DNA from: Veillonella sp. VA137
Lineage (GTDB): Bacteria > Bacillota > Negativicutes > Veillonellales > Veillonellaceae
DNA length: 64,000 nt
Direction of reading: 5' to 3'
Assembly (NCBI RefSeq): GCF_003992015.1
Contig: NZ_RQVK01000007.1
Location: 1-64,000, forward strand
Positions 1 through 64,000 of this stretch are shown piece after piece. The position numbers were made by a program, and so were the translations under genes. The notes under the pieces were generated by a model. The model searched no databases. It saw only the letters and a program-made list of their open reading frames with translations, and was not told the origin of the DNA. The stretch's first letter is position 1, and each line of letters starts with the position of its first letter.

Positions 1-80
1 CCGTCCTCATTTACTCTTGTATGTTTGATATATTCCTCTTTAATTTTAAAGATAATTTCTGTATAATTAACTGTAAACAT
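1..80 (-). CDS. Partial 5' end of an unidentified protein, cut by the window edge
   Basis: On the minus strand an ATG at 80-78 opens a frame that runs to the window edge without a stop (26 codons, beginning MFTVNYTEII). A purine-rich AAGGATG-type ribosome site lies about ten bases upstream. The piece is too short to name a family. It would be read away from the GNAT gene. It could be a chance open frame, since only 80 bases are visible. Confidence 0.4.
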   Translation of the reverse strand, partial: MFTVNYTEIIFKIKEEYIKHTRVNED

Positions 81-155
81 ATATGACTCATCCTTTCTTA
101 ATTGTGTGGTTACTTTTATGATACGGTATGAGTCTGTATATGTCTATTTTATTGC

Positions 156-202
156 AACAAAAAATGTTGGCGGCTACTCTTATATGAGTAGCCCCAACAT
201 TT
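156..202 (-). terminator. Strong hairpin with minus-strand U-tract
   Basis: Arms at 162-170 plus 172-179 and 186-202 pair over 17 bp with one bulged base and a 6-nt loop. On the minus strand the stem is followed by six T (from A159-164). On the plus strand the tail is the weaker TTTATTATA. It has the form of an intrinsic terminator, but no convincing gene is seen on its minus-strand upstream side, so what it terminates is unclear. Confidence 0.5.
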
Positions 203-238
203 ATTATAGAGCCAATAATTACATTGAGACTGTAACAA

Positions 239-427
239 GTGTTGTTTGTTGCAGTCTTTTTTGTATGTAGTATAGATGGCGTGTACTTATATTTTTATGT
301 ATTAGTAGTGTTATGTTGGATATCATTTGTGTTAACTGCCATGTGTTTATGTAAGTATGGAGCAACTAATATCATTAAAATGTTAAGAGAAAATAAAAGG
401 AGTTTTTATAATTTCGTCGAATACTAA
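239..427 (+). CDS. Doubtful small hydrophobic protein (62 aa)
   Basis: A GTG-initiated frame encodes a peptide whose first 40 residues are almost wholly hydrophobic (likely one or two membrane segments), ending in a short basic tail. No clear Shine-Dalgarno precedes the GTG, and no family is recognised. It may be a genuine small membrane protein or simply an AT-rich open frame upstream of the acetyltransferase. The rest of 81-465 holds only the hairpin at 156-202. Confidence 0.2.
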   Translation: MLFVAVFFVCSIDGVYLYFYVLVVLCWISFVLTAMCLCKYGATNIIKMLRENKRSFYNFVEY

Positions 428-465
428 CAATATCAGTTTCATGTAATACTAAGAGGAGGTATACT

Positions 466-912
466 ATGAATTTTGAAATTCGTAATGGCCACGATTATAT
501 TGATGAAGTAAAAGATTTATTTGTAGAGTATGTACGATCCTTAGGTGTGTCCGCTAATTTAAGAGAGTTTCATGGACTGGAAGACAAATATAAAGGTGAA
601 GGTGAAGCCTTGTATATTGCCTTTATCGATAACAAACCAGCGGGTTGTGTCGCATTACGCTATGTTGATAGTAAAACAGCAGCTATGAAACGGTTGTACG
701 TTCGTCCTGCTTTTCGGCATAGCTCTTTAGGTACGAATATGGCTAAAATGGTTGTAGAAGATGCTCGTGAGTTTGGGTATAAAACATTGCTTTTAGATAG
801 TTTACCTAGCATGGAAAATGCAAAAGAGTTATATACTAACTTAGGGTTCAAAAAATTAGATGGAACGAAGAAATCAGTGAAAACTGTTGTTCATTTATCT
901 TTACCTTTATAG
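466..912 (+). CDS. GNAT-family N-acetyltransferase
   Basis: This 148-residue protein has the compact size of single-domain GCN5-related acetyltransferases, which move an acetyl group from acetyl-CoA to an amine. The core is visible at residues 50-110: a beta strand ending in GCVALRYVD, then MKRLYVRPAFRHSSLGTNMA, which carries the acetyl-CoA pyrophosphate-binding loop (a variant of the Q/R-x-x-G-x-G/A signature), then the ENAKELYTNLGFKK C-terminal motif common to the family. The start is fixed by an AGGAGG site nine bases before the ATG. The gene is monocistronic, with a terminator at 956-1006. The substrate cannot be read from the sequence. Confidence 0.85.
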   Translation: MNFEIRNGHDYIDEVKDLFVEYVRSLGVSANLREFHGLEDKYKGEGEALYIAFIDNKPAGCVALRYVDSKTAAMKRLYVRPAFRHSSLGTNMAKMVVEDAREFGYKTLLLDSLPSMENAKELYTNLGFKKLDGTKKSVKTVVHLSLPL

Positions 913-955
913 AGGCCAAGACTTGATGGATTTGCCATCTATTCTATACATATGT

Positions 956-1006
956 AAAAAGCTGTAGCAAATTATGTATATTTTAATTTGTTTACAGCTT
1001 TTTTTG
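956..1006 (+). terminator. Intrinsic terminator after the GNAT gene
   Basis: AAAAAGCTGTA...CAAAT pairs with ATTTG...TACAGCTTTTTTT to give a long stem with a 7-T tail. It lies 45 bases past the acetyltransferase stop. The arms run from A to T, so it may also work on the minus strand. Confidence 0.8.
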
Positions 1007-1068
1007 CAGAGAGACTATCTTGAACTTTCATAGTTTAAAATAAAGATGTATTACTGGGTCAGATACTG

Positions 1069-1074
1069 TATAAT
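1069..1074 (+). promoter_or_regulatory. -10 element (TATAAT) before coaBC
   Basis: A perfect TATAAT lies about 55 bases upstream of coaBC, after the GNAT terminator. No good -35 hexamer stands at the right distance, so only the -10 is claimed. Confidence 0.45.
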
Positions 1075-1129
1075 AGGGTAAGTACAGATAGTCTATTAAT
1101 CGAATTAGTTCTATAGGAAGGTGAGACCT

Positions 1130-2311
1130 TTGAAGGGTAAGCATATTGTAGTAGGTGTAACAGCAGGAATAGCAGCCTATAAAGCAGTAGAGTTAGTAAG
1201 CCGTTTATATAAAGCGGGAGCAGAAGTAAAAGTGGTAATGACGAGAAATGCCACTAAATTTGTGAGTCCCCTTGTGTTTGGTGAAATTAGTAAACACAAA
1301 GTGGCTGTGGAAATGTTTGAAAATGTACAGGATTGGAATGTAGAGCATATTGCCTATGCAACTTGGGCGGATGCCTATGTCGTAGCACCAGCAACGGCTA
1401 ATATGATTGCTAAGATGTCCCATGGTATTGCAGATGATATGTTATCTACCCAATTATTGGCCACAACGGCCCCTGTATTTGTATGTCCAGCTATGAATAG
1501 TAACATGTATGCTCATCCAACTGTGCAAGAAAATTTAACTATCTTGCGTGGTAGAGGCGTCCATGTGTTAGAACCTGACAGTGGACTCCTAGCATGTGGG
1601 GTAGAAGGAAAAGGTCGTTTACCAGAACCGCAAAAAATTATGGACTGGGTGGACTTTCATTTAGGGAAAACAGATCTATTGGAAGGTAAAACTGTGATTG
1701 TCAGCGCTGGTGGTACGCAAGAAGCTATTGATCCAGTTCGGTACATTACGAATCGTTCCAGTGGAAAGATGGGATATGCAGTGGCTCTAAAAGCGGCCCA
1801 GGCGGGAGCTAAGACAATTTTGGTATCTGCTCCCACAGATCTTGAGGTGCCAATTGGTGTAGAGCGTATCATAGTTCGTTCTGCTACAGAGATGAAAGAG
1901 GCTATAGATAGTCACTATGACTCTGCAGATGCTGTGATTATGGCCGCGGCTGTGGCGGACTATCGTGTAGCTGAAGTAGCGGACAATAAAATAAAAAAAC
2001 AAGAAACTATGACATTAGAGTTGGTAAAAAATCCAGATATATTAGCAAGCTTAGGGAGCCGCAAACAGCATCAAAAGTTAATTGGTTTTGCAGCGGAAAC
2101 GCAAGATGTCATTACCTATGGAAAAGAAAAAGTGCGCAAAAAGAATTTGGATATGTTAGTAGCTAATGATGTAAGTAAATCCAATGCTGGATTTGATGTA
2201 GATACAAATGAAGTGACATTTATCTATCCTGGAGATCAAATTGTAAATTTACCCAATATGTCAAAACTTGATGTAGCAGAACGTATCATTCAAGCCTTGG
2301 CAGACCTATAA
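1130..2311 (+). CDS. coaBC: Bifunctional phosphopantothenoylcysteine decarboxylase / phosphopantothenate-cysteine ligase
   Basis: CoaBC makes 4'-phosphopantetheine for coenzyme A: the N-terminal flavoprotein (CoaC) decarboxylates phosphopantothenoylcysteine and the C-terminal CoaB domain forms it from phosphopantothenate and cysteine. Seen here: GVTAGIAAYKAVEL at the N-terminus; PATANMIAKMSHGIADDM and VCPAMNSNMY of the CoaC domain (catalytic His likely in the VEHIAYATWADA segment); VSAGGTQEAIDPVRYITNRS and MGYAVA of the CoaB domain; and IGFAAET plus LVANDV near the end. Length is typical (about 394 aa). I place the start at the TTG at 1130, preceded by GGAAGGTGAG. A GTG at 1121 is in frame but overlaps that ribosome site. 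Confidence 0.95.
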   Translation: MKGKHIVVGVTAGIAAYKAVELVSRLYKAGAEVKVVMTRNATKFVSPLVFGEISKHKVAVEMFENVQDWNVEHIAYATWADAYVVAPATANMIAKMSHGIADDMLSTQLLATTAPVFVCPAMNSNMYAHPTVQENLTILRGRGVHVLEPDSGLLACGVEGKGRLPEPQKIMDWVDFHLGKTDLLEGKTVIVSAGGTQEAIDPVRYITNRSSGKMGYAVALKAAQAGAKTILVSAPTDLEVPIGVERIIVRSATEMKEAIDSHYDSADAVIMAAAVADYRVAEVADNKIKKQETMTLELVKNPDILASLGSRKQHQKLIGFAAETQDVITYGKEKVRKKNLDMLVANDVSKSNAGFDVDTNEVTFIYPGDQIVNLPNMSKLDVAERIIQALADL

Positions 2312-2325
2312 ATGTGTGTTATAAT
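2297..2325 (+). promoter_or_regulatory. Sigma-70-type promoter for the SAM riboswitch-metK transcript
   Basis: TTGGCA (2297-2302), a 17-base spacer and TATAAT (2320-2325). The -35 lies inside the last codons of coaBC. Transcription would start near 2332, about 40 bases before the riboswitch. Confidence 0.75.
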
Positions 2326-2369
2326 GACTTGTAGTGATTTTAAACTAAGTATTATATGTATGATACAAG

Positions 2370-2469
2370 TCTCATCAAGAGTAGTGGAGGGAAAGGCCCT
2401 GTGAAGCTACAGCAACCATTCCTTAGGGAAAAGGTGCTAAATCCAACGATATTTGATCGGAAGATGGGG
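2370..2469 (+). ncRNA. SAM-I (S-box) riboswitch aptamer
   Basis: The S-box core is plain: AGAGTAGTGGAGGGA, GGCCCTGTGAAGC, ACAGCAACC, then AAAGGTGCTAAATCC. P1 forms between CTCATC (2371-2376) and GATGGG (2463-2468). The family binds S-adenosylmethionine and turns off methionine/SAM genes by transcription termination. Its placement directly upstream of metK, with a terminator in the expression platform (2474-2504), fits that mechanism. Confidence 0.95.
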
Positions 2470-2473
2470 ATAT

Positions 2474-2504
2474 AATTCCTCATCTTGGGATGAGGAATTT
2501 TTTT
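2474..2504 (+). terminator. Riboswitch-controlled terminator in the metK leader
   Basis: AATTCCTCATC and GATGAGGAATT form an 11-bp stem with a four-base loop, followed by six T. The left arm (CCTCATC) has the same sequence as the aptamer's 5' P1 strand region. It can therefore pair with the 3' P1 strand as an anti-terminator when SAM is absent (inference). Confidence 0.85.
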
Positions 2505-2519
2505 ATTGGAGGTTTATTC

Positions 2520-3710
2520 ATGGCAGAAAAACATGTATTTTTCACTTCTGAATCTGTAACAGAAGGTCATCCAGACAAAATTGCTGACCAAATTTCAGAT
2601 GCTGTATTGGATGCTATTTTAGAAAAAGATCCAACAGCACACGTTGCCTGTGAAACATTAGTAACTACAGGCCAAGTTCATGTAGTAGGCGAAATTACTA
2701 CAAAAACGTATGTAGATATTCCTCATATTGTTCGTGATACAATTCGTGAAATCGGATATACACGTGCAAAATTTGGTTTTGATGCTGATACTTGTGGCGT
2801 TAACGTAGCGATTGACGAACAATCTGCAGACATTGCGATGGGTGTTGATGAAGCATTAGAATCTCGTGAAGGTGGTAGTGATGCGTTCGATAAAATCGGC
2901 GCGGGTGACCAAGGCATGATGTTTGGTTTCGCATCCAATGAAACTGAAGAATTAATGCCTATGCCTATTAGTTTGGCACATCGCTTATCTCGTCAATTGA
3001 CAAAAGTTCGTAAAGACGGCACATTGGATTATCTTCGTCCAGATGGTAAAACCCAAGTAACTGTTGAATATGTTGATGGAAAACCTAAACGCATTGAAAC
3101 AATCGTTATTTCTACACAACATGGACCAGAAGTGACATTGGAACAAATCCAAGCAGATATTAAAAAATATGTGATTGATCCAGTTCTTCCAGAAGGATTT
3201 ATTGATGAAAATACTAAATATTTCATCAACCCAACTGGTCGTTTCGTAATCGGTGGTCCACAAGGTGATGCTGGTTTGACTGGTCGTAAAATTATCGTAG
3301 ATACGTATGGCGGTATGGCTCGTCATGGTGGTGGAGCTTTCTCCGGTAAAGATCCTACAAAAGTTGACCGTTCCGCAGCATATGCAGCTCGTTATGTAGC
3401 TAAAAATATTGTGGCAGCTGGTCTTGCTGATAAATGTGAAGTACAAGTAGCTTACGCAATTGGTGTAGCAAAACCTGTATCTATCATGGTTGAAACATTC
3501 GGTACTGCAAAAATCGAAGAAGAAAAAATTTCTGCATTAGTAAGTAAGCATTTTGATCTTCGTCCAGCAGGCATCATTGAAATGTTAGACTTGTTGAAAC
3601 CACATTACAAAAAAACTGCTGCCTATGGTCATTTTGGTCGTACTGACGTAGACCTTCCATGGGAACGCACAGATAAAGCAGAAGCACTTCGTAAAGAAGC
3701 TGGGTTATAA
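2520..3710 (+). CDS. metK: S-adenosylmethionine synthetase
   Basis: MetK makes S-adenosylmethionine from ATP and methionine in the cytoplasm. The signature motifs are present: [18 protein letters not shown] at the N-terminus, [12 protein letters not shown] (the ATP/methionine-binding hexapeptide region) and [19 protein letters not shown] (phosphate-binding loop). Length of about 396 aa is normal. An upstream in-frame ATG at 2490 lies inside the terminator stem. The real start is the ATG at 2520, preceded by TTGGAGG and beginning [13 protein letters not shown]. Expression is controlled by the SAM-I riboswitch immediately upstream. Confidence 0.98.
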
Positions 3711-3747
3711 TAGATCAATTTGCCCTTCGCTTTTGAATGATACATAT

Positions 3748-3786
3748 ATAGAGGATAGAGACGCATGTCTTTGTCCTCTATTTTTG
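3748..3786 (+). terminator. Intrinsic terminator after metK
   Basis: AGAGGA-tag-AGAC pairs with GTCT-ttg-TCCTCT around a short loop, followed by ATTTTTG. It closes the metK transcript. The rest of the gap to priA (3787-3982) shows no open frame or structure I can name. Confidence 0.75.
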
Positions 3787-3982
3787 TTATCCCCGTTGTC
3801 ATGTACATAAACTATCAGCGTTTAGATTGTTATGTGTGTATACTTGTTATAAGAGGAAAAGATTCGTGTACTAACTCATTTGCTTCTATAACCTCGTATA
3901 TATTCGTCTTAAAAGAAATGTCATGACGTGAAATGTGCAGGACTAGGATATGAAATAGTATGAATCATAGCTATAAACGTGG

Positions 3983-3988
3983 TATAAT
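3983..3988 (+). promoter_or_regulatory. -10 element (TATAAT) before priA
   Basis: A perfect TATAAT stands 26 bases before the chosen priA start, in a TGGTATAATGG context. The -35 region is poor. It probably drives the long priA-def-fmt-rsmB operon. Confidence 0.5.
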
Positions 3989-4014
3989 GGAGAGTGTTTA
4001 GTCAGGAGGTTATG

Positions 4015-6195
4015 ATGCGTTTAGGTGAAATTATTATCAATCGTCCTGCGAAACAATTGAATAAACCTTTAACCTATGAAATACCTGACTCATTCGGGGA
4101 CGTACCTATTGGAACCCGTGTGGCAGTTCCGTTGGGAGCCTCCAAAGAAGAGGGAATCCTTGTAGGTTATTGTGACATAGAAAATCCACCATTTGTGATT
4201 AAACCTATATTAGCCGTATTAGATCCAACGCCTTGGTTTTCATCGGAAATGCTGAGTACAGCTCGTAAGCTAAGTGAGTATTACCTATGTACTTTTGCAG
4301 AGGCATTAAGCTTATTTACTGTGGATAAAAGTAAATTAAAATCTTATGACAGACCAAAAATGGAATGGCTTGTGCCTAAGGACTCCTTTCATGTAGAACT
4401 ATTTGGAGTGAGGAAACAAAAGCAACGTTTGTTGGCAGAATACTTAGTAGAGCATGGAGCAACTTCGGTGAGTGCCTTGCGATTGGCAGGATTTAGTTTG
4501 CCTGTCATTAAGCAAGTAAAAGAATCTTCTCATATCGATGTGGAATGGCGCTATGCAATGACGAAAACACGCTACGAGGAAGTTGCAGGTAGCATAGACA
4601 TTCCTCTGACAGAACCACAGCAGTCTGTATATGATCCTATTCAGGAATGCATTGCTAATCATACAAATAAATCTTTTTTGCTCCATGGTGTAACGGGTAG
4701 CGGAAAAACACAAGTGTATCTAAAAGCTGCGCAAGAAACAATTCGACAAGATAAGATTGCTATTATTTTAGTTCCAGAAATTGCTTTAACGACGCAAATT
4801 GTAAGACGATTCGTAGAAAAGTTTGGACAAGAAGTTGTGGTTTTCCATAGTCAGTTAACAAAATCAGAACGTTACAACAATTGGGAGCGTTTGCGCCGAA
4901 AAGATAGCCATATTATTATTGGGGCTCGTTCTGCAGTGTTTGCACCTACAGAAGACATTGGTCTCATTGTAGTCGATGAGGAACATGATCCATCCTATAA
5001 GCAACAGGATATGACTCGTTACGATGCACGTATGGTGGCAAGATGGCGCAGTGAAAGTCATCAATGTCCAATTATATTTGGTTCTGCCACACCGTCTATA
5101 GAGGCCTATTATTTAGCTAACCAAGGCATGTATCAATTACTATCTTTGGAACATCGAATTTTTCATCAACCAATGCCTAAGGTAAATGTTGTGGATATGA
5201 AAGAGGAAATGTTCTATGGGAATTACTCTGTATTTTCTATGGCGCTAGATACTTTAATCCAAGAAACGCTACAGAAACGGGAGCAAATAATTCTCTTGTT
5301 GAATCGTCGAGGACATAGTACCTTTGTGATGTGTCGAGATTGTGGTAAACCTATCCAATGCCCTCACTGTGATATCTCAATGGTGTATCATCAAGCGGGA
5401 CAGGATTTGCGGTGCCATTACTGCGACCATCATGAAAAAGTACCTCAAATTTGTCCTCATTGTGGTAGCCGTAAGATTAAATTCTTTGGTACAGGCACAC
5501 AAAAGGTAGAAGAAGAATTAGCAAAGCGATTTCCTCAAGCTAGAATTGCTCGTCTAGATCAAGATACGACATCTAAAAAAGGAGAATCACAGCGCATTTT
5601 GGAAGCCTTTGGTGCTGGCCAATATGATATTTTATTGGGTACGCAAATGGTGGCAAAAGGACATGATTTTTCAAATGTTACCGCAGTAGGAATTATTACA
5701 GCTGATTCTGTCTTGCACATTCCTGTGTATACGGCTTCTGAAAGAACGTTTAATTTGCTAACACAAGCGGCTGGTCGTGCTGGTCGTGGTGATAAACCAG
5801 GAACAGTCGTAGTACAAACCTATAGTCCTGAGCATTATGCTATTCAGCACAGTACGCACCATGATTATGTTAGCTTTTATGAGGAAGAAATAGAGGCTCG
5901 AAAGGCTTTGTTGTATCCGCCAATTGGTGAAATGATACAGATTACCTTATTAGATGAAAAGCTCTCAGTAGTACGAACAAGAGCGACAGAATTAGTCAAT
6001 ACGTTGCGTGAGGCTTGTACAGGTCAGCGCATAGATATACTAGGGCCCTATGAAAATGGTGCCGCAAAGATACGAGATATGTATCGACTTTGTATTATGA
6101 TTCGTGGAATTGATTTATCAAAAATAAAATCATACATGTATCATTCAGATATATTTACATTGCCCCATATCTATATAGATGTGGATCCAGTATAG
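4015..6195 (+). CDS. priA: Primosomal protein N' (replication-restart helicase)
   Basis: PriA is a 3'-to-5' superfamily-2 DNA helicase that reloads the replisome at stalled forks. The N-terminal DNA-binding region starts RLGEIIINRPAKQLNKPLTY. Then come Walker A HGVTGSGKTQVYLKA, the DEEH box in VVDEEHDPSYKQ, and GSATPSIEA. Between the helicase lobes are paired zinc-binding cysteines (CRDCGKPIQCPHC, CHYC, CPHCGS), followed by GTQMVAKGHDF and AGRAGRGDKPG. Of two adjacent ATGs after AGGAGG (4004-4009), 4015 has the better spacing. It heads the operon through rpe and acpS; def follows eight bases later. Confidence 0.97.
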   Translation: MRLGEIIINRPAKQLNKPLTYEIPDSFGDVPIGTRVAVPLGASKEEGILVGYCDIENPPFVIKPILAVLDPTPWFSSEMLSTARKLSEYYLCTFAEALSLFTVDKSKLKSYDRPKMEWLVPKDSFHVELFGVRKQKQRLLAEYLVEHGATSVSALRLAGFSLPVIKQVKESSHIDVEWRYAMTKTRYEEVAGSIDIPLTEPQQSVYDPIQECIANHTNKSFLLHGVTGSGKTQVYLKAAQETIRQDKIAIILVPEIALTTQIVRRFVEKFGQEVVVFHSQLTKSERYNNWERLRRKDSHIIIGARSAVFAPTEDIGLIVVDEEHDPSYKQQDMTRYDARMVARWRSESHQCPIIFGSATPSIEAYYLANQGMYQLLSLEHRIFHQPMPKVNVVDMKEEMFYGNYSVFSMALDTLIQETLQKREQIILLLNRRGHSTFVMCRDCGKPIQCPHCDISMVYHQAGQDLRCHYCDHHEKVPQICPHCGSRKIKFFGTGTQKVEEELAKRFPQARIARLDQDTTSKKGESQRILEAFGAGQYDILLGTQMVAKGHDFSNVTAVGIITADSVLHIPVYTASERTFNLLTQAAGRAGRGDKPGTVVVQTYSPEHYAIQHSTHHDYVSFYEEEIEARKALLYPPIGEMIQITLLDEKLSVVRTRATELVNTLREACTGQRIDILGPYENGAAKIRDMYRLCIMIRGIDLSKIKSYMYHSDIFTLPHIYIDVDPV

Positions 6196-6203
6196 GAGGG
6201 AAT

Positions 6204-6680
6204 ATGGCAGTTTTAGAAGTCATGAAAACAGGTCATCCTGTGTTGAAACAAATAGCAGAACCGGTAGAGTTCGTAAATAAAAAAATTCGTCAATTATTAG
6301 ATGATATGGCAGAAACGATGTATAAAACAGATGGTGTAGGCTTAGCGGCACCGCAAGTCAATGTATCTAAACGAATCATTGTATTAGATGATGGAAATGG
6401 ATTAATTGAAGTAATCAATCCAGAAATCGTGAAAAAAGAAGGCTCTCAAATAGGTTTAGAAGGTTGTTTGAGCGTACCAGAATTATTTGGTGATGTAGAG
6501 CGATATGACAAAATTGAAGTACATGGTATCAATCGAAATAATAAAAAGATTAAGATCAAAGCAGAAGGTTTTTTAGCGCGTATTTTTCAACATGAAATTG
6601 ACCATTTAAATGGTATTTTATTTGTGGAAAAGTTAGTGAACCCCAATGAGATTTTTATCCATAAAAAGGAACAACAATAA
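6204..6680 (+). CDS. def: Peptide deformylase
   Basis: Removes the N-formyl group from nascent proteins, using a metal (usually Fe2+) held by one Cys and two His. All three family motifs are present: GVGLAAPQV, EGCLSVPE (metal Cys) and QHEIDHLNG (two metal His and catalytic Glu). The 158-aa length is usual. A TAGGAGGG site precedes the ATG. The stop overlaps the fmt start by one base, so the enzymes that add and remove the formyl group are translationally coupled. Confidence 0.97.
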   Translation: MAVLEVMKTGHPVLKQIAEPVEFVNKKIRQLLDDMAETMYKTDGVGLAAPQVNVSKRIIVLDDGNGLIEVINPEIVKKEGSQIGLEGCLSVPELFGDVERYDKIEVHGINRNNKKIKIKAEGFLARIFQHEIDHLNGILFVEKLVNPNEIFIHKKEQQ

Positions 6681-7657
6681 TGAATCCATTACGTATAGTT
6701 TTCATGGGAACTCCAGATATAGCAGTTCCTACGTTACAGGCTTTAATTGACAGTTCCCACTCAGTAATAGGTGTATTTTGTCAACCAGATAAACCGAAAG
6801 GACGAGGCAATAAATTGCAAATGCCACCGACGAAGGAATTGGCGTTACAGTATGATATTCCTGTGTATCAACCGAAATCCTTGCGCAATGAAGAAGCAGA
6901 AGAATTGTTGCAAACTTTGGCTCCTGATATTGTCGTAGTTATTGCGTATGGTAAGATTTTACCTCCTTGGCTCATTCATCAGCCTCCATTGGGGTGTATT
7001 AATCTACATGCCTCTTTATTGCCGAAATTTAGGGGTGCAGCGCCTATACAATATGCGATTCTTCATGAAGAGTCAGAAACTGGTATGACGATTATGCATA
7101 TGGACGAAGGATTAGATACAGGTGATACTCTGTTAATGGAACGTATTCCTGTTACAGAAGAGGATACATCTGGTACAATCTTTACAGCTTTGGCAAAATT
7201 AGGAGCACAGATGATTGTACCAGCCGTAGATGCTTTACAAGCAGGTACATTAACAAGAGTCCCGCAAAATCATGAAGAAGCTATTGAAACAGGAAAAATT
7301 ACGAAAGAGATGGGACATCTTAACTTTACAGAACCAGCACATACATTAGCTGCGAAAATAAGAGCTTTCAATCCAAGTCCTGGATGTTATACATTCTTAG
7401 AGGGAAAACGGGTTAAGTTCTGGCATGCTAAAGTAGACCCTACCTCTAAGTATGCTCCTGAACACTTACAAGGAGCTTGTGGCTATCCTAAAGAGGGTAC
7501 AATAGTGCATGTAGATAAAGGGTCTTTCAGTATCTTCACTGGTCACGGGGTCTTACGTGTCACAGAAGTGCAGCCAGAAAATAAAAAACGAATGAATGCA
7601 GGTGATTTTGCGCGTGGTCATCAGTTAGCAGTAGGAGCTTGCTTTGGCGATGAATAA
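6680..7657 (+). CDS. fmt: Methionyl-tRNA formyltransferase
   Basis: Transfers a formyl group from 10-formyl-tetrahydrofolate to Met-tRNA(fMet). The N-terminal Rossmann-like domain begins RIVFMGTPDIAVPTLQAL. The catalytic segment INLHASLLPKFRGAAPIQ holds the conserved Asn-x-His, and the later Asp is seen in TGMTIMHMDEGLDTGD. The C-terminal OB-like tRNA-binding domain follows at about residues 205-320. Normal length (325 aa). Gene order def-fmt-rsmB is common in bacteria. Confidence 0.97.
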   Translation: MNPLRIVFMGTPDIAVPTLQALIDSSHSVIGVFCQPDKPKGRGNKLQMPPTKELALQYDIPVYQPKSLRNEEAEELLQTLAPDIVVVIAYGKILPPWLIHQPPLGCINLHASLLPKFRGAAPIQYAILHEESETGMTIMHMDEGLDTGDTLLMERIPVTEEDTSGTIFTALAKLGAQMIVPAVDALQAGTLTRVPQNHEEAIETGKITKEMGHLNFTEPAHTLAAKIRAFNPSPGCYTFLEGKRVKFWHAKVDPTSKYAPEHLQGACGYPKEGTIVHVDKGSFSIFTGHGVLRVTEVQPENKKRMNAGDFARGHQLAVGACFGDE

Positions 7658-8420
7658 ATCTTATCGTTTGTATTTAACGGTGACGGCTGTGGCAATGCTA
7701 TTAATATCACTGGTATGGGGTTGGATAGTTTGGATGATGCATCCTAGCTTATCTCAATGGGGACCTGTTGTCGGGCCTATCGGAGAGAGTGCGCTACTAT
7801 TCCCCATATTGATAGGGTGGTCCATGTGGATATACATGGCATTAGTTACAATGTACCCTATACAACATCCGATTCTACTACGACTGTCTAATCGTGGGTT
7901 ATATCTTTTATTTCCGTTGGTAACGGTCTTAGCTAGATGCTTTGGATATACTAAGGATGAAGTGAGTCAATCCTTGATTGCTTTAATCAATCATCTTGTG
8001 AGCACTCAAGTATATCGGGTGGAACCAGAACGGTTATTACTACTCACACCGCATTGTATACAATTATCTAGTTGCGTACATAAAGTGACTACAGATGTGC
8101 ATAATTGTAAGCGTTGTGGCGGGTGCCAAGTAGGAACCTTGCTAGACATTGCAGATACCTATGGATGTCACTTTGTGGTTGTTACAGGTGGCACATTAGC
8201 ACGTTTGAAAATCAAAGAAATTCGTCCTCAAGCTATTGTGGCAATTGCCTGTGAAAGAGATTTAGTCAGTGGCATGGCAGATGTGTTTCCCATTCCCGTA
8301 ATAGGTGTCTTAAATGAACGACCTTGTGGTCCCTGTTGTAATACGAGAGTCAATACAGAAGACATTAGACTTGTCATAGAAAGGTTACTGTATGGAAACG
8401 AAACAAAAGAAAGAACATAA
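7650..8420 (+). CDS. DUF116 membrane protein
   Basis: The N-terminus holds two hydrophobic segments (about residues 8-30 and 45-70). A cytosolic domain follows, rich in ordered cysteines: LLTPHCIQLSSC, NCKRCGGCQVGT, CERD and RPCGPCCN. The spacing suggests metal or Fe-S binding. This pattern is that of DUF116, a family of unknown function often found beside fmt/rsmB in Firmicutes. The start is uncertain: the ATG at 7650 is chosen, but a TTG at 7644 has better spacing to AGGAG (7633-7637). It overlaps both fmt and rsmB, so it belongs to the operon. Confidence 0.8.
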   Translation: MNKSYRLYLTVTAVAMLLISLVWGWIVWMMHPSLSQWGPVVGPIGESALLFPILIGWSMWIYMALVTMYPIQHPILLRLSNRGLYLLFPLVTVLARCFGYTKDEVSQSLIALINHLVSTQVYRVEPERLLLLTPHCIQLSSCVHKVTTDVHNCKRCGGCQVGTLLDIADTYGCHFVVVTGGTLARLKIKEIRPQAIVAIACERDLVSGMADVFPIPVIGVLNERPCGPCCNTRVNTEDIRLVIERLLYGNETKERT

Positions 8421-9750
8421 AAATATTCGGCGCCTAGCTATGAAAGCCTTGGTAGATATACATAGAGATAAGAAGTATGCCAATATTGTATTGCCTCAGT
8501 ATATGATACAAGAAAGATTAGAAGATTTAGATCGTAGATTCTTTACAGAGTTAGTCTATGGTGTGGTGCGTCGTCAAAACTACTTAGATGCGGTTATCGT
8601 TCATTTTACCAAGAAGCCAGTTAAAAAATTATCTCCTTTTGTTTTAGAGATTCTTAGACTTGGAGTGTACCAATTACTCTATATGGATAAGGTGCCATCT
8701 AGTGCTGCTGTGAATGAAAGTGTAAAACTAGCAAAAAAAGTGGCTCCTGGTACAGACCGATTTGTCAACGCAGTACTTCGTAATGTAGACAGACAACGCG
8801 AAGATATTGGTGTAGATGCTTTAGCTACTTCAGAAGCGGAACGAATTTCCTATATTTATAATCAACCTTTGTGGCTAGTCCATTTGTGGATAGAGCAACG
8901 AGGTCTAGAAGAAACAATAGATTTTTGCGAATGGTTCAATGAAACGCCATTATTGACAGCACGCGTGAATACATTACGAATTAGTCGGCATGATTTATTA
9001 GAAGAACTTTCAGAGGCAAATTGGGAAGTAGAGCCTAGTCATATGATTCCAGATGCGATTATCATCAAATCTCACAAAGGACAATTGCAGGAAGCAAAAT
9101 GGGTACAAGAGGGATTGATGACATTCATGGACGAAGCCTCTATGGCTGTAGCTTATGCAGTAGAACCTCAACAACATATGCAGATTTTAGATACCTGTGC
9201 AGCACCGGGAGGTAAAACATTGCATATGGCAACCCTCATGGGTAATACAGGAACCATCGTAGCTACGGATATTCATGAGCATAAAGTAGAACTGTTGCAG
9301 GCAAATGCCAAACGCATGGGTATGTCTAATGTACAGACTCAACAAGGTGATGCTACAGTAAAAGAGGCACAATGGAAAGATTCTTTTGATGCCGTACTAG
9401 TAGATGCGCCATGTTCAGGTCTAGGAATCTTACAGAAGAAACTAGATATGCGGTGGCGAAAAGAAGAATCCCAATTACAAGAATTGCCAAAGTTGCAGCA
9501 ACAAATATTACAAAATGCTAGTTCCTATGTAAAAGTAGGAGGACACTTAGTATATTCTACATGTACTATCAATACTTTGGAAAATGAAGGGGTTGTGGAA
9601 AGATTTTTACAAGATAACCCTAATTTCGTCTTAGAAGATGTGGCTCCACTGTTGCCGTTTGCAGCAGAAGGTTCTATGGTTACTTTATTGCCACACGTAT
9701 ATGATATGGACGGATTTTTTATAGCCCGTTTACGTAAGGAGAGAGCATGA
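8392..9750 (+). CDS. rsmB: 16S rRNA (cytosine-967-C5)-methyltransferase
   Basis: RsmB uses SAM to methylate C967 of 16S rRNA. Residues 10-150 form the NusB-like RNA-binding domain (MKALVDIHRDKKYANIVL...SSAAVNESVKLAKK). The C-terminal Rossmann methyltransferase has the SAM motif LDTCAAPGGKTLHMA and the two catalytic cysteine motifs DAPCSGLG and STCTINTLENE. At 452 aa it is of normal length. It begins inside the DUF116 gene and its stop overlaps the rlmN start (ATGA). Confidence 0.96.
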   Translation: METKQKKEHKNIRRLAMKALVDIHRDKKYANIVLPQYMIQERLEDLDRRFFTELVYGVVRRQNYLDAVIVHFTKKPVKKLSPFVLEILRLGVYQLLYMDKVPSSAAVNESVKLAKKVAPGTDRFVNAVLRNVDRQREDIGVDALATSEAERISYIYNQPLWLVHLWIEQRGLEETIDFCEWFNETPLLTARVNTLRISRHDLLEELSEANWEVEPSHMIPDAIIIKSHKGQLQEAKWVQEGLMTFMDEASMAVAYAVEPQQHMQILDTCAAPGGKTLHMATLMGNTGTIVATDIHEHKVELLQANAKRMGMSNVQTQQGDATVKEAQWKDSFDAVLVDAPCSGLGILQKKLDMRWRKEESQLQELPKLQQQILQNASSYVKVGGHLVYSTCTINTLENEGVVERFLQDNPNFVLEDVAPLLPFAAEGSMVTLLPHVYDMDGFFIARLRKERA

Positions 9751-10796
9751 TAGAATTAATTGGACTTTCATTGCCAGCTTTAAGTAAATTTGTGACAGAT
9801 GGAGGGTTTCCCAAATTTAGAGCGAAGCAGATTATGGATTATATCTATCAACGTCACGTATTCTCTATGGAAGATATGTTACAGCTTCCACAGACAATGC
9901 GTGAATGGCTTACCACACACTGTACGATTACATTACCTACAGTGGTGCGAGAATCTACTAGTTCTGATGGAAATACAAAAAAATTATTGCTCAGATTTTC
10001 TGATGGTCATCAAGTAGAAACGGTACTGATGAAGCAACACTATGGTAACTCTGTGTGTTTGTCATCTCAAGTGGGATGTGCAATGGGATGCATTTTTTGT
10101 GCATCTACTACAGAAGGTTTATTCCGAAATCTAACAGTAGCTGAAATTGTAGGTCAGTTATTACTCTTTGAAAGCATCATCAAAGAAGAAGTGCACTCTA
10201 TCGTTGTCATGGGATCAGGAGAGCCATTACAAAACTTTGATCATACTATGGAAGCATTGCAATTTATTCATGAAAAAGAAAGCTTTAATATAGGCTATCG
10301 TCGAATGACGGTGTCCACTTGTGGATTAGTACCGAATATTTATCGCTTTGCAGAACTGGGCTTGCCTATTACATTGGCACTATCCTTGCACGCTACGACA
10401 GATGAAAGTCGAAAGAAAATTATGCCTATAGGAGCCACCTATGCGTTACAAGATGTACTAGATGCCGTGGCGGAGTATTATCGACAGACGGATCGCCGTG
10501 TGACCTTTGAATATATTTTGATTCAAGATGTGAACTCCTCTGAAAAGGAAGCTCATGAACTAGGTATGATTGCAAAAGAGTTTCCTCATTGTAATGTCAA
10601 TTTAATTCCTGTCAATGGAAATGAACATATTAATTTATACAAACCGTCTATAAAAGCTATGCAAGAATTTAAGTCTATTGTCGAATCCTACGGCGTGTCT
10701 GTGACGATTCGTAAAGAAATGGGTGATGAAATTCAAGCAGCTTGTGGACAGTTGAAAATACAACATCAACAATCTTTGAAAGAAGGGATGTTATGA
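9747..10796 (+). CDS. rlmN: Dual-specificity 23S rRNA/tRNA adenine-C2 methyltransferase (radical SAM)
   Basis: RlmN methylates A2503 of 23S rRNA and A37 of some tRNAs. The [4Fe-4S] cysteines lie in GCAMGCIFCAS (C-x3-C-x2-C). MGSGEPLQNFD is the SAM-binding segment. The methyl-carrying cysteine near the C-terminus is seen in EIQAACGQL. The N-terminal region (KFRAKQIMDYIYQR) is the family's small RNA-recognition domain. Four-base overlaps with rsmB and the PP2C gene indicate translational coupling. Confidence 0.97.
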   Translation: MIELIGLSLPALSKFVTDGGFPKFRAKQIMDYIYQRHVFSMEDMLQLPQTMREWLTTHCTITLPTVVRESTSSDGNTKKLLLRFSDGHQVETVLMKQHYGNSVCLSSQVGCAMGCIFCASTTEGLFRNLTVAEIVGQLLLFESIIKEEVHSIVVMGSGEPLQNFDHTMEALQFIHEKESFNIGYRRMTVSTCGLVPNIYRFAELGLPITLALSLHATTDESRKKIMPIGATYALQDVLDAVAEYYRQTDRRVTFEYILIQDVNSSEKEAHELGMIAKEFPHCNVNLIPVNGNEHINLYKPSIKAMQEFKSIVESYGVSVTIRKEMGDEIQAACGQLKIQHQQSLKEGML

Positions 10797-11491
10797 TTAG
10801 TTTAGGAATCAGTAAAACTGGATTAGTTCGCCAACGTAATGAAGATCGTTTTTATGCCCAAGGGCCTCTGCTAATTGTAGCAGATGGTATGGGTGGTTAT
10901 ACCGGTGGAGAATATGCTAGTACCATGGTAGTCGATACGATTGTAGAAGTAGTCAATGAGGCTACTGAAATATCTACCGAAGTATTAAAGAATGCCATTC
11001 TAAAAGCAAATCGTATGGTCTATGAAAAGAGCCAATCCTACAAAGAGTTGGAAGGTATGGGGACTACAGCAGTTGTTGCATACGTACAAGAAGATATCCT
11101 GTATTGGGCGCATGTAGGTGATAGTCGCTTGTACAGGTATGGAGAAGATGGTTTGCACCGTATGACAAAAGATCATTCTATGGTACAGCAATTAGTAGAA
11201 GCAGGAACGATTACTGAAGAAGAAGTCATTCATCATCCGAAACGAAATATGTTGACTCGAGCCATCGGAGTGTATGAAACTGTAGAAGTAGATACAGGCG
11301 TAGTTGAAGTGCATCAGAATGACCGTATCCTATTATGTAGTGACGGTTTGTCTGGTTATATTGAAGAATCTAAGATTGAACAAGTGCTTTCAGAAGAAAA
11401 CAATGAAAGTAGAGCTTTGGAAGATTTAGTGCACCTTGTATATGATGCGGGAGCACGAGATAATGTAACAATCGTACTTGGACGTATATAA
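10793..11491 (+). CDS. prpC: PP2C-family serine/threonine phosphatase (Stp/PrpC)
   Basis: Metal-dependent phosphatase that reverses the PASTA kinase encoded next door. The PP2C motifs are in order: RQRNEDRF (metal Asp), LIVADGMGGYTGGE, WAHVGDSRLYRY, KDHSMVQQLVEAG, ILLCSDGLSGYI and GARDNVTIVL (last metal Asp). The true start is the ATG at 10793 after AGAAGGG, overlapping the rlmN stop; a longer reading from a TTG at 10742 lacks support. Pairing with a PASTA kinase and RsgA is the standard Firmicute arrangement. Confidence 0.95.
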   Translation: MISLGISKTGLVRQRNEDRFYAQGPLLIVADGMGGYTGGEYASTMVVDTIVEVVNEATEISTEVLKNAILKANRMVYEKSQSYKELEGMGTTAVVAYVQEDILYWAHVGDSRLYRYGEDGLHRMTKDHSMVQQLVEAGTITEEEVIHHPKRNMLTRAIGVYETVEVDTGVVEVHQNDRILLCSDGLSGYIEESKIEQVLSEENNESRALEDLVHLVYDAGARDNVTIVLGRI

Positions 11492-11502
11492 AGAGGTGAC
11501 TT

Positions 11503-13404
11503 ATGGATAGACATACATTAGTGGGATTGGTCTTTGACCATCGCTATGAGGTACAACAGAAGATAGGCGTTGGTGGTATGGCCGATGTATATCGTGGGAA
11601 AGATACACTATTGGGACGACCTGTGGCTATTAAAATTCTGCATCAAAATTTTGGTAGCGATCAAGACTTTGTGGCCCGTTTTAAACGGGAAGCACAAGCG
11701 GCAGGGAAGCTAAATCATCCCAATGTAGTGAGCATGTACGATGTTGGATTTGATCAGGGCTTTCATTACATCATTATGGAATATGTATCTGGATGTACGT
11801 TGAAAGAATACATTCAGCATCATGGCGCTCAGGTGACTGTGCAAGAAGCTGTAAAAATTACAGTAGCCATTGCAGAGGGCCTTGAGCATGCCCACATGAT
11901 GGGCATCGTTCACTGTGACGTAAAGCCACATAATATATTGATTACTGATTCTGGACGTGTAAAGGTAACAGATTTTGGTATTGCCAGAGCGATTAACTCA
12001 GCTACGACGATGATGTATACCAATTCTGTGATGGGGTCAGCCCATTATATTTCTCCAGAACAAGCTAGTGGTAAGAGCATCAATGTGAGTACCGATATTT
12101 ATTCATTAGGGGTTGTCCTTTATGAATTGTTAACGGGAGAAGTTCCTTTTAGAGGGGAAACGCCTGTTAGTGTGGCATTACAACATGTGAAAGACCCTGT
12201 AGTAGCACCACGTATTAAGAATGCTATGATTCCACCACAATTAGAGCAAGTGGTATTAATAGCTTTAGAAAAAGAGCCAGGCAAACGGTTTGGATCTATC
12301 TCTGAAATGATTCAGGCGTTACGGATGTCATTAGGCTATCGTGGTGGCACATCAGCACGGCCGATGCAACATGACTTTGCGACACAAGTGTTGCCTCCAT
12401 TGGAGACAGAGGCCTTGGAAGAAGAGGAAGAACAACAAGAAGGCATATTGGCAAAATTAGGTAGCTTGCCACAAAAATATGTCATTGGTGGTGCTGTATT
12501 TGCATTCTTACTTGCCTTTTTATGGGCCTTCTTGAGCTTTGGCAACTTCTGGAGTAATTCTACTGTAGACGTACCGAATGTGGTAGGTAAACAGTTAAGT
12601 GTAGCTACAAGATTGTTAGAAGAACGACATCTACGGGTATCTAGCTCAGAAGTAACGAATTCGGATGTGCCGGCAGGACAGGTCATTTCACAGAGCCCTG
12701 AAGCAGGGGAATCTGTCAAAGAACGGCGTGTGGTACACTTAGTAGTCAGCAAAGGTGCAGGAGATATCACGATACCAGACTTGCAAGGTATGAGCTTTGA
12801 CCAAGCTAGAGAAAAATTAAAAGCGTTAGGCTTATCAATTGGTAAAATATCTTATGAAAGTGATTCTAGTAAAGAAGATGGTGTAGTGATCAGCCAAGGC
12901 CTACAAGCTGGAGGCAAAGCTTCCAAAGGGGCCACTGTAGATATTACGATTAATCAAACTAAATCGACTACTGTAGAGATTCCGAATGTTGTGGGTATGA
13001 CCATTAAAGAAGCGAAAGAAGCTTTAGGAAATTTAGGCTTAAGCATTAGTAAAATTTCTGGTTCTAATGAAGATTCTGCTGTTGTTACAGCTGTCAGCCC
13101 TGCTCCAGGGTCTTCGGTGAAACGAGATGAAAGTATCACATTGGTTGGACAACCAAAAGATGGCAAAAAAGACGGAGCCAATGCGAAACAAGGTACTACG
13201 AAAGGTGTTGTGGATGTAACGGTGCCGAATGGACGTGCCTCGCAACATGTGAAATTAGTAGTCATCGATGATGACGGTGGACGTGTTGTCTATGATGGCA
13301 CTAATGCACCAGGAGATCGCATTGTAAAGAGTGTGTCTGGATCCGGCAATGTACGAGTTCAGATTTACTTAAATAATGCATTAGTACAAGAGCAATCCTT
13401 ATAG
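11503..13404 (+). CDS. prkC: PASTA-domain serine/threonine protein kinase (PrkC/PknB type)
   Basis: A membrane kinase that senses muropeptides or lipid II through extracellular PASTA domains and phosphorylates cytosolic targets. Residues 14-275 form the kinase: glycine loop GVGGMADVYRG, VAIKIL (lysine), HCDVKPHN catalytic loop (residues 137-144), DFGIARA and SPEQASG. An acidic linker (LETEALEEEEEQQ) precedes one membrane helix (about 327-346). Three PASTA repeats follow at roughly 354-420, 422-490 and 494-556 (DVPNVVGK, TIPDLQGM, EIPNVVGM), then a Lys/Gly-rich linker and a beta-rich tail. The residue before the catalytic Asp is Cys instead of the usual Arg. Confidence 0.96.
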   Translation: MDRHTLVGLVFDHRYEVQQKIGVGGMADVYRGKDTLLGRPVAIKILHQNFGSDQDFVARFKREAQAAGKLNHPNVVSMYDVGFDQGFHYIIMEYVSGCTLKEYIQHHGAQVTVQEAVKITVAIAEGLEHAHMMGIVHCDVKPHNILITDSGRVKVTDFGIARAINSATTMMYTNSVMGSAHYISPEQASGKSINVSTDIYSLGVVLYELLTGEVPFRGETPVSVALQHVKDPVVAPRIKNAMIPPQLEQVVLIALEKEPGKRFGSISEMIQALRMSLGYRGGTSARPMQHDFATQVLPPLETEALEEEEEQQEGILAKLGSLPQKYVIGGAVFAFLLAFLWAFLSFGNFWSNSTVDVPNVVGKQLSVATRLLEERHLRVSSSEVTNSDVPAGQVISQSPEAGESVKERRVVHLVVSKGAGDITIPDLQGMSFDQAREKLKALGLSIGKISYESDSSKEDGVVISQGLQAGGKASKGATVDITINQTKSTTVEIPNVVGMTIKEAKEALGNLGLSISKISGSNEDSAVVTAVSPAPGSSVKRDESITLVGQPKDGKKDGANAKQGTTKGVVDVTVPNGRASQHVKLVVIDDDGGRVVYDGTNAPGDRIVKSVSGSGNVRVQIYLNNALVQEQSL

Positions 13405-13412
13405 GAGAAACT

Positions 13413-14273
13413 ATGAAACAAGGTGTTGTAATTAAGAATATGAATGGGTACTTTTATGTGCAAACTCCAAGTGGAGATGTACATGAATGTAAGGTTCGAG
13501 GACGGTTAAAAAAAGAACGATATTCTCTCTTAGTAGGAGATACGGTGCATATTACAGATGATGGTTGGATTGATTCTATTGAAGAGAGAAGAAATTCTTT
13601 ACGTAGACCAGCTATTGCCAATATTGACCAAGTCATTGTAGTCGTAGCCGCGCGAGAGCCAGATATTCATCCTTTATTATTGGATCGTTTATTAGTGATG
13701 ATTCATCATAGTCATATTCCTCCAGTACTAGTGATTAATAAATATGATTTGCATACAGAAGATACGATGAAACTGAAATCTATTTATGAAAATATCGGTT
13801 ACACTGTACTCTGTACGTCCACGTATACCGGTGAAGGGATTGATGAATTACGCCATGTATTACATGGTAAAATCAGTGCCTTTGCCGGCCCTTCTGGAGT
13901 AGGTAAAAGTAGTTTACTCAATGCAGTAGATCCGAATTTTGCCTTTCAAACAGGAGCTGTTAGCGATAAGATTAAACGTGGTCGCCATACGACGCGCCAT
14001 GCCTCTTTATACAGCTTAGATGAAAGTTCGTTCATCATGGATACACCAGGATTTTCAGCTTTAGAGCATACAGGGATGACTGTAGAAGAGTTAGTGCATA
14101 CATTCCCCGAGTTTTGTGACCATGATAGGGGATGCAAGTTTAGTCCTTGTTCCCATAGTCATGAACCTATTTGTTCTGTGAAAAATGCCTTAGCTAATGG
14201 GCAGATTAGTGAGCAACGATACCAATCCTATTTGACAATTAAATCAGAACTTGAAGATCAAAGGAGACGATAA
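13413..14273 (+). CDS. rsgA: Small-ribosomal-subunit biogenesis GTPase
   Basis: RsgA is a circularly permuted GTPase that checks late 30S maturation. An N-terminal OB-fold (to about residue 70) is followed by G4 VINKYD, then G1 GPSGVGKSSLLNA, then G3 MDTPGFS, the permuted order that defines the family. The C-terminal zinc site is CDHDRGCKFSPCSHSHEPIC. Length (286 aa) is normal. It follows the kinase by eight bases; rpe starts immediately after its stop. Confidence 0.96.
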   Translation: MKQGVVIKNMNGYFYVQTPSGDVHECKVRGRLKKERYSLLVGDTVHITDDGWIDSIEERRNSLRRPAIANIDQVIVVVAAREPDIHPLLLDRLLVMIHHSHIPPVLVINKYDLHTEDTMKLKSIYENIGYTVLCTSTYTGEGIDELRHVLHGKISAFAGPSGVGKSSLLNAVDPNFAFQTGAVSDKIKRGRHTTRHASLYSLDESSFIMDTPGFSALEHTGMTVEELVHTFPEFCDHDRGCKFSPCSHSHEPICSVKNALANGQISEQRYQSYLTIKSELEDQRRR

Positions 14274-14274
14274 A

Positions 14275-14922
14275 ATGATTCAAATTGCCCCATCTATGTT
14301 ATCGGCAGATTTTTCTAATTTGCGAGAAGATATTCGTACTATCGAAGAAGGTGGTGCTGACGTATTACATATTGATGTGATGGATGGACATTTTGTGCCA
14401 AACCTAACATTTGGTGCTCCTGTGGTAAAAGCGTTGCGTCCACATACGAAATTGCCTTTTGATGTACATTTAATGGTAGAAAATCCAGGTGATTATGTAG
14501 AAGAGTATGCCAAGATAGGGGTGGAGTATTTCACCTTTCATTGGGAAGCTGTGCCACATGTGCATCGTTTGATTCAAGCTATCAAAGCAACTGGTATGAA
14601 AGCAGGCGTTTCTTTAAATCCATCTACGCCAGTTTCCTTACTGGAAGATATTGCAGAAGATTTAGATTTAATTTTAATTATGAGTGTAAATCCAGGATTT
14701 GGCGGCCAATCGTTTATTCATAATGCAGTGAAGAAAGTAAAGCAAGCTCGAGAACTATTGGACTCGGTAGGCAATACAAAAGCTGTTGTAGAAGTAGATG
14801 GTGGTATTAACTTGGAAACAGCTCCATTAGTTCGTGAAGCAGGGGCTACTCTATTAGTGGCCGGATCAGCTGTATTTGGTGCAGCAGATCGTGCAGATAT
14901 GATTGCTAAACTACGAGGCTAA
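14275..14922 (+). CDS. rpe: Ribulose-phosphate 3-epimerase
   Basis: Interconverts ribulose 5-phosphate and xylulose 5-phosphate in the pentose-phosphate pathway. A TIM barrel of 215 residues: IAPSMLSADFSNL, DVLHIDVMDGHFVPNLTFG (metal/catalytic His and Asp), DVHLMVENP, MSVNPGFGGQSF and VDGGIN, all family signatures. The ATG at 14275 follows AAAGGAGAC; the in-frame ATG at 14251 lies inside rsgA and is rejected. Confidence 0.97.
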   Translation: MIQIAPSMLSADFSNLREDIRTIEEGGADVLHIDVMDGHFVPNLTFGAPVVKALRPHTKLPFDVHLMVENPGDYVEEYAKIGVEYFTFHWEAVPHVHRLIQAIKATGMKAGVSLNPSTPVSLLEDIAEDLDLILIMSVNPGFGGQSFIHNAVKKVKQARELLDSVGNTKAVVEVDGGINLETAPLVREAGATLLVAGSAVFGAADRADMIAKLRG

Positions 14923-14923
14923 G

Positions 14924-15289
14924 ATGATTCGAGTAGGTACAGATATCATAGAAATTCATCGTATGGAACAAGCGATTGAAAGGGATAGTTTTTTACAACG
15001 AGTATTTACAGAATACGAACGAAACTATGCGTGGGGACGTAACAAACAAGCAGCAGCATCCTTTGCGGGCATTTTTGCGGCTAAAGAAGCGTGTGTAAAA
15101 GCCTTGGGGACAGGATTTCGCCATGGTTCGTGGCAAGATATAGAAGTGACGCATGATGCTTGGGGAGCTCCTGTTTTGACTTGTACCGGTTATTTTGGAC
15201 AACAAATGAAAGCCTTAGGATATGAAACGATGCAAGTTTCTATTAGTCATTGTCGTGAATATGCTACGAGTACTGTCATTGTATATTAG
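14924..15289 (+). CDS. acpS: Holo-[acyl-carrier-protein] synthase
   Basis: Attaches 4'-phosphopantetheine from CoA to a serine of acyl carrier protein. The 121-residue protein has the two metal-binding motifs: VGTDIIEIHRM (Asp) and FAAKEACVKALGTGF (Glu). The ATG at 14924 lies just after the rpe stop with a weak GAGG site; an upstream ATG at 14903 is inside rpe. It sits directly before nnrD/nnrE, a common Firmicute pairing. Confidence 0.95.
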   Translation: MIRVGTDIIEIHRMEQAIERDSFLQRVFTEYERNYAWGRNKQAAASFAGIFAAKEACVKALGTGFRHGSWQDIEVTHDAWGAPVLTCTGYFGQQMKALGYETMQVSISHCREYATSTVIVY

Positions 15290-15300
15290 AGGATAGACCT

Positions 15301-16896
15301 ATGCGACTATTAACACCAAAGCAAGTTAACATAGTAGATCAATATATTGAAAGTTTAGGACTTCCAGTATCTCATTTAATGGAACAAGCGGGACGATCTG
15401 TTTTTGAGGTAGTACATAGATATATACAAGAAGTAAAGGGGCCCAAGGGAGTTTTATTTCTTTGTGGCATTGGCAATAACGGTGGTGATGCCTTAGTGGC
15501 AGCACGATTGTTAACAGAAGTGCCTGAAGTGACGCCCTATGTTGTTGTATGTGGGAATCCAGAAGAAGGTTCTCCTTTGTTTCAACAACAATGGAAGGTG
15601 GTACATACTCTAGAAGATACGATTACGATTGTGACTGATGAGATGATGGAGTTTAATGGAAATCTAATACCCTCCCATATATTACGGGATGTAAGTGTTG
15701 TGGTAGATGGTGTGTTTGGTACAGGTTTCCATGGTGAACTACCCAAACAGATAGGAACTATCTTTGAGCAATGTAAAGCATGGCGTTGTAATAGTGAGAC
15801 ACGAACATGTATTGCCATCGATATTCCTAGTGGTGTGAACGGCTTAACAGGAAATGCCGACGCCTTTTCATTCAGAGCAGATGAAACAATTACATTGTTA
15901 GCTCCTAAAGTGGGAATGCTCATGTATCCAGGGCGTCAATGCGTAGGGAAAATGACTTTAGGCAGTATTGGATATCCTTTTCCCCATCATGCATTAGGGG
16001 AATCTGATCAGAATTGTCAGGAAATCTATTGGAACAATGCAGATTCCTTGCATGTAGAGCCTCGTTCTCCTATTGCCCATAAAGGGATAAATGGACATGT
16101 CTATATTGTGGGTGGTTCTCCGGGGATTTATGGGGCCCCTATATTAAGTGCTGAAGGAGCATTACGTAGTGGAGCTGGAAAAGTCACTATACTGTCTGGT
16201 ACAAATGAGTTAGATGCGTTGCGTTCCTTGAGTCGACCTGAAATGATGATTCGTGATTGTAACAATGTAGAACAACTAGATGGGAACAGTACAGTAGTCA
16301 TTGGCCCTGGTGGTGGCAGGAGTAATACTGATAGGAAACATTTACTTCAATGGATGCAATCTGTTACAGATAGCCACATGGTACTTGATGCAGATGGGCT
16401 CATAGCGATTTCTAATGATGTATCGCTGTTAAAACAGTGCTCGTATACATTAGGTAAGAAAGGGTATGTCGTTGTAGTAACACCGCATTTAGGCGAATTC
16501 TCTGCTCTTACAGGAAAAAGTATAGGAGACATTAACCAAGATCCTATTGGATATGCTAGTGAATTTGCGAAAGAACACGGCGTATATGTTGTCCTAAAAG
16601 GACAACCTACTATAATGGCTACGCCTAATGGTAAGGTGTTTGTAACAACGAATGGTAACCCATATATGGGGACTGGTGGCATGGGTGATGTATTAGCTGG
16701 TGTTATTGGTTCTATGTTGAATCAAGAACAGGATCCTACAAATGCAATCAATGTTGCAATATATGCCCATAGTCGAGCCGGAGATATAGCCTTAGAGGAC
16801 CTTGGTCCTGGGTTTACTCCTACAGAGGTGGCACAGCGAATTGGACGTGTATTACCAACGATAGATGGTTATATGCAGATGATACCTCTGAGATAA
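15301..16896 (+). CDS. nnr: Bifunctional NAD(P)H-hydrate epimerase / ADP-dependent NAD(P)H-hydrate dehydratase
   Basis: Repairs hydrated, inactive NADHX/NADPHX. The N-terminal YjeF_N epimerase domain (about 1-215) has GIGNNGGDALVAARLL and AIDIPSGVNG. The C-terminal ribokinase-like dehydratase (about 235-525) has HKGINGHVYIVGGSPG, IGPGGGRSN, VTPHLGEFSALTG and NPYMGTGGMGDVLAGVIG (ADP-binding/catalytic Asp). At 531 aa it is the full fused form. Last gene of the close-packed run that starts at priA. Confidence 0.95.
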   Translation: MRLLTPKQVNIVDQYIESLGLPVSHLMEQAGRSVFEVVHRYIQEVKGPKGVLFLCGIGNNGGDALVAARLLTEVPEVTPYVVVCGNPEEGSPLFQQQWKVVHTLEDTITIVTDEMMEFNGNLIPSHILRDVSVVVDGVFGTGFHGELPKQIGTIFEQCKAWRCNSETRTCIAIDIPSGVNGLTGNADAFSFRADETITLLAPKVGMLMYPGRQCVGKMTLGSIGYPFPHHALGESDQNCQEIYWNNADSLHVEPRSPIAHKGINGHVYIVGGSPGIYGAPILSAEGALRSGAGKVTILSGTNELDALRSLSRPEMMIRDCNNVEQLDGNSTVVIGPGGGRSNTDRKHLLQWMQSVTDSHMVLDADGLIAISNDVSLLKQCSYTLGKKGYVVVVTPHLGEFSALTGKSIGDINQDPIGYASEFAKEHGVYVVLKGQPTIMATPNGKVFVTTNGNPYMGTGGMGDVLAGVIGSMLNQEQDPTNAINVAIYAHSRAGDIALEDLGPGFTPTEVAQRIGRVLPTIDGYMQMIPLR

Positions 16897-16932
16897 TCGT
16901 GATAATACGTAGAAATTAGAAAGTACTTCAAA

Positions 16933-17862
16933 ATGAAAAAAACAATATATAAATATCTACTCTTGTTAGGTGTGTTGGTAGTATCACTACTTAGCCTACT
17001 AGGTTGTGGAAAAGAACTTTCACAGGTGAATGCAAATGTTGCAAAGACAGAAGTCAGTCAATCTACGCAAGCACCAACTGGTACTATGAAAGTTCATGTA
17101 CTAGATATCGGACAAGGAGATGCAATTTTACTCCAAATTGGTGATAGATTTTCCATGATTGATACAGGTGATATTGAACATAGACCACAGGTGGTCGCCT
17201 TATTAAAAAAATATGGTGTGAAGGAATTAGAAAATGTCATTTTGACACATCCTCATGCGGACCATATTGGCGGTTTCTATGCTATTGCCAAAGCAATCCC
17301 GATTAAACATGTCTATGATAATGGCATCGATATCGATAGTGGTACCTATAGAACCTATTTAAAAACGATAGAGACAAAACAGATTCATCGTGAAACACTT
17401 CATAAAGTTGATCGGTTAGACTTAGGAAATGGAGCGTATTTTGAGGTCTATGCCCCTTGGAAAGGGGAAGTGATGGCTGACAAAAAAGGTGAAGTTCATC
17501 AAAATAATAACTCCATTGTAGGTAAGCTGACATTTGGTAAGTTTTCTATGCTTATGACTGGTGACGCGGAAAAAGAAGAAGAAGCACGTCTTATTAAAGA
17601 GCAAAATACAAAAATGTCTAGTAAAGTCTTAAAAGTGGGACACCATGGTAGTAATGGTTCCAGTCAAAAAGATTTTATTCGTTCTGTTCGACCAGAAGCA
17701 GCTGTTATTTCTGCAGGTTTACATAATTCGTATGGACATCCTGGTGAGAAAGCTATGGCACGTTTATTGGAGGAACATGTAGATATCTATCGTACAGATA
17801 CAATGGGGACTGTTACCATTCGGACAAATGGTACAGACTATGATATCCAACGAGAACGATAA
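16933..17862 (+). CDS. ComEC/Rec2-like metallo-beta-lactamase-fold lipoprotein
   Basis: A signal peptide with lipobox (LLSLLGC, Cys at about residue 25) predicts a lipid-anchored exported protein. The rest is the metallo-hydrolase fold seen in the C-terminal domain of ComEC and stand-alone relatives: DIGQGDAILLQIG, MIDTGD, THPHADHIGGF (H-x-H-x-D-H metal site), MTGDAEKEEE, KVGHHGSNGSS and SYGHPGEKAM. Such proteins are suspected nucleases or phosphodiesterases. The function here is not proven, and no ComEC channel domain is attached. The ribosome site is weak. It follows nnr by 36 bases. Confidence 0.8.
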   Translation: MKKTIYKYLLLLGVLVVSLLSLLGCGKELSQVNANVAKTEVSQSTQAPTGTMKVHVLDIGQGDAILLQIGDRFSMIDTGDIEHRPQVVALLKKYGVKELENVILTHPHADHIGGFYAIAKAIPIKHVYDNGIDIDSGTYRTYLKTIETKQIHRETLHKVDRLDLGNGAYFEVYAPWKGEVMADKKGEVHQNNNSIVGKLTFGKFSMLMTGDAEKEEEARLIKEQNTKMSSKVLKVGHHGSNGSSQKDFIRSVRPEAAVISAGLHNSYGHPGEKAMARLLEEHVDIYRTDTMGTVTIRTNGTDYDIQRER

Positions 17863-17905
17863 TAGAGTGTATTATATAAGGGTCTAAATTAGGGGAGGTA
17901 TAGAA

Positions 17906-18454
17906 ATGAAAAACATTTTAATTGTAACAGGTCATACCCACGAAGAAAATTCTGTGGCAAACAAAGAGATTCTCGCGTTGCTTAAAGAAAAATATCCTAA
18001 GGCTGAGTTTGATCGTTTGGAAGTGCTCTACGGAGATTACAAGATCAATGTAGAAGCAGAACGTGAAAAGCTGCTGTGGGCAGATACGATTGTGATACAG
18101 TCTCCTCTATTTTGGTACTCTTTAACATCGCTGATTATGAGATGGTTTGAAGAAGTGTTTGCTTATGGTTGGGCCTATGGAGCAGATACCTATGCAGTAG
18201 CCGGTAAGGATATGGTTGTTGGTCTTACCGCCGCTTGTGGTAATGATGAATATGCGTTGTATGGTGATAAAGGCATTACCATTGATGAAATATTTAAAAC
18301 CTGTGAAGCTACTTGTAAGTTCTGTAAAATGAATTTTAAAGGAGGTGTCTTCACTGGCAATATGCTATATACAGGTGAAGATGCACAGCTACAAGTGATT
18401 CATAGACAAGCAAAAGAGCACTGTGAACAATTAGTTCAGTATATAGAAGCTTAA
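17906..18454 (+). CDS. Flavodoxin-fold NAD(P)H oxidoreductase (KefG/MdaB-like)
   Basis: The N-terminus NILIVTGHTHEENSVANK is the FMN-phosphate loop of the NAD(P)H quinone reductase family. The conserved IQSPLFWYSLTSLIMRWFEEVFAYGWAYG segment is split here as IQSPLFWYS and RWFEEVFAYGWAYG, which shape the flavin and quinone pocket. Size (182 aa) is normal. AGGGGAGG precedes the ATG. Likely reduces quinones or electrophiles; whether it also regulates a K+ efflux channel cannot be told, as no kef gene is nearby. Confidence 0.8.
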   Translation: MKNILIVTGHTHEENSVANKEILALLKEKYPKAEFDRLEVLYGDYKINVEAEREKLLWADTIVIQSPLFWYSLTSLIMRWFEEVFAYGWAYGADTYAVAGKDMVVGLTAACGNDEYALYGDKGITIDEIFKTCEATCKFCKMNFKGGVFTGNMLYTGEDAQLQVIHRQAKEHCEQLVQYIEA

Positions 18455-18476
18455 GGACGCCATAGGTTACATACTA

Positions 18477-18504
18477 TTGTGGTAGATTAAATACGGTGTA
18501 TAAT
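18477..18504 (+). promoter_or_regulatory. Promoter for the epimerase gene
   Basis: TTGTGG (18477-18482), a 16-base spacer and TATAAT (18499-18504), about 40 bases before the start codon. Confidence 0.5.
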
Positions 18505-18544
18505 TTACATTATTAAGACAGTCATTGATACAGGAATGAGGAAT

Positions 18545-19462
18545 ATGAATATAATTGTAACAGGCGGTGCCGGTTTCATTGGATCACATCTAGTAGATCG
18601 ATTGATTCAAGAGGGACATCGTGTACTTGTCATTGACAATTTAAGCAGTGGATTGCGAACATTTGTGAATGAACAAGCTGAATTTTTAGAACTAGATATA
18701 CGAGATACAAAGATACATGATGTGTTTACAAACTTTCAACCGGACTATGTATTTCATGAGGCAGCGCAAACAGTAGTAGCAGAATCTATGGTACATCCAA
18801 CAGAAGATTGTGATATCAATCTAATGGGACTATTGAACTTATTACAAGCCTCTGTTAAAGTGGGTGTAAAAAAATTCCTTATGCCATCCTCTGCTGCGGT
18901 ATATGGTGATTTAGAGGTATTACCTTTGACAGAAGAATTGGCAGGAGTGCCTCGTTCTTGCTATGGATTGACAAAATTAACTACGGAAGGTTATTTGCGT
19001 ATTTACCAAGAATCTTTTGGATTACCCTATATTTGCTATCGCTATTCTAATGTATATGGACCACGTCAAGGCAATGGCGGTGAAGGTGGTGTTGTTAGCA
19101 TTTTCTGCGAACATGTGGCAAATGGCGAATCTATCAAAATTTTTGGCGATGGTGAGCAAACGCGTGACTTTGTCTATGTGGATGATGTAGTGGAAGCTAA
19201 TATATTAGGGTTAGATAATGATGTAACAGGGGTCATCAATGTGAGTACAGAAATTGGAATTTCTGTGAATGATTTAATCGACACATTAGAGCACATTGCT
19301 GGCACAACGGTAGAACGTCATTATGAAGAACCGCGCATTGGTGATATTAAACATTCTTTATTGAGTACTGCAAAAGCAAAACAATGTTTAGGGTATATGC
19401 CTAAATGGACGTTACAAAGAGGACTGGAAAATACCTATCACTATGTGAAAGATAATAGATAA
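18545..19462 (+). CDS. NAD-dependent sugar-nucleotide epimerase/dehydratase (extended SDR)
   Basis: Extended short-chain dehydrogenase of the UDP-glucose 4-epimerase type. NAD site TGGAGFIGSHL, DNLSSG, catalytic Ser in PSSAAVYGD, Tyr-x3-Lys in CYGLTKL, and C-terminal DFVYVDDV. It likely makes a UDP-galactose, galacturonate or dTDP-sugar precursor for surface polysaccharide; the exact substrate cannot be inferred. The second ATG (18545), after GAGGAAT, gives the usual family N-terminus; an ATG nine bases earlier is possible. Its own promoter and terminator make it monocistronic. Confidence 0.85.
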   Translation: MNIIVTGGAGFIGSHLVDRLIQEGHRVLVIDNLSSGLRTFVNEQAEFLELDIRDTKIHDVFTNFQPDYVFHEAAQTVVAESMVHPTEDCDINLMGLLNLLQASVKVGVKKFLMPSSAAVYGDLEVLPLTEELAGVPRSCYGLTKLTTEGYLRIYQESFGLPYICYRYSNVYGPRQGNGGEGGVVSIFCEHVANGESIKIFGDGEQTRDFVYVDDVVEANILGLDNDVTGVINVSTEIGISVNDLIDTLEHIAGTTVERHYEEPRIGDIKHSLLSTAKAKQCLGYMPKWTLQRGLENTYHYVKDNR

Positions 19463-19468
19463 CATCAT

Positions 19469-19501
19469 AAGAGCTTTGCGTAGGCAAAGCTCTTTGTTAT
19501 T
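19469..19501 (+). terminator. Intrinsic terminator after the epimerase gene
   Basis: AAGAGCTTTGC and GCAAAGCTCTT form a perfect 11-bp stem with a GTAG loop, followed by a T-rich tail. Confidence 0.85.
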
Positions 19502-19512
19502 GAGGAGGAACT

Positions 19513-20511
19513 ATGCAAATTAATGCAGCTGTACTGGAAGTGTTTGACTTTACGTCTTCTATGTCTGCTTATTCAGATCATCCTATGGATATTACTGAAC
19601 CAGAAATACAGAGCTATCTTGAAATGCATGTGATGAAAGCATTACAAGACCCTGGAGCCAGAACTGGTTATATCTCGGACCAAACCCCATGGGGGCGAAA
19701 GATTAAACAATTGGAGAATCAAGAAGTAAGCCTTGTAGAGTTTGGTAAAGAACTAGGTGAGACTTTATTTACCTATATGGCACAAGCGATGGATCCATGT
19801 GTACTAGATATGATTGTCTGTGAAGCACAAGGAGAGCAAGCTTACCTTTGTGTTCTTCTTTGTAAAGCTCATGATGGATATACTCACCAATTATATTCAG
19901 AAGAGGATGGTTCATTAGCAACAAAATTAGTAGAGCATAGAGTCGTATTACCAACAGTGACACAAAAACTATATGCTTTTGCAAGTATTAAACTTTCTGA
20001 TTTATCCATTCGTCTCTTTGAACCGAAAGGAGAATATGATGGAGAGAAAATGCACTTCTTGGAAGAACGAATCTTTCAGGTTACCACGAATCCGTCTTCT
20101 AAAGATACAGTGAAAAAAGTACGCACTGTGGTAGATCGAATTTCTAAAGCTCATGAGCAAGATGGTGTGGCAGCTATGGCTAAAACAAAAGAATTACTAG
20201 CTAAGAATGCAGAAGTTTCTGACACATTAGAAGCACGACATATTATTGAGCAAGTGTTTAGTACGAACCCCATTCAGCGAGAAGCAGCTATGAAAGAGCT
20301 AGCAGAAGAAGATTTACTTGAACCATTGCCAGTGAGCCGGACCTATGCGACTAAAGTGGGGAAGCAACATAAAATTAAAACGGATACGGGTATTGAACTT
20401 TCATTTCCAGTAGAATATATGAATGATCGCGAGTTTATTGAGATTTCAACAAATGAAAATGGTACCTTGCGCATTGAATTAAAAAATATTTCAAAGATTA
20501 CCAACAAATAG
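19513..20511 (+). CDS. NdpA/YejK-type 37-kDa nucleoid-associated protein
   Basis: The 332-residue protein begins INAAVLEVFDFTSSM, like the first strand of the NdpA family (best known as E. coli YejK, a nucleoid-associated protein). The ends also fit: a region at about 190-250 rich in charged helices, and a C-terminal beta segment IKTDTGIELSFPVEYMND followed by EFIEISTNENGTLRIEL. AGGAGG precedes the ATG. The family role is DNA association; a defined activity is not known. Family assignment is from recognised pattern only. Confidence 0.65.
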   Translation: MQINAAVLEVFDFTSSMSAYSDHPMDITEPEIQSYLEMHVMKALQDPGARTGYISDQTPWGRKIKQLENQEVSLVEFGKELGETLFTYMAQAMDPCVLDMIVCEAQGEQAYLCVLLCKAHDGYTHQLYSEEDGSLATKLVEHRVVLPTVTQKLYAFASIKLSDLSIRLFEPKGEYDGEKMHFLEERIFQVTTNPSSKDTVKKVRTVVDRISKAHEQDGVAAMAKTKELLAKNAEVSDTLEARHIIEQVFSTNPIQREAAMKELAEEDLLEPLPVSRTYATKVGKQHKIKTDTGIELSFPVEYMNDREFIEISTNENGTLRIELKNISKITNK

Positions 20512-20519
20512 GGGGTCTT

Positions 20520-21008
20520 ATGAGTAAAAAAGGACATAAAAAAACAAATGCATTACGCATACTAGATACTCACCATATTGACTATGAAGTGTTCACCTAC
20601 GAATGGTCTGAAGAACGTGGAGCTGGTATACACGTAGCTGAATCTTTGCATATTTCGCCTGAACAAGTGTTTAAAACATTGGTGGGGAAAGGCAATGTAA
20701 CTGGTCATGTGGTGTTCTGCATTCCTGTAGAAGGGGAATTAGATATGAAACAAGCCGCACGAGTGAGTGGAAATAAATCAGTAGAACTGATTGCGGTAAA
20801 AGACTTATTACCGTTAACAGGTTACTTACGTGGTGGCTGCTCTCCCTTAGGGATGAAAAAAGCATTTCCCACCTATTTTGATGATAGCATTACATCCATT
20901 CCTATGGTCTATGTCAGTGCAGGTCTTAGAGGGATGCAAGTCAAAGTCAATCCACAAGCATTAGTAGACGTAGTAGGTGGCACGATAGCGCCATTGACAA
21001 TGGGGTAA
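20520..21008 (+). CDS. ybaK: YbaK/EbsC-family Cys-tRNA(Pro) deacylase
   Basis: A trans-editing enzyme that hydrolyses mischarged Cys-tRNA(Pro). The 162-aa protein fits YbaK: KTNALRILDTHHIDYEVFTY, PEQVFKTLVGKG (the conserved Lys of the active site), CIPVEGELDMKQAAR and GYLRGGCSPLGMKK, the substrate-binding loop of the family. It starts nine bases after the NdpA-like gene and ends just before the RNase H gene. Confidence 0.9.
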   Translation: MSKKGHKKTNALRILDTHHIDYEVFTYEWSEERGAGIHVAESLHISPEQVFKTLVGKGNVTGHVVFCIPVEGELDMKQAARVSGNKSVELIAVKDLLPLTGYLRGGCSPLGMKKAFPTYFDDSITSIPMVYVSAGLRGMQVKVNPQALVDVVGGTIAPLTMG

Positions 21009-21010
21009 GT

Positions 21011-21715
21011 ATGGCAAAGAAATATTATGCTGTTCGAGTAGGGCACAATCCGGGAATCTATGTGACATGGTCTGACTGTGAAGTGCAAGTAAAAGGCTTT
21101 CCTGGTGCGCAGTATAAGTCTTTCCCTACAGAAGCAGAAGCAAAAGCCTATATGGGCAACGTAAGTATAGCTAATAGTTCGATTGCCAAACAACGTGGAG
21201 CAAAGAAAACATCGCTTGGAGCTTCTAAGCGGATGAGCGTAGGGGAATATCTTAAGACACAGACTGATGACATAAGCCAAATAGTGGAGTCAGATCCTTG
21301 TGAAGTTCGTGCTTTTATTGACGGAAGTTTTGATAAGCGAAAAGGTGTGGTTGGATCAGGAGGGGTTATCCTTCTTGGTACAGAAGAGATAGAGTTTTCT
21401 CTTTCCAGTACAGAACCGAATCATGTAGCATATTGGAATGTGTCTGGGGAATTATTAGCGGCCCTTCATGTAGTGGACTATGCACTAAACCATGGGTATA
21501 CCTCATGCTCTCTCTATTATGATTACATGGGCATTGAAATGTGGGCTACAGGTAGATGGAAAACAAATAATTCATTAACAACTAACTATGCAAAACGAAT
21601 GAAAGAAGCTAGCAAACAACTTCGTATCGATTTTCATAAGGTAAAAGCTCACTCTGGTATTGTCTATAACGACCGTGCAGATGCATTAGCAAAGAAAGGA
21701 ACGCTACTAAAATAA
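21011..21715 (+). CDS. rnhA: RNase HI with N-terminal viroplasmin domain
   Basis: Cleaves RNA in RNA-DNA hybrids. Residues 1-48 (KYYAVRVGHNPGIYVTW...FPTEAEAKAYMG) are the caulimovirus viroplasmin-like hybrid-binding domain. The catalytic domain (about 95-230) has the four acidic residues in AFIDGSFD, SGELLAALH, YYDYMGIEMW and YNDRADALAKKG. This two-domain build is that of eukaryotic-like RNase H1 found in many Firmicutes. Confidence 0.93.
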   Translation: MAKKYYAVRVGHNPGIYVTWSDCEVQVKGFPGAQYKSFPTEAEAKAYMGNVSIANSSIAKQRGAKKTSLGASKRMSVGEYLKTQTDDISQIVESDPCEVRAFIDGSFDKRKGVVGSGGVILLGTEEIEFSLSSTEPNHVAYWNVSGELLAALHVVDYALNHGYTSCSLYYDYMGIEMWATGRWKTNNSLTTNYAKRMKEASKQLRIDFHKVKAHSGIVYNDRADALAKKGTLLK

Positions 21716-21722
21716 CACTGGT

Positions 21723-21750
21723 AGGAAATTTCTCATAAAATTCCTTTAAT
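21723..21750 (+). terminator. Possible terminator after rnhA
   Basis: AGGAA-a-TTT pairs with AAA-a-TTCCT, followed by TTTAAT. The stem is short with a mismatch, so efficiency is doubtful. The rest of the gap holds a TACAAT (-10-like, 21768) before pgi. Confidence 0.4.
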
Positions 21751-21813
21751 CTCTCCATGATTTGATGTACAATAAAAGTACGATTACAATCATACTGTAC
21801 ATAGGAGGAAACT

Positions 21814-23265
21814 ATGAAACGGATTCAATTAGACTCTGGTTTTGTTTATGATTATACAAATATGATGTTACCTGGTGGGGTGACGGAAGCAGATGTAACA
21901 AACTTAGGCACTGCGATTTCTGATGCCTTAGCAGCAGCGGAAGAAACTCGTCATCATGGTGTTGTAAAAGGCCATCTATCCAAAGATGGAGAGCCTGAAT
22001 TAGTACTTTTTCCACAATTGCCGTATGTAGTGGAAGGCCATATTAACAACCCAACAGTGATGGCTCGCCTTGATGCTTTGAAAGAAAAGAAGGTTAGTAC
22101 TGTAGTCAGCTTTGGTATTGGTGGTTCTTTCCTAGGTGGAAAAGTATTATTTGACGTACATTGTGGGGAGTTTTGGAACTCCATGAGTGATGAAGAACGT
22201 AATTACCGCCCACGTATGTATTTCAGTGGTAATAATGTTGACCCTGTACGTACCCAAGAATTAATCAAGCAATTACAAAGAGAATGGAAAGAGCAACAAT
22301 TTTTAGAAGACCATGCCCATGTACCTAATGAGTATAAAGTGCTATTGGTGCTAATTTCTAAATCTGGTTCTACTATTGAACCAATGACAAACTTCATGAT
22401 TGTGAAAGAAGCCCTAGAAGTAGCAATGATTAATTATGAAGTGCTAGTTGTAACAGATCCTAGAGATGATGACAAAGAAACGTTATTACATAAGTTAGCT
22501 GTTGCAGAAGGTTGGGGAGACTCCATCTTCGCTGTACCTGATGGCATTGGTGGTCGTTTCTCTGTATTCTCTGAAGTAGGGTTGGTAATCGGTGCTTTAT
22601 TAGGATTTGACATTCATGATTATTTAGAGGGGGCTAAAGCAGCAGATATAGCAGCTAAAGAACAAGATGTCTGGAAGAATCCAGCATTGTTAAGTGCTGT
22701 GTTAAAATATATTGGCTCTGAACAATATGGTCGTCATATTGAAGTATTTATGCCTTATGCAGATCGTTTGAAATCCTTATCTGAATGGTATGTACAATTA
22801 TTAGCGGAATCCTTAGGTAAAGAAAAAGATGATAAATCTGGACACTATGGTCGTACTCCAATTGTAGCGGTAGGTACTACAGACATGCATGCCCAAACAC
22901 AGGAACATCAAGAAGGTCGCTATGATAAAGTTGTATCTTTTGTAGATGTAGAAAATTGGCATGTGAATCTAACAGTGCCACATATGTATGACCAATATAG
23001 TAAACTAGAAGCTTTAGCCGGTCTTGACTTAGGATTTATCAATCGTGCGGCCTTGGCATCTAATGCAGAGTCCTTAGCCAGTGATGGACGATTTAATGGG
23101 ACCTACCAAGTTCCAACCATGAATGCCTTCCACTTGGGAGAATTGATGTTTACTATGTGCTGGGCCATCTACTTTGAAGGACAATTGGCAGGGGTGGATG
23201 CTTTCAATCAACCAGGCGTAGAAGTGTATAAAAAATTATTAGGACCTAAACTTTCAAAAGCATAG
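21814..23265 (+). CDS. pgi: Glucose-6-phosphate isomerase
   Basis: Interconverts glucose 6-phosphate and fructose 6-phosphate. SIS-fold motifs: VSFGIGGSFLGG, LVLISKSGSTIEPMTNF (sugar-phosphate loop), GGRFSVFSEVG, and QEHQEGRYDKVVSF; the last third has NAFHLGELMFTMCWA and FNQPGVEVYKKLLG. The 483-residue length suits a bacterial Pgi. AGGAGG precedes the ATG. With galE 11 bases downstream it feeds sugar-nucleotide synthesis. Confidence 0.95.
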   Translation: MKRIQLDSGFVYDYTNMMLPGGVTEADVTNLGTAISDALAAAEETRHHGVVKGHLSKDGEPELVLFPQLPYVVEGHINNPTVMARLDALKEKKVSTVVSFGIGGSFLGGKVLFDVHCGEFWNSMSDEERNYRPRMYFSGNNVDPVRTQELIKQLQREWKEQQFLEDHAHVPNEYKVLLVLISKSGSTIEPMTNFMIVKEALEVAMINYEVLVVTDPRDDDKETLLHKLAVAEGWGDSIFAVPDGIGGRFSVFSEVGLVIGALLGFDIHDYLEGAKAADIAAKEQDVWKNPALLSAVLKYIGSEQYGRHIEVFMPYADRLKSLSEWYVQLLAESLGKEKDDKSGHYGRTPIVAVGTTDMHAQTQEHQEGRYDKVVSFVDVENWHVNLTVPHMYDQYSKLEALAGLDLGFINRAALASNAESLASDGRFNGTYQVPTMNAFHLGELMFTMCWAIYFEGQLAGVDAFNQPGVEVYKKLLGPKLSKA

Positions 23266-23276
23266 GAGAAGTAAGA

Positions 23277-24257
23277 ATGAATATTTTAGTGACAGGTGGC
23301 GCTGGGTATATTGGTAGCCATACAGTACGTGCCTTATTAGGAGCAGGACATCAAGTGGTGATTGTAGATAATTTATCTCGAGGCCATAAGGAGTCAATTC
23401 CTACAGGAGTACCATTCTATGAAATGGATATTACAGACCCTGCATTAGGTGAGGTTCTAGATACCCATAAAATTGATGGTATCATGCACTTTGCAGCACA
23501 CTCTCAAGTGGGCGAATCCATGGTAAATCCATCAATCTATTATGAAAATAATGTAGTAGGCTCTTATCGCTTAGTAGAAACAGCTCGTAAACATGGCGTG
23601 AATCGATTAGTATTCTCCTCTACAGCAGCTGTCTATGGTGAACCAGAAGTAGTACCTATTACAGAAGATGCGAAATGGAATCCTACCAATGTGTATGGTC
23701 GCACAAAATTGATGATTGAAGATATGCTTCGTGACTATAGCAAAATTTATGGATTTCAATTTGTAGCGCTGCGTTACTTTAATGCAGCAGGTGCCGATCC
23801 ATCTGGTGAAATTGGTGAAGATCATACACCAGAAACACATCTAATTCCACTTATTATTGATGCAGCTTTGGGTAAGCGTGAATCCATCACTGTATTTGGT
23901 ACAGATTATGATACTGCGGATGGTACATGCGTACGTGATTACGTGCATGTAAATGATTTGGCGTCAGCTCATATTCTAGCTATGGAATATCTGTATAATG
24001 GTGGAGAATCAGACGTATTTAACTTAGGTTCAGGTAATGGTTTTAGTGTAAATGAAATCGTAGCTGCTACTAAAGAAGTGACAGGTGTAGATTTCCGCGT
24101 TGATTACGGTGAACGTCGTGCTGGGGATCCAGGTACATTAATTGCATCTTCAGAAAAGATTCATGCAAAATTAGGCTGGAAACCAGTTCACAGTACAGTA
24201 CAAGAAGTGATCCGTGATGCTTGGAATTGGCATCAACTACATCCAAAAGGATATTAA
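23277..24257 (+). CDS. galE: UDP-glucose 4-epimerase
   Basis: Interconverts UDP-glucose and UDP-galactose with bound NAD. All the GalE hallmarks are seen: VTGGAGYIGSHTVRAL, VDNLSRGH, MHFAAHSQVGESM, SSTAAVYGEPE, VYGRTKLMIED (Tyr-x3-Lys), RYFNAAGADPSGEIGEDH, and GTCVRDYVHVNDL. 326 aa. Co-transcribed with pgi. Confidence 0.96.
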   Translation: MNILVTGGAGYIGSHTVRALLGAGHQVVIVDNLSRGHKESIPTGVPFYEMDITDPALGEVLDTHKIDGIMHFAAHSQVGESMVNPSIYYENNVVGSYRLVETARKHGVNRLVFSSTAAVYGEPEVVPITEDAKWNPTNVYGRTKLMIEDMLRDYSKIYGFQFVALRYFNAAGADPSGEIGEDHTPETHLIPLIIDAALGKRESITVFGTDYDTADGTCVRDYVHVNDLASAHILAMEYLYNGGESDVFNLGSGNGFSVNEIVAATKEVTGVDFRVDYGERRAGDPGTLIASSEKIHAKLGWKPVHSTVQEVIRDAWNWHQLHPKGY

Positions 24258-24276
24258 TCGTATATAGGAGGACATG

Positions 24277-25053
24277 ATGAAAGTATCATCTGTGAAAGAC
24301 CTCTACAACCAAATAGAAAGATATATACGTACACACGGTCGTCTCGTTTTCGGGGCGACCGTTTTATTGTGCCTAATTTGCTATCTAGGTTGGAAAGAGT
24401 CTGTTTGGTCGGAGGTGGAGCAGTTAGAAAGCCCTGTGCAATCCCATCGTGAAAGTAACAGGGCAGAGGGAGGGAAACAGAGAAATACAGATATAGATTC
24501 TGTTTCTTCTGAGGCTAGTCCTAGGAAAAAGCATACTGCTCAAAAAGAGAAACCATCTACAATGAAAGAATCATCTACAATGAAAGAATCATCTACAATG
24601 AAAGAATCATCTACAAAAGATGGCTTATCAAATGGCACGCTGATATTCCCTATTCGAAATGTATTACGTCCCTATCCATTAGTGGACACATTTTCTAAGG
24701 AGATAGTAGGAATTAAGGGGAAAGAGATGCAAGGGCTAGATAGTAGTGGTATAGATATTAAGGAAAAAGAAATACGTATGGGAAGACATACTAGAGAAGG
24801 AAATACAGACCATTTGTATCAACCACTAGAGGTAAAAAGAACGTCTAAACATCATGATCGTGTACATCATCAAGCGCCAGTGGTTCATGTGTTAGGTATC
24901 GTGTATGGAGATGCTCCAGTGGGAGTATTAGAGATTAATGGAAATATATATACAGTACATGAAGGAGAACAGGCTGAGGGTGTACAGGTTATCACGGTTG
25001 GAGAGACAAAGGTTCAGGTTCAAATTAATGGGTCTATTCGTTGGATAGAATAA
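24277..25053 (+). CDS. Bitopic membrane protein with GspC/PilP-like C-terminal domain
   Basis: Begins with a short cytosolic basic stretch and one membrane helix (about residues 21-40). Then comes a long low-complexity, hydrophilic linker with three copies of TMKESS. The C-terminal domain (about 200-258: VLGIVYGDAPVGVLEINGN...EGEQAEGVQVITVG...IRWIE) resembles the homology region of GspC or PilP, which contact secretin N-domains. The next gene is a secretin, which supports that reading. The second ATG (24277) has better spacing to AGGAGG. A strong hairpin lies inside the 5' coding part (24335-24366). Confidence 0.6.
   Translation: MKVSSVKDLYNQIERYIRTHGRLVFGATVLLCLICYLGWKESVWSEVEQLESPVQSHRESNRAEGGKQRNTDIDSVSSEASPRKKHTAQKEKPSTMKESSTMKESSTMKESSTKDGLSNGTLIFPIRNVLRPYPLVDTFSKEIVGIKGKEMQGLDSSGIDIKEKEIRMGRHTREGNTDHLYQPLEVKRTSKHHDRVHHQAPVVHVLGIVYGDAPVGVLEINGNIYTVHEGEQAEGVQVITVGETKVQVQINGSIRWIE
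24335..24366 (+). other. Perfect 12-bp hairpin with U-tail inside the coding region
   Basis: Positions 24335-24346 pair without a gap with 24351-24362 (two G-U pairs) around a TTTT loop, and the stem is followed by TTTTATT. This is the shape of an intrinsic terminator. It lies about 58 bases after the start codon of the GspC/PilP-like gene, and its stem is far richer in GC than the surroundings. Confidence 0.6.
24556..24615 (+). repeat. 18-bp tandem repeat, three perfect copies plus a partial one
   Basis: TCTACAATGAAAGAATCA occurs at 24556, 24574 and 24592 with no mismatch; a fourth unit breaks down after six bases. It encodes STMKES repeats in the linker. The unit is a multiple of three, so copy change would alter linker length without a frameshift. 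Confidence 0.9.
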
Positions 25054-25112
25054 AAGCTGGGCGGAAAACTTAAATGTAGTAAAAGGTAGAGATATGAAGG
25101 GAGAAAATACAT

Positions 25113-26339
25113 ATGTGGATTAGAATAGTAAATTATCTTAAAAGAAAGGTAGTAATCCATATCCATAAACCTATCTATCGCTGGGGAATAGCTTATGCGG
25201 TGATAATGATAGTTTTAGGGATTACTCCAGCACAGGCGTTACATATTATGGCTAAAGATATGCCTTTACGAACATTGGTACAAACCATAGCTAGGACGGA
25301 GAAACTTTCAGTAGTAGGATTAGATACATTAGAGGGGAATGTTACTTTAGATGTACAAGAAAATTCTGGACAAGAGGCCATTACTAAGTTAGGATCACAG
25401 TTAGGTTTTTTAGTCTATGAAGAAGGTGGCACCTTCATCGTAGAGGGGCGCCATGAAGAAAAAGAGCGTCGACATGTGCGTCGAATCGTAGCGGAAATAG
25501 GAACGCCTGAGGAATTGAGCAATCTTGTTCAGTCCGTAGTGCCTAAAGAACATGTACAAGTGATGCCAAGCACGAATGAAGTCATCTATTACGGGACAGT
25601 TCATGAAATTTTAGAAGTAGAAAAATTACTTCGATCTTGGCATACAGCACCGAAGCAGGTTCAGTTAGATGTGGCGGTATTGGCTATGGAAAAAGGCTAT
25701 GCAAAAGAACTAGGTGTACAATGGTCATTTCCTGGATTACAAAGTTCAGGGCTTTCCATGAACGGGAAATCTGAATCAGCTATGGAAGGAAATGTTTATA
25801 TCGGTCATATGCCTAAGAGTACATCGTATTCGTTTTTAGCGCACCCTACAGTCTCTGCTAAAGAAGGAAGTAGTCGTATGGCATTGATTGCAAGACCTAG
25901 TATTGTAGCTCTTAATGGAGAGGAAGCAAGCATTCTTATTGGTGAACGCGTGCCGGTGACAGTAGAATCTATCCAAAATGGTGTCACTAGAACTAGTATT
26001 CGTTATGAAGAGGCTGGTATACGACTGCGATGTAAGCCCTCTGTACTACAGGGAAATCATATTGATACCATTGTGGAAGCAGAAGTGAGTAACCCTACCT
26101 TAGTACCTGAAATGAAAGCTTATCGAATTACCACACGGCAAGCAAAAACAAGAGTGCGCATACCTGATGGAGAAACATTAGTCATTGGTGGATTGATGGA
26201 TCGACGTACTATGCGTCAATGGCAAAAGGTACCTATCTTGGGAGATATTCCTCTTCTTGGGAAACTATTTCAACATAGTCGTAAAACAAAAGATGAAGTA
26301 GAATTATATATTTTAGTGACGGCTAAGGTAATTCAATAA
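25113..26339 (+). CDS. Short secretin (PilQ/GspD-type outer-membrane pore)
   Basis: Signal sequence with Ala-x-Ala cut site (about residue 42, TPAQA). Then an N0/STN-type domain (LHIMAKDMPLRTLVQTIARTEKLS...EEGGTFIVEG), one N1-type domain (IVAEIGTPEELSNLVQSVVP...EVEKLLRSW) and the secretin core (QVQLDVAVLAMEKGYAKELGVQW, VPVTVESIQNGV, ETLVIGGLMDRR, KVPILGDIPLLGKLF). At 408 aa it is short for PilQ or GspD, lacking extra N-domains and an obvious lipobox. It presumably forms a ring in the outer membrane for a type IV pilus, competence or type II-like system whose other parts lie outside the window. Confidence 0.85.
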   Translation: MWIRIVNYLKRKVVIHIHKPIYRWGIAYAVIMIVLGITPAQALHIMAKDMPLRTLVQTIARTEKLSVVGLDTLEGNVTLDVQENSGQEAITKLGSQLGFLVYEEGGTFIVEGRHEEKERRHVRRIVAEIGTPEELSNLVQSVVPKEHVQVMPSTNEVIYYGTVHEILEVEKLLRSWHTAPKQVQLDVAVLAMEKGYAKELGVQWSFPGLQSSGLSMNGKSESAMEGNVYIGHMPKSTSYSFLAHPTVSAKEGSSRMALIARPSIVALNGEEASILIGERVPVTVESIQNGVTRTSIRYEEAGIRLRCKPSVLQGNHIDTIVEAEVSNPTLVPEMKAYRITTRQAKTRVRIPDGETLVIGGLMDRRTMRQWQKVPILGDIPLLGKLFQHSRKTKDEVELYILVTAKVIQ

Positions 26340-26386
26340 ATAAAAAGTTAAAATACTATATATACTTATTCTCTATTCCAATATAC

Positions 26387-26403
26387 CTTATCAATATGAT
26401 AAG
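26387..26403 (+). promoter_or_regulatory. Palindrome upstream of cdiA, possible operator
   Basis: CTTATCA-ATA-TGATAAG is a perfect 7+7 inverted repeat in the 125-bp AT-rich gap before the CdiA-like gene, about 60 bases upstream of its ATG. It could be a dimeric repressor site. No confident -35/-10 pair can be assigned in this AT-rich stretch. Confidence 0.35.
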
Positions 26404-26464
26404 ATAAAAATATAGAACATATCGGGTTTTATAGGTATGGTCGTTATGTAATAGAGGTATAGAT

Positions 26465-29400
26465 ATGAGAAAAGAAAGAAAAGAACTCTTAACGTTATGG
26501 ATTACATTGTCTTTGCAATTAGGAACCTATGCAGCACAGGGCATTGTCAGTCAAGAGGTAATGGTGGACAATAGTCAGGCTGTCCCAGTTATACAGATTA
26601 CCAATCCAGTACATGGTGTATCCCATAATCGGTATGAGTCCTTTTCTACAGATACGGGGGCTATCTTTAACAACGCCACTACACCAACGGTTAGCACCCA
26701 GATTGGTCCTGTAAATGCAAACCCTAACTTACGAGAGTCTGCGAGCCTTATTGTCAACGAAGTAGTAGGGACTTCTACATCACAGTTAGCAGGAGCTTTT
26801 GAAGTAGCAGGACAGCCTGCGGATGTGGTTATTGCCAATCCGAACGGGATTTCTGTCAAAGGGGTTCATTTTATCAACACCCCAAAAGCCACACTTACTA
26901 CAGGTGTCCCACACATGGTAGATGGTCGGTTAGAAAATTTTGTTATTGAGAAAGGAAATATTGATGTCACAGGAGGTATCAATGCACCTACAGAACAAAG
27001 TGGCTCTAATGTATATACCCCTATTTCAAAGGTGGATTTGTTAGCAAGGACTATACGTATCAATGCAGATGTGGTGGCACAAGATTCTATTCGAGCTATC
27101 ACAGGACGTAATACAGTGAACTATGCGGATGGAACTGTAACAGCTAGGGAATCTGGTGAAAGTACCCCCACAGGTGTTGCCTTAGATGTAGGGGCTCTTG
27201 GTGGTATGTATGGAAATACCATTTCTTTAATCGGTACAGAATCTGGAGTAGGTGTTAATATCAGTGGCTCCATTGATGCCATAGCAGGGAGCCTACACAT
27301 TGACACAGCAGGCAATCTCACCATCGAACAAGGTGGTTCACAGCAAGAGCCTACTAGCATTCATAGTGCTAAAGAATTGGAAATTCGTAGCCAAGACTTT
27401 CATAATCGTGGCACCCTTGTGAGTGATGAAACAGTGACAATACAAAGCGGTACTCTGACCAACGATGGAAACCTACAAGGAAAACAGATTGAGGCCAATG
27501 TTACTAATCTACGTGGACAGGGAGTGATTTCCAGCGCAGATAATCTAACTATCCAAGGTACAGACTCTATTGTGTATCAAGGAGGCATGCGCTCTCAGTC
27601 TGGGGATATCACTGTACGTGGGAAACAGGTAGAAGTAGATCGAAACCATATACAAGTAGTATCAAAAGATAAGTTGCATATAGAATCGCAAACACCTACA
27701 CCGGAAACACCTGTAGATATCCTAAAACCAACACTAGAGAATCCTTTACATACACCGACTATACAACCTATCCCACACATACCTAGCAAGGTTGTGGTAG
27801 AGGATACACAAGAAGAGTTACCCATTACTGTAGATGTAAATGCTCCTAAGAATCGTCAACCGATCCTAGATACGACGAGGAATGGGATAGATATTCTACA
27901 CATTGCCGGTGTTGATGGAAACGGTGTTTCTCACAATGCATATACACAGTTTAATGTGAAAGAGAGAGGTCTTATTCTCAATAATGCCACGAAATACACA
28001 AAGACTCAATTAGCTGGGTATATAGATAAAAATATGTTTCTAGCTGGGAATGGTGCTAAGACAATCATCAATGAGGTCACTTCTACGAGTCCATCTATTT
28101 TGAAGGGATATATAGAAGTGGCAGGAAATCCAGCAGATGTAGTCATTGTGAATCCTAATGGTATGACCGTCAATGGATTAGGCGTGATCAATGGCGCTCA
28201 TATGACCTTGCAAGGAAAATCTTATATAGACATCGTAGGCAAAGGCTATGGGGGACAGCAGATGGATAGTACTTTCATCAGTGACAATTTACGTAACCGC
28301 CGCAGTGAACTATGGGGCCATCACCTTCGTATTGACACAGAAAACCTAGAGAACACAGGTAACATAGCGGCACATACAATGCATATATCTGCTAACACTA
28401 TGCACAATGCAGGCTTTGTTGAAAGTAAAGACACTCTCCAATTGACTGGAAACGAGCTTGTACAACATAAGGGCATTATGAAGGCGAATCAGACTGTCCA
28501 TATTTCGGCTAACCATATCCTGAATAGCAACTCCTCTGTGTTAGAAGCTGGTGGCAGTTTACATATCACGGGAGATACGTTACAAAATGATGCATCCCAT
28601 GTAGTCAGTCATGGTATGATGCACGTAACTGTGGGCAACTTAGAAAACATAAACACAGGGGCTATCATTGCAGAAGATACCTTGCAGATACAAGGAGATA
28701 CGTTTGCCAATACGAAAGGCATTCTCTTTGCAAAAAACGATACAGAGATAGATATGAAAGAGAATGTGACGAACACCAGTGGATTGTGGCATGTACTAGG
28801 TAATTTGCGTGCGCAAGGTCGCCACATTCGGAATATCAACAGCAAAGGTTCTTACTTTGGTTCAGATATGTATGTGGGTGGTAACGCCTATGTACTGGGA
28901 AAAGAGAGCTTTGAAAATAGGTCCTCAGATGTCATTGTCAAAGGTGATCTCACTATCAAAGCCCCTAAGATACAAAATCATAAGGATGTGTTTAAGACAG
29001 GGTGGACCATTTCAGAAGAAGATAAGTATGAGGGCATACCGCATCTAGACCAGCCAAACTATTATGAGGCAGATAGAAAATACCATAGAACGATTCATAC
29101 AGGCACCATAGAAGAGGAAACCGCTACATCTAGAATACTGAGCGATGGTACCATCCATATTACAGGAAAAACTGTTCAAAATACACACAGTCAGATAATG
29201 GCTAAGGACGGCTTACAGATTACGGCAGATTCTGTTACTAACACAGGATATCAAGGGACGGTTCATTATGATGATATAGGCCGAGATAGACATTACTGGA
29301 AGTATAAACAGAAAAAACGTTGGTGGAAACGTAAAAAGTGGGTCTATGGACATACAGATATTCCCTATGAACATCATATAATCTTTGATGCTGAAAGTAG

Positions 29401-32400
29401 CCCATCCAGTGAACGTATTGCTGTATTAGGCAGTCACGGAACTACGAGGATCCAGTCTAATGCATTTACCAATACAACACTTGAGGCAGATGGAACAGCT
29501 TATGCAGTGCGAGATAAAAAAGTTGAAACTGCAGTGGCACCTACAGATATTTCCAAATTAGTGACCCCAGTGTTGGAACCATCAAAACAACTCTACATGA
29601 CGACGGATCCCCTTGCCGTAGCTAAGGTAGAAGATAACCCTTTATATACAGATAAAAAGCAATTTTTGTCTAGTGACTATATGGTCGCTAGATTACAAGC
29701 AGACCCAGAACGAGTGTACAATCGATTGCGCCATGGATATGAAGATCAAGAAATAGCGAAAGAAGAACTCCATCAAAGTGGTCATACCCTTACGAAATAT
29801 ACAGATCATGATCAGTCCTTACTTTCAGGTATACCTAACAGTATGTTACAACCTGGAGATTTGCGCAAAGATGGTAGTATAGTTTTGGGTAAAGATGTGC
29901 AGGTAATAAGCCAAAAAGTAGATAATACGGGTAGCATACAAGCAGAGGGCTCTCTGTCCATTACAGGTAATTATGTTCATAACCTCAGTGGGTCTATGAA
30001 TGGTAATCTAGTTTCTATACGCACAGATATGTTAGAAAATATTTCTGGTCGTATACATGGTAAAGATGGTGTTCACATAGAAGGAAAAGATATCCGGAAT
30101 GAAACGCAGATAACCACTAATACTTCGTTGGGACATCGACAAGATACAGCGCATGGAAATGCTAGTATCACTAGTGATGGCGGCATCCATATCCAAGGGG
30201 ATTCCATACGTTCTGTAGGTGCTACTATACAGGGAAATAGTACGGTGAATCTCGCAGGGAAAGATATACAAATCTCTGCTCGTGCCTTACAAAATCGCTA
30301 CATAGGTAGTGGAGTGACCTTAGACTCTACTAAGAACCTAGGAAGTACCGTACAAGGACATACGGTACAAGTCCAAGGGGGAGAAATCACCTTGCAAGGC
30401 TCCCGTATGATGGGACACGCAGTGGATCTTAGAGGGAAGTCTCTACTCCTTACGAATGTAACAGATAGAACTGTATCAGATGTAGCAGTGGGTGCTAGAG
30501 GTAGTGACTATTTCAACCGTAAGATGGTTATAGAAGAACAGAATCTAGGAGCGACCATTGAAGGCGAGACTGGTGTTAAGGTGCGTATGGATAACAATGT
30601 ATCCATGAAAGGAAGCACTATACATAGTAAAACGGGTCTTGTAGATGTACAAGCAGGTCGAGTCTCTATTGCACATGGTACTGAGCGTCATGAAACACTA
30701 TCTGAAATCCATCAAAAAGATAGAGGGTTCTTATCGTCTACCACACGTGATGTCTACGACCATAAACGTACAGATACAGTCGTAGGCTCTACGATTTCCA
30801 GTGGTACTGTTAAGGTAGATGGTAAGCAAGACGTACTAGTTAAAGCCAGCCATATAGTGGGGGATGCAGATGTTACGGTTACAAGTGAAGGCAATTTGAC
30901 CATTACATCAGCACAGGAAGAATCTGGTGCCACTCATCGTGAGGAAGTACGTAAATCGGGTATCTTTGGTAATGGCGGTCTTAGCCTTACTATTGGAAAA
31001 CAAAGACAAACAGATACCTATGATGCTACGAGTAGTGTAGCCAAAGGCAGCGTGATTGGAAGTCGCTTTGGTTCTGTCACATTAGGTGCTACAGGATCTA
31101 CACAAATAGAAGCTAGTGATGTAGCATCTAAAGGGGATATTCAGGTTCAAGGCTCTGGTGTGACAATACGCAATGGTTATACCACATCCCATACAGAAGA
31201 AACACATAGATTTTCTAAAAGTGGGCTTACTCTCTCATTGTCGAATCGCTTAGTAGATACTACAACCAATGCAGTAGGTACACTCACACGAGCAAACTCT
31301 GTAAAAGACGAACGATTGAAAGCTCTATTAGCCTACAAAACCTATGACGATGCTAAGACATCTATAGAAAAATCTAAACTGAAAGACCAAGCCAAGAGTT
31401 TACACCTCAATCTATCTTTAGGCACAGAAAGAAGTGAAGCCTCTACGAATGTAGATAGTAAGATAGCAAAAGCATCGACCGTTGTATCCGATGGACATAT
31501 TCGTGTTACCACTAAGAAGGATGATATCCGCATAGAAGGAAGCGATGTACAAGGCAAGGACATTACTTTAGACTCTGCGAACGGTATCTATGTGAAAGGC
31601 AAAGAAACAACCTCTAAGATGTCACAGAGTATGAAACAGAAGCAAGGATCTCTAGGTATTTCCTATGACCTTTTACAACATCGATTCTCCGATATATCCG
31701 TCAATGCCAGTGGCAGTAAAGGTAGTATAGCCGGTACAGACATAGTCCATGATCCTACAAAGATAATAGCAACGAATACCCTTGGAGTGAACACAAAACA
31801 GGATGTACACATCAAAGATGGTGTTCTTAAAGGGGAGGCTATCCAAGCAAATATTGGTGGAAATTTAGAGATTCACTCTGTACAAGATACACATGACTAT
31901 ACAGACCATACTACATCTGGTGGCATGGGACTTAGCCTATCTAAGAAAGGTGCATTCAAATCGTTACAAAGCTCCTTGCAACGGACTGATATAGATAGCA
32001 AATACACCTCTGTGATTCACCAATCTGGACTCTATGCAGGGAGTACAGGATTCAACATATCCGTAGGCAATACGACCACATTAGAAGGGGCCCTGTTATC
32101 TAGTAAAACAGATAGGAACATACTGAAAACAAAACAGTTAGTTATGAAGGATATGGAGAATAGGGCGAAATATAGTGTAACAGGGCATACTTATTTGGGT
32201 AAGATAAGTAATAGAATTAATATAGGTAATAAAGCCAATAATAAAATAGATTTTCAATATACTGGCATTCACTTGCCCCCTATAAGTGATGGCATTTCCA
32301 ATAGAACAAAAACAATTATCGCAAAAGGTAGTATTGTATCAGAAGAGATTAATGTATCCTTAAAAAATGAAAATAGCAACATAGAGGATAATATATATCC

Positions 32401-34111
32401 ACTACCTCAGATTTTTGAAAAGAAAAAAGTTATAGAAAAGTCTGATTATATAGGGAGTATATCAAGTAAAATCTTTACCTTAATTGGTGATATGGCTTAT
32501 AAAAAACAAAAAAACTTGTTGCAAAAAAAGTTAGAAGCTGAAAAGAGTGGAAATAATTCACTAGCAAATAAACTTGAAAGTAATTATCATAAATGGGGAG
32601 ATGGAGGTTTATATAAGGTTATTGCTCACGGTATAGCGAGTGGATTTCTCAGCTCATTGAGCGGATATAATATGCTTCAAGGAGGATTTTATGGCTCTAT
32701 AAATGAGTATAGTAAAAAGCTTCCATCAAATGTATCAAAGGGGCTTTATTCTATATCAAATTTTATAGCAGAAAAGTCGAAAAATCCCTATTACTCGTTA
32801 AAAACTTATGCAGATAAATTTAACTGGTTAACACATGAAGAGCAACAAGCATTTTTGAGACAACTTATGGAAGCAGAGAGTGAGAAAAGACGTGCTGAAA
32901 TAATTGGAATGTATTTTGCTATTAGTAATTATAGGGTTCAACATGGTATTGGTACAGAAGATGAAAAAGATGAAATAATAGATGGTTCTGTAGCCGATAG
33001 TATATATACATGGACAAATCCTGAATATTTTAAAAAAGGTCTCAATTATACATTAGCGAAAATGACTGAGCGTAGCCCAGTAAGTGTGCAGTTTTCTAAT
33101 GATGTTAGAAGGGATATTGAAGCAGGGATTCTATACTCGTCAAAAAATTCATATTTAAATGATGGCGATATTTATGCTGATAGAAGAAATCGAGTAGTAA
33201 CATCATACGACGGTAATAACTATGTATATATTAATGGAGAGTTTTTGTTTACTAATAGAAATTCTGACTATACTTATAATCAATTTGGAGATTTTTTGGC
33301 TGATCATGGATGGAATGTTCAAAGAACGGAGTGGGATGGTGAAGAGGTCAACTATGTTACTTACAATGGAAGAGCTTTTGCTGCTAATCGTCAACCTACG
33401 AGTCCTATTTTAACCAAAACAATAGAAACTCTTGCAGGTTCAATAAAAGGATATGATGATGTTGTAGCCTATGGAGTAGGTCATGCTGTAGCTGAAAATG
33501 CACTTGGAATTAAACCAATTTCATCGAATAGTACAGAATACCAAGCTGGCAAAGTTATAGGAAATATAGTTGGAGGAGTACAAGGTGGATTTGAAGTAGC
33601 TAGTGGTTTATATAAATCTAGTGTAGGATCTATTGGTAATTTAAACTATGGAAGCGCAGTGTTAGGATTTAGTAGTGAAGGTATTGTTTCTACTACACAC
33701 GGTTTACTTTCATTAAAGAAATTTTCTGGAGAGATAAATCATAATCTTAATACATTATTTATGAAACGGAGTACGAATAGTAAAAATGGTGGAATAGATT
33801 CATCACAACCTAGCGATTCAAGAGCTCAAGAGTTTGAAAAATCGATTTCTAAAATGCCAGTAAATGAAAGAATAGGAACAGTACTTGCTAAGTTAAAAGG
33901 AATTGCTTCAGATTATGGATGGGAAAAAGTAGGAAGGTCATTAGATGGTAGAATAGTATATAAAGATAATAATGGATTTTATTATACAATAGATACAATG
34001 CACGGCAGATTTGAAAAGTTTGATAGAAATATGAAACATATTGATGAGGTAAATATCGATTTAATTCCACAAAACAAACAAAAGAAAAATCGGGTTTTAA
34101 AAATTCGATGA
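26465..34111 (+). CDS. cdiA: CdiA-like two-partner-secretion exoprotein with two TPS domains and a C-terminal toxin
   Basis: A 2,548-residue filamentous adhesin/toxin. A signal peptide (about 1-25) leads to a TPS secretion domain (about 28-170) with NEVV and NPNG (Asn125). After a first repeat region and a Pro-rich linker (about 409-441) a second TPS-like domain appears (about 466-596) with HNAYTQFNV, INEV and NPNG (Asn563). Long haemagglutinin-type beta-helix repeats follow to about 1900, interrupted by a cationic patch HYWKYKQKKRWWKRKKW (943-959). After ENRAKY (about 1903) the sequence becomes unique and AT-richer: a 645-residue C-terminal region with a HGIASGFLSSLSG helical segment and a tip (about 2468-2548) holding Asp2510-x2-His2513-x3-Glu2517, as in colicin E3-type rRNases. 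Export would need the CdiB at 40294. Toxin class is inferred. Confidence 0.85.
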   Translation: MRKERKELLTLWITLSLQLGTYAAQGIVSQEVMVDNSQAVPVIQITNPVHGVSHNRYESFSTDTGAIFNNATTPTVSTQIGPVNANPNLRESASLIVNEVVGTSTSQLAGAFEVAGQPADVVIANPNGISVKGVHFINTPKATLTTGVPHMVDGRLENFVIEKGNIDVTGGINAPTEQSGSNVYTPISKVDLLARTIRINADVVAQDSIRAITGRNTVNYADGTVTARESGESTPTGVALDVGALGGMYGNTISLIGTESGVGVNISGSIDAIAGSLHIDTAGNLTIEQGGSQQEPTSIHSAKELEIRSQDFHNRGTLVSDETVTIQSGTLTNDGNLQGKQIEANVTNLRGQGVISSADNLTIQGTDSIVYQGGMRSQSGDITVRGKQVEVDRNHIQVVSKDKLHIESQTPTPETPVDILKPTLENPLHTPTIQPIPHIPSKVVVEDTQEELPITVDVNAPKNRQPILDTTRNGIDILHIAGVDGNGVSHNAYTQFNVKERGLILNNATKYTKTQLAGYIDKNMFLAGNGAKTIINEVTSTSPSILKGYIEVAGNPADVVIVNPNGMTVNGLGVINGAHMTLQGKSYIDIVGKGYGGQQMDSTFISDNLRNRRSELWGHHLRIDTENLENTGNIAAHTMHISANTMHNAGFVESKDTLQLTGNELVQHKGIMKANQTVHISANHILNSNSSVLEAGGSLHITGDTLQNDASHVVSHGMMHVTVGNLENINTGAIIAEDTLQIQGDTFANTKGILFAKNDTEIDMKENVTNTSGLWHVLGNLRAQGRHIRNINSKGSYFGSDMYVGGNAYVLGKESFENRSSDVIVKGDLTIKAPKIQNHKDVFKTGWTISEEDKYEGIPHLDQPNYYEADRKYHRTIHTGTIEEETATSRILSDGTIHITGKTVQNTHSQIMAKDGLQITADSVTNTGYQGTVHYDDIGRDRHYWKYKQKKRWWKRKKWVYGHTDIPYEHHIIFDAESSPSSERIAVLGSHGTTRIQSNAFTNTTLEADGTAYAVRDKKVETAVAPTDISKLVTPVLEPSKQLYMTTDPLAVAKVEDNPLYTDKKQFLSSDYMVARLQADPERVYNRLRHGYEDQEIAKEELHQSGHTLTKYTDHDQSLLSGIPNSMLQPGDLRKDGSIVLGKDVQVISQKVDNTGSIQAEGSLSITGNYVHNLSGSMNGNLVSIRTDMLENISGRIHGKDGVHIEGKDIRNETQITTNTSLGHRQDTAHGNASITSDGGIHIQGDSIRSVGATIQGNSTVNLAGKDIQISARALQNRYIGSGVTLDSTKNLGSTVQGHTVQVQGGEITLQGSRMMGHAVDLRGKSLLLTNVTDRTVSDVAVGARGSDYFNRKMVIEEQNLGATIEGETGVKVRMDNNVSMKGSTIHSKTGLVDVQAGRVSIAHGTERHETLSEIHQKDRGFLSSTTRDVYDHKRTDTVVGSTISSGTVKVDGKQDVLVKASHIVGDADVTVTSEGNLTITSAQEESGATHREEVRKSGIFGNGGLSLTIGKQRQTDTYDATSSVAKGSVIGSRFGSVTLGATGSTQIEASDVASKGDIQVQGSGVTIRNGYTTSHTEETHRFSKSGLTLSLSNRLVDTTTNAVGTLTRANSVKDERLKALLAYKTYDDAKTSIEKSKLKDQAKSLHLNLSLGTERSEASTNVDSKIAKASTVVSDGHIRVTTKKDDIRIEGSDVQGKDITLDSANGIYVKGKETTSKMSQSMKQKQGSLGISYDLLQHRFSDISVNASGSKGSIAGTDIVHDPTKIIATNTLGVNTKQDVHIKDGVLKGEAIQANIGGNLEIHSVQDTHDYTDHTTSGGMGLSLSKKGAFKSLQSSLQRTDIDSKYTSVIHQSGLYAGSTGFNISVGNTTTLEGALLSSKTDRNILKTKQLVMKDMENRAKYSVTGHTYLGKISNRINIGNKANNKIDFQYTGIHLPPISDGISNRTKTIIAKGSIVSEEINVSLKNENSNIEDNIYPLPQIFEKKKVIEKSDYIGSISSKIFTLIGDMAYKKQKNLLQKKLEAEKSGNNSLANKLESNYHKWGDGGLYKVIAHGIASGFLSSLSGYNMLQGGFYGSINEYSKKLPSNVSKGLYSISNFIAEKSKNPYYSLKTYADKFNWLTHEEQQAFLRQLMEAESEKRRAEIIGMYFAISNYRVQHGIGTEDEKDEIIDGSVADSIYTWTNPEYFKKGLNYTLAKMTERSPVSVQFSNDVRRDIEAGILYSSKNSYLNDGDIYADRRNRVVTSYDGNNYVYINGEFLFTNRNSDYTYNQFGDFLADHGWNVQRTEWDGEEVNYVTYNGRAFAANRQPTSPILTKTIETLAGSIKGYDDVVAYGVGHAVAENALGIKPISSNSTEYQAGKVIGNIVGGVQGGFEVASGLYKSSVGSIGNLNYGSAVLGFSSEGIVSTTHGLLSLKKFSGEINHNLNTLFMKRSTNSKNGGIDSSQPSDSRAQEFEKSISKMPVNERIGTVLAKLKGIASDYGWEKVGRSLDGRIVYKDNNGFYYTIDTMHGRFEKFDRNMKHIDEVNIDLIPQNKQKKNRVLKIR
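30920..32174 (+). repeat. Donor copy of a 1,255-bp direct repeat (in cdiA)
   Basis: This part of cdiA recurs at 35364-36618 at a constant offset of 4,444 bases, so there is no insertion or deletion across the block. Only scattered substitutions are seen. It covers the last haemagglutinin repeats up to the ENRAKY junction; the sequences diverge completely afterwards. Confidence 0.95.
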
Positions 34112-34120
34112 GGTATTATA

Positions 34121-35263
34121 ATGAAAAATAAGGATTCCTTTAATCAATGCATTATAAGTAAGAAAGAAATAATGAATCAAACAGAAAATTATAAGTCGTT
34201 TGATTTTTTATATTCAGACTGTAAACTTAAAAATCATATAGTAAATAGTTTCGGTCCAGAACTACTTATACAATATGGGCGCCCAAAATTAACTCTTAAT
34301 GATTGTGATACATTTGTGACAACTATGAAGGTTAAGGTTTATCCTAAGTCCCCATGTTATGAAATTTATTATGAATATGAGGTGATTTTAAGTAATCGTG
34401 AAAAGTATGGTATATTTTTTAATAGCCTTAGTTTATATGCAATAACTATGAAGGATGTTTTTTATGATTATTTAAAGGAAAGACAATATATTGAAGAATT
34501 ATTGAAATTAAATGGTTATAGTAATATTTCTACTGTTGATATACATCAAAGGATTCCTTTAGTGCCCATGGATGAATCAAGGTCAGGTGAGGAATTTTTA
34601 GGATGCCAACACTACTTGGGATATATATTGTGTTACGGTGAGGAACTTGGTGATTCTAACGGTAAAATTGCAAAGGATATTGATCAATCTTTAACTAATA
34701 TTGCAGAAGAAATCATACATTTAGTAAAACACAGTAAATTTATAGACGAGGAGTATGTTGTGGATGAATGTATTCCTAGATGTATGCATTCTCAAGCAAT
34801 TGAAGAGTTAGATTCCCTATGTAAAAAATATGGAGGGAGTAGACTACCAGATAAAGAACAAAGTTATGTATGGCATATAGGTACCTATTGTACTAATGAA
34901 GGAGATATTCAAGTTGTTTCAGCAATATATATATATGTATCGTTGTATATAAAAACGTTTTATATACAGGTACAACAAATAATAACTGTTAGGGACAATG
35001 AATTTAATATAATAACTATTAAAAGGAATGTTTTTGGTGACGATGCAGAGGTGTTATTTGATTTCACCACAAAGATGTATTATGAAGCTATAGGTACATT
35101 GGAGCGTCTAGGATATGAAAGACAACAAGAAATAAATTATAAGGTATATATAGAAGTGGTTGGAGAAGAAATGAAAAAAGAGGTAGAGATAGGGGAATTG
35201 CTATTTGGTCTCCAACGCAATGAATATTCTTGTGTTGATACAATAATCAAGTCTAAAGGATAG
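34121..35263 (+). CDS. cdiI: Putative immunity protein for the CdiA toxin
   Basis: A 380-residue soluble protein that starts nine bases after the cdiA stop, the position of a CDI immunity gene. I do not recognise its family. Two halves look alike in plan: each has several beta strands rich in Tyr and Ile followed by a helix ending LLKLNGY (about 120) or LERLGY (about 330), so it may be an internal duplication. It is far larger than the roughly 85-residue colicin E3 immunity protein. Base composition is AT-rich, like the toxin tip. The role is inferred from position only. Confidence 0.55.
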   Translation: MKNKDSFNQCIISKKEIMNQTENYKSFDFLYSDCKLKNHIVNSFGPELLIQYGRPKLTLNDCDTFVTTMKVKVYPKSPCYEIYYEYEVILSNREKYGIFFNSLSLYAITMKDVFYDYLKERQYIEELLKLNGYSNISTVDIHQRIPLVPMDESRSGEEFLGCQHYLGYILCYGEELGDSNGKIAKDIDQSLTNIAEEIIHLVKHSKFIDEEYVVDECIPRCMHSQAIEELDSLCKKYGGSRLPDKEQSYVWHIGTYCTNEGDIQVVSAIYIYVSLYIKTFYIQVQQIITVRDNEFNIITIKRNVFGDDAEVLFDFTTKMYYEAIGTLERLGYERQQEINYKVYIEVVGEEMKKEVEIGELLFGLQRNEYSCVDTIIKSKG

Positions 35264-35495
35264 GTATTGATTAAAAGATACTAATTTTACTAGTTTTATT
35301 ACTGTAGAATTAAATAAACGTGTTATAAATCAGGAAAAAGAAGCTTTAATTCAATTTCAAAAAGAATCTAAAGCTACCCATCGTGAGGAAGTACGTAAAT
35401 CTAGTGTTTTTGGTAATGGCGGTCTTAGCCTTACCATTGGTACACAAAAACAAGCAGATACCTATGATGCTAAGAGCAGTGTAACCAAAGGCAGC
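35264..35495 (+). other. In-frame upstream remnant of the orphan module without a start codon
   Basis: From 35271 the frame of the orphan module is open and continuous into 35496 but contains no ATG, GTG or TTG. From 35364 it matches cdiA (ATHREEVRK...FGNGGLSLTIG). The first 30 codons (KDTNFTSFITVELNKRVIN...) match nothing else in the window and may be the scar of an older gene end. No terminator or promoter is evident. Confidence 0.7.
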
Positions 35496-36618
35496 GTGAT
35501 TGGAAGTCGCTTTGGTTCTGTCACCTTAGGTGCTACAGGATCTACACAAATAGAAGCTAGTGATGTAGCATCTAAAGGGGATATTCAGGTTCAAGGCTCT
35601 GGCGTGACAATTCGCAATGGTTATACCACATCCCATACAGAAGAAACACATAGATTTTCTAAAAGTGGGCTTACTCTCTCATTGTCGAATCGCTTAGTAG
35701 ATACTACAACCAATGCAGTAGGTACACTCACACGAGCAAACTCTGTAAAAGACGAACGATTGAAAGCTCTATTAGCCTACAAAACCTATGACGATGCTAA
35801 GACATCTATAGAAAAATCTAAACTGAAAGACCAAGCCAAGAGTTTACACCTCAATCTATCTTTAGGCACAGAACGAAGCGAAGCTTCTACGAATGTAGAT
35901 AGTAAGATAGCAAAAGGATCGACCGTTGTATCCGATGGACATATTCGTATTACCACTAAGAAGGACGATCTTCGCATAGAAGGAAGTGATGTACAAGGCA
36001 AGGATATTACCTTAGAGTCGGCGAATAGTATCTATGTGAAGGGCAAAGAAACGACCTCTAAGATGACACAGAGTATGAAACAGAAACAAGCCTCTCTAGG
36101 TGTTTCCTATGATCTTTTACAACATCGATTCTTTGATATATCCGTCAATGCTAGTGGCAGTAAAGGCAATATAGTAGGGACAGACATAGTCCATGACCCT
36201 ACGAAGATAACTGCAACGAATACCCTTGGAGTGAAAACAAAACAGGATTTACACATCAAAGATGGTGTTCTTAAAGGAGAGGCTATCCAAGCAAATGTTG
36301 GTGGAAATTTAGAGATTCACTCTGTACAAGATACACATGATTATACAGATCATACTACATCAGGTGGTATGGGACTTAGCCTATCCAAGAAAGGTGGATT
36401 TAACTCGTTACAAGGTTCCTTGCAACAGACTGACATAGACAGTACATATACCTCTGTGATTCATCCATCTGGAATGTTTGCAGGAAGTACAGGATTCAAC
36501 ATATCCGTAGGCAATACGACTACATTAGAAGGAGCCTTACTAGCTAGTAAAACAGATGCGAATGCACTGAAAACAAAATATCTAGTTATGAAGGATATGG
36601 AGAATAGGGCGAAGTATA
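35364..36618 (+). repeat. Second copy of the 1,255-bp direct repeat (orphan module)
   Basis: Matches 30920-32174 at a fixed 4,444-base offset with no indel. Ends at the same ENRAKY codons after which the two C-terminal regions differ. Recombination across it would replace the toxin and immunity genes of cdiA with those of the orphan. Confidence 0.95.
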
Positions 36619-38726
36619 CCTATGGGTCTAAAGGAGTGTCGTACCTAGCGGATCCAACGATTGGAAAAAGCAGTAAGCAATACAACGAACTTGGATTGAT
36701 ACCTACGATTATGCCTGGGGAACGTGGCAAGGCAAATAGCACAACCTATTCAGCAATCGCTAAAGGAGTGCTAGATGTTGAACATCCTGAGGTGAATCTC
36801 AATACCATTCGTAGAAATACGGAAGATTCACTACATACATTAAGCACTATTTTTGATAGGCAAGGTATTGCAGAACGACAAGAAACAGCTAAACTATTCA
36901 GCAAGTATATGAATGAAGCAATCCATAGATTTGGTGAAATGAGAGATGCAAGAGGACAACGAATCTATGAAGATGGTTCATCTGAAAAGGTCGCATTGCA
37001 CGCTCTATCTGGTGCCATTACATCAGCTATTGTAAAAGGAAATCCTACAACTGGTGCCATATCTGGTGGCCTCAATGAAGCATTGATACAATCTATAAGC
37101 AAACTAGCGAAGGATCACCCAGCAAGAGCACAACTACTATCTGCTAGCCTTGGCTATACCGTAGATAAGCTATTAGGTGGAGACGGATTAGGAGGTGCTA
37201 GCATTGCACAAGCTGGAACGAAGTGGAATCGTTATGGACCTCGTAGAAGATTTAATGGAGAAGTCACAGTACAGTTAGCAGGCGTACTACAAACTAAAGT
37301 AGCTAATAAGGAGCCTATAGATTTTCAAGATGTTAAAAATGTAAAATTTAGTATGCTAAATAATTGGGAAGAGGAAGAAGTCTCGATTGAAGATTTACCA
37401 CATCAATATGTCGTATGGGTAGCCGACAAAAATGGTTTTGGACAAGATTACGTAGTCGATAAAGTTAAAAAAAGGTTAATCCCAATATATGGAGATTTTA
37501 AAACCCAGTATATTAGTGTAAATAATAAAAAGAATATTATTTTTACAGGGGATGATGCTATATTAAAAAATGAATTGCATCTATATCCAACCGATGAAAA
37601 AAGTGTACCTTTAGGTTACATTATTCAGAATAAACATATTAGAGAGTTTTTTGGTGGTTTTAGAGAAGGCTTTGGAGATGCTTTAGAAAGTGATATAGAA
37701 GGGCAAAAAGAGTTTTTAGAAGAATTAATGTTTAATCCACTTGGCGTGATACATGATATGCAAAAATTAGTGGAAAATTTAAGTCAGGTTTCTAATTTGC
37801 AACACTATAGAGAACAATTGTCGCAGATAACTAATGAAATGTATCAGATTGCATTGAGCGATGATAATAAGAGAAAAGGAGTCTTGTTAGGTCAAGCAAC
37901 GGAAATAGTAGCAAGTATTATATTAAGCCCAGATAAAATAAAAATATCAAAGGTTAATTTTTTGAATAAAGTACATAAGATAATGGAATTTACACCTCAA
38001 CGCATTAAGTTTGAGCAAGCATTTGAAGCTGCTGTTGCTATGGGGAAAATTGTTGATGAAGAAGAAACTCTTATTAAGGTAAATAAAATAAATGCTATTG
38101 AAAATAAAGCAGAAGTAATTGGAAAAGAATCTAAATTGACAGCTAAGGATGCAAAAGCTAATAAAAGCATAGAATCAAATAAAAAAGCATCCCCTAAACA
38201 ATCTACTACTGAAACGGCAAGTCCTACTACAAACACAACAAAATTAGCTGATAGTCCAGATATTTATCGAAATGGTGAGCAATATAAACCGGGAGTGAAA
38301 ACAAGAGAATTAAAAGAGAATATTGTATATGAGAGCAAAGGGTATTATTACCAAACGGATGAATTAGGTCGTATAAAGGCTGCCCAAGGTGATTTGCGAT
38401 TAGAAGATGGTGTACGAAATAACGGAGATCAATTAAAAGCAGGTGGTGATGACCGATTACGAGGGGACCATGGTGGACATCTGATAGCTAGAATCTTTGG
38501 AGGTTCAGGAGAATTAGATAATCTAGTTGCCATGGATGCAATTGTGAATAGAAGTGATTATAAAACTATGGAAAATCGATGGAAGAATGCATTACAAGAG
38601 GGTAAGGAGGTGAAGGTAACGATAGATATAGTATATGATGGAGCAAATAAAAGACCAAAAGAATTTAATATAAATTATATTATCGATAATAATGATGATA
38701 CATTAACGATTGCAAATGGAGGTTAA
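35496..38726 (+). CDS. Orphan CdiA C-terminal module with His-type non-specific nuclease domain
   Basis: Lacks signal peptide and TPS domains: it begins in the last haemagglutinin repeats shared with cdiA (to about residue 374). The unique part has a pretoxin helix region (VALHALSGAITSAIVKGN...TTGAISGGLNEAL), a beta region (about 590-680), a Lys/Thr/Ser-rich linker (about 870-915) and a terminal domain with RGDHGGHLIARIFGGSGE (active His near 992-995) and NRSDYKTMENRWKNAL, the pattern of the DNA/RNA non-specific endonuclease family (Endonuclea_NS_2). The only in-frame start is an internal GTG at 35496 with a weak AAAGG site, so it may be untranslated until recombined. Function is inferred from motif. 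Confidence 0.75.
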   Translation: MIGSRFGSVTLGATGSTQIEASDVASKGDIQVQGSGVTIRNGYTTSHTEETHRFSKSGLTLSLSNRLVDTTTNAVGTLTRANSVKDERLKALLAYKTYDDAKTSIEKSKLKDQAKSLHLNLSLGTERSEASTNVDSKIAKGSTVVSDGHIRITTKKDDLRIEGSDVQGKDITLESANSIYVKGKETTSKMTQSMKQKQASLGVSYDLLQHRFFDISVNASGSKGNIVGTDIVHDPTKITATNTLGVKTKQDLHIKDGVLKGEAIQANVGGNLEIHSVQDTHDYTDHTTSGGMGLSLSKKGGFNSLQGSLQQTDIDSTYTSVIHPSGMFAGSTGFNISVGNTTTLEGALLASKTDANALKTKYLVMKDMENRAKYTYGSKGVSYLADPTIGKSSKQYNELGLIPTIMPGERGKANSTTYSAIAKGVLDVEHPEVNLNTIRRNTEDSLHTLSTIFDRQGIAERQETAKLFSKYMNEAIHRFGEMRDARGQRIYEDGSSEKVALHALSGAITSAIVKGNPTTGAISGGLNEALIQSISKLAKDHPARAQLLSASLGYTVDKLLGGDGLGGASIAQAGTKWNRYGPRRRFNGEVTVQLAGVLQTKVANKEPIDFQDVKNVKFSMLNNWEEEEVSIEDLPHQYVVWVADKNGFGQDYVVDKVKKRLIPIYGDFKTQYISVNNKKNIIFTGDDAILKNELHLYPTDEKSVPLGYIIQNKHIREFFGGFREGFGDALESDIEGQKEFLEELMFNPLGVIHDMQKLVENLSQVSNLQHYREQLSQITNEMYQIALSDDNKRKGVLLGQATEIVASIILSPDKIKISKVNFLNKVHKIMEFTPQRIKFEQAFEAAVAMGKIVDEEETLIKVNKINAIENKAEVIGKESKLTAKDAKANKSIESNKKASPKQSTTETASPTTNTTKLADSPDIYRNGEQYKPGVKTRELKENIVYESKGYYYQTDELGRIKAAQGDLRLEDGVRNNGDQLKAGGDDRLRGDHGGHLIARIFGGSGELDNLVAMDAIVNRSDYKTMENRWKNALQEGKEVKVTIDIVYDGANKRPKEFNINYIIDNNDDTLTIANGG

Positions 38727-38728
38727 GA

Positions 38729-40276
38729 ATGTATGTTGAAAGCAAGAAAAAAGAATCTGAGCTAAAGATTAAACAAGAAGCTTATGATATGGCAAAATTA
38801 CTTTTTGATGATAATTGGAGTGAAGTTTTAGTATGTAGTCAAAAGTTTCATTCTAGTATGAATGGGGCATTTCTTGTTCTATATGATGATGACACCTTTT
38901 TACATCAATATGATTTATGTATGTTTTCTTATTACAAAAAAAGTTGTGTACCTAATATTACTAGAAGATTTTACAAGATAGCAGGAGATACCTTCGATGA
39001 TAAGAGTATTGATGAAACACGCCCGACGAATCTAATGTTGTTAGATATAAAAAGAAATGGTGAATATTCTGCAAAATATCTTGAGAATTTATCTGACTAT
39101 GAATATTACGGCACGCCACTCTCAGTATGGAAATATAAAAAAGTAGGAGTTCTTGATGAGGAGTATGGAAAAGAAGAGGTTACTAAATTTATAAAAGAAT
39201 TTAATATTACTCCAGAGAGGGTTTTGAAGAATAAAGTCCTTGCAGTTCCTTTCAACACATTAATAGAGAATATATTGGTTAAGAATATATATTATCTGGC
39301 TCCATTTTTGAAGAGTAATACTACTAAAGTTTATTTTCATCTGGATATTATTCAAAAAAAATATAATCTTAAGATGTATCTTCAAATGAATGATGATACA
39401 TGGAAAGTGATAGATAATATACAAAAATTACAGGGAAATCTATGTGAACAACAAATCAAGAATACTTGTTTGGAATGGGCAGATGAGTTTTATATAGTAC
39501 ATACAAGGTCTGGTAGAAACACTAGCTCCTATATAGACTACATCTGTGACATTTCCACCGGCGAACTCTCTTATGTATATGACAATATAACAGAAGATAA
39601 TTTTACTGATGAACTAGCTTTGGTAAATGCCTGGGAAGAACGGTATTTCTCCCCAGATGGGGAACCATTGCATACGCATGCAGTAGCACCTCATGAGAGA
39701 TGTATCACAGGGACTATGCACATAGATATGTCTCAGTTTATTGAGGAGGAGGTAGAGGAAATGGCTAGTGTAGATCCAGCTATAGAATTTACAGGGGAAG
39801 ATATTCACGATTTGATTCCACAATATCTTCAAAATAGTTACGATATTTTGTATTCTATTTTGCCAGGTACATATCATCGGGTATACCTATATGTAGAGAA
39901 TGATGGAACGGTATGCCGTCAACTAGGGTATATCATTGTCGACGGTGAATATCTTACTTTTGAGGAGATGGTGGATCGGAAGGTGGTTTCTAAGGCGACT
40001 TATGATGCTACGATGGAACAACTAACACTGTGGTCGAATTACATGCGAAATGCATTTATTGCATGCCATCTTGAACCATGGACGGTGTTCTCCTATATGA
40101 TAGATGAAGAACGACATATTTCCACTAACTTTGGTTACGATGTATTAGCAGAACAAACCTATGATAATGAACTCTTTGACCTATGGTCTTATGAAAAACT
40201 AGGCATTAAGAGTTCTAACTTATCTGAAGAGAAAATAGCATCTATTGTTCCAGAAAATGAATATGCCAAATTTTAA
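38729..40276 (+). CDS. Putative immunity protein with YezG/DUF600-like C-terminal domain
   Basis: A 515-residue protein that follows the orphan toxin by two bases. The C-terminal part (about 360-490) has the DUF600/YezG look: HRVYLYVENDGTVCRQLGYI and, further on, NAFIACHLEPWTVFSYMID and ISTNFGYDVL. In Bacillus, YezG protects against the DNase toxin YeeF, so a YezG-type partner fits the nuclease motif. The N-terminal 260 residues are AT-rich and contain a second, divergent set of similar strands (NGAFLVLYDDDTFLHQYDL, TKVYFHLDIIQKKYNLKMYL). Codon and base use change near 39.52 kb, hinting at a fused or mosaic gene. Confidence 0.65.
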   Translation: MYVESKKKESELKIKQEAYDMAKLLFDDNWSEVLVCSQKFHSSMNGAFLVLYDDDTFLHQYDLCMFSYYKKSCVPNITRRFYKIAGDTFDDKSIDETRPTNLMLLDIKRNGEYSAKYLENLSDYEYYGTPLSVWKYKKVGVLDEEYGKEEVTKFIKEFNITPERVLKNKVLAVPFNTLIENILVKNIYYLAPFLKSNTTKVYFHLDIIQKKYNLKMYLQMNDDTWKVIDNIQKLQGNLCEQQIKNTCLEWADEFYIVHTRSGRNTSSYIDYICDISTGELSYVYDNITEDNFTDELALVNAWEERYFSPDGEPLHTHAVAPHERCITGTMHIDMSQFIEEEVEEMASVDPAIEFTGEDIHDLIPQYLQNSYDILYSILPGTYHRVYLYVENDGTVCRQLGYIIVDGEYLTFEEMVDRKVVSKATYDATMEQLTLWSNYMRNAFIACHLEPWTVFSYMIDEERHISTNFGYDVLAEQTYDNELFDLWSYEKLGIKSSNLSEEKIASIVPENEYAKF

Positions 40277-40293
40277 TATGAAGGAGTCTAGGA

Positions 40294-41952
40294 TTGACAA
40301 ATCATAAAATAGTTACAGGCCTTGCTTGTTTGTGTATAGGGGCGCTTTCTCATAGTGTTCATGCTAATACTATAGACGAGCAAGGTAAGCTGCTAGACCA
40401 GATGGAGCGTTCTATATCTCATGTAGAGCAAAAGGGAACGCCGTCTTTCACAGTTCTTACAGAGGGGATTGTACCTCAAAATATAAATCAACTGTCTAGT
40501 GATGAACTAGAATTTTTAATTCATCATATTGAGCTATCTCAGGTTCCACCAGAGTTTAGTTTTCTGCAAACGATGGTGGCTAAGAAAGAACATCAATTGT
40601 ATGGGGTAGAAACAATTAATACCTTGTTGCAAGAACTGAATACAACCTTACTAGATAGAGGGTATGTGACTTCTAAGGTCTATATGGAGCCTCAAAATAT
40701 AGGGAGTGGAACACTTCGGTTATCCTTGCTGGTAGGAACCATAGAGGAGATACAATTTAAGGGCGTAGCAGGTAATTATACAAATGCATTAGCCTTTCAT
40801 AAGGGGCATATTTTAAACATACGGAAGATAGAACAAACTGTAGATAATTTAAATGCAGTGCCCCATCAGAAGGCTAAGGTACAGTTACAACCGAGAAGTA
40901 AGTTAGGTACATCTATAGTGGTATTTCAGATAGAAAATAAATCTAAAGTAGAGGTCACCACAGGATTCGATAATTTTGGTAATGAAGGGACAGGGCGCTT
41001 TCAAGGAAATATGTCTATTACAGTAGGCAGACCATTAGATCGTAGTGATACCTTATACTATAGCTTAACAAAATCTAGACACTCAGATAGTATCAATACG
41101 AGCAAATCCAGTTATGTATCATATCAAATACCTATTGGAAATGATAGCATTACCCTTAGCCATTCTAATTCAGACTATCAACAACGGGTTGCTTATGCCA
41201 TTAAACCGTTTATTTCTAGCGGTAACTTTACTAGCGATGAATTACGATGGAATCACGTATTGCATAGGAATAGCCAACAGATTACAGAATTAGTACAAGA
41301 TCTTACACATAAGACAAGGCATTCGTTTATCAATGGTAGTGAAATTGATGTGCAACGGAGAAATACCACGTCTTGGTCCATAGGAATACATCAAAAACGA
41401 TATAGCAAGAAGGGAAGTTTAGATTGGTTAGTGCAATATGAAAAAGGTGTTCCTTGGTGGGCTAGTCCTGGACCGACAGATCATTTAGAGGAAGCTACGA
41501 CACAGTATCATATATATACGGGGAAAGTGAACTATCAACGTGCATTGACACTTTGGAATCGAAAAGCTACCTATACAATAGAAGCAAAAGGACAGTATAC
41601 GAATAGTAAGCTCTATAGCAGTGAGTTCTTTACCATTGGTGGATGGTATACGGTGCGTGGGTTTACCGGTGATAGAAATCTAGCCGCAGAACGAGGGTTT
41701 TATGTACGGAACACCTTGGATGTATCATTAAATCAGAATCATACAGTGTATATAGGTTTGGATTATGGTAAAGTGTACGGAAAATCTACGGAAGATATAT
41801 TGGGTACAGAGTTGTGGGGTGGAGCCATTGGAATGAAAGGACACTATGGAAGTGCTAACTATAATCTATTCTTGTCCACACCGTTACAAGTACCAAACGG
41901 TTTTACAGTGCCACACCGAGTCCTAGGAATACAGATGAGTGTAGCATTCTAA
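40294..41952 (+). CDS. cdiB: CdiB/TpsB-type outer-membrane transporter (ShlB/FhaC family)
   Basis: The outer-membrane partner that exports the CdiA-like protein. A TTG start 7 bases after AAGGAG begins a signal peptide ending SHSVHA. Residues about 60-210 form POTRA-type domains (TINTLLQELNTTLLDRGYVTSKVYM...GTLRLSLLVGTIEEI), followed by a 16-strand-type barrel rich in alternating polar/hydrophobic strands. The lid-loop signature VRGF (residues 454-457) precedes the barrel end, and the last residue is Phe, as outer-membrane barrels require. It lies 17 bases after the orphan immunity gene, so the whole locus may be one transcript with the transporter last. Confidence 0.93.
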   Translation: MTNHKIVTGLACLCIGALSHSVHANTIDEQGKLLDQMERSISHVEQKGTPSFTVLTEGIVPQNINQLSSDELEFLIHHIELSQVPPEFSFLQTMVAKKEHQLYGVETINTLLQELNTTLLDRGYVTSKVYMEPQNIGSGTLRLSLLVGTIEEIQFKGVAGNYTNALAFHKGHILNIRKIEQTVDNLNAVPHQKAKVQLQPRSKLGTSIVVFQIENKSKVEVTTGFDNFGNEGTGRFQGNMSITVGRPLDRSDTLYYSLTKSRHSDSINTSKSSYVSYQIPIGNDSITLSHSNSDYQQRVAYAIKPFISSGNFTSDELRWNHVLHRNSQQITELVQDLTHKTRHSFINGSEIDVQRRNTTSWSIGIHQKRYSKKGSLDWLVQYEKGVPWWASPGPTDHLEEATTQYHIYTGKVNYQRALTLWNRKATYTIEAKGQYTNSKLYSSEFFTIGGWYTVRGFTGDRNLAAERGFYVRNTLDVSLNQNHTVYIGLDYGKVYGKSTEDILGTELWGGAIGMKGHYGSANYNLFLSTPLQVPNGFTVPHRVLGIQMSVAF

Positions 41953-42063
41953 AGATTTGATAGGATTATTCCCTATAGAAATGGCAACATATAATAGGCT
42001 GCGGCATCTCTTTCAATTGTTTAGTACCTACTAACTTCGGTTGAGGGGATTCAGTATTTTGCC

Positions 42064-42092
42064 TTGCAAAAGGTGGGGATTATTACTATAAT
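42064..42092 (+). promoter_or_regulatory. Promoter for glyA-upp
   Basis: TTGCAA (42064-42069), a 17-base spacer and TATAAT (42087-42092). Transcription would begin near 42100, about 30 bases before the glyA ATG. The stretch between cdiB and this promoter (41953-42063) shows no clear terminator. Confidence 0.8.
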
Positions 42093-42131
42093 AAAGGATA
42101 GATTGAAATGTTTCTTTCACAGGAGGTTACC

Positions 42132-44017
<1,886 letters not shown>

Positions 44018-44036
44018 ACGGTGTTGCCCAAAGAGT

Positions 44037-44072
44037 AGTGCGCGTTTCTTTTCAGTGACGCGCATTATTTTT
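44037..44072 (+). terminator. Intrinsic terminator after upp
   Basis: TGCGCGT (44039-44045) pairs with ACGCGCA (44058-44064), followed by TTATTTTTG. Confidence 0.75.
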
Positions 44073-44088
44073 GTAAGAAAGGGTATAT

Positions 44089-45465
44089 ATGGCAAAAAAG
44101 AAAACAGTTTTTTTCTGCTCAGAGTGTGGAAATGAATCATCGAAATGGTTTGGCCGTTGTACGGCATGTGGTGCTTGGAATACGGCAGTAGAAGAAGAAC
44201 TGCAACCGGAAGTTAAAACAAAACATGTAGCGTCGTATCGACCGGTTCAAGATGAAGATAATAAGCCGAAGGCTTTGACAGAGATTGAGGTAGGCGCTAT
44301 TGCCCGAATTACTTCCGGATATGGAGAAATTGATCGTGTTCTTGGCGGGGGTATTGTACCTGGTGCGTTAATCTTGCTAGGTGGGGATCCGGGTATTGGT
44401 AAGTCTACCTTACTATTGCAAGTATCTGGTCGTATTGCAGAAGAGTCTGGTAAGGTTCTGTATGCATCTGGAGAAGAATCAGATATGCAGTTAAAATTAA
44501 GAGCGCATCGACTAGGCATCAACTCTTCCAATCTGTTAGTGCAGGCAGAAACTAATTTAGATACCATATTGAATGAGGCGAAACGAAGTCAACCAATGCT
44601 ACTTGTGATTGACTCTATCCAAACTATGTATGTAGGTTCTGTAGAATCTGCACCGGGGAGTGTCAGTCAAGTTCGTGAATGTACGGCTAGATTGCTACGC
44701 TTTGCAAAAGATCAAGATATTCCAGTGATTATTATTGGTCATGTTACCAAAGATGGTACTATTGCAGGTCCTCGTATGCTAGAGCATATGGTGGACGTAG
44801 TATTGTATTTTGAAGGAGAACGGTCCTATCAATTTCGTATTTTACGAGGTATTAAAAACCGCTTCGGATCGACTTCGGAATCAGGATTATTTACCATGGA
44901 AGAAGAAGGGTTAGGAGAACTCCTCAACCCATCAGCGACTCTATTAGCAGAGCGGTCAGAAGAAGAGACGGGTTCTGCCATCATGGCTTACTTAGAAGGA
45001 GTACGACCTATCTTAGTAGAAGTACAGAGCTTAGTGGTATCCACTGCCTTTGGTATGCCACGGAGAACAGCCATTGGGTATGATTTAAATAAGCTGATTT
45101 TGCTCCTAGCCGTATTAGAAAAACGTTGTGGCTTTACATTAGGTAACAAAGATGTGTATGTCACTATCATTGGGGGCTTAAAAATTAATGAACCGGCATG
45201 TGATTTAGCGATGGCAGTGGCGATTATCTCTAATTTAAAAAACAAGCCAGTACCTCCAGATATGGTGATCTTAGGTGAAGTAGGATTGACCGGCAATATT
45301 CGTAGTATTCCACGCATAGAACAACGGATAGGAGAAGCAAAAAAACTTGGATTTAAACAATTTATTATCCCTGCTGGAAATGTAAAACAATTAAAAGGAA
45401 TACAAGACGGTATCTCTATAAAAGGCGTTACCAGTATTCAAGAAGTAATGAAAAGTATATTCTAA
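44089..45465 (+). CDS. radA: DNA repair protein RadA (Sms)
   Basis: RecA-related branch-migration protein for recombinational repair. N-terminal zinc finger CSECGNESSKWFGRCTACGAW, Walker A GGDPGIGKSTLLLQ, the RadA-specific KNRFGST motif, and a C-terminal Lon-protease-like domain (NKDVYVTIIGGLKI...AMAVAIISNLKN...LGEVGLTGNIR). 458 aa, normal. Confidence 0.97.
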   Translation: MAKKKTVFFCSECGNESSKWFGRCTACGAWNTAVEEELQPEVKTKHVASYRPVQDEDNKPKALTEIEVGAIARITSGYGEIDRVLGGGIVPGALILLGGDPGIGKSTLLLQVSGRIAEESGKVLYASGEESDMQLKLRAHRLGINSSNLLVQAETNLDTILNEAKRSQPMLLVIDSIQTMYVGSVESAPGSVSQVRECTARLLRFAKDQDIPVIIIGHVTKDGTIAGPRMLEHMVDVVLYFEGERSYQFRILRGIKNRFGSTSESGLFTMEEEGLGELLNPSATLLAERSEEETGSAIMAYLEGVRPILVEVQSLVVSTAFGMPRRTAIGYDLNKLILLLAVLEKRCGFTLGNKDVYVTIIGGLKINEPACDLAMAVAIISNLKNKPVPPDMVILGEVGLTGNIRSIPRIEQRIGEAKKLGFKQFIIPAGNVKQLKGIQDGISIKGVTSIQEVMKSIF

Positions 45466-45552
45466 ACCTATTTGCTGAGTTCTTATTATGATTCATTCAT
45501 GAGAATCACAGATAGGTATATTATACTTTTATAAAAAGGAGGAGGTGACCAT

Positions 45553-46692
45553 ATGATCTATAATTTATTACGCTATGCTATTGCTATCTTATTTGGTAGT
45601 ATGGGGTACGTCGGAGCAGACGCACTATCAACGCTTATGGTACCTATATGGGATGAAAAGATGCTACAAATGGGCGTATTTGGGATATCTGTAATTATGA
45701 TATTGTACTATACCCTAAGTATCTTATTAGCTGCTTTTATCGGTTATTTAGTGTCCCAGTATATTTTACGCTTGGGCTTAAGCGTAGCAAAACAAATTGA
45801 ACGTATTTTAAGTCGAGTTCCTAGTCAACAACTAGTAGCTGGCACGATCGGATTATTATTTGGACTCATTATTGCTAATTTAATTGGTATGGCTTTTGAA
45901 CGTGTTCCAATTATTGGCTCATACTTACCTATCGTGCTCAGTGCTGTATTGGGATATATAGGGATTCGTTTGGGCATGGATAAGGGGCCTGACTTATATA
46001 AAGCCATGGTATCTTATACATTTAGAGGATTACTCAATAAGGGTAGATCACCTAAAGAATCAAAAGATAAAAATGCCCCACCTCAAACTTGTTCTGCTAA
46101 GGTCTTAGATACATCGGTGGTCATTGATGGTCGAATTTTAGATATTGTAAATACAGGATTTTTAGAAGGTCCTTTCATAGTACCTGTATTTGTTCTAGAA
46201 GAATTGCAAAAACTGTCTGATTCTGCGGATACTATGAAACGGAATAGAGGTAGACGAGGGCTTGACTTACTACAGACAATGCGTGAAAAATTAAAAGAAT
46301 CTATGGAAATCATTGATGTTGACTATGAAGATCTGTCAGAAGTAGATTTGAAATTGATTCGCCTTAGTATGGATAAACATTGGAAACTGATAACTAATGA
46401 TTTTAATCTTAATAAAATAGCTACCTTGCAAGGTGTTGAGGTGTTGAACCTAAATGATTTAGCGAATGCGATCAAGCCGAAAATGATGAGCGGTGAAACC
46501 TTACAAGTACGCATTATGAAAGCTGGTAAAGAACCACATCAAGGAGTTGCTTATTTAGATGATGGTACTATGATTGTTGTGGAAAATGGTGTAGACTATG
46601 TGGATCAAACGGTAAATGTTGTAGTTACCTCTGTCTTACAAACTAGTGCGGGACGAATGATTTTTGCCCGTGTAGAGGAATCAAATTCCTAG
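45553..46692 (+). CDS. PIN-TRAM domain membrane protein (YacL-like)
   Basis: The N-terminal third has four hydrophobic segments (about residues 5-25, 38-65, 95-118, 122-140). The PIN ribonuclease domain follows (about 175-300) with acidic residues in VLDTSVVIDGRILDI, FVLEELQKLSD, RRGLDLLQ and TNDFNLNKIA. A TRAM RNA-binding domain closes the protein (KAGKEPHQGVAYLDDGTMIVVENG, about 315-375). The Bacillus homologue YacL lies between radA and ispD, exactly as here. Substrate unknown. Confidence 0.92.
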   Translation: MIYNLLRYAIAILFGSMGYVGADALSTLMVPIWDEKMLQMGVFGISVIMILYYTLSILLAAFIGYLVSQYILRLGLSVAKQIERILSRVPSQQLVAGTIGLLFGLIIANLIGMAFERVPIIGSYLPIVLSAVLGYIGIRLGMDKGPDLYKAMVSYTFRGLLNKGRSPKESKDKNAPPQTCSAKVLDTSVVIDGRILDIVNTGFLEGPFIVPVFVLEELQKLSDSADTMKRNRGRRGLDLLQTMREKLKESMEIIDVDYEDLSEVDLKLIRLSMDKHWKLITNDFNLNKIATLQGVEVLNLNDLANAIKPKMMSGETLQVRIMKAGKEPHQGVAYLDDGTMIVVENGVDYVDQTVNVVVTSVLQTSAGRMIFARVEESNS

Positions 46693-46704
46693 AAAGGGAG
46701 TACC

Positions 46705-47871
46705 ATGATTAGTTGTATCTTATTAGCGGCAGGTGCAGGGCGCCGAATGGGCTATACAGATAATAAAGTATGTATGCCATTGGGACAGTATACAGTGCTA
46801 CAATGGAATTTACATCATATGAAACAATGGGAAGGTTTAGAAGAAGTCATTGTGGTTGTATCGGAACAAGCTCAATTTTCTATTCAAGAACAAGTGGAAG
46901 CTATGCAGGTACCGTGGATGGTGCAATATGTGATTGGTGGAGCAGAACGACAAGACTCTGTAGCAGCTGGACTTTCACAGGTAGCAAATGAAGCAGAAAT
47001 CATACTTGTTCATGACGGAGCAAGACCATTGGCGAAGAAAGAGTTAGTTCATCGAGTAGTTGAGGGAGCTAAAGCATATGGAGCTGCGGTGCCCGCCATC
47101 CCTGTGGTAGATACGATAAAACGTGTGAATGCTGAGGGATATGTAGAAGAAACGTTACTACGTTCTGAATTATATAGAATGCAAACACCACAAGGGTTTC
47201 AAACAGCTGTTTTATTAGATGCTTATGTCTATGCGGAAGAACACAGATATAAAGGAACCGATGATGTATCCTTAGTAGAGTTTCAAGGAAAGCCAGTACA
47301 TATCGTAGAAGGGGACAGAAAAAATATTAAATTAACGGTCCCTGAAGATGTGGCGATTGCTAAGAAGTATTTAGGAGTGGAACCGATGATGCGAATTGGT
47401 TATGGTTATGATATCCACCGTTTCAAAGAGGGACGACCTTGTGTATTAGGAGGAGTATCAATCGATAGCCCTATTGGTCCTGATGGGCATTCTGATGCGG
47501 ATGTGTTGATTCATGCTCTTATGGATGCAATGCTAGGTGCTGCAGGTATGCGAGACATTGGGTATTATTTTCCTCCAGAAGATGATGCTTTCAAAGGGAT
47601 TTCTAGTAGGCTATTATTAGAAAAAGTGGTACAATTATTAAAGGACTCAAATTTTGGAATCTACAATGCAGATATCATGGTCATTGCAGAAGCTCCTAAA
47701 TTGAAGCCTCATATCGAAAAAATGAAAGAAAATCTAAGTGTGGATTTAGGTATCCCGCTTAGTAGAATTAGTATTAAAGCAACGACAAATGAAGGGTTAG
47801 GTGCCTTGGGAAGAACAGAAGGTATAGCCGCACAAGCTGTTGTTTCAATGTATGAAAGAGAGGAGTTATAA
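46705..47871 (+). CDS. ispDF: Fused IspD-IspF of the MEP isoprenoid pathway
   Basis: Residues 1-228 are IspD (2-C-methyl-D-erythritol 4-phosphate cytidylyltransferase): LLAAGAGRRMG nucleotide loop, VHDGARPL and DTIKRV. Residues 230-388 are IspF (MECDP synthase): GYGYDIHRF (zinc Asp, His), GPDGHSDADVLIHALMDAMLG (zinc His), DIGYYFPP and TTNEGLGALGR. The join comes at about residue 229 with no stop or frameshift. The two enzymes catalyse the third and fifth steps of the pathway. Confidence 0.96.
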   Translation: MISCILLAAGAGRRMGYTDNKVCMPLGQYTVLQWNLHHMKQWEGLEEVIVVVSEQAQFSIQEQVEAMQVPWMVQYVIGGAERQDSVAAGLSQVANEAEIILVHDGARPLAKKELVHRVVEGAKAYGAAVPAIPVVDTIKRVNAEGYVEETLLRSELYRMQTPQGFQTAVLLDAYVYAEEHRYKGTDDVSLVEFQGKPVHIVEGDRKNIKLTVPEDVAIAKKYLGVEPMMRIGYGYDIHRFKEGRPCVLGGVSIDSPIGPDGHSDADVLIHALMDAMLGAAGMRDIGYYFPPEDDAFKGISSRLLLEKVVQLLKDSNFGIYNADIMVIAEAPKLKPHIEKMKENLSVDLGIPLSRISIKATTNEGLGALGRTEGIAAQAVVSMYEREEL

Positions 47872-47874
47872 CTC

Positions 47875-49314
47875 ATGAAAGTTCGTTTTGCACCGAGTCC
47901 AACCGGTCCATTTCATATTGGTGGAGCTCGCTCCGCATTATTTAACTATTTATTAGCTCGTAAAGAGCAAGGTACATTCTTATTGCGCGTGGAAGATACA
48001 GACCAAGCTCGTTCTACTCGTGAAAGCGAAGAAAATATTAAGGCTGCTCTTAAATGGCTTGGGATGGACTGGGATGAAGGCGTTGACGTAGGGGGTGAAG
48101 CAGGACCATATCGTCAAACAGAACGCTTAGATATTTATGACCAAGTGACGAAACAATTATTAGAATCTGGTCATGCTTACGAATGCTATTGTTCCCAAGA
48201 AGAATTAGATTCCGTTCGGGAAGAGCAATTAGGTCTTGGTGAAACTCCAAAATATAATGGTCATTGCCATCATTTAACAGAAGAACAAAAGGCTGCTTAC
48301 AAAGCAGAAGGACGTAAACCAACCATCCGTTTACGTGTTCCATTGCACGAAACAGTAGCTTTTGACGATATGGTTCGTGGTCATGTATCCTTTGATTCTA
48401 ATGGTATTGGAGATTTCGTTATCGTAAAATCCGACGGTATTCCTGTCTATAACTATGCGGTTGTGGTGGACGATCACACTATGGGTATTTCTCACGTTAT
48501 CCGTGCAGAAGAACATTTATCGAACACACCACGTCAAATCGTGATCTATAAAGCTTTAGGTTGGGATGTACCAACATTTGGTCATATTTCCTTGATCATG
48601 GGTAAAGATGGCAAAAAAATGAGTAAACGACATGGTGCTACCTCTGTTGAACAATACCGTGAGTTGGGATACTTACCAGAAGCGATTGTGAACTTCTTAG
48701 CCTTACTTGGCTGGGCTCCTGAAGGTGAGGAAGAACTATTCACTAAGGAAGAGTTGTGTCAAAAATTCTCTATGGATCGCGTAGCGAAAAACCCTGCTGT
48801 TTTTGACATTGATAAATTGAATTATATTAACTTCAATTACATGAAACAATTGACACCAGAAGCATTGTATGAATTATGTTTGCCTCATTTGGTGAAAGCT
48901 GGCTACGCTAGTGAAAGTCCATCTATAGAGGAACAAGCATGGCTCACAATGCTTTGTACTTGCGTGAAAGACCATATTAGTTATGGTGCTCAAATCGTAG
49001 ATGAAGTAAATATGTTCTTCCAAGATGATATCCTAGAAGATGCAGAACATGCAGAAGAGATTGCAGCTGTGAAAGCAGAAGAATCGTATTCAACAGTAAT
49101 TGGGGCTTTCAAAGAAAAAATTGAAGCTATGGATGAGATTACCCCAGATGCTGTCAAAGCAGCAATCAAAGCGATTATGAAAGAAACAGGATTAAAAGGC
49201 AAATTTGTATTTATGCCAATTCGCATTGCTACCACAGGTCAAATGCACGGTCCTGATTTGAATTATATTATTACCTTATTTGGAAAAGAGAAAGTGCTTC
49301 GCCGTTTAGGCTAA
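47875..49314 (+). CDS. gltX: Glutamyl-tRNA synthetase
   Basis: Class I synthetase. FAPSPTGPFHIGGARSALFN contains the HIGH motif (as HIGG) and KMSKRHGATS is the KMSKS loop. A full C-terminal anticodon-binding helical domain is present (about 330-479), which separates it from GluQ. In many bacteria that lack GlnRS this enzyme also charges tRNA(Gln); no glnS is in the window. Starts three bases after ispDF. Confidence 0.96.
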   Translation: MKVRFAPSPTGPFHIGGARSALFNYLLARKEQGTFLLRVEDTDQARSTRESEENIKAALKWLGMDWDEGVDVGGEAGPYRQTERLDIYDQVTKQLLESGHAYECYCSQEELDSVREEQLGLGETPKYNGHCHHLTEEQKAAYKAEGRKPTIRLRVPLHETVAFDDMVRGHVSFDSNGIGDFVIVKSDGIPVYNYAVVVDDHTMGISHVIRAEEHLSNTPRQIVIYKALGWDVPTFGHISLIMGKDGKKMSKRHGATSVEQYRELGYLPEAIVNFLALLGWAPEGEEELFTKEELCQKFSMDRVAKNPAVFDIDKLNYINFNYMKQLTPEALYELCLPHLVKAGYASESPSIEEQAWLTMLCTCVKDHISYGAQIVDEVNMFFQDDILEDAEHAEEIAAVKAEESYSTVIGAFKEKIEAMDEITPDAVKAAIKAIMKETGLKGKFVFMPIRIATTGQMHGPDLNYIITLFGKEKVLRRLG

Positions 49315-49338
49315 GCGCATACAAGGAGGCTATTTCTA

Positions 49339-50787
49339 ATGAGAGAACTGACCGTTTTCAACACGATGACTCGTGAAAAATCAGTATTCCAACCTGTAAA
49401 AGAGGGGGAAGTTAGCATCTATGTATGTGGAGTAACACCATATAATCATCCTCATATTGGTAATGCACGCCCTTTCGTGACTTGGGACACCATTCGTCGC
49501 TATTTAAGCCATGTAGGCTATAAAGTAACATATATCCAAAACTTTACAGATGTGGATGACAAAATCATCAATACATCTAATGGTGAAGGGGTAGCATGGA
49601 ATGTAATTTCCAATCGCTATATTGATGCATACTATGATGTAATGGATGCCTTACATGTGCGTCGTGCTGATGTATATCCTCGCGTATCTACGCATATGGA
49701 AGAAATCATTGCCATGGTTTCTACATTGATTGACAATGGATATGCCTATGCAGTAGATGGTGATGTGTACTATCGTGTAGAGAAATTTGAGCATTATGGT
49801 AAACTATCTGGTCGTACTTTAGACGATATGGAAGCTGGTGCTCGTGTAGATGTAGATGACCGTAAGGAAAATCCAATGGACTTTGCCTTATGGAAAGCGG
49901 CAAAACCAGGCGAACCATTCTGGGAAAGCCCTTGGGGGCAAGGCCGACCAGGTTGGCACATTGAATGTTCCGCCATGAGTCAAAAATATTTGGGCGAAGA
50001 GTTTGACTTCCATGGCGGTGGATCTGACTTAATTTTCCCTCATCATGAAAATGAAATTGCCCAATCTGAAGGATGCTCTGAACACCATCCAGCCGTACGT
50101 TATTGGGTACACAATGGTTTCATTACGATTAATCAAGAAAAAATGAGTAAATCCTTGAACAATTTCTTCTTGGTGAAAGATATTTTAGAACAATATAGTG
50201 CAGATGCATTGCGTTTCTTCTTGTTGAGCACACATTATCGTAGTCCATTGGACTTTAGTGATGAACGCTTAGATGAAGCGACTAAGGCTATTGAACGATT
50301 CCAAACCGTGATTGACAACTTACTGTACTTAGAAAGTCGTCCAGAAGGATTGTGTGAACTGGAAGCAGCAGAATTATTGAAAAATGCTCGTAACTATAAA
50401 GAAGAGTTTGAAGCAGCTATGAGCGATGATTTCAATACAGCGCTAGCAACAGCACCAATCTATGGTTTGGCAAAAGAAATTAACATCTATTACCAATCTG
50501 TTCAAAGCTGTGATGGCACTGTATGCCATAGTACTATTGGGGAAGTGAAAGAAATCTTCAAATTGATGTTAGATATTCTTGGATTGCTAGAAGATGGCTG
50601 GAAAGGTCAAGAAACTAGCAACGAAGAATATAATCAATTAATGGAAGTCATCTTGAATATTCGTCAATGTGCACGTGACCAAAAACAATGGGGCATTGCA
50701 GACTCCATTCGTGATGAATTGGCCAATATTGGAATTGTCATCGAAGATTCCCCACAAGGGGCACGGTGGAAAAAACGTGAACTTTAA
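49339..50787 (+). CDS. cysS: Cysteinyl-tRNA synthetase
   Basis: Class I synthetase. CGVTPYNHPHIGNARPFVTWD (here quoted as YNHPHIGNARPF) gives the HIGH motif and first zinc Cys. Further zinc ligands lie in HIECSAM and FPHHENEIAQSEG. KMSKSLNNF is the KMSKS loop. DALIX and anticodon domains complete 482 aa. AGGAGG precedes the ATG. Confidence 0.97.
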   Translation: MRELTVFNTMTREKSVFQPVKEGEVSIYVCGVTPYNHPHIGNARPFVTWDTIRRYLSHVGYKVTYIQNFTDVDDKIINTSNGEGVAWNVISNRYIDAYYDVMDALHVRRADVYPRVSTHMEEIIAMVSTLIDNGYAYAVDGDVYYRVEKFEHYGKLSGRTLDDMEAGARVDVDDRKENPMDFALWKAAKPGEPFWESPWGQGRPGWHIECSAMSQKYLGEEFDFHGGGSDLIFPHHENEIAQSEGCSEHHPAVRYWVHNGFITINQEKMSKSLNNFFLVKDILEQYSADALRFFLLSTHYRSPLDFSDERLDEATKAIERFQTVIDNLLYLESRPEGLCELEAAELLKNARNYKEEFEAAMSDDFNTALATAPIYGLAKEINIYYQSVQSCDGTVCHSTIGEVKEIFKLMLDILGLLEDGWKGQETSNEEYNQLMEVILNIRQCARDQKQWGIADSIRDELANIGIVIEDSPQGARWKKREL

Positions 50788-51235
50788 TCGATATAAACAG
50801 CTACGATCTATGGCGATTGATAAATTAAAATCTTCAGTGAAAGTAGAAGCAAATGGAGAGGGTCCTTTAGAGGACTCTCTTATGCTTGCTTATATTGGAG
50901 ATGGTGTATATACCTTATTTATTAGAAATCGTGTAGTAGAAACGGGCATTACAAAAACACAAATACTTCATGATGTAGTGACGTCATTTATCAATGCAAA
51001 AGCACAGGCGAAAGTATTACAGGCCTTAGAGCCAACTCTGACAGAGGAAGAGTTATTAGTGGCAAAACGGGCTCGGAATAGTAATGTGCATGTACCCAAA
51101 AGTGCTAGTGTACAGGAATACCGCATGAGTACAGCCTTTGAGGCATTGTTGGGGTATACCTATCGCAAGGGGGATGAAGAGAGACTTACTACTCTCATGG
51201 AATTCGCTTTTGCTGAAACGTTGTCACGTATGTAG
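50777..51235 (+). CDS. mrnC: Mini-ribonuclease III
   Basis: A stand-alone RNase III catalytic domain that matures 23S rRNA in Firmicutes. DSLMLAYIGDGVYTLFIR holds the catalytic acidic pair. AKRARNSN and EYRMSTAFEALLGYTYRKGD follow; there is no dsRNA-binding domain, as expected. The GTG at 50777 (after GGTGGA, overlapping cysS by 11 bases) gives 152 residues; a longer frame from 50669 reads through cysS and is rejected. Confidence 0.93.
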   Translation: MNFNRYKQLRSMAIDKLKSSVKVEANGEGPLEDSLMLAYIGDGVYTLFIRNRVVETGITKTQILHDVVTSFINAKAQAKVLQALEPTLTEEELLVAKRARNSNVHVPKSASVQEYRMSTAFEALLGYTYRKGDEERLTTLMEFAFAETLSRM

Positions 51236-51248
51236 TATGAATATAAAT

Positions 51249-51301
51249 ACGCCATAGGCTTCTATCAAATGCTATGCATTGAAGTCTGTGGCGTTTTCTT
51301 A
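51249..51301 (+). terminator. Hairpin terminator after mrnC
   Basis: CGCCATAGGCTTC pairs with GAAGTCTGTGGCG (two non-Watson-Crick pairs) over a loop of about 17 bases, followed by TTTTCTTAAT. Its arms resemble the hairpins in the two downstream repeat units. Confidence 0.7.
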
Positions 51302-51313
51302 ATCTTTGGAATG

Positions 51314-51382
51314 GAAGAGCACGGCATATTCCTTCAGAAACGGCATTTCATGATGTTTCTTCAGGAACACGCCGTGCTCTTC
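51314..51382 (+). repeat. Long inverted repeat
   Basis: GAAGAGCACGGC (51314-51325) pairs perfectly with GCCGTGCTCTTC (51371-51382), and an inner stem CCTTCAGAAAC/GTTTCTTCAGG extends it. The 69-base element would fold as one rod. It has no T-tract, so it is not an ordinary terminator. No coding potential. Confidence 0.85.
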
Positions 51383-51719
51383 TAGGTCTTCGGCTAATTA
51401 TCAGAAAGCCACAGACTTCTTATAGCAGATACAAATATATCTTCATGGAAGTCTATGGCGTATTTCTCTAAAAGTATATAAGGTGACAACGTTTCGGCGG
51501 ATGGTGCTCAGAGGAGAGGGAAGTGCGCCACACATTCTTCCACAAACTGATTCTACGGTAGGTTTGCTCCGGAACATGTGGCGTTCTTCTAGGTTTTCGA
51601 CTAATCATCAAAAAACCATAGACTTCTTATAGCAGATACAATATATCTTTATGGAATTCTATGGCGTATTACTCTAAAAGTATATATGGTAACAACGTTA
51701 CAGTGGAATGCTCATGTGT
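51381..51719 (+). repeat. Two copies of a ~130-bp hairpin-containing unit, with a third hairpin between
   Basis: Unit A (51381-51512) and unit B (51588-51717) share TCTAGGT, CGACTAAT-like, TAGACTTCTTATAGCAGATAC and CTCTAAAAGTATAT blocks in the same order, offset about 207 bases. Each holds an inverted repeat of the type CCACAGACTTC...GAAGTCTATGG. Between them is another long hairpin with arms CGCCACA (51526-51532) and TGTGGCG (51577-51583). The whole has no open frame of note. It separates mrnC from rlmB, which are neighbours in many Firmicutes. Confidence 0.8.
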
Positions 51720-51723
51720 TATG

Positions 51724-51785
51724 TTGGGAGTTGTCTTGTTTTAGTGGTATAATAGAGTAACAGCTTAGTGGTTTCTAAGCTGTTA
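51724..51785 (+). promoter_or_regulatory. Promoter and leader hairpin upstream of rlmB
   Basis: TTGGGA (51724-51729), an 18-base spacer and TATAAT (51748-51753). Directly after it, TAACAGCTTAG (51758-51768) and CTAAGCTGTTA (51775-51785) form a perfect 11-bp stem with a six-base loop at the transcript's very 5' end. The following 165 bases to the rlmB start contain only AT-rich sequence. Confidence 0.55.
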
Positions 51786-51951
51786 TATTGAACTTGATAA
51801 TATAAAAGATGTACTTTTCATATTAATATGTTTAGAATGTATGTATAGATACTATTTGTAGTTAGTATGCTTAGTAATGTGAATCGCAATATGTTTAGTA
51901 AGATGTTACTGCGTATTGTTAGGTTTGCTTTCAGGAAAGTTTGAGGTTTTC

Positions 51952-52671
51952 ATGGATACGTTTATTGTGGGTCGTAATGCTGTGCGTGAAGCGCTGAAGT
52001 CTGATCGTGGGATTCATCGTATTTTAGTGGCAGAAGGTAAGCAAGGTGGTTCGCTTTCAGAGATATTGGGTTTGGCAAAGTCTAAGGGTATCGAGGTTCG
52101 TCGCGTGAAGGAACGGGATTTACAGAAGTATACTAGTGATGTGCCGAATCAAGGTGTGGTAGCCTTGGTGAATGCGGTGAAGTTCCAAGAGTTACAAGAT
52201 GTGTTGCTGGCATGCACGGAAGAACATCCGTTGTTAATTTTAACGGATGGTGTGGAAGATCCTCATAATATGGGTGCTATCATTCGTACAGCTGAATGTG
52301 TAGGTGCTACGGCGGTACTGATTCCTAAACGTCATAATGCGCCTATTAATGCAACGGTTAGCAAAACATCTGCAGGAGCTGTAGAATCGATTCCATTGGT
52401 ACAAATTGGTAATGTAGCACAGACCATTGAGCAATTGAAAGCACAAGGCTTCTGGGTGATGGGGGCTCATATGGATGGGACTGTGATGTATGATGTGAAT
52501 ATGACAGGTCCTATTGTATTGGTCATTGGTAATGAGGGAAAAGGTCTAAGTCGGTTGACCAAGGAATTGTGTGATGTGTTGGTAACGATTCCGATGTTTG
52601 GGACAATTAACTCATTAAATGCTTCTGTAGCGGCAGCGGTCCTTTTATATGAAGCGAGACGTCAACGATAA
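51952..52671 (+). CDS. rlmB: 23S rRNA (guanosine-2'-O)-methyltransferase, SpoU/TrmH family
   Basis: RlmB-type SPOUT methyltransferase. N-terminal substrate-binding domain (VGRNAVREALKSDRGIHRIL...DVPNQGVVALV). C-terminal knotted domain: LTDGVEDPHNMGAIIRTAE (motif 1, catalytic Arg), IVLVIGNEGKGLSR (motif 2) and IPMFGTINSLNASVAAAVLLYE (motif 3). The ATG at 51952 follows GAGG; a TTG-led extension upstream is not supported. 239 aa. Confidence 0.94.
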   Translation: MDTFIVGRNAVREALKSDRGIHRILVAEGKQGGSLSEILGLAKSKGIEVRRVKERDLQKYTSDVPNQGVVALVNAVKFQELQDVLLACTEEHPLLILTDGVEDPHNMGAIIRTAECVGATAVLIPKRHNAPINATVSKTSAGAVESIPLVQIGNVAQTIEQLKAQGFWVMGAHMDGTVMYDVNMTGPIVLVIGNEGKGLSRLTKELCDVLVTIPMFGTINSLNASVAAAVLLYEARRQR

Positions 52672-52681
52672 TAGGTATACT

Positions 52682-53218
52682 ATGAAAAAAGATATTTTAA
52701 TTGTAGATGGCTATAATGTTATATTTGATTGGTCTGACTTGAAATCACTCAGCAAGGAGTCTTTAGAACATGCCCGATTAGAATTACGTCATAGATTACT
52801 CAATTATGGGACCTATAAGGGATATAAAATTATTCTTGTATTTGATGGTAAGCACGCACCTTTTACAGCAGATGAACAGCGTATATCTGCAGATTTCATT
52901 GAAGTCTTTACAGGTACCCATGAGACGGCAGATGCTTATATTGAGCGTGAAGTCTTTAGTAAAAAGGGTCAATATAAGACAATCTACGTCGTAACAAGTG
53001 ATGGGGAAGAACAAAGTCAAATTTTAGGATTTGGAGGATTACGCATATCAGCACGTGAATTACGTCATCAAATTGACTTAGCTAAACAAGAAGAACGTAA
53101 ACGCTATACAGGGCATCATAGACGAGATGCTATGACATTACAACGTAATGAATTAGGTGCACATATTGATGGGGATGTGGCGGAAAAGCTTGAACGAATG
53201 CGACGAGGGGAGCTATGA
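52682..53218 (+). CDS. yacP: NYN-domain ribonuclease (YacP/Rae1-like)
   Basis: The PIN-like NYN nuclease fold: ILIVDGYNVIFDW (first metal Asp), KIILVFDGKH, ADAYIEREV and YVVTSDGEEQ (last acidic residues). The Bacillus homologue Rae1 cleaves mRNA at the ribosome. Located directly after rlmB, as in many Firmicutes. The ATG at 52682 is preferred; the ribosome site is weak, so it may be coupled to rlmB 10 bases upstream. Confidence 0.88.
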   Translation: MKKDILIVDGYNVIFDWSDLKSLSKESLEHARLELRHRLLNYGTYKGYKIILVFDGKHAPFTADEQRISADFIEVFTGTHETADAYIEREVFSKKGQYKTIYVVTSDGEEQSQILGFGGLRISARELRHQIDLAKQEERKRYTGHHRRDAMTLQRNELGAHIDGDVAEKLERMRRGEL

Positions 53219-53334
53219 GAGTAGCTCCTTTTGTTATGTTTGCCTTGATAATTTTTATAGAGGAATACTAGAATCAGTAGATACATGCATACATATTAGT
53301 ATCTTACGGCGGATCTAGAACATAGAGATGATAT

Positions 53335-53390
53335 ATAAAAAAGAGGGTTAACTAAGAGAAATGGTATTTCTCCTTGTTAACCCTCTTTCA
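53335..53390 (-). terminator. Intrinsic terminator of rpsT (minus strand)
   Basis: AAGAGGGTTAAC (53341-53352) pairs perfectly with GTTAACCCTCTT (53376-53387), with an inner AGAGAAAT/ATTTCTC stem. On the minus strand the stem runs into a T-tract. It may also stop the yacP transcript from the other side. Confidence 0.85.
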
Positions 53391-53397
53391 GAGTTCA

Positions 53398-53658
53398 TTA
53401 TAGAGCATTTACTTTAGCTGCTAAATTGGATTTTTTGCGAGCTGCAGTATTTTTATGAAGAACGCCTTTGGAGGCTGCTTTATCAATTACGCTTGTAGCA
53501 TGAACTAGTGCTTTTTTAGCTTCTTCTACAGCGCCTGCTTGAGCAGCTTCTACAGTCTTACGAGTAGCTGTACGAATTTGAGATTTTACAGCAGAGTTTT
53601 TCGCACGACGTTCAGCATCCGTTTTTACGCTTCTAATACTGGATTTAATATTTGGCAA
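53398..53658 (-). CDS. rpsT: 30S ribosomal protein S20
   Basis: A basic, helical 87-residue protein that binds 16S rRNA. PNIKSSIRSVKTDAERRAKN at the start and KGVLHKNTAARKKSNLAAKV at the end are typical of S20. The true start is a TTG (53658-53656) directly before the PNIK segment, six to seven bases after AAGGAGG. A longer frame upstream crosses that ribosome site and is rejected. It is the only minus-strand gene between the window start and 62.3 kb. Confidence 0.96.
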   Translation of the reverse strand: MPNIKSSIRSVKTDAERRAKNSAVKSQIRTATRKTVEAAQAGAVEEAKKALVHATSVIDKAASKGVLHKNTAARKKSNLAAKVNAL

Positions 53659-53699
53659 TTGAGTCACCTCCTTGTGATTTACTGTATTATTACTAAAGT

Positions 53700-53728
53700 A
53701 GTATATCATAGGGCGTACAGTTTTGCAA
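53700..53728 (-). promoter_or_regulatory. Promoter of rpsT
   Basis: Read on the minus strand: TTGCAA (53728-53723), 17-base spacer, TATACT (53705-53700). About 40 bases before the TTG start. Confidence 0.7.
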
Positions 53729-53868
53729 CTATTTTTATATTTACTCTAAGGAATATTGGCTTATATAGCAAGGGTTCATATAGGAATAACCTCTATTTTC
53801 ATCACTCATGAGAGCAGGAAATATGATATAATTAATGATACATAAATCTATTAATAGGAGATGCTAAT

Positions 53869-56484
53869 ATGAAAAAATTAATGGTTATAGATGGCAGTAG
53901 TTTATTATATCGTGCATTTTTTGCACTTCCACCACTGCAAAATGCTCTAGGAGTTCCTACCAATGCGGTGTATGGATTCTTAACAATGCTTACAAAATTG
54001 TATGAAGAAATCAATCCTGATTATATTGCAGTTGCCTTTGATAAAGGTAAACAAACATTCCGTATGGATATTTACGAAGACTATAAAGGTACACGTCAAA
54101 GTGCACCAGATGAATTGCGCCCACAATTTAACTTGATCCGTGAAGTCTTAGAATCCTTAGGTATCATTGTCATTGAAGAAGAAGGATTTGAAGGCGATGA
54201 TATCATTGGCTCGTTGAGTAAAAAATGGGGATCTTCAGACCTTGCTGTTCATATCATTACTGGTGATAGAGATAATCTGCAACTAGTCGATGAGTATACT
54301 AGTGTATTTTTAACAAAAAAAGGCATCACTGATATGCTTCATGTGACTATGGCTAATATGGAAGAACTGTATGGCTATGGCCCTCAAATGGTTATTGAAA
54401 TGAAATCTCTTATGGGAGATTCTTCGGATAATATCCCAGGTGTGCCTGGTGTTGGTGAAAAAACAGCCCTTAAACTATTGAATCAATATGGTACGTTAGA
54501 GGGCGTGTATGAGCATATTGAGGAACAAAAAGGAAAACTGAAAGAACGATTAGTAGACAACAAAGACTTAGCGTTTATTTCGCATCAACTAGCTACCATC
54601 AAAACAGATATGGATATGCCTTATGAACTAGAGCAATTTGTTCCTGTAGTACATCGTAGTGAAGTGACACCCTTATTTGAAAAGTTAGGTTTTCACGCAG
54701 TAACACCAAGACTACTAAAAGCGATGGGTGTGGCAGAAGAAGGAACTTTATTCGATCAATTCTTAGCTCCACCAGTAGAAGAAATTGAATTAACGCATGT
54801 CACGGAAGTGCCACGAGAATTTTATGAAGATAAAGTGATTAGCCTTGTCTTGAAAGAAGCGGGAACACATCCATTTAGGACGATAGAAGCCTTATATCTA
54901 TATAATGGAGATACCCAATTAGTTGTGAATGGATTTGTAGATGTAGCACATGTGGAAACAGTCTTTGAAGGGGCTAAGGAACTTGTTACAGATAATGCAA
55001 AGTTGTTATTTGAAGTGTTAGGTACTGAAACAACAGGTCGTATTTCAATTTTGAAAGAAGAAACTGTTCATATCAAAGATCTCACATTAATGGCGTATTT
55101 ACTCGATCCTACACGAGCAAACTATGGTATGACTTATTTATGCGAACGTTTTGGACAATCTTCTATTCCTGCTACGGAAAATGAAACAGAGTGGGCTCTA
55201 CAAGCACAAGCTTTATACCATATGCACGAGAAGGCTACGGAAGAGATGGAGACTGCTGGTGTATGGGACCTATATAGAGATATTGAACTACCATTATTAC
55301 GTACTCTATGTGTACTAGAAAAAAATGGCATTTACATGGATGTAGACCAATTACACACTACATTGGAACGCTTCAAAGTAGAGGTTAGTGAACTACAAAA
55401 CAAGATATTTACATTGGCTGGAGAAACTTTCAACATTAATTCGCCAAAACAATTGGGTGTTATCTTGTTTGAAAAATTACAATTGCCAGTGATTAAGAAA
55501 ACAAAAACAGGTTATTCTACGGATGCGGAAGTCCTAGATATGCTTAGAAATGACCATGAAATTGTAGAACAAATTCTGGCCTATCGGTCAGTGGTAAAAT
55601 TGGTATCTACCTACTTAGAAGGGTTTGAAGGACTTGTGAATCCTCATACTAACCGGATTCATACTTCTTTTAATCAAATGGTAACAGCTACTGGTCGTTT
55701 AAGTAGTTCCGATCCGAATTTGCAAAATATTCCTGTACGCAGTGAAAAAGGCCGAGAAATTCGAGCTTTATTTAAACCTCATGATGGATATGATATGTTA
55801 GTCAGCGCCGATTATTCTCAAATTGAATTGCGCATTTTAGCGCATTTGTCTGAGGATCCAGCGTTGATTCAAGCGTTCCAAAATGGTGAAGATATTCATC
55901 GTTTTACAGCAGCAGAAGTGTTGGGTAAATCCCTAGAAGAGGTAACACCACTAGAACGGTCTCATGCAAAGGCTATCAACTTCGGTATTATTTATGGTAT
56001 AAGTGACTTTGGCTTGTCTCGTGACTTAGGTATTACGAGAGCAGAAGCAAAAGAATATATTGAGTTATATTTCAGTCGTTATCCACAAATTAAAGGGTAC
56101 ATGGACCGCATGGTGCAAGAAGCCCATGAAACTGGATCTGTACGCACTATGTTTGGCCGTGTTCGCCCATTGCCTGATATTAATAGCCGTAACTTTAACC
56201 GTCGATCCTTTGCGGAGCGTACAGCTATGAATACGCCAATTCAAGGGACAGCAGCAGACATTATTAAGTTAGCCATGAACCAAGTAGAACAAGCGCTAGA
56301 AGAGCAAAACTTGCAATCCCGTATTTTATTACAGGTACATGATGAACTAGTGCTAGAAGTAGTAGAATCGGAACAAGAGCAAGTAGAAACTCTGTTGCGT
56401 AATTGCATGGAACAAGTAGTGACATTACGAGTGCCATTGCAGGTAGATGTGCACAGTGCACAGAACTGGGCAGATGTAAAATAG
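53869..56484 (+). CDS. polA: DNA polymerase I
   Basis: Fills gaps and removes RNA primers. N-terminal 5'-nuclease (about 1-290; MVIDGSSLLYRAFFA, EGFEGDDIIGSL, GDSSDNIPGVPGVGEKTA). A middle 3'-5' exonuclease-like domain (about 300-490) without the D-x-E motif (VISLVLKEAG instead), so probably no proofreading, as in Bacillus. C-terminal polymerase: motif A DYSQIELRILAH, motif B RSHAKAINFGIIYG, motif C LLQVHDELVLEV. 871 aa. TAGGAG precedes the ATG; TATAAT at 53827 is a possible -10. Confidence 0.97.
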   Translation: MKKLMVIDGSSLLYRAFFALPPLQNALGVPTNAVYGFLTMLTKLYEEINPDYIAVAFDKGKQTFRMDIYEDYKGTRQSAPDELRPQFNLIREVLESLGIIVIEEEGFEGDDIIGSLSKKWGSSDLAVHIITGDRDNLQLVDEYTSVFLTKKGITDMLHVTMANMEELYGYGPQMVIEMKSLMGDSSDNIPGVPGVGEKTALKLLNQYGTLEGVYEHIEEQKGKLKERLVDNKDLAFISHQLATIKTDMDMPYELEQFVPVVHRSEVTPLFEKLGFHAVTPRLLKAMGVAEEGTLFDQFLAPPVEEIELTHVTEVPREFYEDKVISLVLKEAGTHPFRTIEALYLYNGDTQLVVNGFVDVAHVETVFEGAKELVTDNAKLLFEVLGTETTGRISILKEETVHIKDLTLMAYLLDPTRANYGMTYLCERFGQSSIPATENETEWALQAQALYHMHEKATEEMETAGVWDLYRDIELPLLRTLCVLEKNGIYMDVDQLHTTLERFKVEVSELQNKIFTLAGETFNINSPKQLGVILFEKLQLPVIKKTKTGYSTDAEVLDMLRNDHEIVEQILAYRSVVKLVSTYLEGFEGLVNPHTNRIHTSFNQMVTATGRLSSSDPNLQNIPVRSEKGREIRALFKPHDGYDMLVSADYSQIELRILAHLSEDPALIQAFQNGEDIHRFTAAEVLGKSLEEVTPLERSHAKAINFGIIYGISDFGLSRDLGITRAEAKEYIELYFSRYPQIKGYMDRMVQEAHETGSVRTMFGRVRPLPDINSRNFNRRSFAERTAMNTPIQGTAADIIKLAMNQVEQALEEQNLQSRILLQVHDELVLEVVESEQEQVETLLRNCMEQVVTLRVPLQVDVHSAQNWADVK

Positions 56485-56562
56485 TAGGCTTTTATAATTT
56501 CGATGCTATCGTTTGTGTATAGAATAGTTAAGTATGAGTAGAATCAAATGTGGGGTGTAAAT

Positions 56563-57177
56563 ATGTATAAAATCGGACTCACAGGAGGCATTGCCTCTGG
56601 TAAAAGTACAGTGTTACGATGGTTACAAAAAAAAGGTGTTCCCTATATTGATGCAGATGTAGTGGCTAGAGAAGTTGTTGAGCCAGGAACGCCAGGTTTA
56701 CAGGAATTGATACAGGCTTTTGGACCTAATACAGTGCTAGAAGATGGCACATTAAATCGAGCTTATATTGGTAGCCTTGTATTTTCTGATTCAAAAGCCT
56801 TAGAAACTATCAATTCTATATTGCAACCTCACATTAGACATCGTATACAAGAATTGACAGAAGAGTGGGAAGCAAAAGGAAAACAAGCTATTATCTATGA
56901 TATACCATTGATGTTTGAAACAGATTGGCATACGCAGATGGATGAGATTTGGTTGGTCTATGTGAATCCTGCTACTCAGTTAGAACGGCTGATGAAACGC
57001 AATGGTTATTCTGAACAAGAAGCATTAGATAGAATCCACAGCCAAATGAGTTTAGATGAAAAGCGTGCATTGAGCACAGTAATTATTGATAATTCAGGGA
57101 CTATGAAACAGTTAGAAAAACAATTACGAAAATTGTGGAAAACGGCGAAAATCCACTTTCATAAGGAGGAACTATGA
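56563..57177 (+). CDS. coaE: Dephospho-CoA kinase
   Basis: Last step of CoA synthesis: phosphorylates dephospho-CoA on the ribose 3'-hydroxyl. P-loop GLTGGIASGKST, DADVVAREVVEPG, and the lid/base-binding segment RLMKRNGYSEQEALDRI. The second ATG (56563) gives the standard N-terminus; an ATG at 56548 is possible. polA-coaE order is a common Firmicute arrangement. Overlaps the next gene by four bases. Confidence 0.95.
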   Translation: MYKIGLTGGIASGKSTVLRWLQKKGVPYIDADVVAREVVEPGTPGLQELIQAFGPNTVLEDGTLNRAYIGSLVFSDSKALETINSILQPHIRHRIQELTEEWEAKGKQAIIYDIPLMFETDWHTQMDEIWLVYVNPATQLERLMKRNGYSEQEALDRIHSQMSLDEKRALSTVIIDNSGTMKQLEKQLRKLWKTAKIHFHKEEL

Positions 57178-57737
57178 GAGTATCCACAGCATTTGCGTGG
57201 CTAATCGTGGTCCTGACAGCCTATTATGTGCAATATGGACAACCCTATTTAGCAAGACAATATGCATATCCGTTAGTGTATGAAAGCACTGTATTAAAAT
57301 ATTCAGGAACGTATCATGTTAGACCATCTATGGTAGCTGCTGTTATTTATACAGAAAGTAAATTTGATACAAACGCAAAATCTTTGCCAGGTGCCTTAGG
57401 GTTAATGCAGTTGATGCCAGAAACAGCCCATTGGATAGGGGAACAATTAAACCAGCCTAGTATATCAGACCAAGATATCAAAGAACCACATACGAATATC
57501 CAACTGGGAACTTGGTATCTATCGCATTTATTAGATGAGTTTAAAGGCAATGAAATCTTGGCATTGGCGGCGTACAATGCAGGGCGTGGTCATGTAGAGG
57601 AATGGATGCAAACCTATGGTTGGGATGATAATTTCGCTGATATAGACAAAATTCCATTTCCAGAAACAAAAGATTACGTGAAACGCGTGATGGCGCATGA
57701 AGCACAGTATCAAGCATTGTATAGTCAATTACGATAA
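57174..57737 (+). CDS. Membrane-anchored lytic transglycosylase (SLT domain)
   Basis: One N-terminal hydrophobic segment (about 5-22) acts as signal anchor. The rest is a goose-lysozyme-like SLT domain: VAAVIYTESKFDTNAKS (catalytic Glu), GALGLMQLMPETAHWIG, NIQLGTWYLSHLL and LALAAYNAGRGHVEEWM. It would cut peptidoglycan glycan strands at the outer face of the inner membrane. 187 aa, a small Slt like Bacillus YjbJ/CwlQ-type enzymes. ATGA overlap with coaE. Confidence 0.92.
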   Translation: MRVSTAFAWLIVVLTAYYVQYGQPYLARQYAYPLVYESTVLKYSGTYHVRPSMVAAVIYTESKFDTNAKSLPGALGLMQLMPETAHWIGEQLNQPSISDQDIKEPHTNIQLGTWYLSHLLDEFKGNEILALAAYNAGRGHVEEWMQTYGWDDNFADIDKIPFPETKDYVKRVMAHEAQYQALYSQLR

Positions 57738-57748
57738 AGGTAAATAGT

Positions 57749-58393
57749 ATGGATGCAATAATAAAAGAATGTGAGGAACTTGACGTATCTTGGTTAGAAC
57801 CTACCTTGGGTGACTTTCAACTCGTGGTGGAGAAAAAAGCCCTATCATCTACAGTATATAGCTTATTTTATTATATAAATGATGCCAATTGGCGGTGGTG
57901 GGTCCTCTATGATAAAGAAGTAGGAGATTACATGGTGCGCATTACGGTGCCTTTGGTAGACTTTGTAGACATTGCATTCGTTCGCGAGTCATTAGCGCCT
58001 TTTATGGACAATTTGAAAGCTAACTACAAAGTATCGATAACGAAACGGTTCCTAGAACCACAAGAGGGCTTTGTCTACGAATATAAGAAGAAGGGTATAC
58101 CACAGTGGAATTATACAGAGGTATTACCACAAACGGTGGAAGGATATCATTTAGATGTAACGCCTCGTACAGCCTTAGATATGATCAATGGGTCTTATGT
58201 CATTGGTACCTATATCAAAGATAATGAGGAAACAGGAGTCGTCTTATTTTACAATACATTCCGAGATGAATTTTTTGGAGAAACTAGACAACAAGGCTAT
58301 CCAGGAATTACACATGACTTAGATGCCACAACCATAGATAAGTTTGAACAAGCGATACTTAATCATTTACAAGACGTATTACAAAGTTTATAG
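57749..58393 (+). CDS. Conserved-looking protein of unknown function (214 aa)
   Basis: I do not recognise the family. No signal peptide or membrane segment. The sequence alternates beta strands and aromatic patches (NWRWWVLYDKEVGDYMVRI; GYHLDVTPRTALDMINGSYV) and has an acidic character overall. It follows the transglycosylase by 11 bases with an AAAGG site, so it is likely in the polA/coaE/slt operon. A weak promoter-like region and about 110 bases separate it from the ABC-F gene. Confidence 0.7.
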   Translation: MDAIIKECEELDVSWLEPTLGDFQLVVEKKALSSTVYSLFYYINDANWRWWVLYDKEVGDYMVRITVPLVDFVDIAFVRESLAPFMDNLKANYKVSITKRFLEPQEGFVYEYKKKGIPQWNYTEVLPQTVEGYHLDVTPRTALDMINGSYVIGTYIKDNEETGVVLFYNTFRDEFFGETRQQGYPGITHDLDATTIDKFEQAILNHLQDVLQSL

Positions 58394-58505
58394 CCTATCT
58401 GTAAGAATATATTTTCTAAGATGGAAACTAGTATGTCAGAGATAGGATTTACTTGTAATATCTATGCATAACTAATATAGATACAAACAGGATAGGAGCA
58501 GTATT

Positions 58506-60518
58506 TTGGAACAAATCCGAATAGAAAAATTAGGGAAATCCTTTGGGGTACGAGAAATTTTTTCGAATGTATCCTTTACTATACAACAAGGAGAGAGACT
58601 TGCTTTAGTTGGTCCTAATGGAGCAGGCAAATCGACGCTAATGAAATGCATACTAGGCATAGAAGAACATGATGCGGGCATCATTGTGAAAGACAGCAGT
58701 ATCACCATTGGTTATTTACAACAAGATGTAAATTTAGGTGATGCTAGTTTAGAAGAAGAAATTCAAACGGCTTGGGCTGATGTACAGCACTTAGAATCTC
58801 AGTTACAAGCGTTAACGACAGAATTAGAAAATCGAGATGCCACAGAACAAGACTTGCGTCGTTTATCCTATTTACAAGAGCGATTAGAATGGCTTGGTGG
58901 CTATGATTATGAAAAACAAAGCCAACGTATTGCTTATGGTTTAGGATTTAATGACGAAGATTTAAAGAAGAAAGCTAGTGAATTTTCTGGGGGACAAAAA
59001 ACGCGTATTAACTTGGCGAAAGCCTTGGTGCGTCGTCCTGACTTTTTATTTCTTGATGAGCCTACTAACCATTTAGATATGCTAATGTTAGAGTGGTTAG
59101 AGGGATATTTAAAATCCTACAAAGGTGGCATTGTTATTATTAGCCATGACCGATATTTCTTAGATCAAGTGGCGACAGAAGTAGTGGAATTATCTCATCA
59201 TAAAGTACATACCTATAAAGGTAATTATAGCCAGTTCTTAAAACAACGAGAACAGCAACGAGTGGCGTATCAACGCGCCTATGAAAAGCAACAAGAACAC
59301 ATTCGTAAAACAGAAGAATATATTGACAAATATCGAGCAGGTATAAAATCTAAAATGGCACGGGGTCGTCAATCACAGTTAGATAGACTAGAGAGATTAG
59401 AGGCACCAGATCAAGATAGAGAGTTTACCTTTAGTTTTCCTAAGCCAGAAATGAGTGCAGACCGAGTATTGATGGTGGAAGATGTGTCCATTGGATATGA
59501 TGTAGAACATCCAGTGGCTACCCATATTACGACGACCTTACGTCGAGGAGATGTGGTAGGCTTAATTGGTGCGAATGGAGCTGGAAAATCAACTCTTGTA
59601 AAAACAATTATGGGGGAACTTAATACACTTGATGGATCGATTATCACAGGCAATCGTGTGCAGACAGGCTACTTCTCACAAGAACATGAAGAATTACATC
59701 CTAGTTGGTCTGTGTTACAAGAGATTATGGCTCCTTATGATATGTCAGAAGAATCTGCTCGCAGCGTATTAGGTGCCTTTCAATTTAGAGGGAATGATGT
59801 ATTCAAGTTAGTAGGAGATTTATCAGGTGGCGAACGGGCAAGGGTAGCCTTATTACAGTTATTTTTAGAAGGTCGTAACTTCTTAATCCTCGACGAACCA
59901 ACAAATCATTTAGACATCCCTACACGAGAAACAGTGGAGCAAGCCTTACAACAGTTTGAGGGCACATTGCTCATTATTTCTCATGACAGATATTTGCTGG
60001 ATGCTGTGGCAAAACGCATTGTGGTCTTAGATAATGGTGGCATTGAAGAGTTCCATGGTAATTATTCGTATTATAAAGAAAAAATGTTGGAACGATCTGT
60101 GTTAGCAGCACAACGATTAGAAGCGGAGCAGATGAAGTGCAACAATATGTCCAGCAATACAGTAGGAAAGGCTGACAATGCTAGAGATACAGCAGTGCGT
60201 GCAGATTCTAATGCTGAGATACATAAAGGTATATTAGAGGCTGCTATAACAGAGAAACAAGATACTAGCTATTCAGAAGCAGTGACAGCCCCTAAAAAGA
60301 AAACGAATTTTTTTATGCTAGAAAAGGAATTAGCCAAAGTAGAATCAGATATTGCACGGTATGAGGCGACTGTTAAAATGTATACGGTACAGCTACAGGA
60401 CCCATCTATCCAAGGAGATATAGCAGAATATGAACGATTATCTCAAGAGTTAGCCAATACAACGTCACAGTTAGAGGCTCTCTATGAGCGGTGGGAACAT
60501 CTTAGTGAAGAGGCTTAG
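58506..60518 (+). CDS. ABC-F family ATPase (Uup/YfmR-like)
   Basis: Two ABC domains without membrane segments. First: GPNGAGKSTLMKC, FSGGQKTRINLAKAL and FLFLDEPTNHLD. Linker (P-tRNA interaction motif) with a charged helical pair at about 245-320 (KQREQQRVAYQRAYEKQQEH). Second: GANGAGKSTLVK, LSGGERARVALLQL and FLILDEPTNHLD. The C-terminus (about 600-670) is a coiled coil, as in Uup. ABC-F proteins act on the ribosome (translation factor or antibiotic protection) or in DNA-related roles; which applies is not known here. TTG start after AGGAG. 670 aa. Confidence 0.9.
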   Translation: MEQIRIEKLGKSFGVREIFSNVSFTIQQGERLALVGPNGAGKSTLMKCILGIEEHDAGIIVKDSSITIGYLQQDVNLGDASLEEEIQTAWADVQHLESQLQALTTELENRDATEQDLRRLSYLQERLEWLGGYDYEKQSQRIAYGLGFNDEDLKKKASEFSGGQKTRINLAKALVRRPDFLFLDEPTNHLDMLMLEWLEGYLKSYKGGIVIISHDRYFLDQVATEVVELSHHKVHTYKGNYSQFLKQREQQRVAYQRAYEKQQEHIRKTEEYIDKYRAGIKSKMARGRQSQLDRLERLEAPDQDREFTFSFPKPEMSADRVLMVEDVSIGYDVEHPVATHITTTLRRGDVVGLIGANGAGKSTLVKTIMGELNTLDGSIITGNRVQTGYFSQEHEELHPSWSVLQEIMAPYDMSEESARSVLGAFQFRGNDVFKLVGDLSGGERARVALLQLFLEGRNFLILDEPTNHLDIPTRETVEQALQQFEGTLLIISHDRYLLDAVAKRIVVLDNGGIEEFHGNYSYYKEKMLERSVLAAQRLEAEQMKCNNMSSNTVGKADNARDTAVRADSNAEIHKGILEAAITEKQDTSYSEAVTAPKKKTNFFMLEKELAKVESDIARYEATVKMYTVQLQDPSIQGDIAEYERLSQELANTTSQLEALYERWEHLSEEA

Positions 60519-60527
60519 GAGGTTTCT

Positions 60528-61454
60528 ATGAAAGGTCGTTTTGCCCCCAGCCCTACAGGCCATATGCATGTAGGGAATTTGTGGGTTGTTTTCCTCTCGT
60601 ATTGGTCCACACGACGTCAAGATGGTGAATATATAGTGCGCATAGAAGATGTAGATACACAACGATCTAAAGCAATCTATGCAGATCATATACTAGAAGA
60701 TTTATCTTGGCTTGGTTTTACTTGGGACGAAGCACCTACGTATCAATCCGAACGTTTGGATATATACGAGAGATATTTACAAGAATTACGTAACCAAAAA
60801 CGGTTATATCCATGTTATTGTAATCGAGCTCGCTTACAGGAAATTAGTAGCGCTCCTCATCAAAGTGAAGCCCATCATGTGTACGATGGATATTGTTTAA
60901 CTCATGAGCCGACTATAGGTGAAAGATCTCCTTCATGGCGATTTCATATGAAGAATATAAGAGGATCCTTTCAGGATATATATCGAGGCGCGGTAGATTA
61001 TGAAATCCAATCTTGTAGTGATGATATCGTGTTAAAACGATGGGATGGAATGATTGCCTATCATTTGGCGGTGGTCATTGATGATTATGAAATGGGTGTG
61101 ACAGAAGTCATTCGAGGCAATGATTTACTGCCTGTGACGGGTCATCAAATTGCGCTGGCCCAAGCCTTGAGGCTTCCTGCTTTGCAATATGGTCATGTTC
61201 CTATGCTAGTAGATGCAGAAGGGTATCGTCTGTCTAAACGGCAACAAAGTATCACCATACGTGATCTGCAGAACCAAGGAGCTACACCAGAGAGGCTGTG
61301 GGCATGGTTTGCACTGGAAACGGGACTACTCACAATAGGAGACCTACCGATTTGCAAGAAAATTACACTTTCAGAGTTACTCGCAATTGACATTCCGAAA
61401 AATCGATTAGAACAAGATACAATTAAATTGACAAATTTCGATATTGTGGTATGA
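60528..61454 (+). CDS. gluQ: Glutamyl-Q tRNA(Asp) synthetase
   Basis: A shortened GluRS-like enzyme that puts glutamate on the queuosine of tRNA(Asp). FAPSPTGHMHVGNLWV is the HIGH motif; RIEDVDTQRSK, the zinc-type cysteines CYCNRARL and YDGYC, and RLSKRQQS (KMSKS loop) follow. It ends at 308 aa without an anticodon-binding domain, which separates it from gltX at 47875. It starts nine bases after the ABC-F stop. Confidence 0.92.
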   Translation: MKGRFAPSPTGHMHVGNLWVVFLSYWSTRRQDGEYIVRIEDVDTQRSKAIYADHILEDLSWLGFTWDEAPTYQSERLDIYERYLQELRNQKRLYPCYCNRARLQEISSAPHQSEAHHVYDGYCLTHEPTIGERSPSWRFHMKNIRGSFQDIYRGAVDYEIQSCSDDIVLKRWDGMIAYHLAVVIDDYEMGVTEVIRGNDLLPVTGHQIALAQALRLPALQYGHVPMLVDAEGYRLSKRQQSITIRDLQNQGATPERLWAWFALETGLLTIGDLPICKKITLSELLAIDIPKNRLEQDTIKLTNFDIVV

Positions 61455-61455
61455 T
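61428..61455 (+). promoter_or_regulatory. Promoter for the CoA-binding protein and thioredoxin genes
   Basis: TTGACA (61428-61433), a 16-base spacer and TATGAT (61450-61455) with a TGG extended -10. It overlaps the end of gluQ and lies about 24 bases before the next start codon, so the leader is very short. Confidence 0.65.
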
Positions 61456-61478
61456 AGTACAGTAATGAGGTGATACGT

Positions 61479-61850
61479 ATGTCAATGGAAACAGCGATCC
61501 AAGAAAAAACGTGGGCCGTCTTAGGTGCCACAACGAGAACCGATAAGTTCGGATATAAGATTTTCAAACATCTTGTGAATAAAGGATATACAGTGTATCC
61601 AGTGAATCCTAATATTACATCTATCGATGGCATACAATGCTATCCAAGCTTGCATGAGTTGCCAGTAGTACCTACTGTAGTCGACTTTGTTGTGCCAGAA
61701 AAAGTTGGTTTAGAAGCTCTAGATAGTTGTAAAGAGTTAGGGGTTAAGACCGTTTGGCTACAACCAGGTGCGGATAAACCGGCAGTAGTGAAAAAGGCAA
61801 CTGAGTTAGGTCTTGAAGTGATTCAAGATTGTGTATTGATTCAAATTTAA
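61479..61850 (+). CDS. CoA-binding domain protein (YccU family)
   Basis: A 123-residue single Rossmann-type CoA-binding domain: TWAVLGATTRTDKFGYKIFK, GYTVYPVNPN, VVDFVVPEK, VKTVWLQPGA and LEVIQDCVLIQ, which match small YccU-type proteins related to succinyl-CoA synthetase alpha. Function is not known beyond CoA binding. The ATG at 61479 follows GAGGTGAT. Confidence 0.9.
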   Translation: MSMETAIQEKTWAVLGATTRTDKFGYKIFKHLVNKGYTVYPVNPNITSIDGIQCYPSLHELPVVPTVVDFVVPEKVGLEALDSCKELGVKTVWLQPGADKPAVVKKATELGLEVIQDCVLIQI

Positions 61851-61862
61851 TAGGAGGCTTAC

Positions 61863-62186
61863 ATGAGCGCAATTATTGATGTAACATCTGCAAATTTTAA
61901 AGAAGTAGTAGCAACAAATGATAAAGTAACTGTTGTAGATTTCTGGGCACCATGGTGTGGATACTGTGTTCGCATGATGCCAGTATATGATGAATTAGCT
62001 GCTGCATTGGGTGACAAAGTGACATTGACAAAAGTAAACACTGATGAACAACCTGAATTGGCACAATTCTTCAAAATTGAAATTCTTCCTACATTTGCTA
62101 TCTTCAAAAATGGTGAAATCGTAGATCGCAAAATCGGTTTCATTCCATTAGAAGAATTAAAAGCAGCTGTAGAAGCACATCTATAA
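61863..62186 (+). CDS. trx: Thioredoxin with WCGYC active site
   Basis: 107-residue thioredoxin fold. The redox motif WAPWCGYCVRMMP carries Tyr in place of the usual Pro between the cysteines. DFWAPWC context, KVNTDEQPELAQFFKI, the cis-Pro in LPTFAIF and NGEIVDRKIGF complete the fold. AGGAGG precedes the ATG. A strong terminator follows. Change of the middle residue is known to shift redox potential in this family; whether it does here is inference. Confidence 0.93.
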   Translation: MSAIIDVTSANFKEVVATNDKVTVVDFWAPWCGYCVRMMPVYDELAAALGDKVTLTKVNTDEQPELAQFFKIEILPTFAIFKNGEIVDRKIGFIPLEELKAAVEAHL

Positions 62187-62194
62187 TACATACT

Positions 62195-62222
62195 AAGGAC
62201 TGATACATTCAGTCCTTTTTTG
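62195..62222 (+). terminator. Intrinsic terminator after thioredoxin gene
   Basis: AAGGACTGA and TCAGTCCTT form a perfect 9-bp stem with a TACAT loop, then TTTTTG. The remaining bases to 62326 hold nothing I can name. Confidence 0.88.
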
Positions 62223-62326
62223 TTTGCCTTAATGAGGTTATACTTCTAGCATATTAATACGTCTGCATTAGGTAACAACATGTATTCTTAAACATAGTAT
62301 GCACGTTATTAATTATGGATTATAGA

Positions 62327-62372
62327 AAAAGCATGTATCTCAATGACAATGCGTCAAAAGATACATGCTTTT
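62327..62372 (-). terminator. Intrinsic terminator of the thrE-type gene (minus strand)
   Basis: AAAAGCATGTATCT (62327-62340) pairs perfectly with AGATACATGCTTTT (62359-62372), directly after the minus-strand stop at 62374. Its arms end in T and A runs, so it may act on both strands. Confidence 0.75.
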
Positions 62373-62373
62373 C

Positions 62374-63702
62374 TTATGTATACCGTTTATCTAATAAACT
62401 TTCTAATTTTTTTTCTTTTCGAGCGTCTAATACTTTGCCTGCCAAAATGGATGGTATTGCTACGCCCACACCAATGGATATAATGATAAGAATTGCGGTA
62501 ACACCACTTTGAATCGCTTCTACGAGTGTAGTAGAAGTCAATGAGTTAATGTGTAACATGGCATATAAAAATCTATAGATGAATACACCAGGTACGAGAG
62601 GTATTGCTGAAGGTATAGCTAAGACAAGAGAAGATGTTTTAGCATATCGAGCGGCTTTCAAACAGAATAAACTTACCATAGCAGCTGCGATGAAAGTAGC
62701 ACCGAATACAGAAAAACCTAGATGTAATATAAGTGTGTTTTTTACTAAGATTGCGATAAGACCACCAATGCCTATTAATGGTAATAGTCGTTTTGGTGTA
62801 TAAAACATAACAGCATAGCCCGCAGCGCCCACAACAGCAGCTCCTAATAAAACGGGTGAAATACTGTCTGGTACAATGCTTAAATGGGTGAAGTCATAGG
62901 AATGATTAAAATATTGAGCCATACTAATGCCAACGGTCATACTTCCTACGATGAGTAGGGTATGTACAGCCCTAGAGATACCTGCCAAAATATGATTATT
63001 TAACAAGTCGTCCACTGTATTGATGAGAGGTATTCCGGGCACCATGAACAATGTACAAGCAATCATGGCATAGATGACATCAGCAGAGTCAAAAACACAT
63101 CCGGATAGAAATGCTAACCCAGAGGATACTGCAGCAGCAGAGGCAATACTGATATAGCCATTAATTTGGAAACGTTTCAAAATTAATAGGACAATAAAGC
63201 CAAGGAGAGCGCAAAATGTTGTAATCCAAGCAGAGATGATGGTGCCACCAAATAAAATAGGAAAGGCACCACATGCAAAGCCTGCAAACACAGCAGAGGT
63301 TGCATTGGAATAGGGTGGATCGTTTTTGGCAATTTCTTCTAACTTTTGGGAAAACTCATCTAATGTATATACTTTTAGTAAAGCAGTCCAAGTTAATACG
63401 CTGATAGCTGAAATAACTTCCATATTGGCACCCATATATTGTACCTTACGGAAGGATGTAATACATTCACTTTCACCATGAATATTGATGAGAATATTAG
63501 AGTAGGCAATATGAATATGTAAATAGTCTTTAGGGATGCCCATATAAGCTGCAGCACGGCGCATATCACGAACAATTTGGTTCGCATTAGCACCATTTTC
63601 AGATAGCAAACAGCCCATACGTAATAAGATAGTTACCTTCTTGCGAATTTCTACAAAAGGTTCTTCTAAAATCTGTAGGTCTTGCTTTGTATACTGGGCC
63701 AT
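62374..63702 (-). CDS. thrE: ThrE-family threonine/serine exporter
   Basis: 442-residue membrane protein in which both ThrE halves are fused: an N-terminal DUF1212-type domain (about 1-260) and a C-terminal DUF3815-type domain (about 300-435). It starts with a cytosolic region (LLRMGCLLSENGANANQIVRDM; GMP-like ordering) and then about ten hydrophobic segments, including FAGFACGAFPILFGG and MVPGIPLINTVDDLL. The motif VPGVFIYRFLYAML near the end is typical. Members export threonine/serine in Corynebacterium; substrate here is not shown. It begins one base after the DUF896 gene ends. Confidence 0.85.
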   Translation of the reverse strand: MAQYTKQDLQILEEPFVEIRKKVTILLRMGCLLSENGANANQIVRDMRRAAAYMGIPKDYLHIHIAYSNILINIHGESECITSFRKVQYMGANMEVISAISVLTWTALLKVYTLDEFSQKLEEIAKNDPPYSNATSAVFAGFACGAFPILFGGTIISAWITTFCALLGFIVLLILKRFQINGYISIASAAAVSSGLAFLSGCVFDSADVIYAMIACTLFMVPGIPLINTVDDLLNNHILAGISRAVHTLLIVGSMTVGISMAQYFNHSYDFTHLSIVPDSISPVLLGAAVVGAAGYAVMFYTPKRLLPLIGIGGLIAILVKNTLILHLGFSVFGATFIAAAMVSLFCLKAARYAKTSSLVLAIPSAIPLVPGVFIYRFLYAMLHINSLTSTTLVEAIQSGVTAILIIISIGVGVAIPSILAGKVLDARKEKKLESLLDKRYT

Positions 63703-63703
63703 C

Positions 63704-63970
63704 TTAATGAGACTTCCGTAAATATTTTGTGTCTAAATCTACATCAACTTCCACAGTATCTGCGTCAGGTTCAGCATCTACAAACTCAATTGATTCCAAA
63801 TGTTGTACCACTTGGGCACGGATAAAACCTAAATACACTTCATATAAATCTTTTTTTTCTGCTAACTCTTCTTCTGTTAAGCTTTGGCCAGATTTTTTTT
63901 TCGCTGCCAATGCATTAATGCGTGTTAACGCTTCTTCCATAGTCATATCTTTTTTTTCTTGTTCTGTCAT
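63704..63970 (-). CDS. DUF896 family protein (YnzC-like)
   Basis: 88-residue soluble protein. MEEALTRINALAAKKKSGQS and TEEELAEKKDLYEVYLGFIR are the helical core of DUF896 (Bacillus YnzC); the acidic C-terminal extension is longer than usual. Function unknown. AGGAG precedes the ATG. Lies one base upstream of the exporter gene and is likely co-transcribed with it. Confidence 0.85.
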   Translation of the reverse strand: MTEQEKKDMTMEEALTRINALAAKKKSGQSLTEEELAEKKDLYEVYLGFIRAQVVQHLESIEFVDAEPDADTVEVDVDLDTKYLRKSH

Positions 63971-64000
63971 AGATAATCTCCTTATTTGTTAGCGCACACC

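Follow-up and report, generated by a model that had tools for sequence, protein, structure and literature searches.

It is an open question how two-partner exoproteins are exported without external energy, and whether their TPS domain serves as a signal, as a folding template or in both ways (PMC5422565). In known systems the POTRA domains of the TpsB partner bind the TPS domain, and this domain is argued to carry an N-terminal cap and to act afterwards as cap and template for β-helix folding (PMC5422565, PMC10284417). For FHA, the first Asn of the NPNG turn matters for secretion (PMC10284417). Characterised members of the CdiA/FhaB/HpmA group of TpsA proteins (type Vb) are described with one N-terminal TPS domain. 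The AlphaFold model of EtpA, an HMW-type TpsA, has a break between two β-helical segments, but its kink is a loop with an α-helix, and the description mentions no second TPS domain (PMC10284417). In the open-access literature we found no published description of a double-TPS layout and no paper naming two TPS domains in one protein; the one match for "two TPS domains" sets two separate proteins side by side.

Here we describe such a layout in a Veillonella genome. The window, a 64,000-nucleotide stretch of Veillonella sp. VA137, encodes an exoprotein that resembles CdiA, FhaB and HpmA in its N-terminal PF05860 match, its haemagglutinin repeats and the TpsB gene in its locus, and differs from them in that a hinge and a second, half TPS domain come after the first. 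The relevant features are listed below.

26465..34111, + strand: TpsA/CdiA-like exoprotein, 2548 aa, ATG start (PF05860 twice and Fil_haemagg_2)
26465..26536, + strand: putative signal peptide, residues 1-24 (basic n-region and hydrophobic core, as judged from the translation)
26552..27334, + strand: TPS1, complete TPS domain, residues 30-290, with NPNL (86), NPNG (125) and GGMY (246) (PF05860, 135 bits; FHA TPS structure 1rwr; second-half conserved columns kept)
27335..27688, + strand: short run of haemagglutinin-type β-helix repeats, residues 291-408 (PF05594, E=1e-4; TIGR01731)
27689..27820, + strand: Pro-rich linker or hinge, residues 409-452, 9 Pro in 44 (composition; low pLDDT; equivalent linkers in homologues)
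27821..28264, + strand: TPS2, N-terminal half of a TPS domain, residues 453-600, NPNG at 563 (PF05860; local profile 2-139/262; AlphaFold2 model and Foldseek)
28265..28744, + strand: junction (SELW at 614) directly into regular β-helix repeats, residues 601-760 (SE[LI]W common to TPS2 rows; strands in the model; TIGR01731)
29600..29770, + strand: CdiA-like Tyr/Pro region, NPLY (1058) and SDYM (1070) (tblastn to Enterobacter haemagglutinin-repeat proteins)
40294..41952, + strand: TpsB partner, 552 aa, two POTRA domains and ShlB/FhaC barrel (PF03865, PF17287, PF08479)

Two TPS regions in a CdiA-like exoprotein

The product of 26465-34111 has the make-up of a TpsA exoprotein of two-partner secretion. 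Its N-terminus (MRKERKELLTLWITLSLQLGTYAAQG), read by eye from the translation, resembles a Sec signal peptide, and the N-terminal PF05860 match is followed by haemagglutinin-type repeats behind TPS1 (PF13332, 89.7 bits; TIGR01731, 47.5 bits). The cognate TpsB in the locus matched PF03865 (280 bits) and two POTRA families. One open frame of similar size was also present in three congeners (Veillonella sp. VA142, CHU740 and VA139). An assembly chimera or misread frame was ruled out, as three further assemblies carried the same layout, 90-92% identical.

PF05860, the Pfam TPS model (cut-off 33.5 bits), matched this frame twice when the regions were scanned apart, at residues 30-286 (135 bits) and 454-706 (86.4 bits); across scans the second match, the domain itself lying at about 454-600, scored 86-89 bits. 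With the NCBIfam model TIGR01901 (cut-off 29.1 bits), the TPS1 and TPS2 parts each scored 63.1 bits. Both regions thus lie far above both cut-offs, bearing out the earlier note, which had proposed two TPS-type domains in one exoprotein and a profile search of both parts with the haemagglutination-activity model. Its motif positions were exact (VNEV at 97, INEV at 535, ADVV at 119 and 557, NPNG at 125 and 563), and the Pro-rich linker that it placed between the domains was confirmed by the 9 Pro in residues 409-452. The densest 44-residue window of residues 1-1400 starts at 410 and holds 10 Pro, compared with a mean of 1.3 and no more than 5 elsewhere. Its domain extents need correction: TPS1 reaches about residue 290 rather than 170, and TPS2 is not complete.

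Aligned with each other over 96 aa, the two regions are 49% identical (E=4e-19). In sequence searches of the PDB, TPS1 matched the FHA TPS structure 1rwr (E=4e-34), and phmmer with TPS2 found HpmA (E=3e-22) over residues 57-175 only of the queried fragment. AlphaFold2 modelled residues 440-770 from 19 sequences with a pLDDT of 93.7 and a pTM of 0.89; the alignment behind this confident model included seven single-TPS proteins. A Foldseek search with the TPS2 model returned 16 matches at E<0.001, all of them TPS domains (HpmA, FHA, HMW1; E 1e-11 to 4.5e-4). TPS2 is likewise related in modelled fold and in sequence (E=3e-22 to 1e-20) to the TPS domains of Proteus mirabilis HpmA (3fy3 and mutants) and Bordetella FHA (1rwr), but differs from them in lacking the C-terminal half and in having DxN for NPNL. 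TPS2 therefore models as a TPS fold. That it might be an ordinary β-helix repeat, as the earlier note had allowed, is contradicted by the 16 best Foldseek matches, and the Pfam, NCBIfam and Foldseek results, with phmmer against the PDB, ruled out ordinary repeats that mimic TPS motifs. A joint model of residues 23-760, built from 12 double-TPS sequences alone, had a pLDDT of 70, with values of ~36-66 in the first part of TPS2 (~450-550) and 27-35 over most of the linker; the rod behind was well predicted.

The locus appears CDI-like. The Tyr/Pro region at 29600..29770, which may be the YP domain that lies between the two FHA regions of CdiA, showed 46% identity over 48 aa by tblastn to Enterobacter haemagglutinin-repeat proteins. 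A string search found neither the VENN nor the (E/Q)LYN pretoxin motif in the exoprotein. Because these strings are absent, although other taxa use other pretoxin motifs (PMC9086364), we term the protein CdiA-like rather than CdiA. Its C-terminus (33950-34111) weakly matched PF09000 Cytotoxic, a colicin E3-type rRNase family (18 bits against a cut-off of 22). This C-terminal end is shared by congener L061; those of L060 and L062 differ. The ORF at 34121-35263 (380 aa), at the position of an immunity gene behind the exoprotein, had no family match. An orphan CdiA C-terminal module follows at 35496-38726, its first part a near copy of a main-protein stretch and its end an Endonuclea_NS_2 domain, and the next gene is YezG-like and of the immunity type; module and gene are likely a cassette for toxin exchange. 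Directly upstream of tpsA (24274-26339) lie genes for a 259 aa protein with a C-terminus that is PilP/GspC-like by eye and for a short secretin of 408 aa, a pair also found in L060 and L062 and not in L061.

TPS2 as a half domain

A profile of 262 positions built from Negativicutes TPS domains covered TPS1 to its end (position 262) and TPS2 at positions 2-139 only. Conserved columns were next compared in an alignment with 42 single-TPS rows, the halves being split at position 140. TPS2 rows retained 82% of the conserved first-half columns and 28% of those in the second half, versus 81% and 90% for TPS1 rows. The N-cap, first coils and NPNG turn are present in TPS2. Absent are NPNL, the TTGxP motif after NPNG and the C-terminal half with GGMYA and GTxxGxG, whereas TPS1 largely retains NPNL, TTGxP and GGMYA. 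In the window protein NPNL (residue 86) occurs in TPS1 only, with DKNMFL at the matching place in TPS2. Because the profile match ends at 139 of 262 positions and second-half columns are mostly lost, TPS2 represents a TPS domain reduced to its N-terminal half, with regular repeats following immediately at SELW. In TPS2s from outside Veillonella somewhat more of the middle was recognisable (profile to about position 189), and the C-terminal segment was also absent.

Distribution and origin of the layout

TPS matches were found in 207 of 380 Negativicutes genomes, and the re-search for shared frames was limited to those of the 207 with at least two matches. At least 22 Negativicutes genomes held two or more TPS matches in one open frame. 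The window's layout, or one near it, was present in 12 genomes, comprising four of the genus together with G108, G109, G119, G120, G121, G170, G331 and G059. Within the window's genus, 4 of 6 genomes had the double TPS; in the family's three other genera, no TPS-bearing genome had a frame with two TPS matches. The conserved layout consists of a complete TPS1, a few repeats, a Pro-rich linker, a half TPS2 and a long β-helix. Seven non-Veillonella members have TPS1, a few repeats and a Pro/Glu-rich linker before TPS2, which starts with the pattern (L)TAD..A...Y(K/R)PI.D...GI.L(V/I)QI and has NPNG or NANG, with DxN replacing NPNL, and an SE(L/I)W junction. This junction (SE[LI]W) is common to eleven TPS2 rows, and the TPS1-to-TPS2 start distance in the subfamily is 419-491 residues. 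In G059 (locus L111) TPS2 is complete, the spacer is longer and the distance is 637 residues; L111 may display the state preceding TPS2 shortening. TpsB is encoded directly upstream of TpsA in the non-Veillonella doubles and last in the window locus.

Because further genera of the class have this layout as well, it is a real and conserved protein design of an uncharacterised Negativicutes subfamily. An oddity confined to the window's genus was ruled out by the same recurrence. The singularity implied by the earlier note is thus not borne out, as the class also holds other multi-TPS proteins, triples included. The remaining Negativicutes multi-TPS frames comprised weaker matches and HMW-like pairs or triples. 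HMW-like pairs are alike in having more than one PF05860 or TPS-profile match per frame, as are the three-TPS proteins of G376 and G378, which fell outside the TPS2 clade in a quick tree. The latter (L114 in G376, 1775 aa; L113 in G378, 2495 aa) carry three TPS domains in a row with short Pro-rich linkers and come from two genera of the same order. A Burkholderia stagnalis chromid also holds an unannotated frame (L084:1662-5546) with two complete TPS domains, at residues 87-344 and 660-918. Unlike in the window protein, these two full domains are each other's nearest kin (100/100), marking an independent tandem duplication. Plasmids were searched with two double-TPS queries, and the 40 and 60 best records spanned at most ~1.3 kb, which corresponds to one TPS matched by both query halves; the viral contigs searched gave no match.

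The careful tree used 146 shared columns, and all trees were unrooted. Ten Negativicutes TPS2 rows formed one clade (100/95; in 100% of 200 bootstrap trees), and this separate placement ruled out a recent internal duplication of TPS1. Seven TPS1 rows grouped together (100/99), with the window TPS1 on a long branch; a single clade of all TPS1s was compatible with the tree but not shown by it (AU p=0.255). The TpsBs of ten double-TPS rows, the window's included, grouped (80/99) apart from other Veillonellaceae TpsBs, with that of G059 outside; a single clade of all double-TPS TpsBs was again compatible with the tree but not shown (AU p=0.12).

When aligned with single-TPS Veillonellaceae proteins, TPS2 and the body that follows it fall on their TPS domain and body respectively. 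For one of these (L070) the alignment was continuous, pairing window residues 439-2079 with residues 19-1695. In several other single-TPS relatives, the TPS-to-body distance is greater by ~120 residues, roughly the size of the half that TPS2 lacks. Because TPS2 stands where these relatives have their sole TPS domain, it probably descends from the one TPS domain that an ancestral single-TPS TpsA possessed, with TPS1 and the hinge added in front. We infer that this front addition came before the loss of the C-terminal half of TPS2, an order whose polarity the unrooted trees do not themselves fix. Among the segments compared in the four congeners, pooled omega was lowest in the linker (0.08) and in TPS2 (0.11, or 0.106), against 0.14 in TPS1, 0.17 in the repeats and 0.14-0.22 behind TPS2. 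These values indicate purifying selection on TPS2, with no decay.

Possible roles of TPS1 and TPS2

We favour, with some reserve, a model in which TPS1 signals export and TPS2, as an internal cap, lets β-helix folding start anew after the hinge. TPS1, complete and behind the signal peptide, would be recognised by the TpsB of 40294-41952 as the export signal. The Pro-rich hinge would then interrupt the β-helix after TPS1 and the short β-helix that follows. Because this hinge should end the first β-helix, the second would need a new cap. Once through TpsB, TPS2 would close the hydrophobic end of the long second β-helix and seed its folding, leaving a two-segment, hinged rod. EtpA would be alike in its two segments, whereas the window protein has a Pro-rich linker and then TPS2. 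The fold is a prediction, and this division of labour and the capping role are what we infer. The Pro-rich linker ahead of TPS2, in the window and in homologues, counts for the model, as do its very low model confidence in the window, the domain matches, the one-sided column retention, the TPS2 model with its Foldseek matches, the alignment to single-TPS bodies, the recurrence of layout and junction, the TPS2 clade and the low omega of linker and TPS2. Several observations count against it: TPS2 keeps NPNG, which is also compatible with a secretion role; the full-length TPS2 of G059 means that loss of the second half is not obligatory; the first part of TPS2 has low pLDDT in the joint model; and the window TPS1 lies on a long branch. 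Among the three roles proposed in the earlier note (a restart of export, a second contact with the TpsB-type partner, a structural cap), the cap fits best, because TPS2 retains the capping, nucleating half and has lost the other.

A tentative alternative makes TPS2 a second docking site for TpsB, where it would bind surface loops or POTRA domains once the first segment has exited and so pause, restart or anchor export. Retention of the N-terminal half with NPNG would suit such contact, and a special partner could explain why the TpsBs of ten double-TPS rows group (80/99), but co-inheritance of the locus predicts that grouping equally well. Loss from TPS2 of NPNL, TTGxP and the whole C-terminal half with GGMYA, all largely kept in TPS1, also argues against docking. 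A staged export, which we consider doubtful, would have TPS1 start a short lead segment and the hinge pass, upon which TPS2 would re-engage TpsB or its surface loops and the long rod would be exported and would fold in a second step with a nucleation of its own. The position of TPS2 at the native TPS site of single-TPS relatives, and its missing half, could also mark a functionless relic of a tpsA-tpsA fusion or of a new export module placed before the old one. Decay would then be expected, yet eleven rows, drawn from several families, retain the first half, and omega among the four congeners (0.106) lies under that of most neighbouring segments, which makes this reading improbable. Extra-helical TPS motifs may mediate homotypic contacts (PMC10284417), and TPS2 might be a binding module shown at the hinge for homotypic contact or receptor binding; since it lost the conserved C-terminal segment and kept cap and core, we regard this as very improbable.

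Under the internal cap model, evolution seems to have split the TPS domain, with a complete copy at the export end and the capping half inside the same chain. The reduced copy is under selection in several genera, and such a split may make the two functions separable in one protein, where this would be directly testable.
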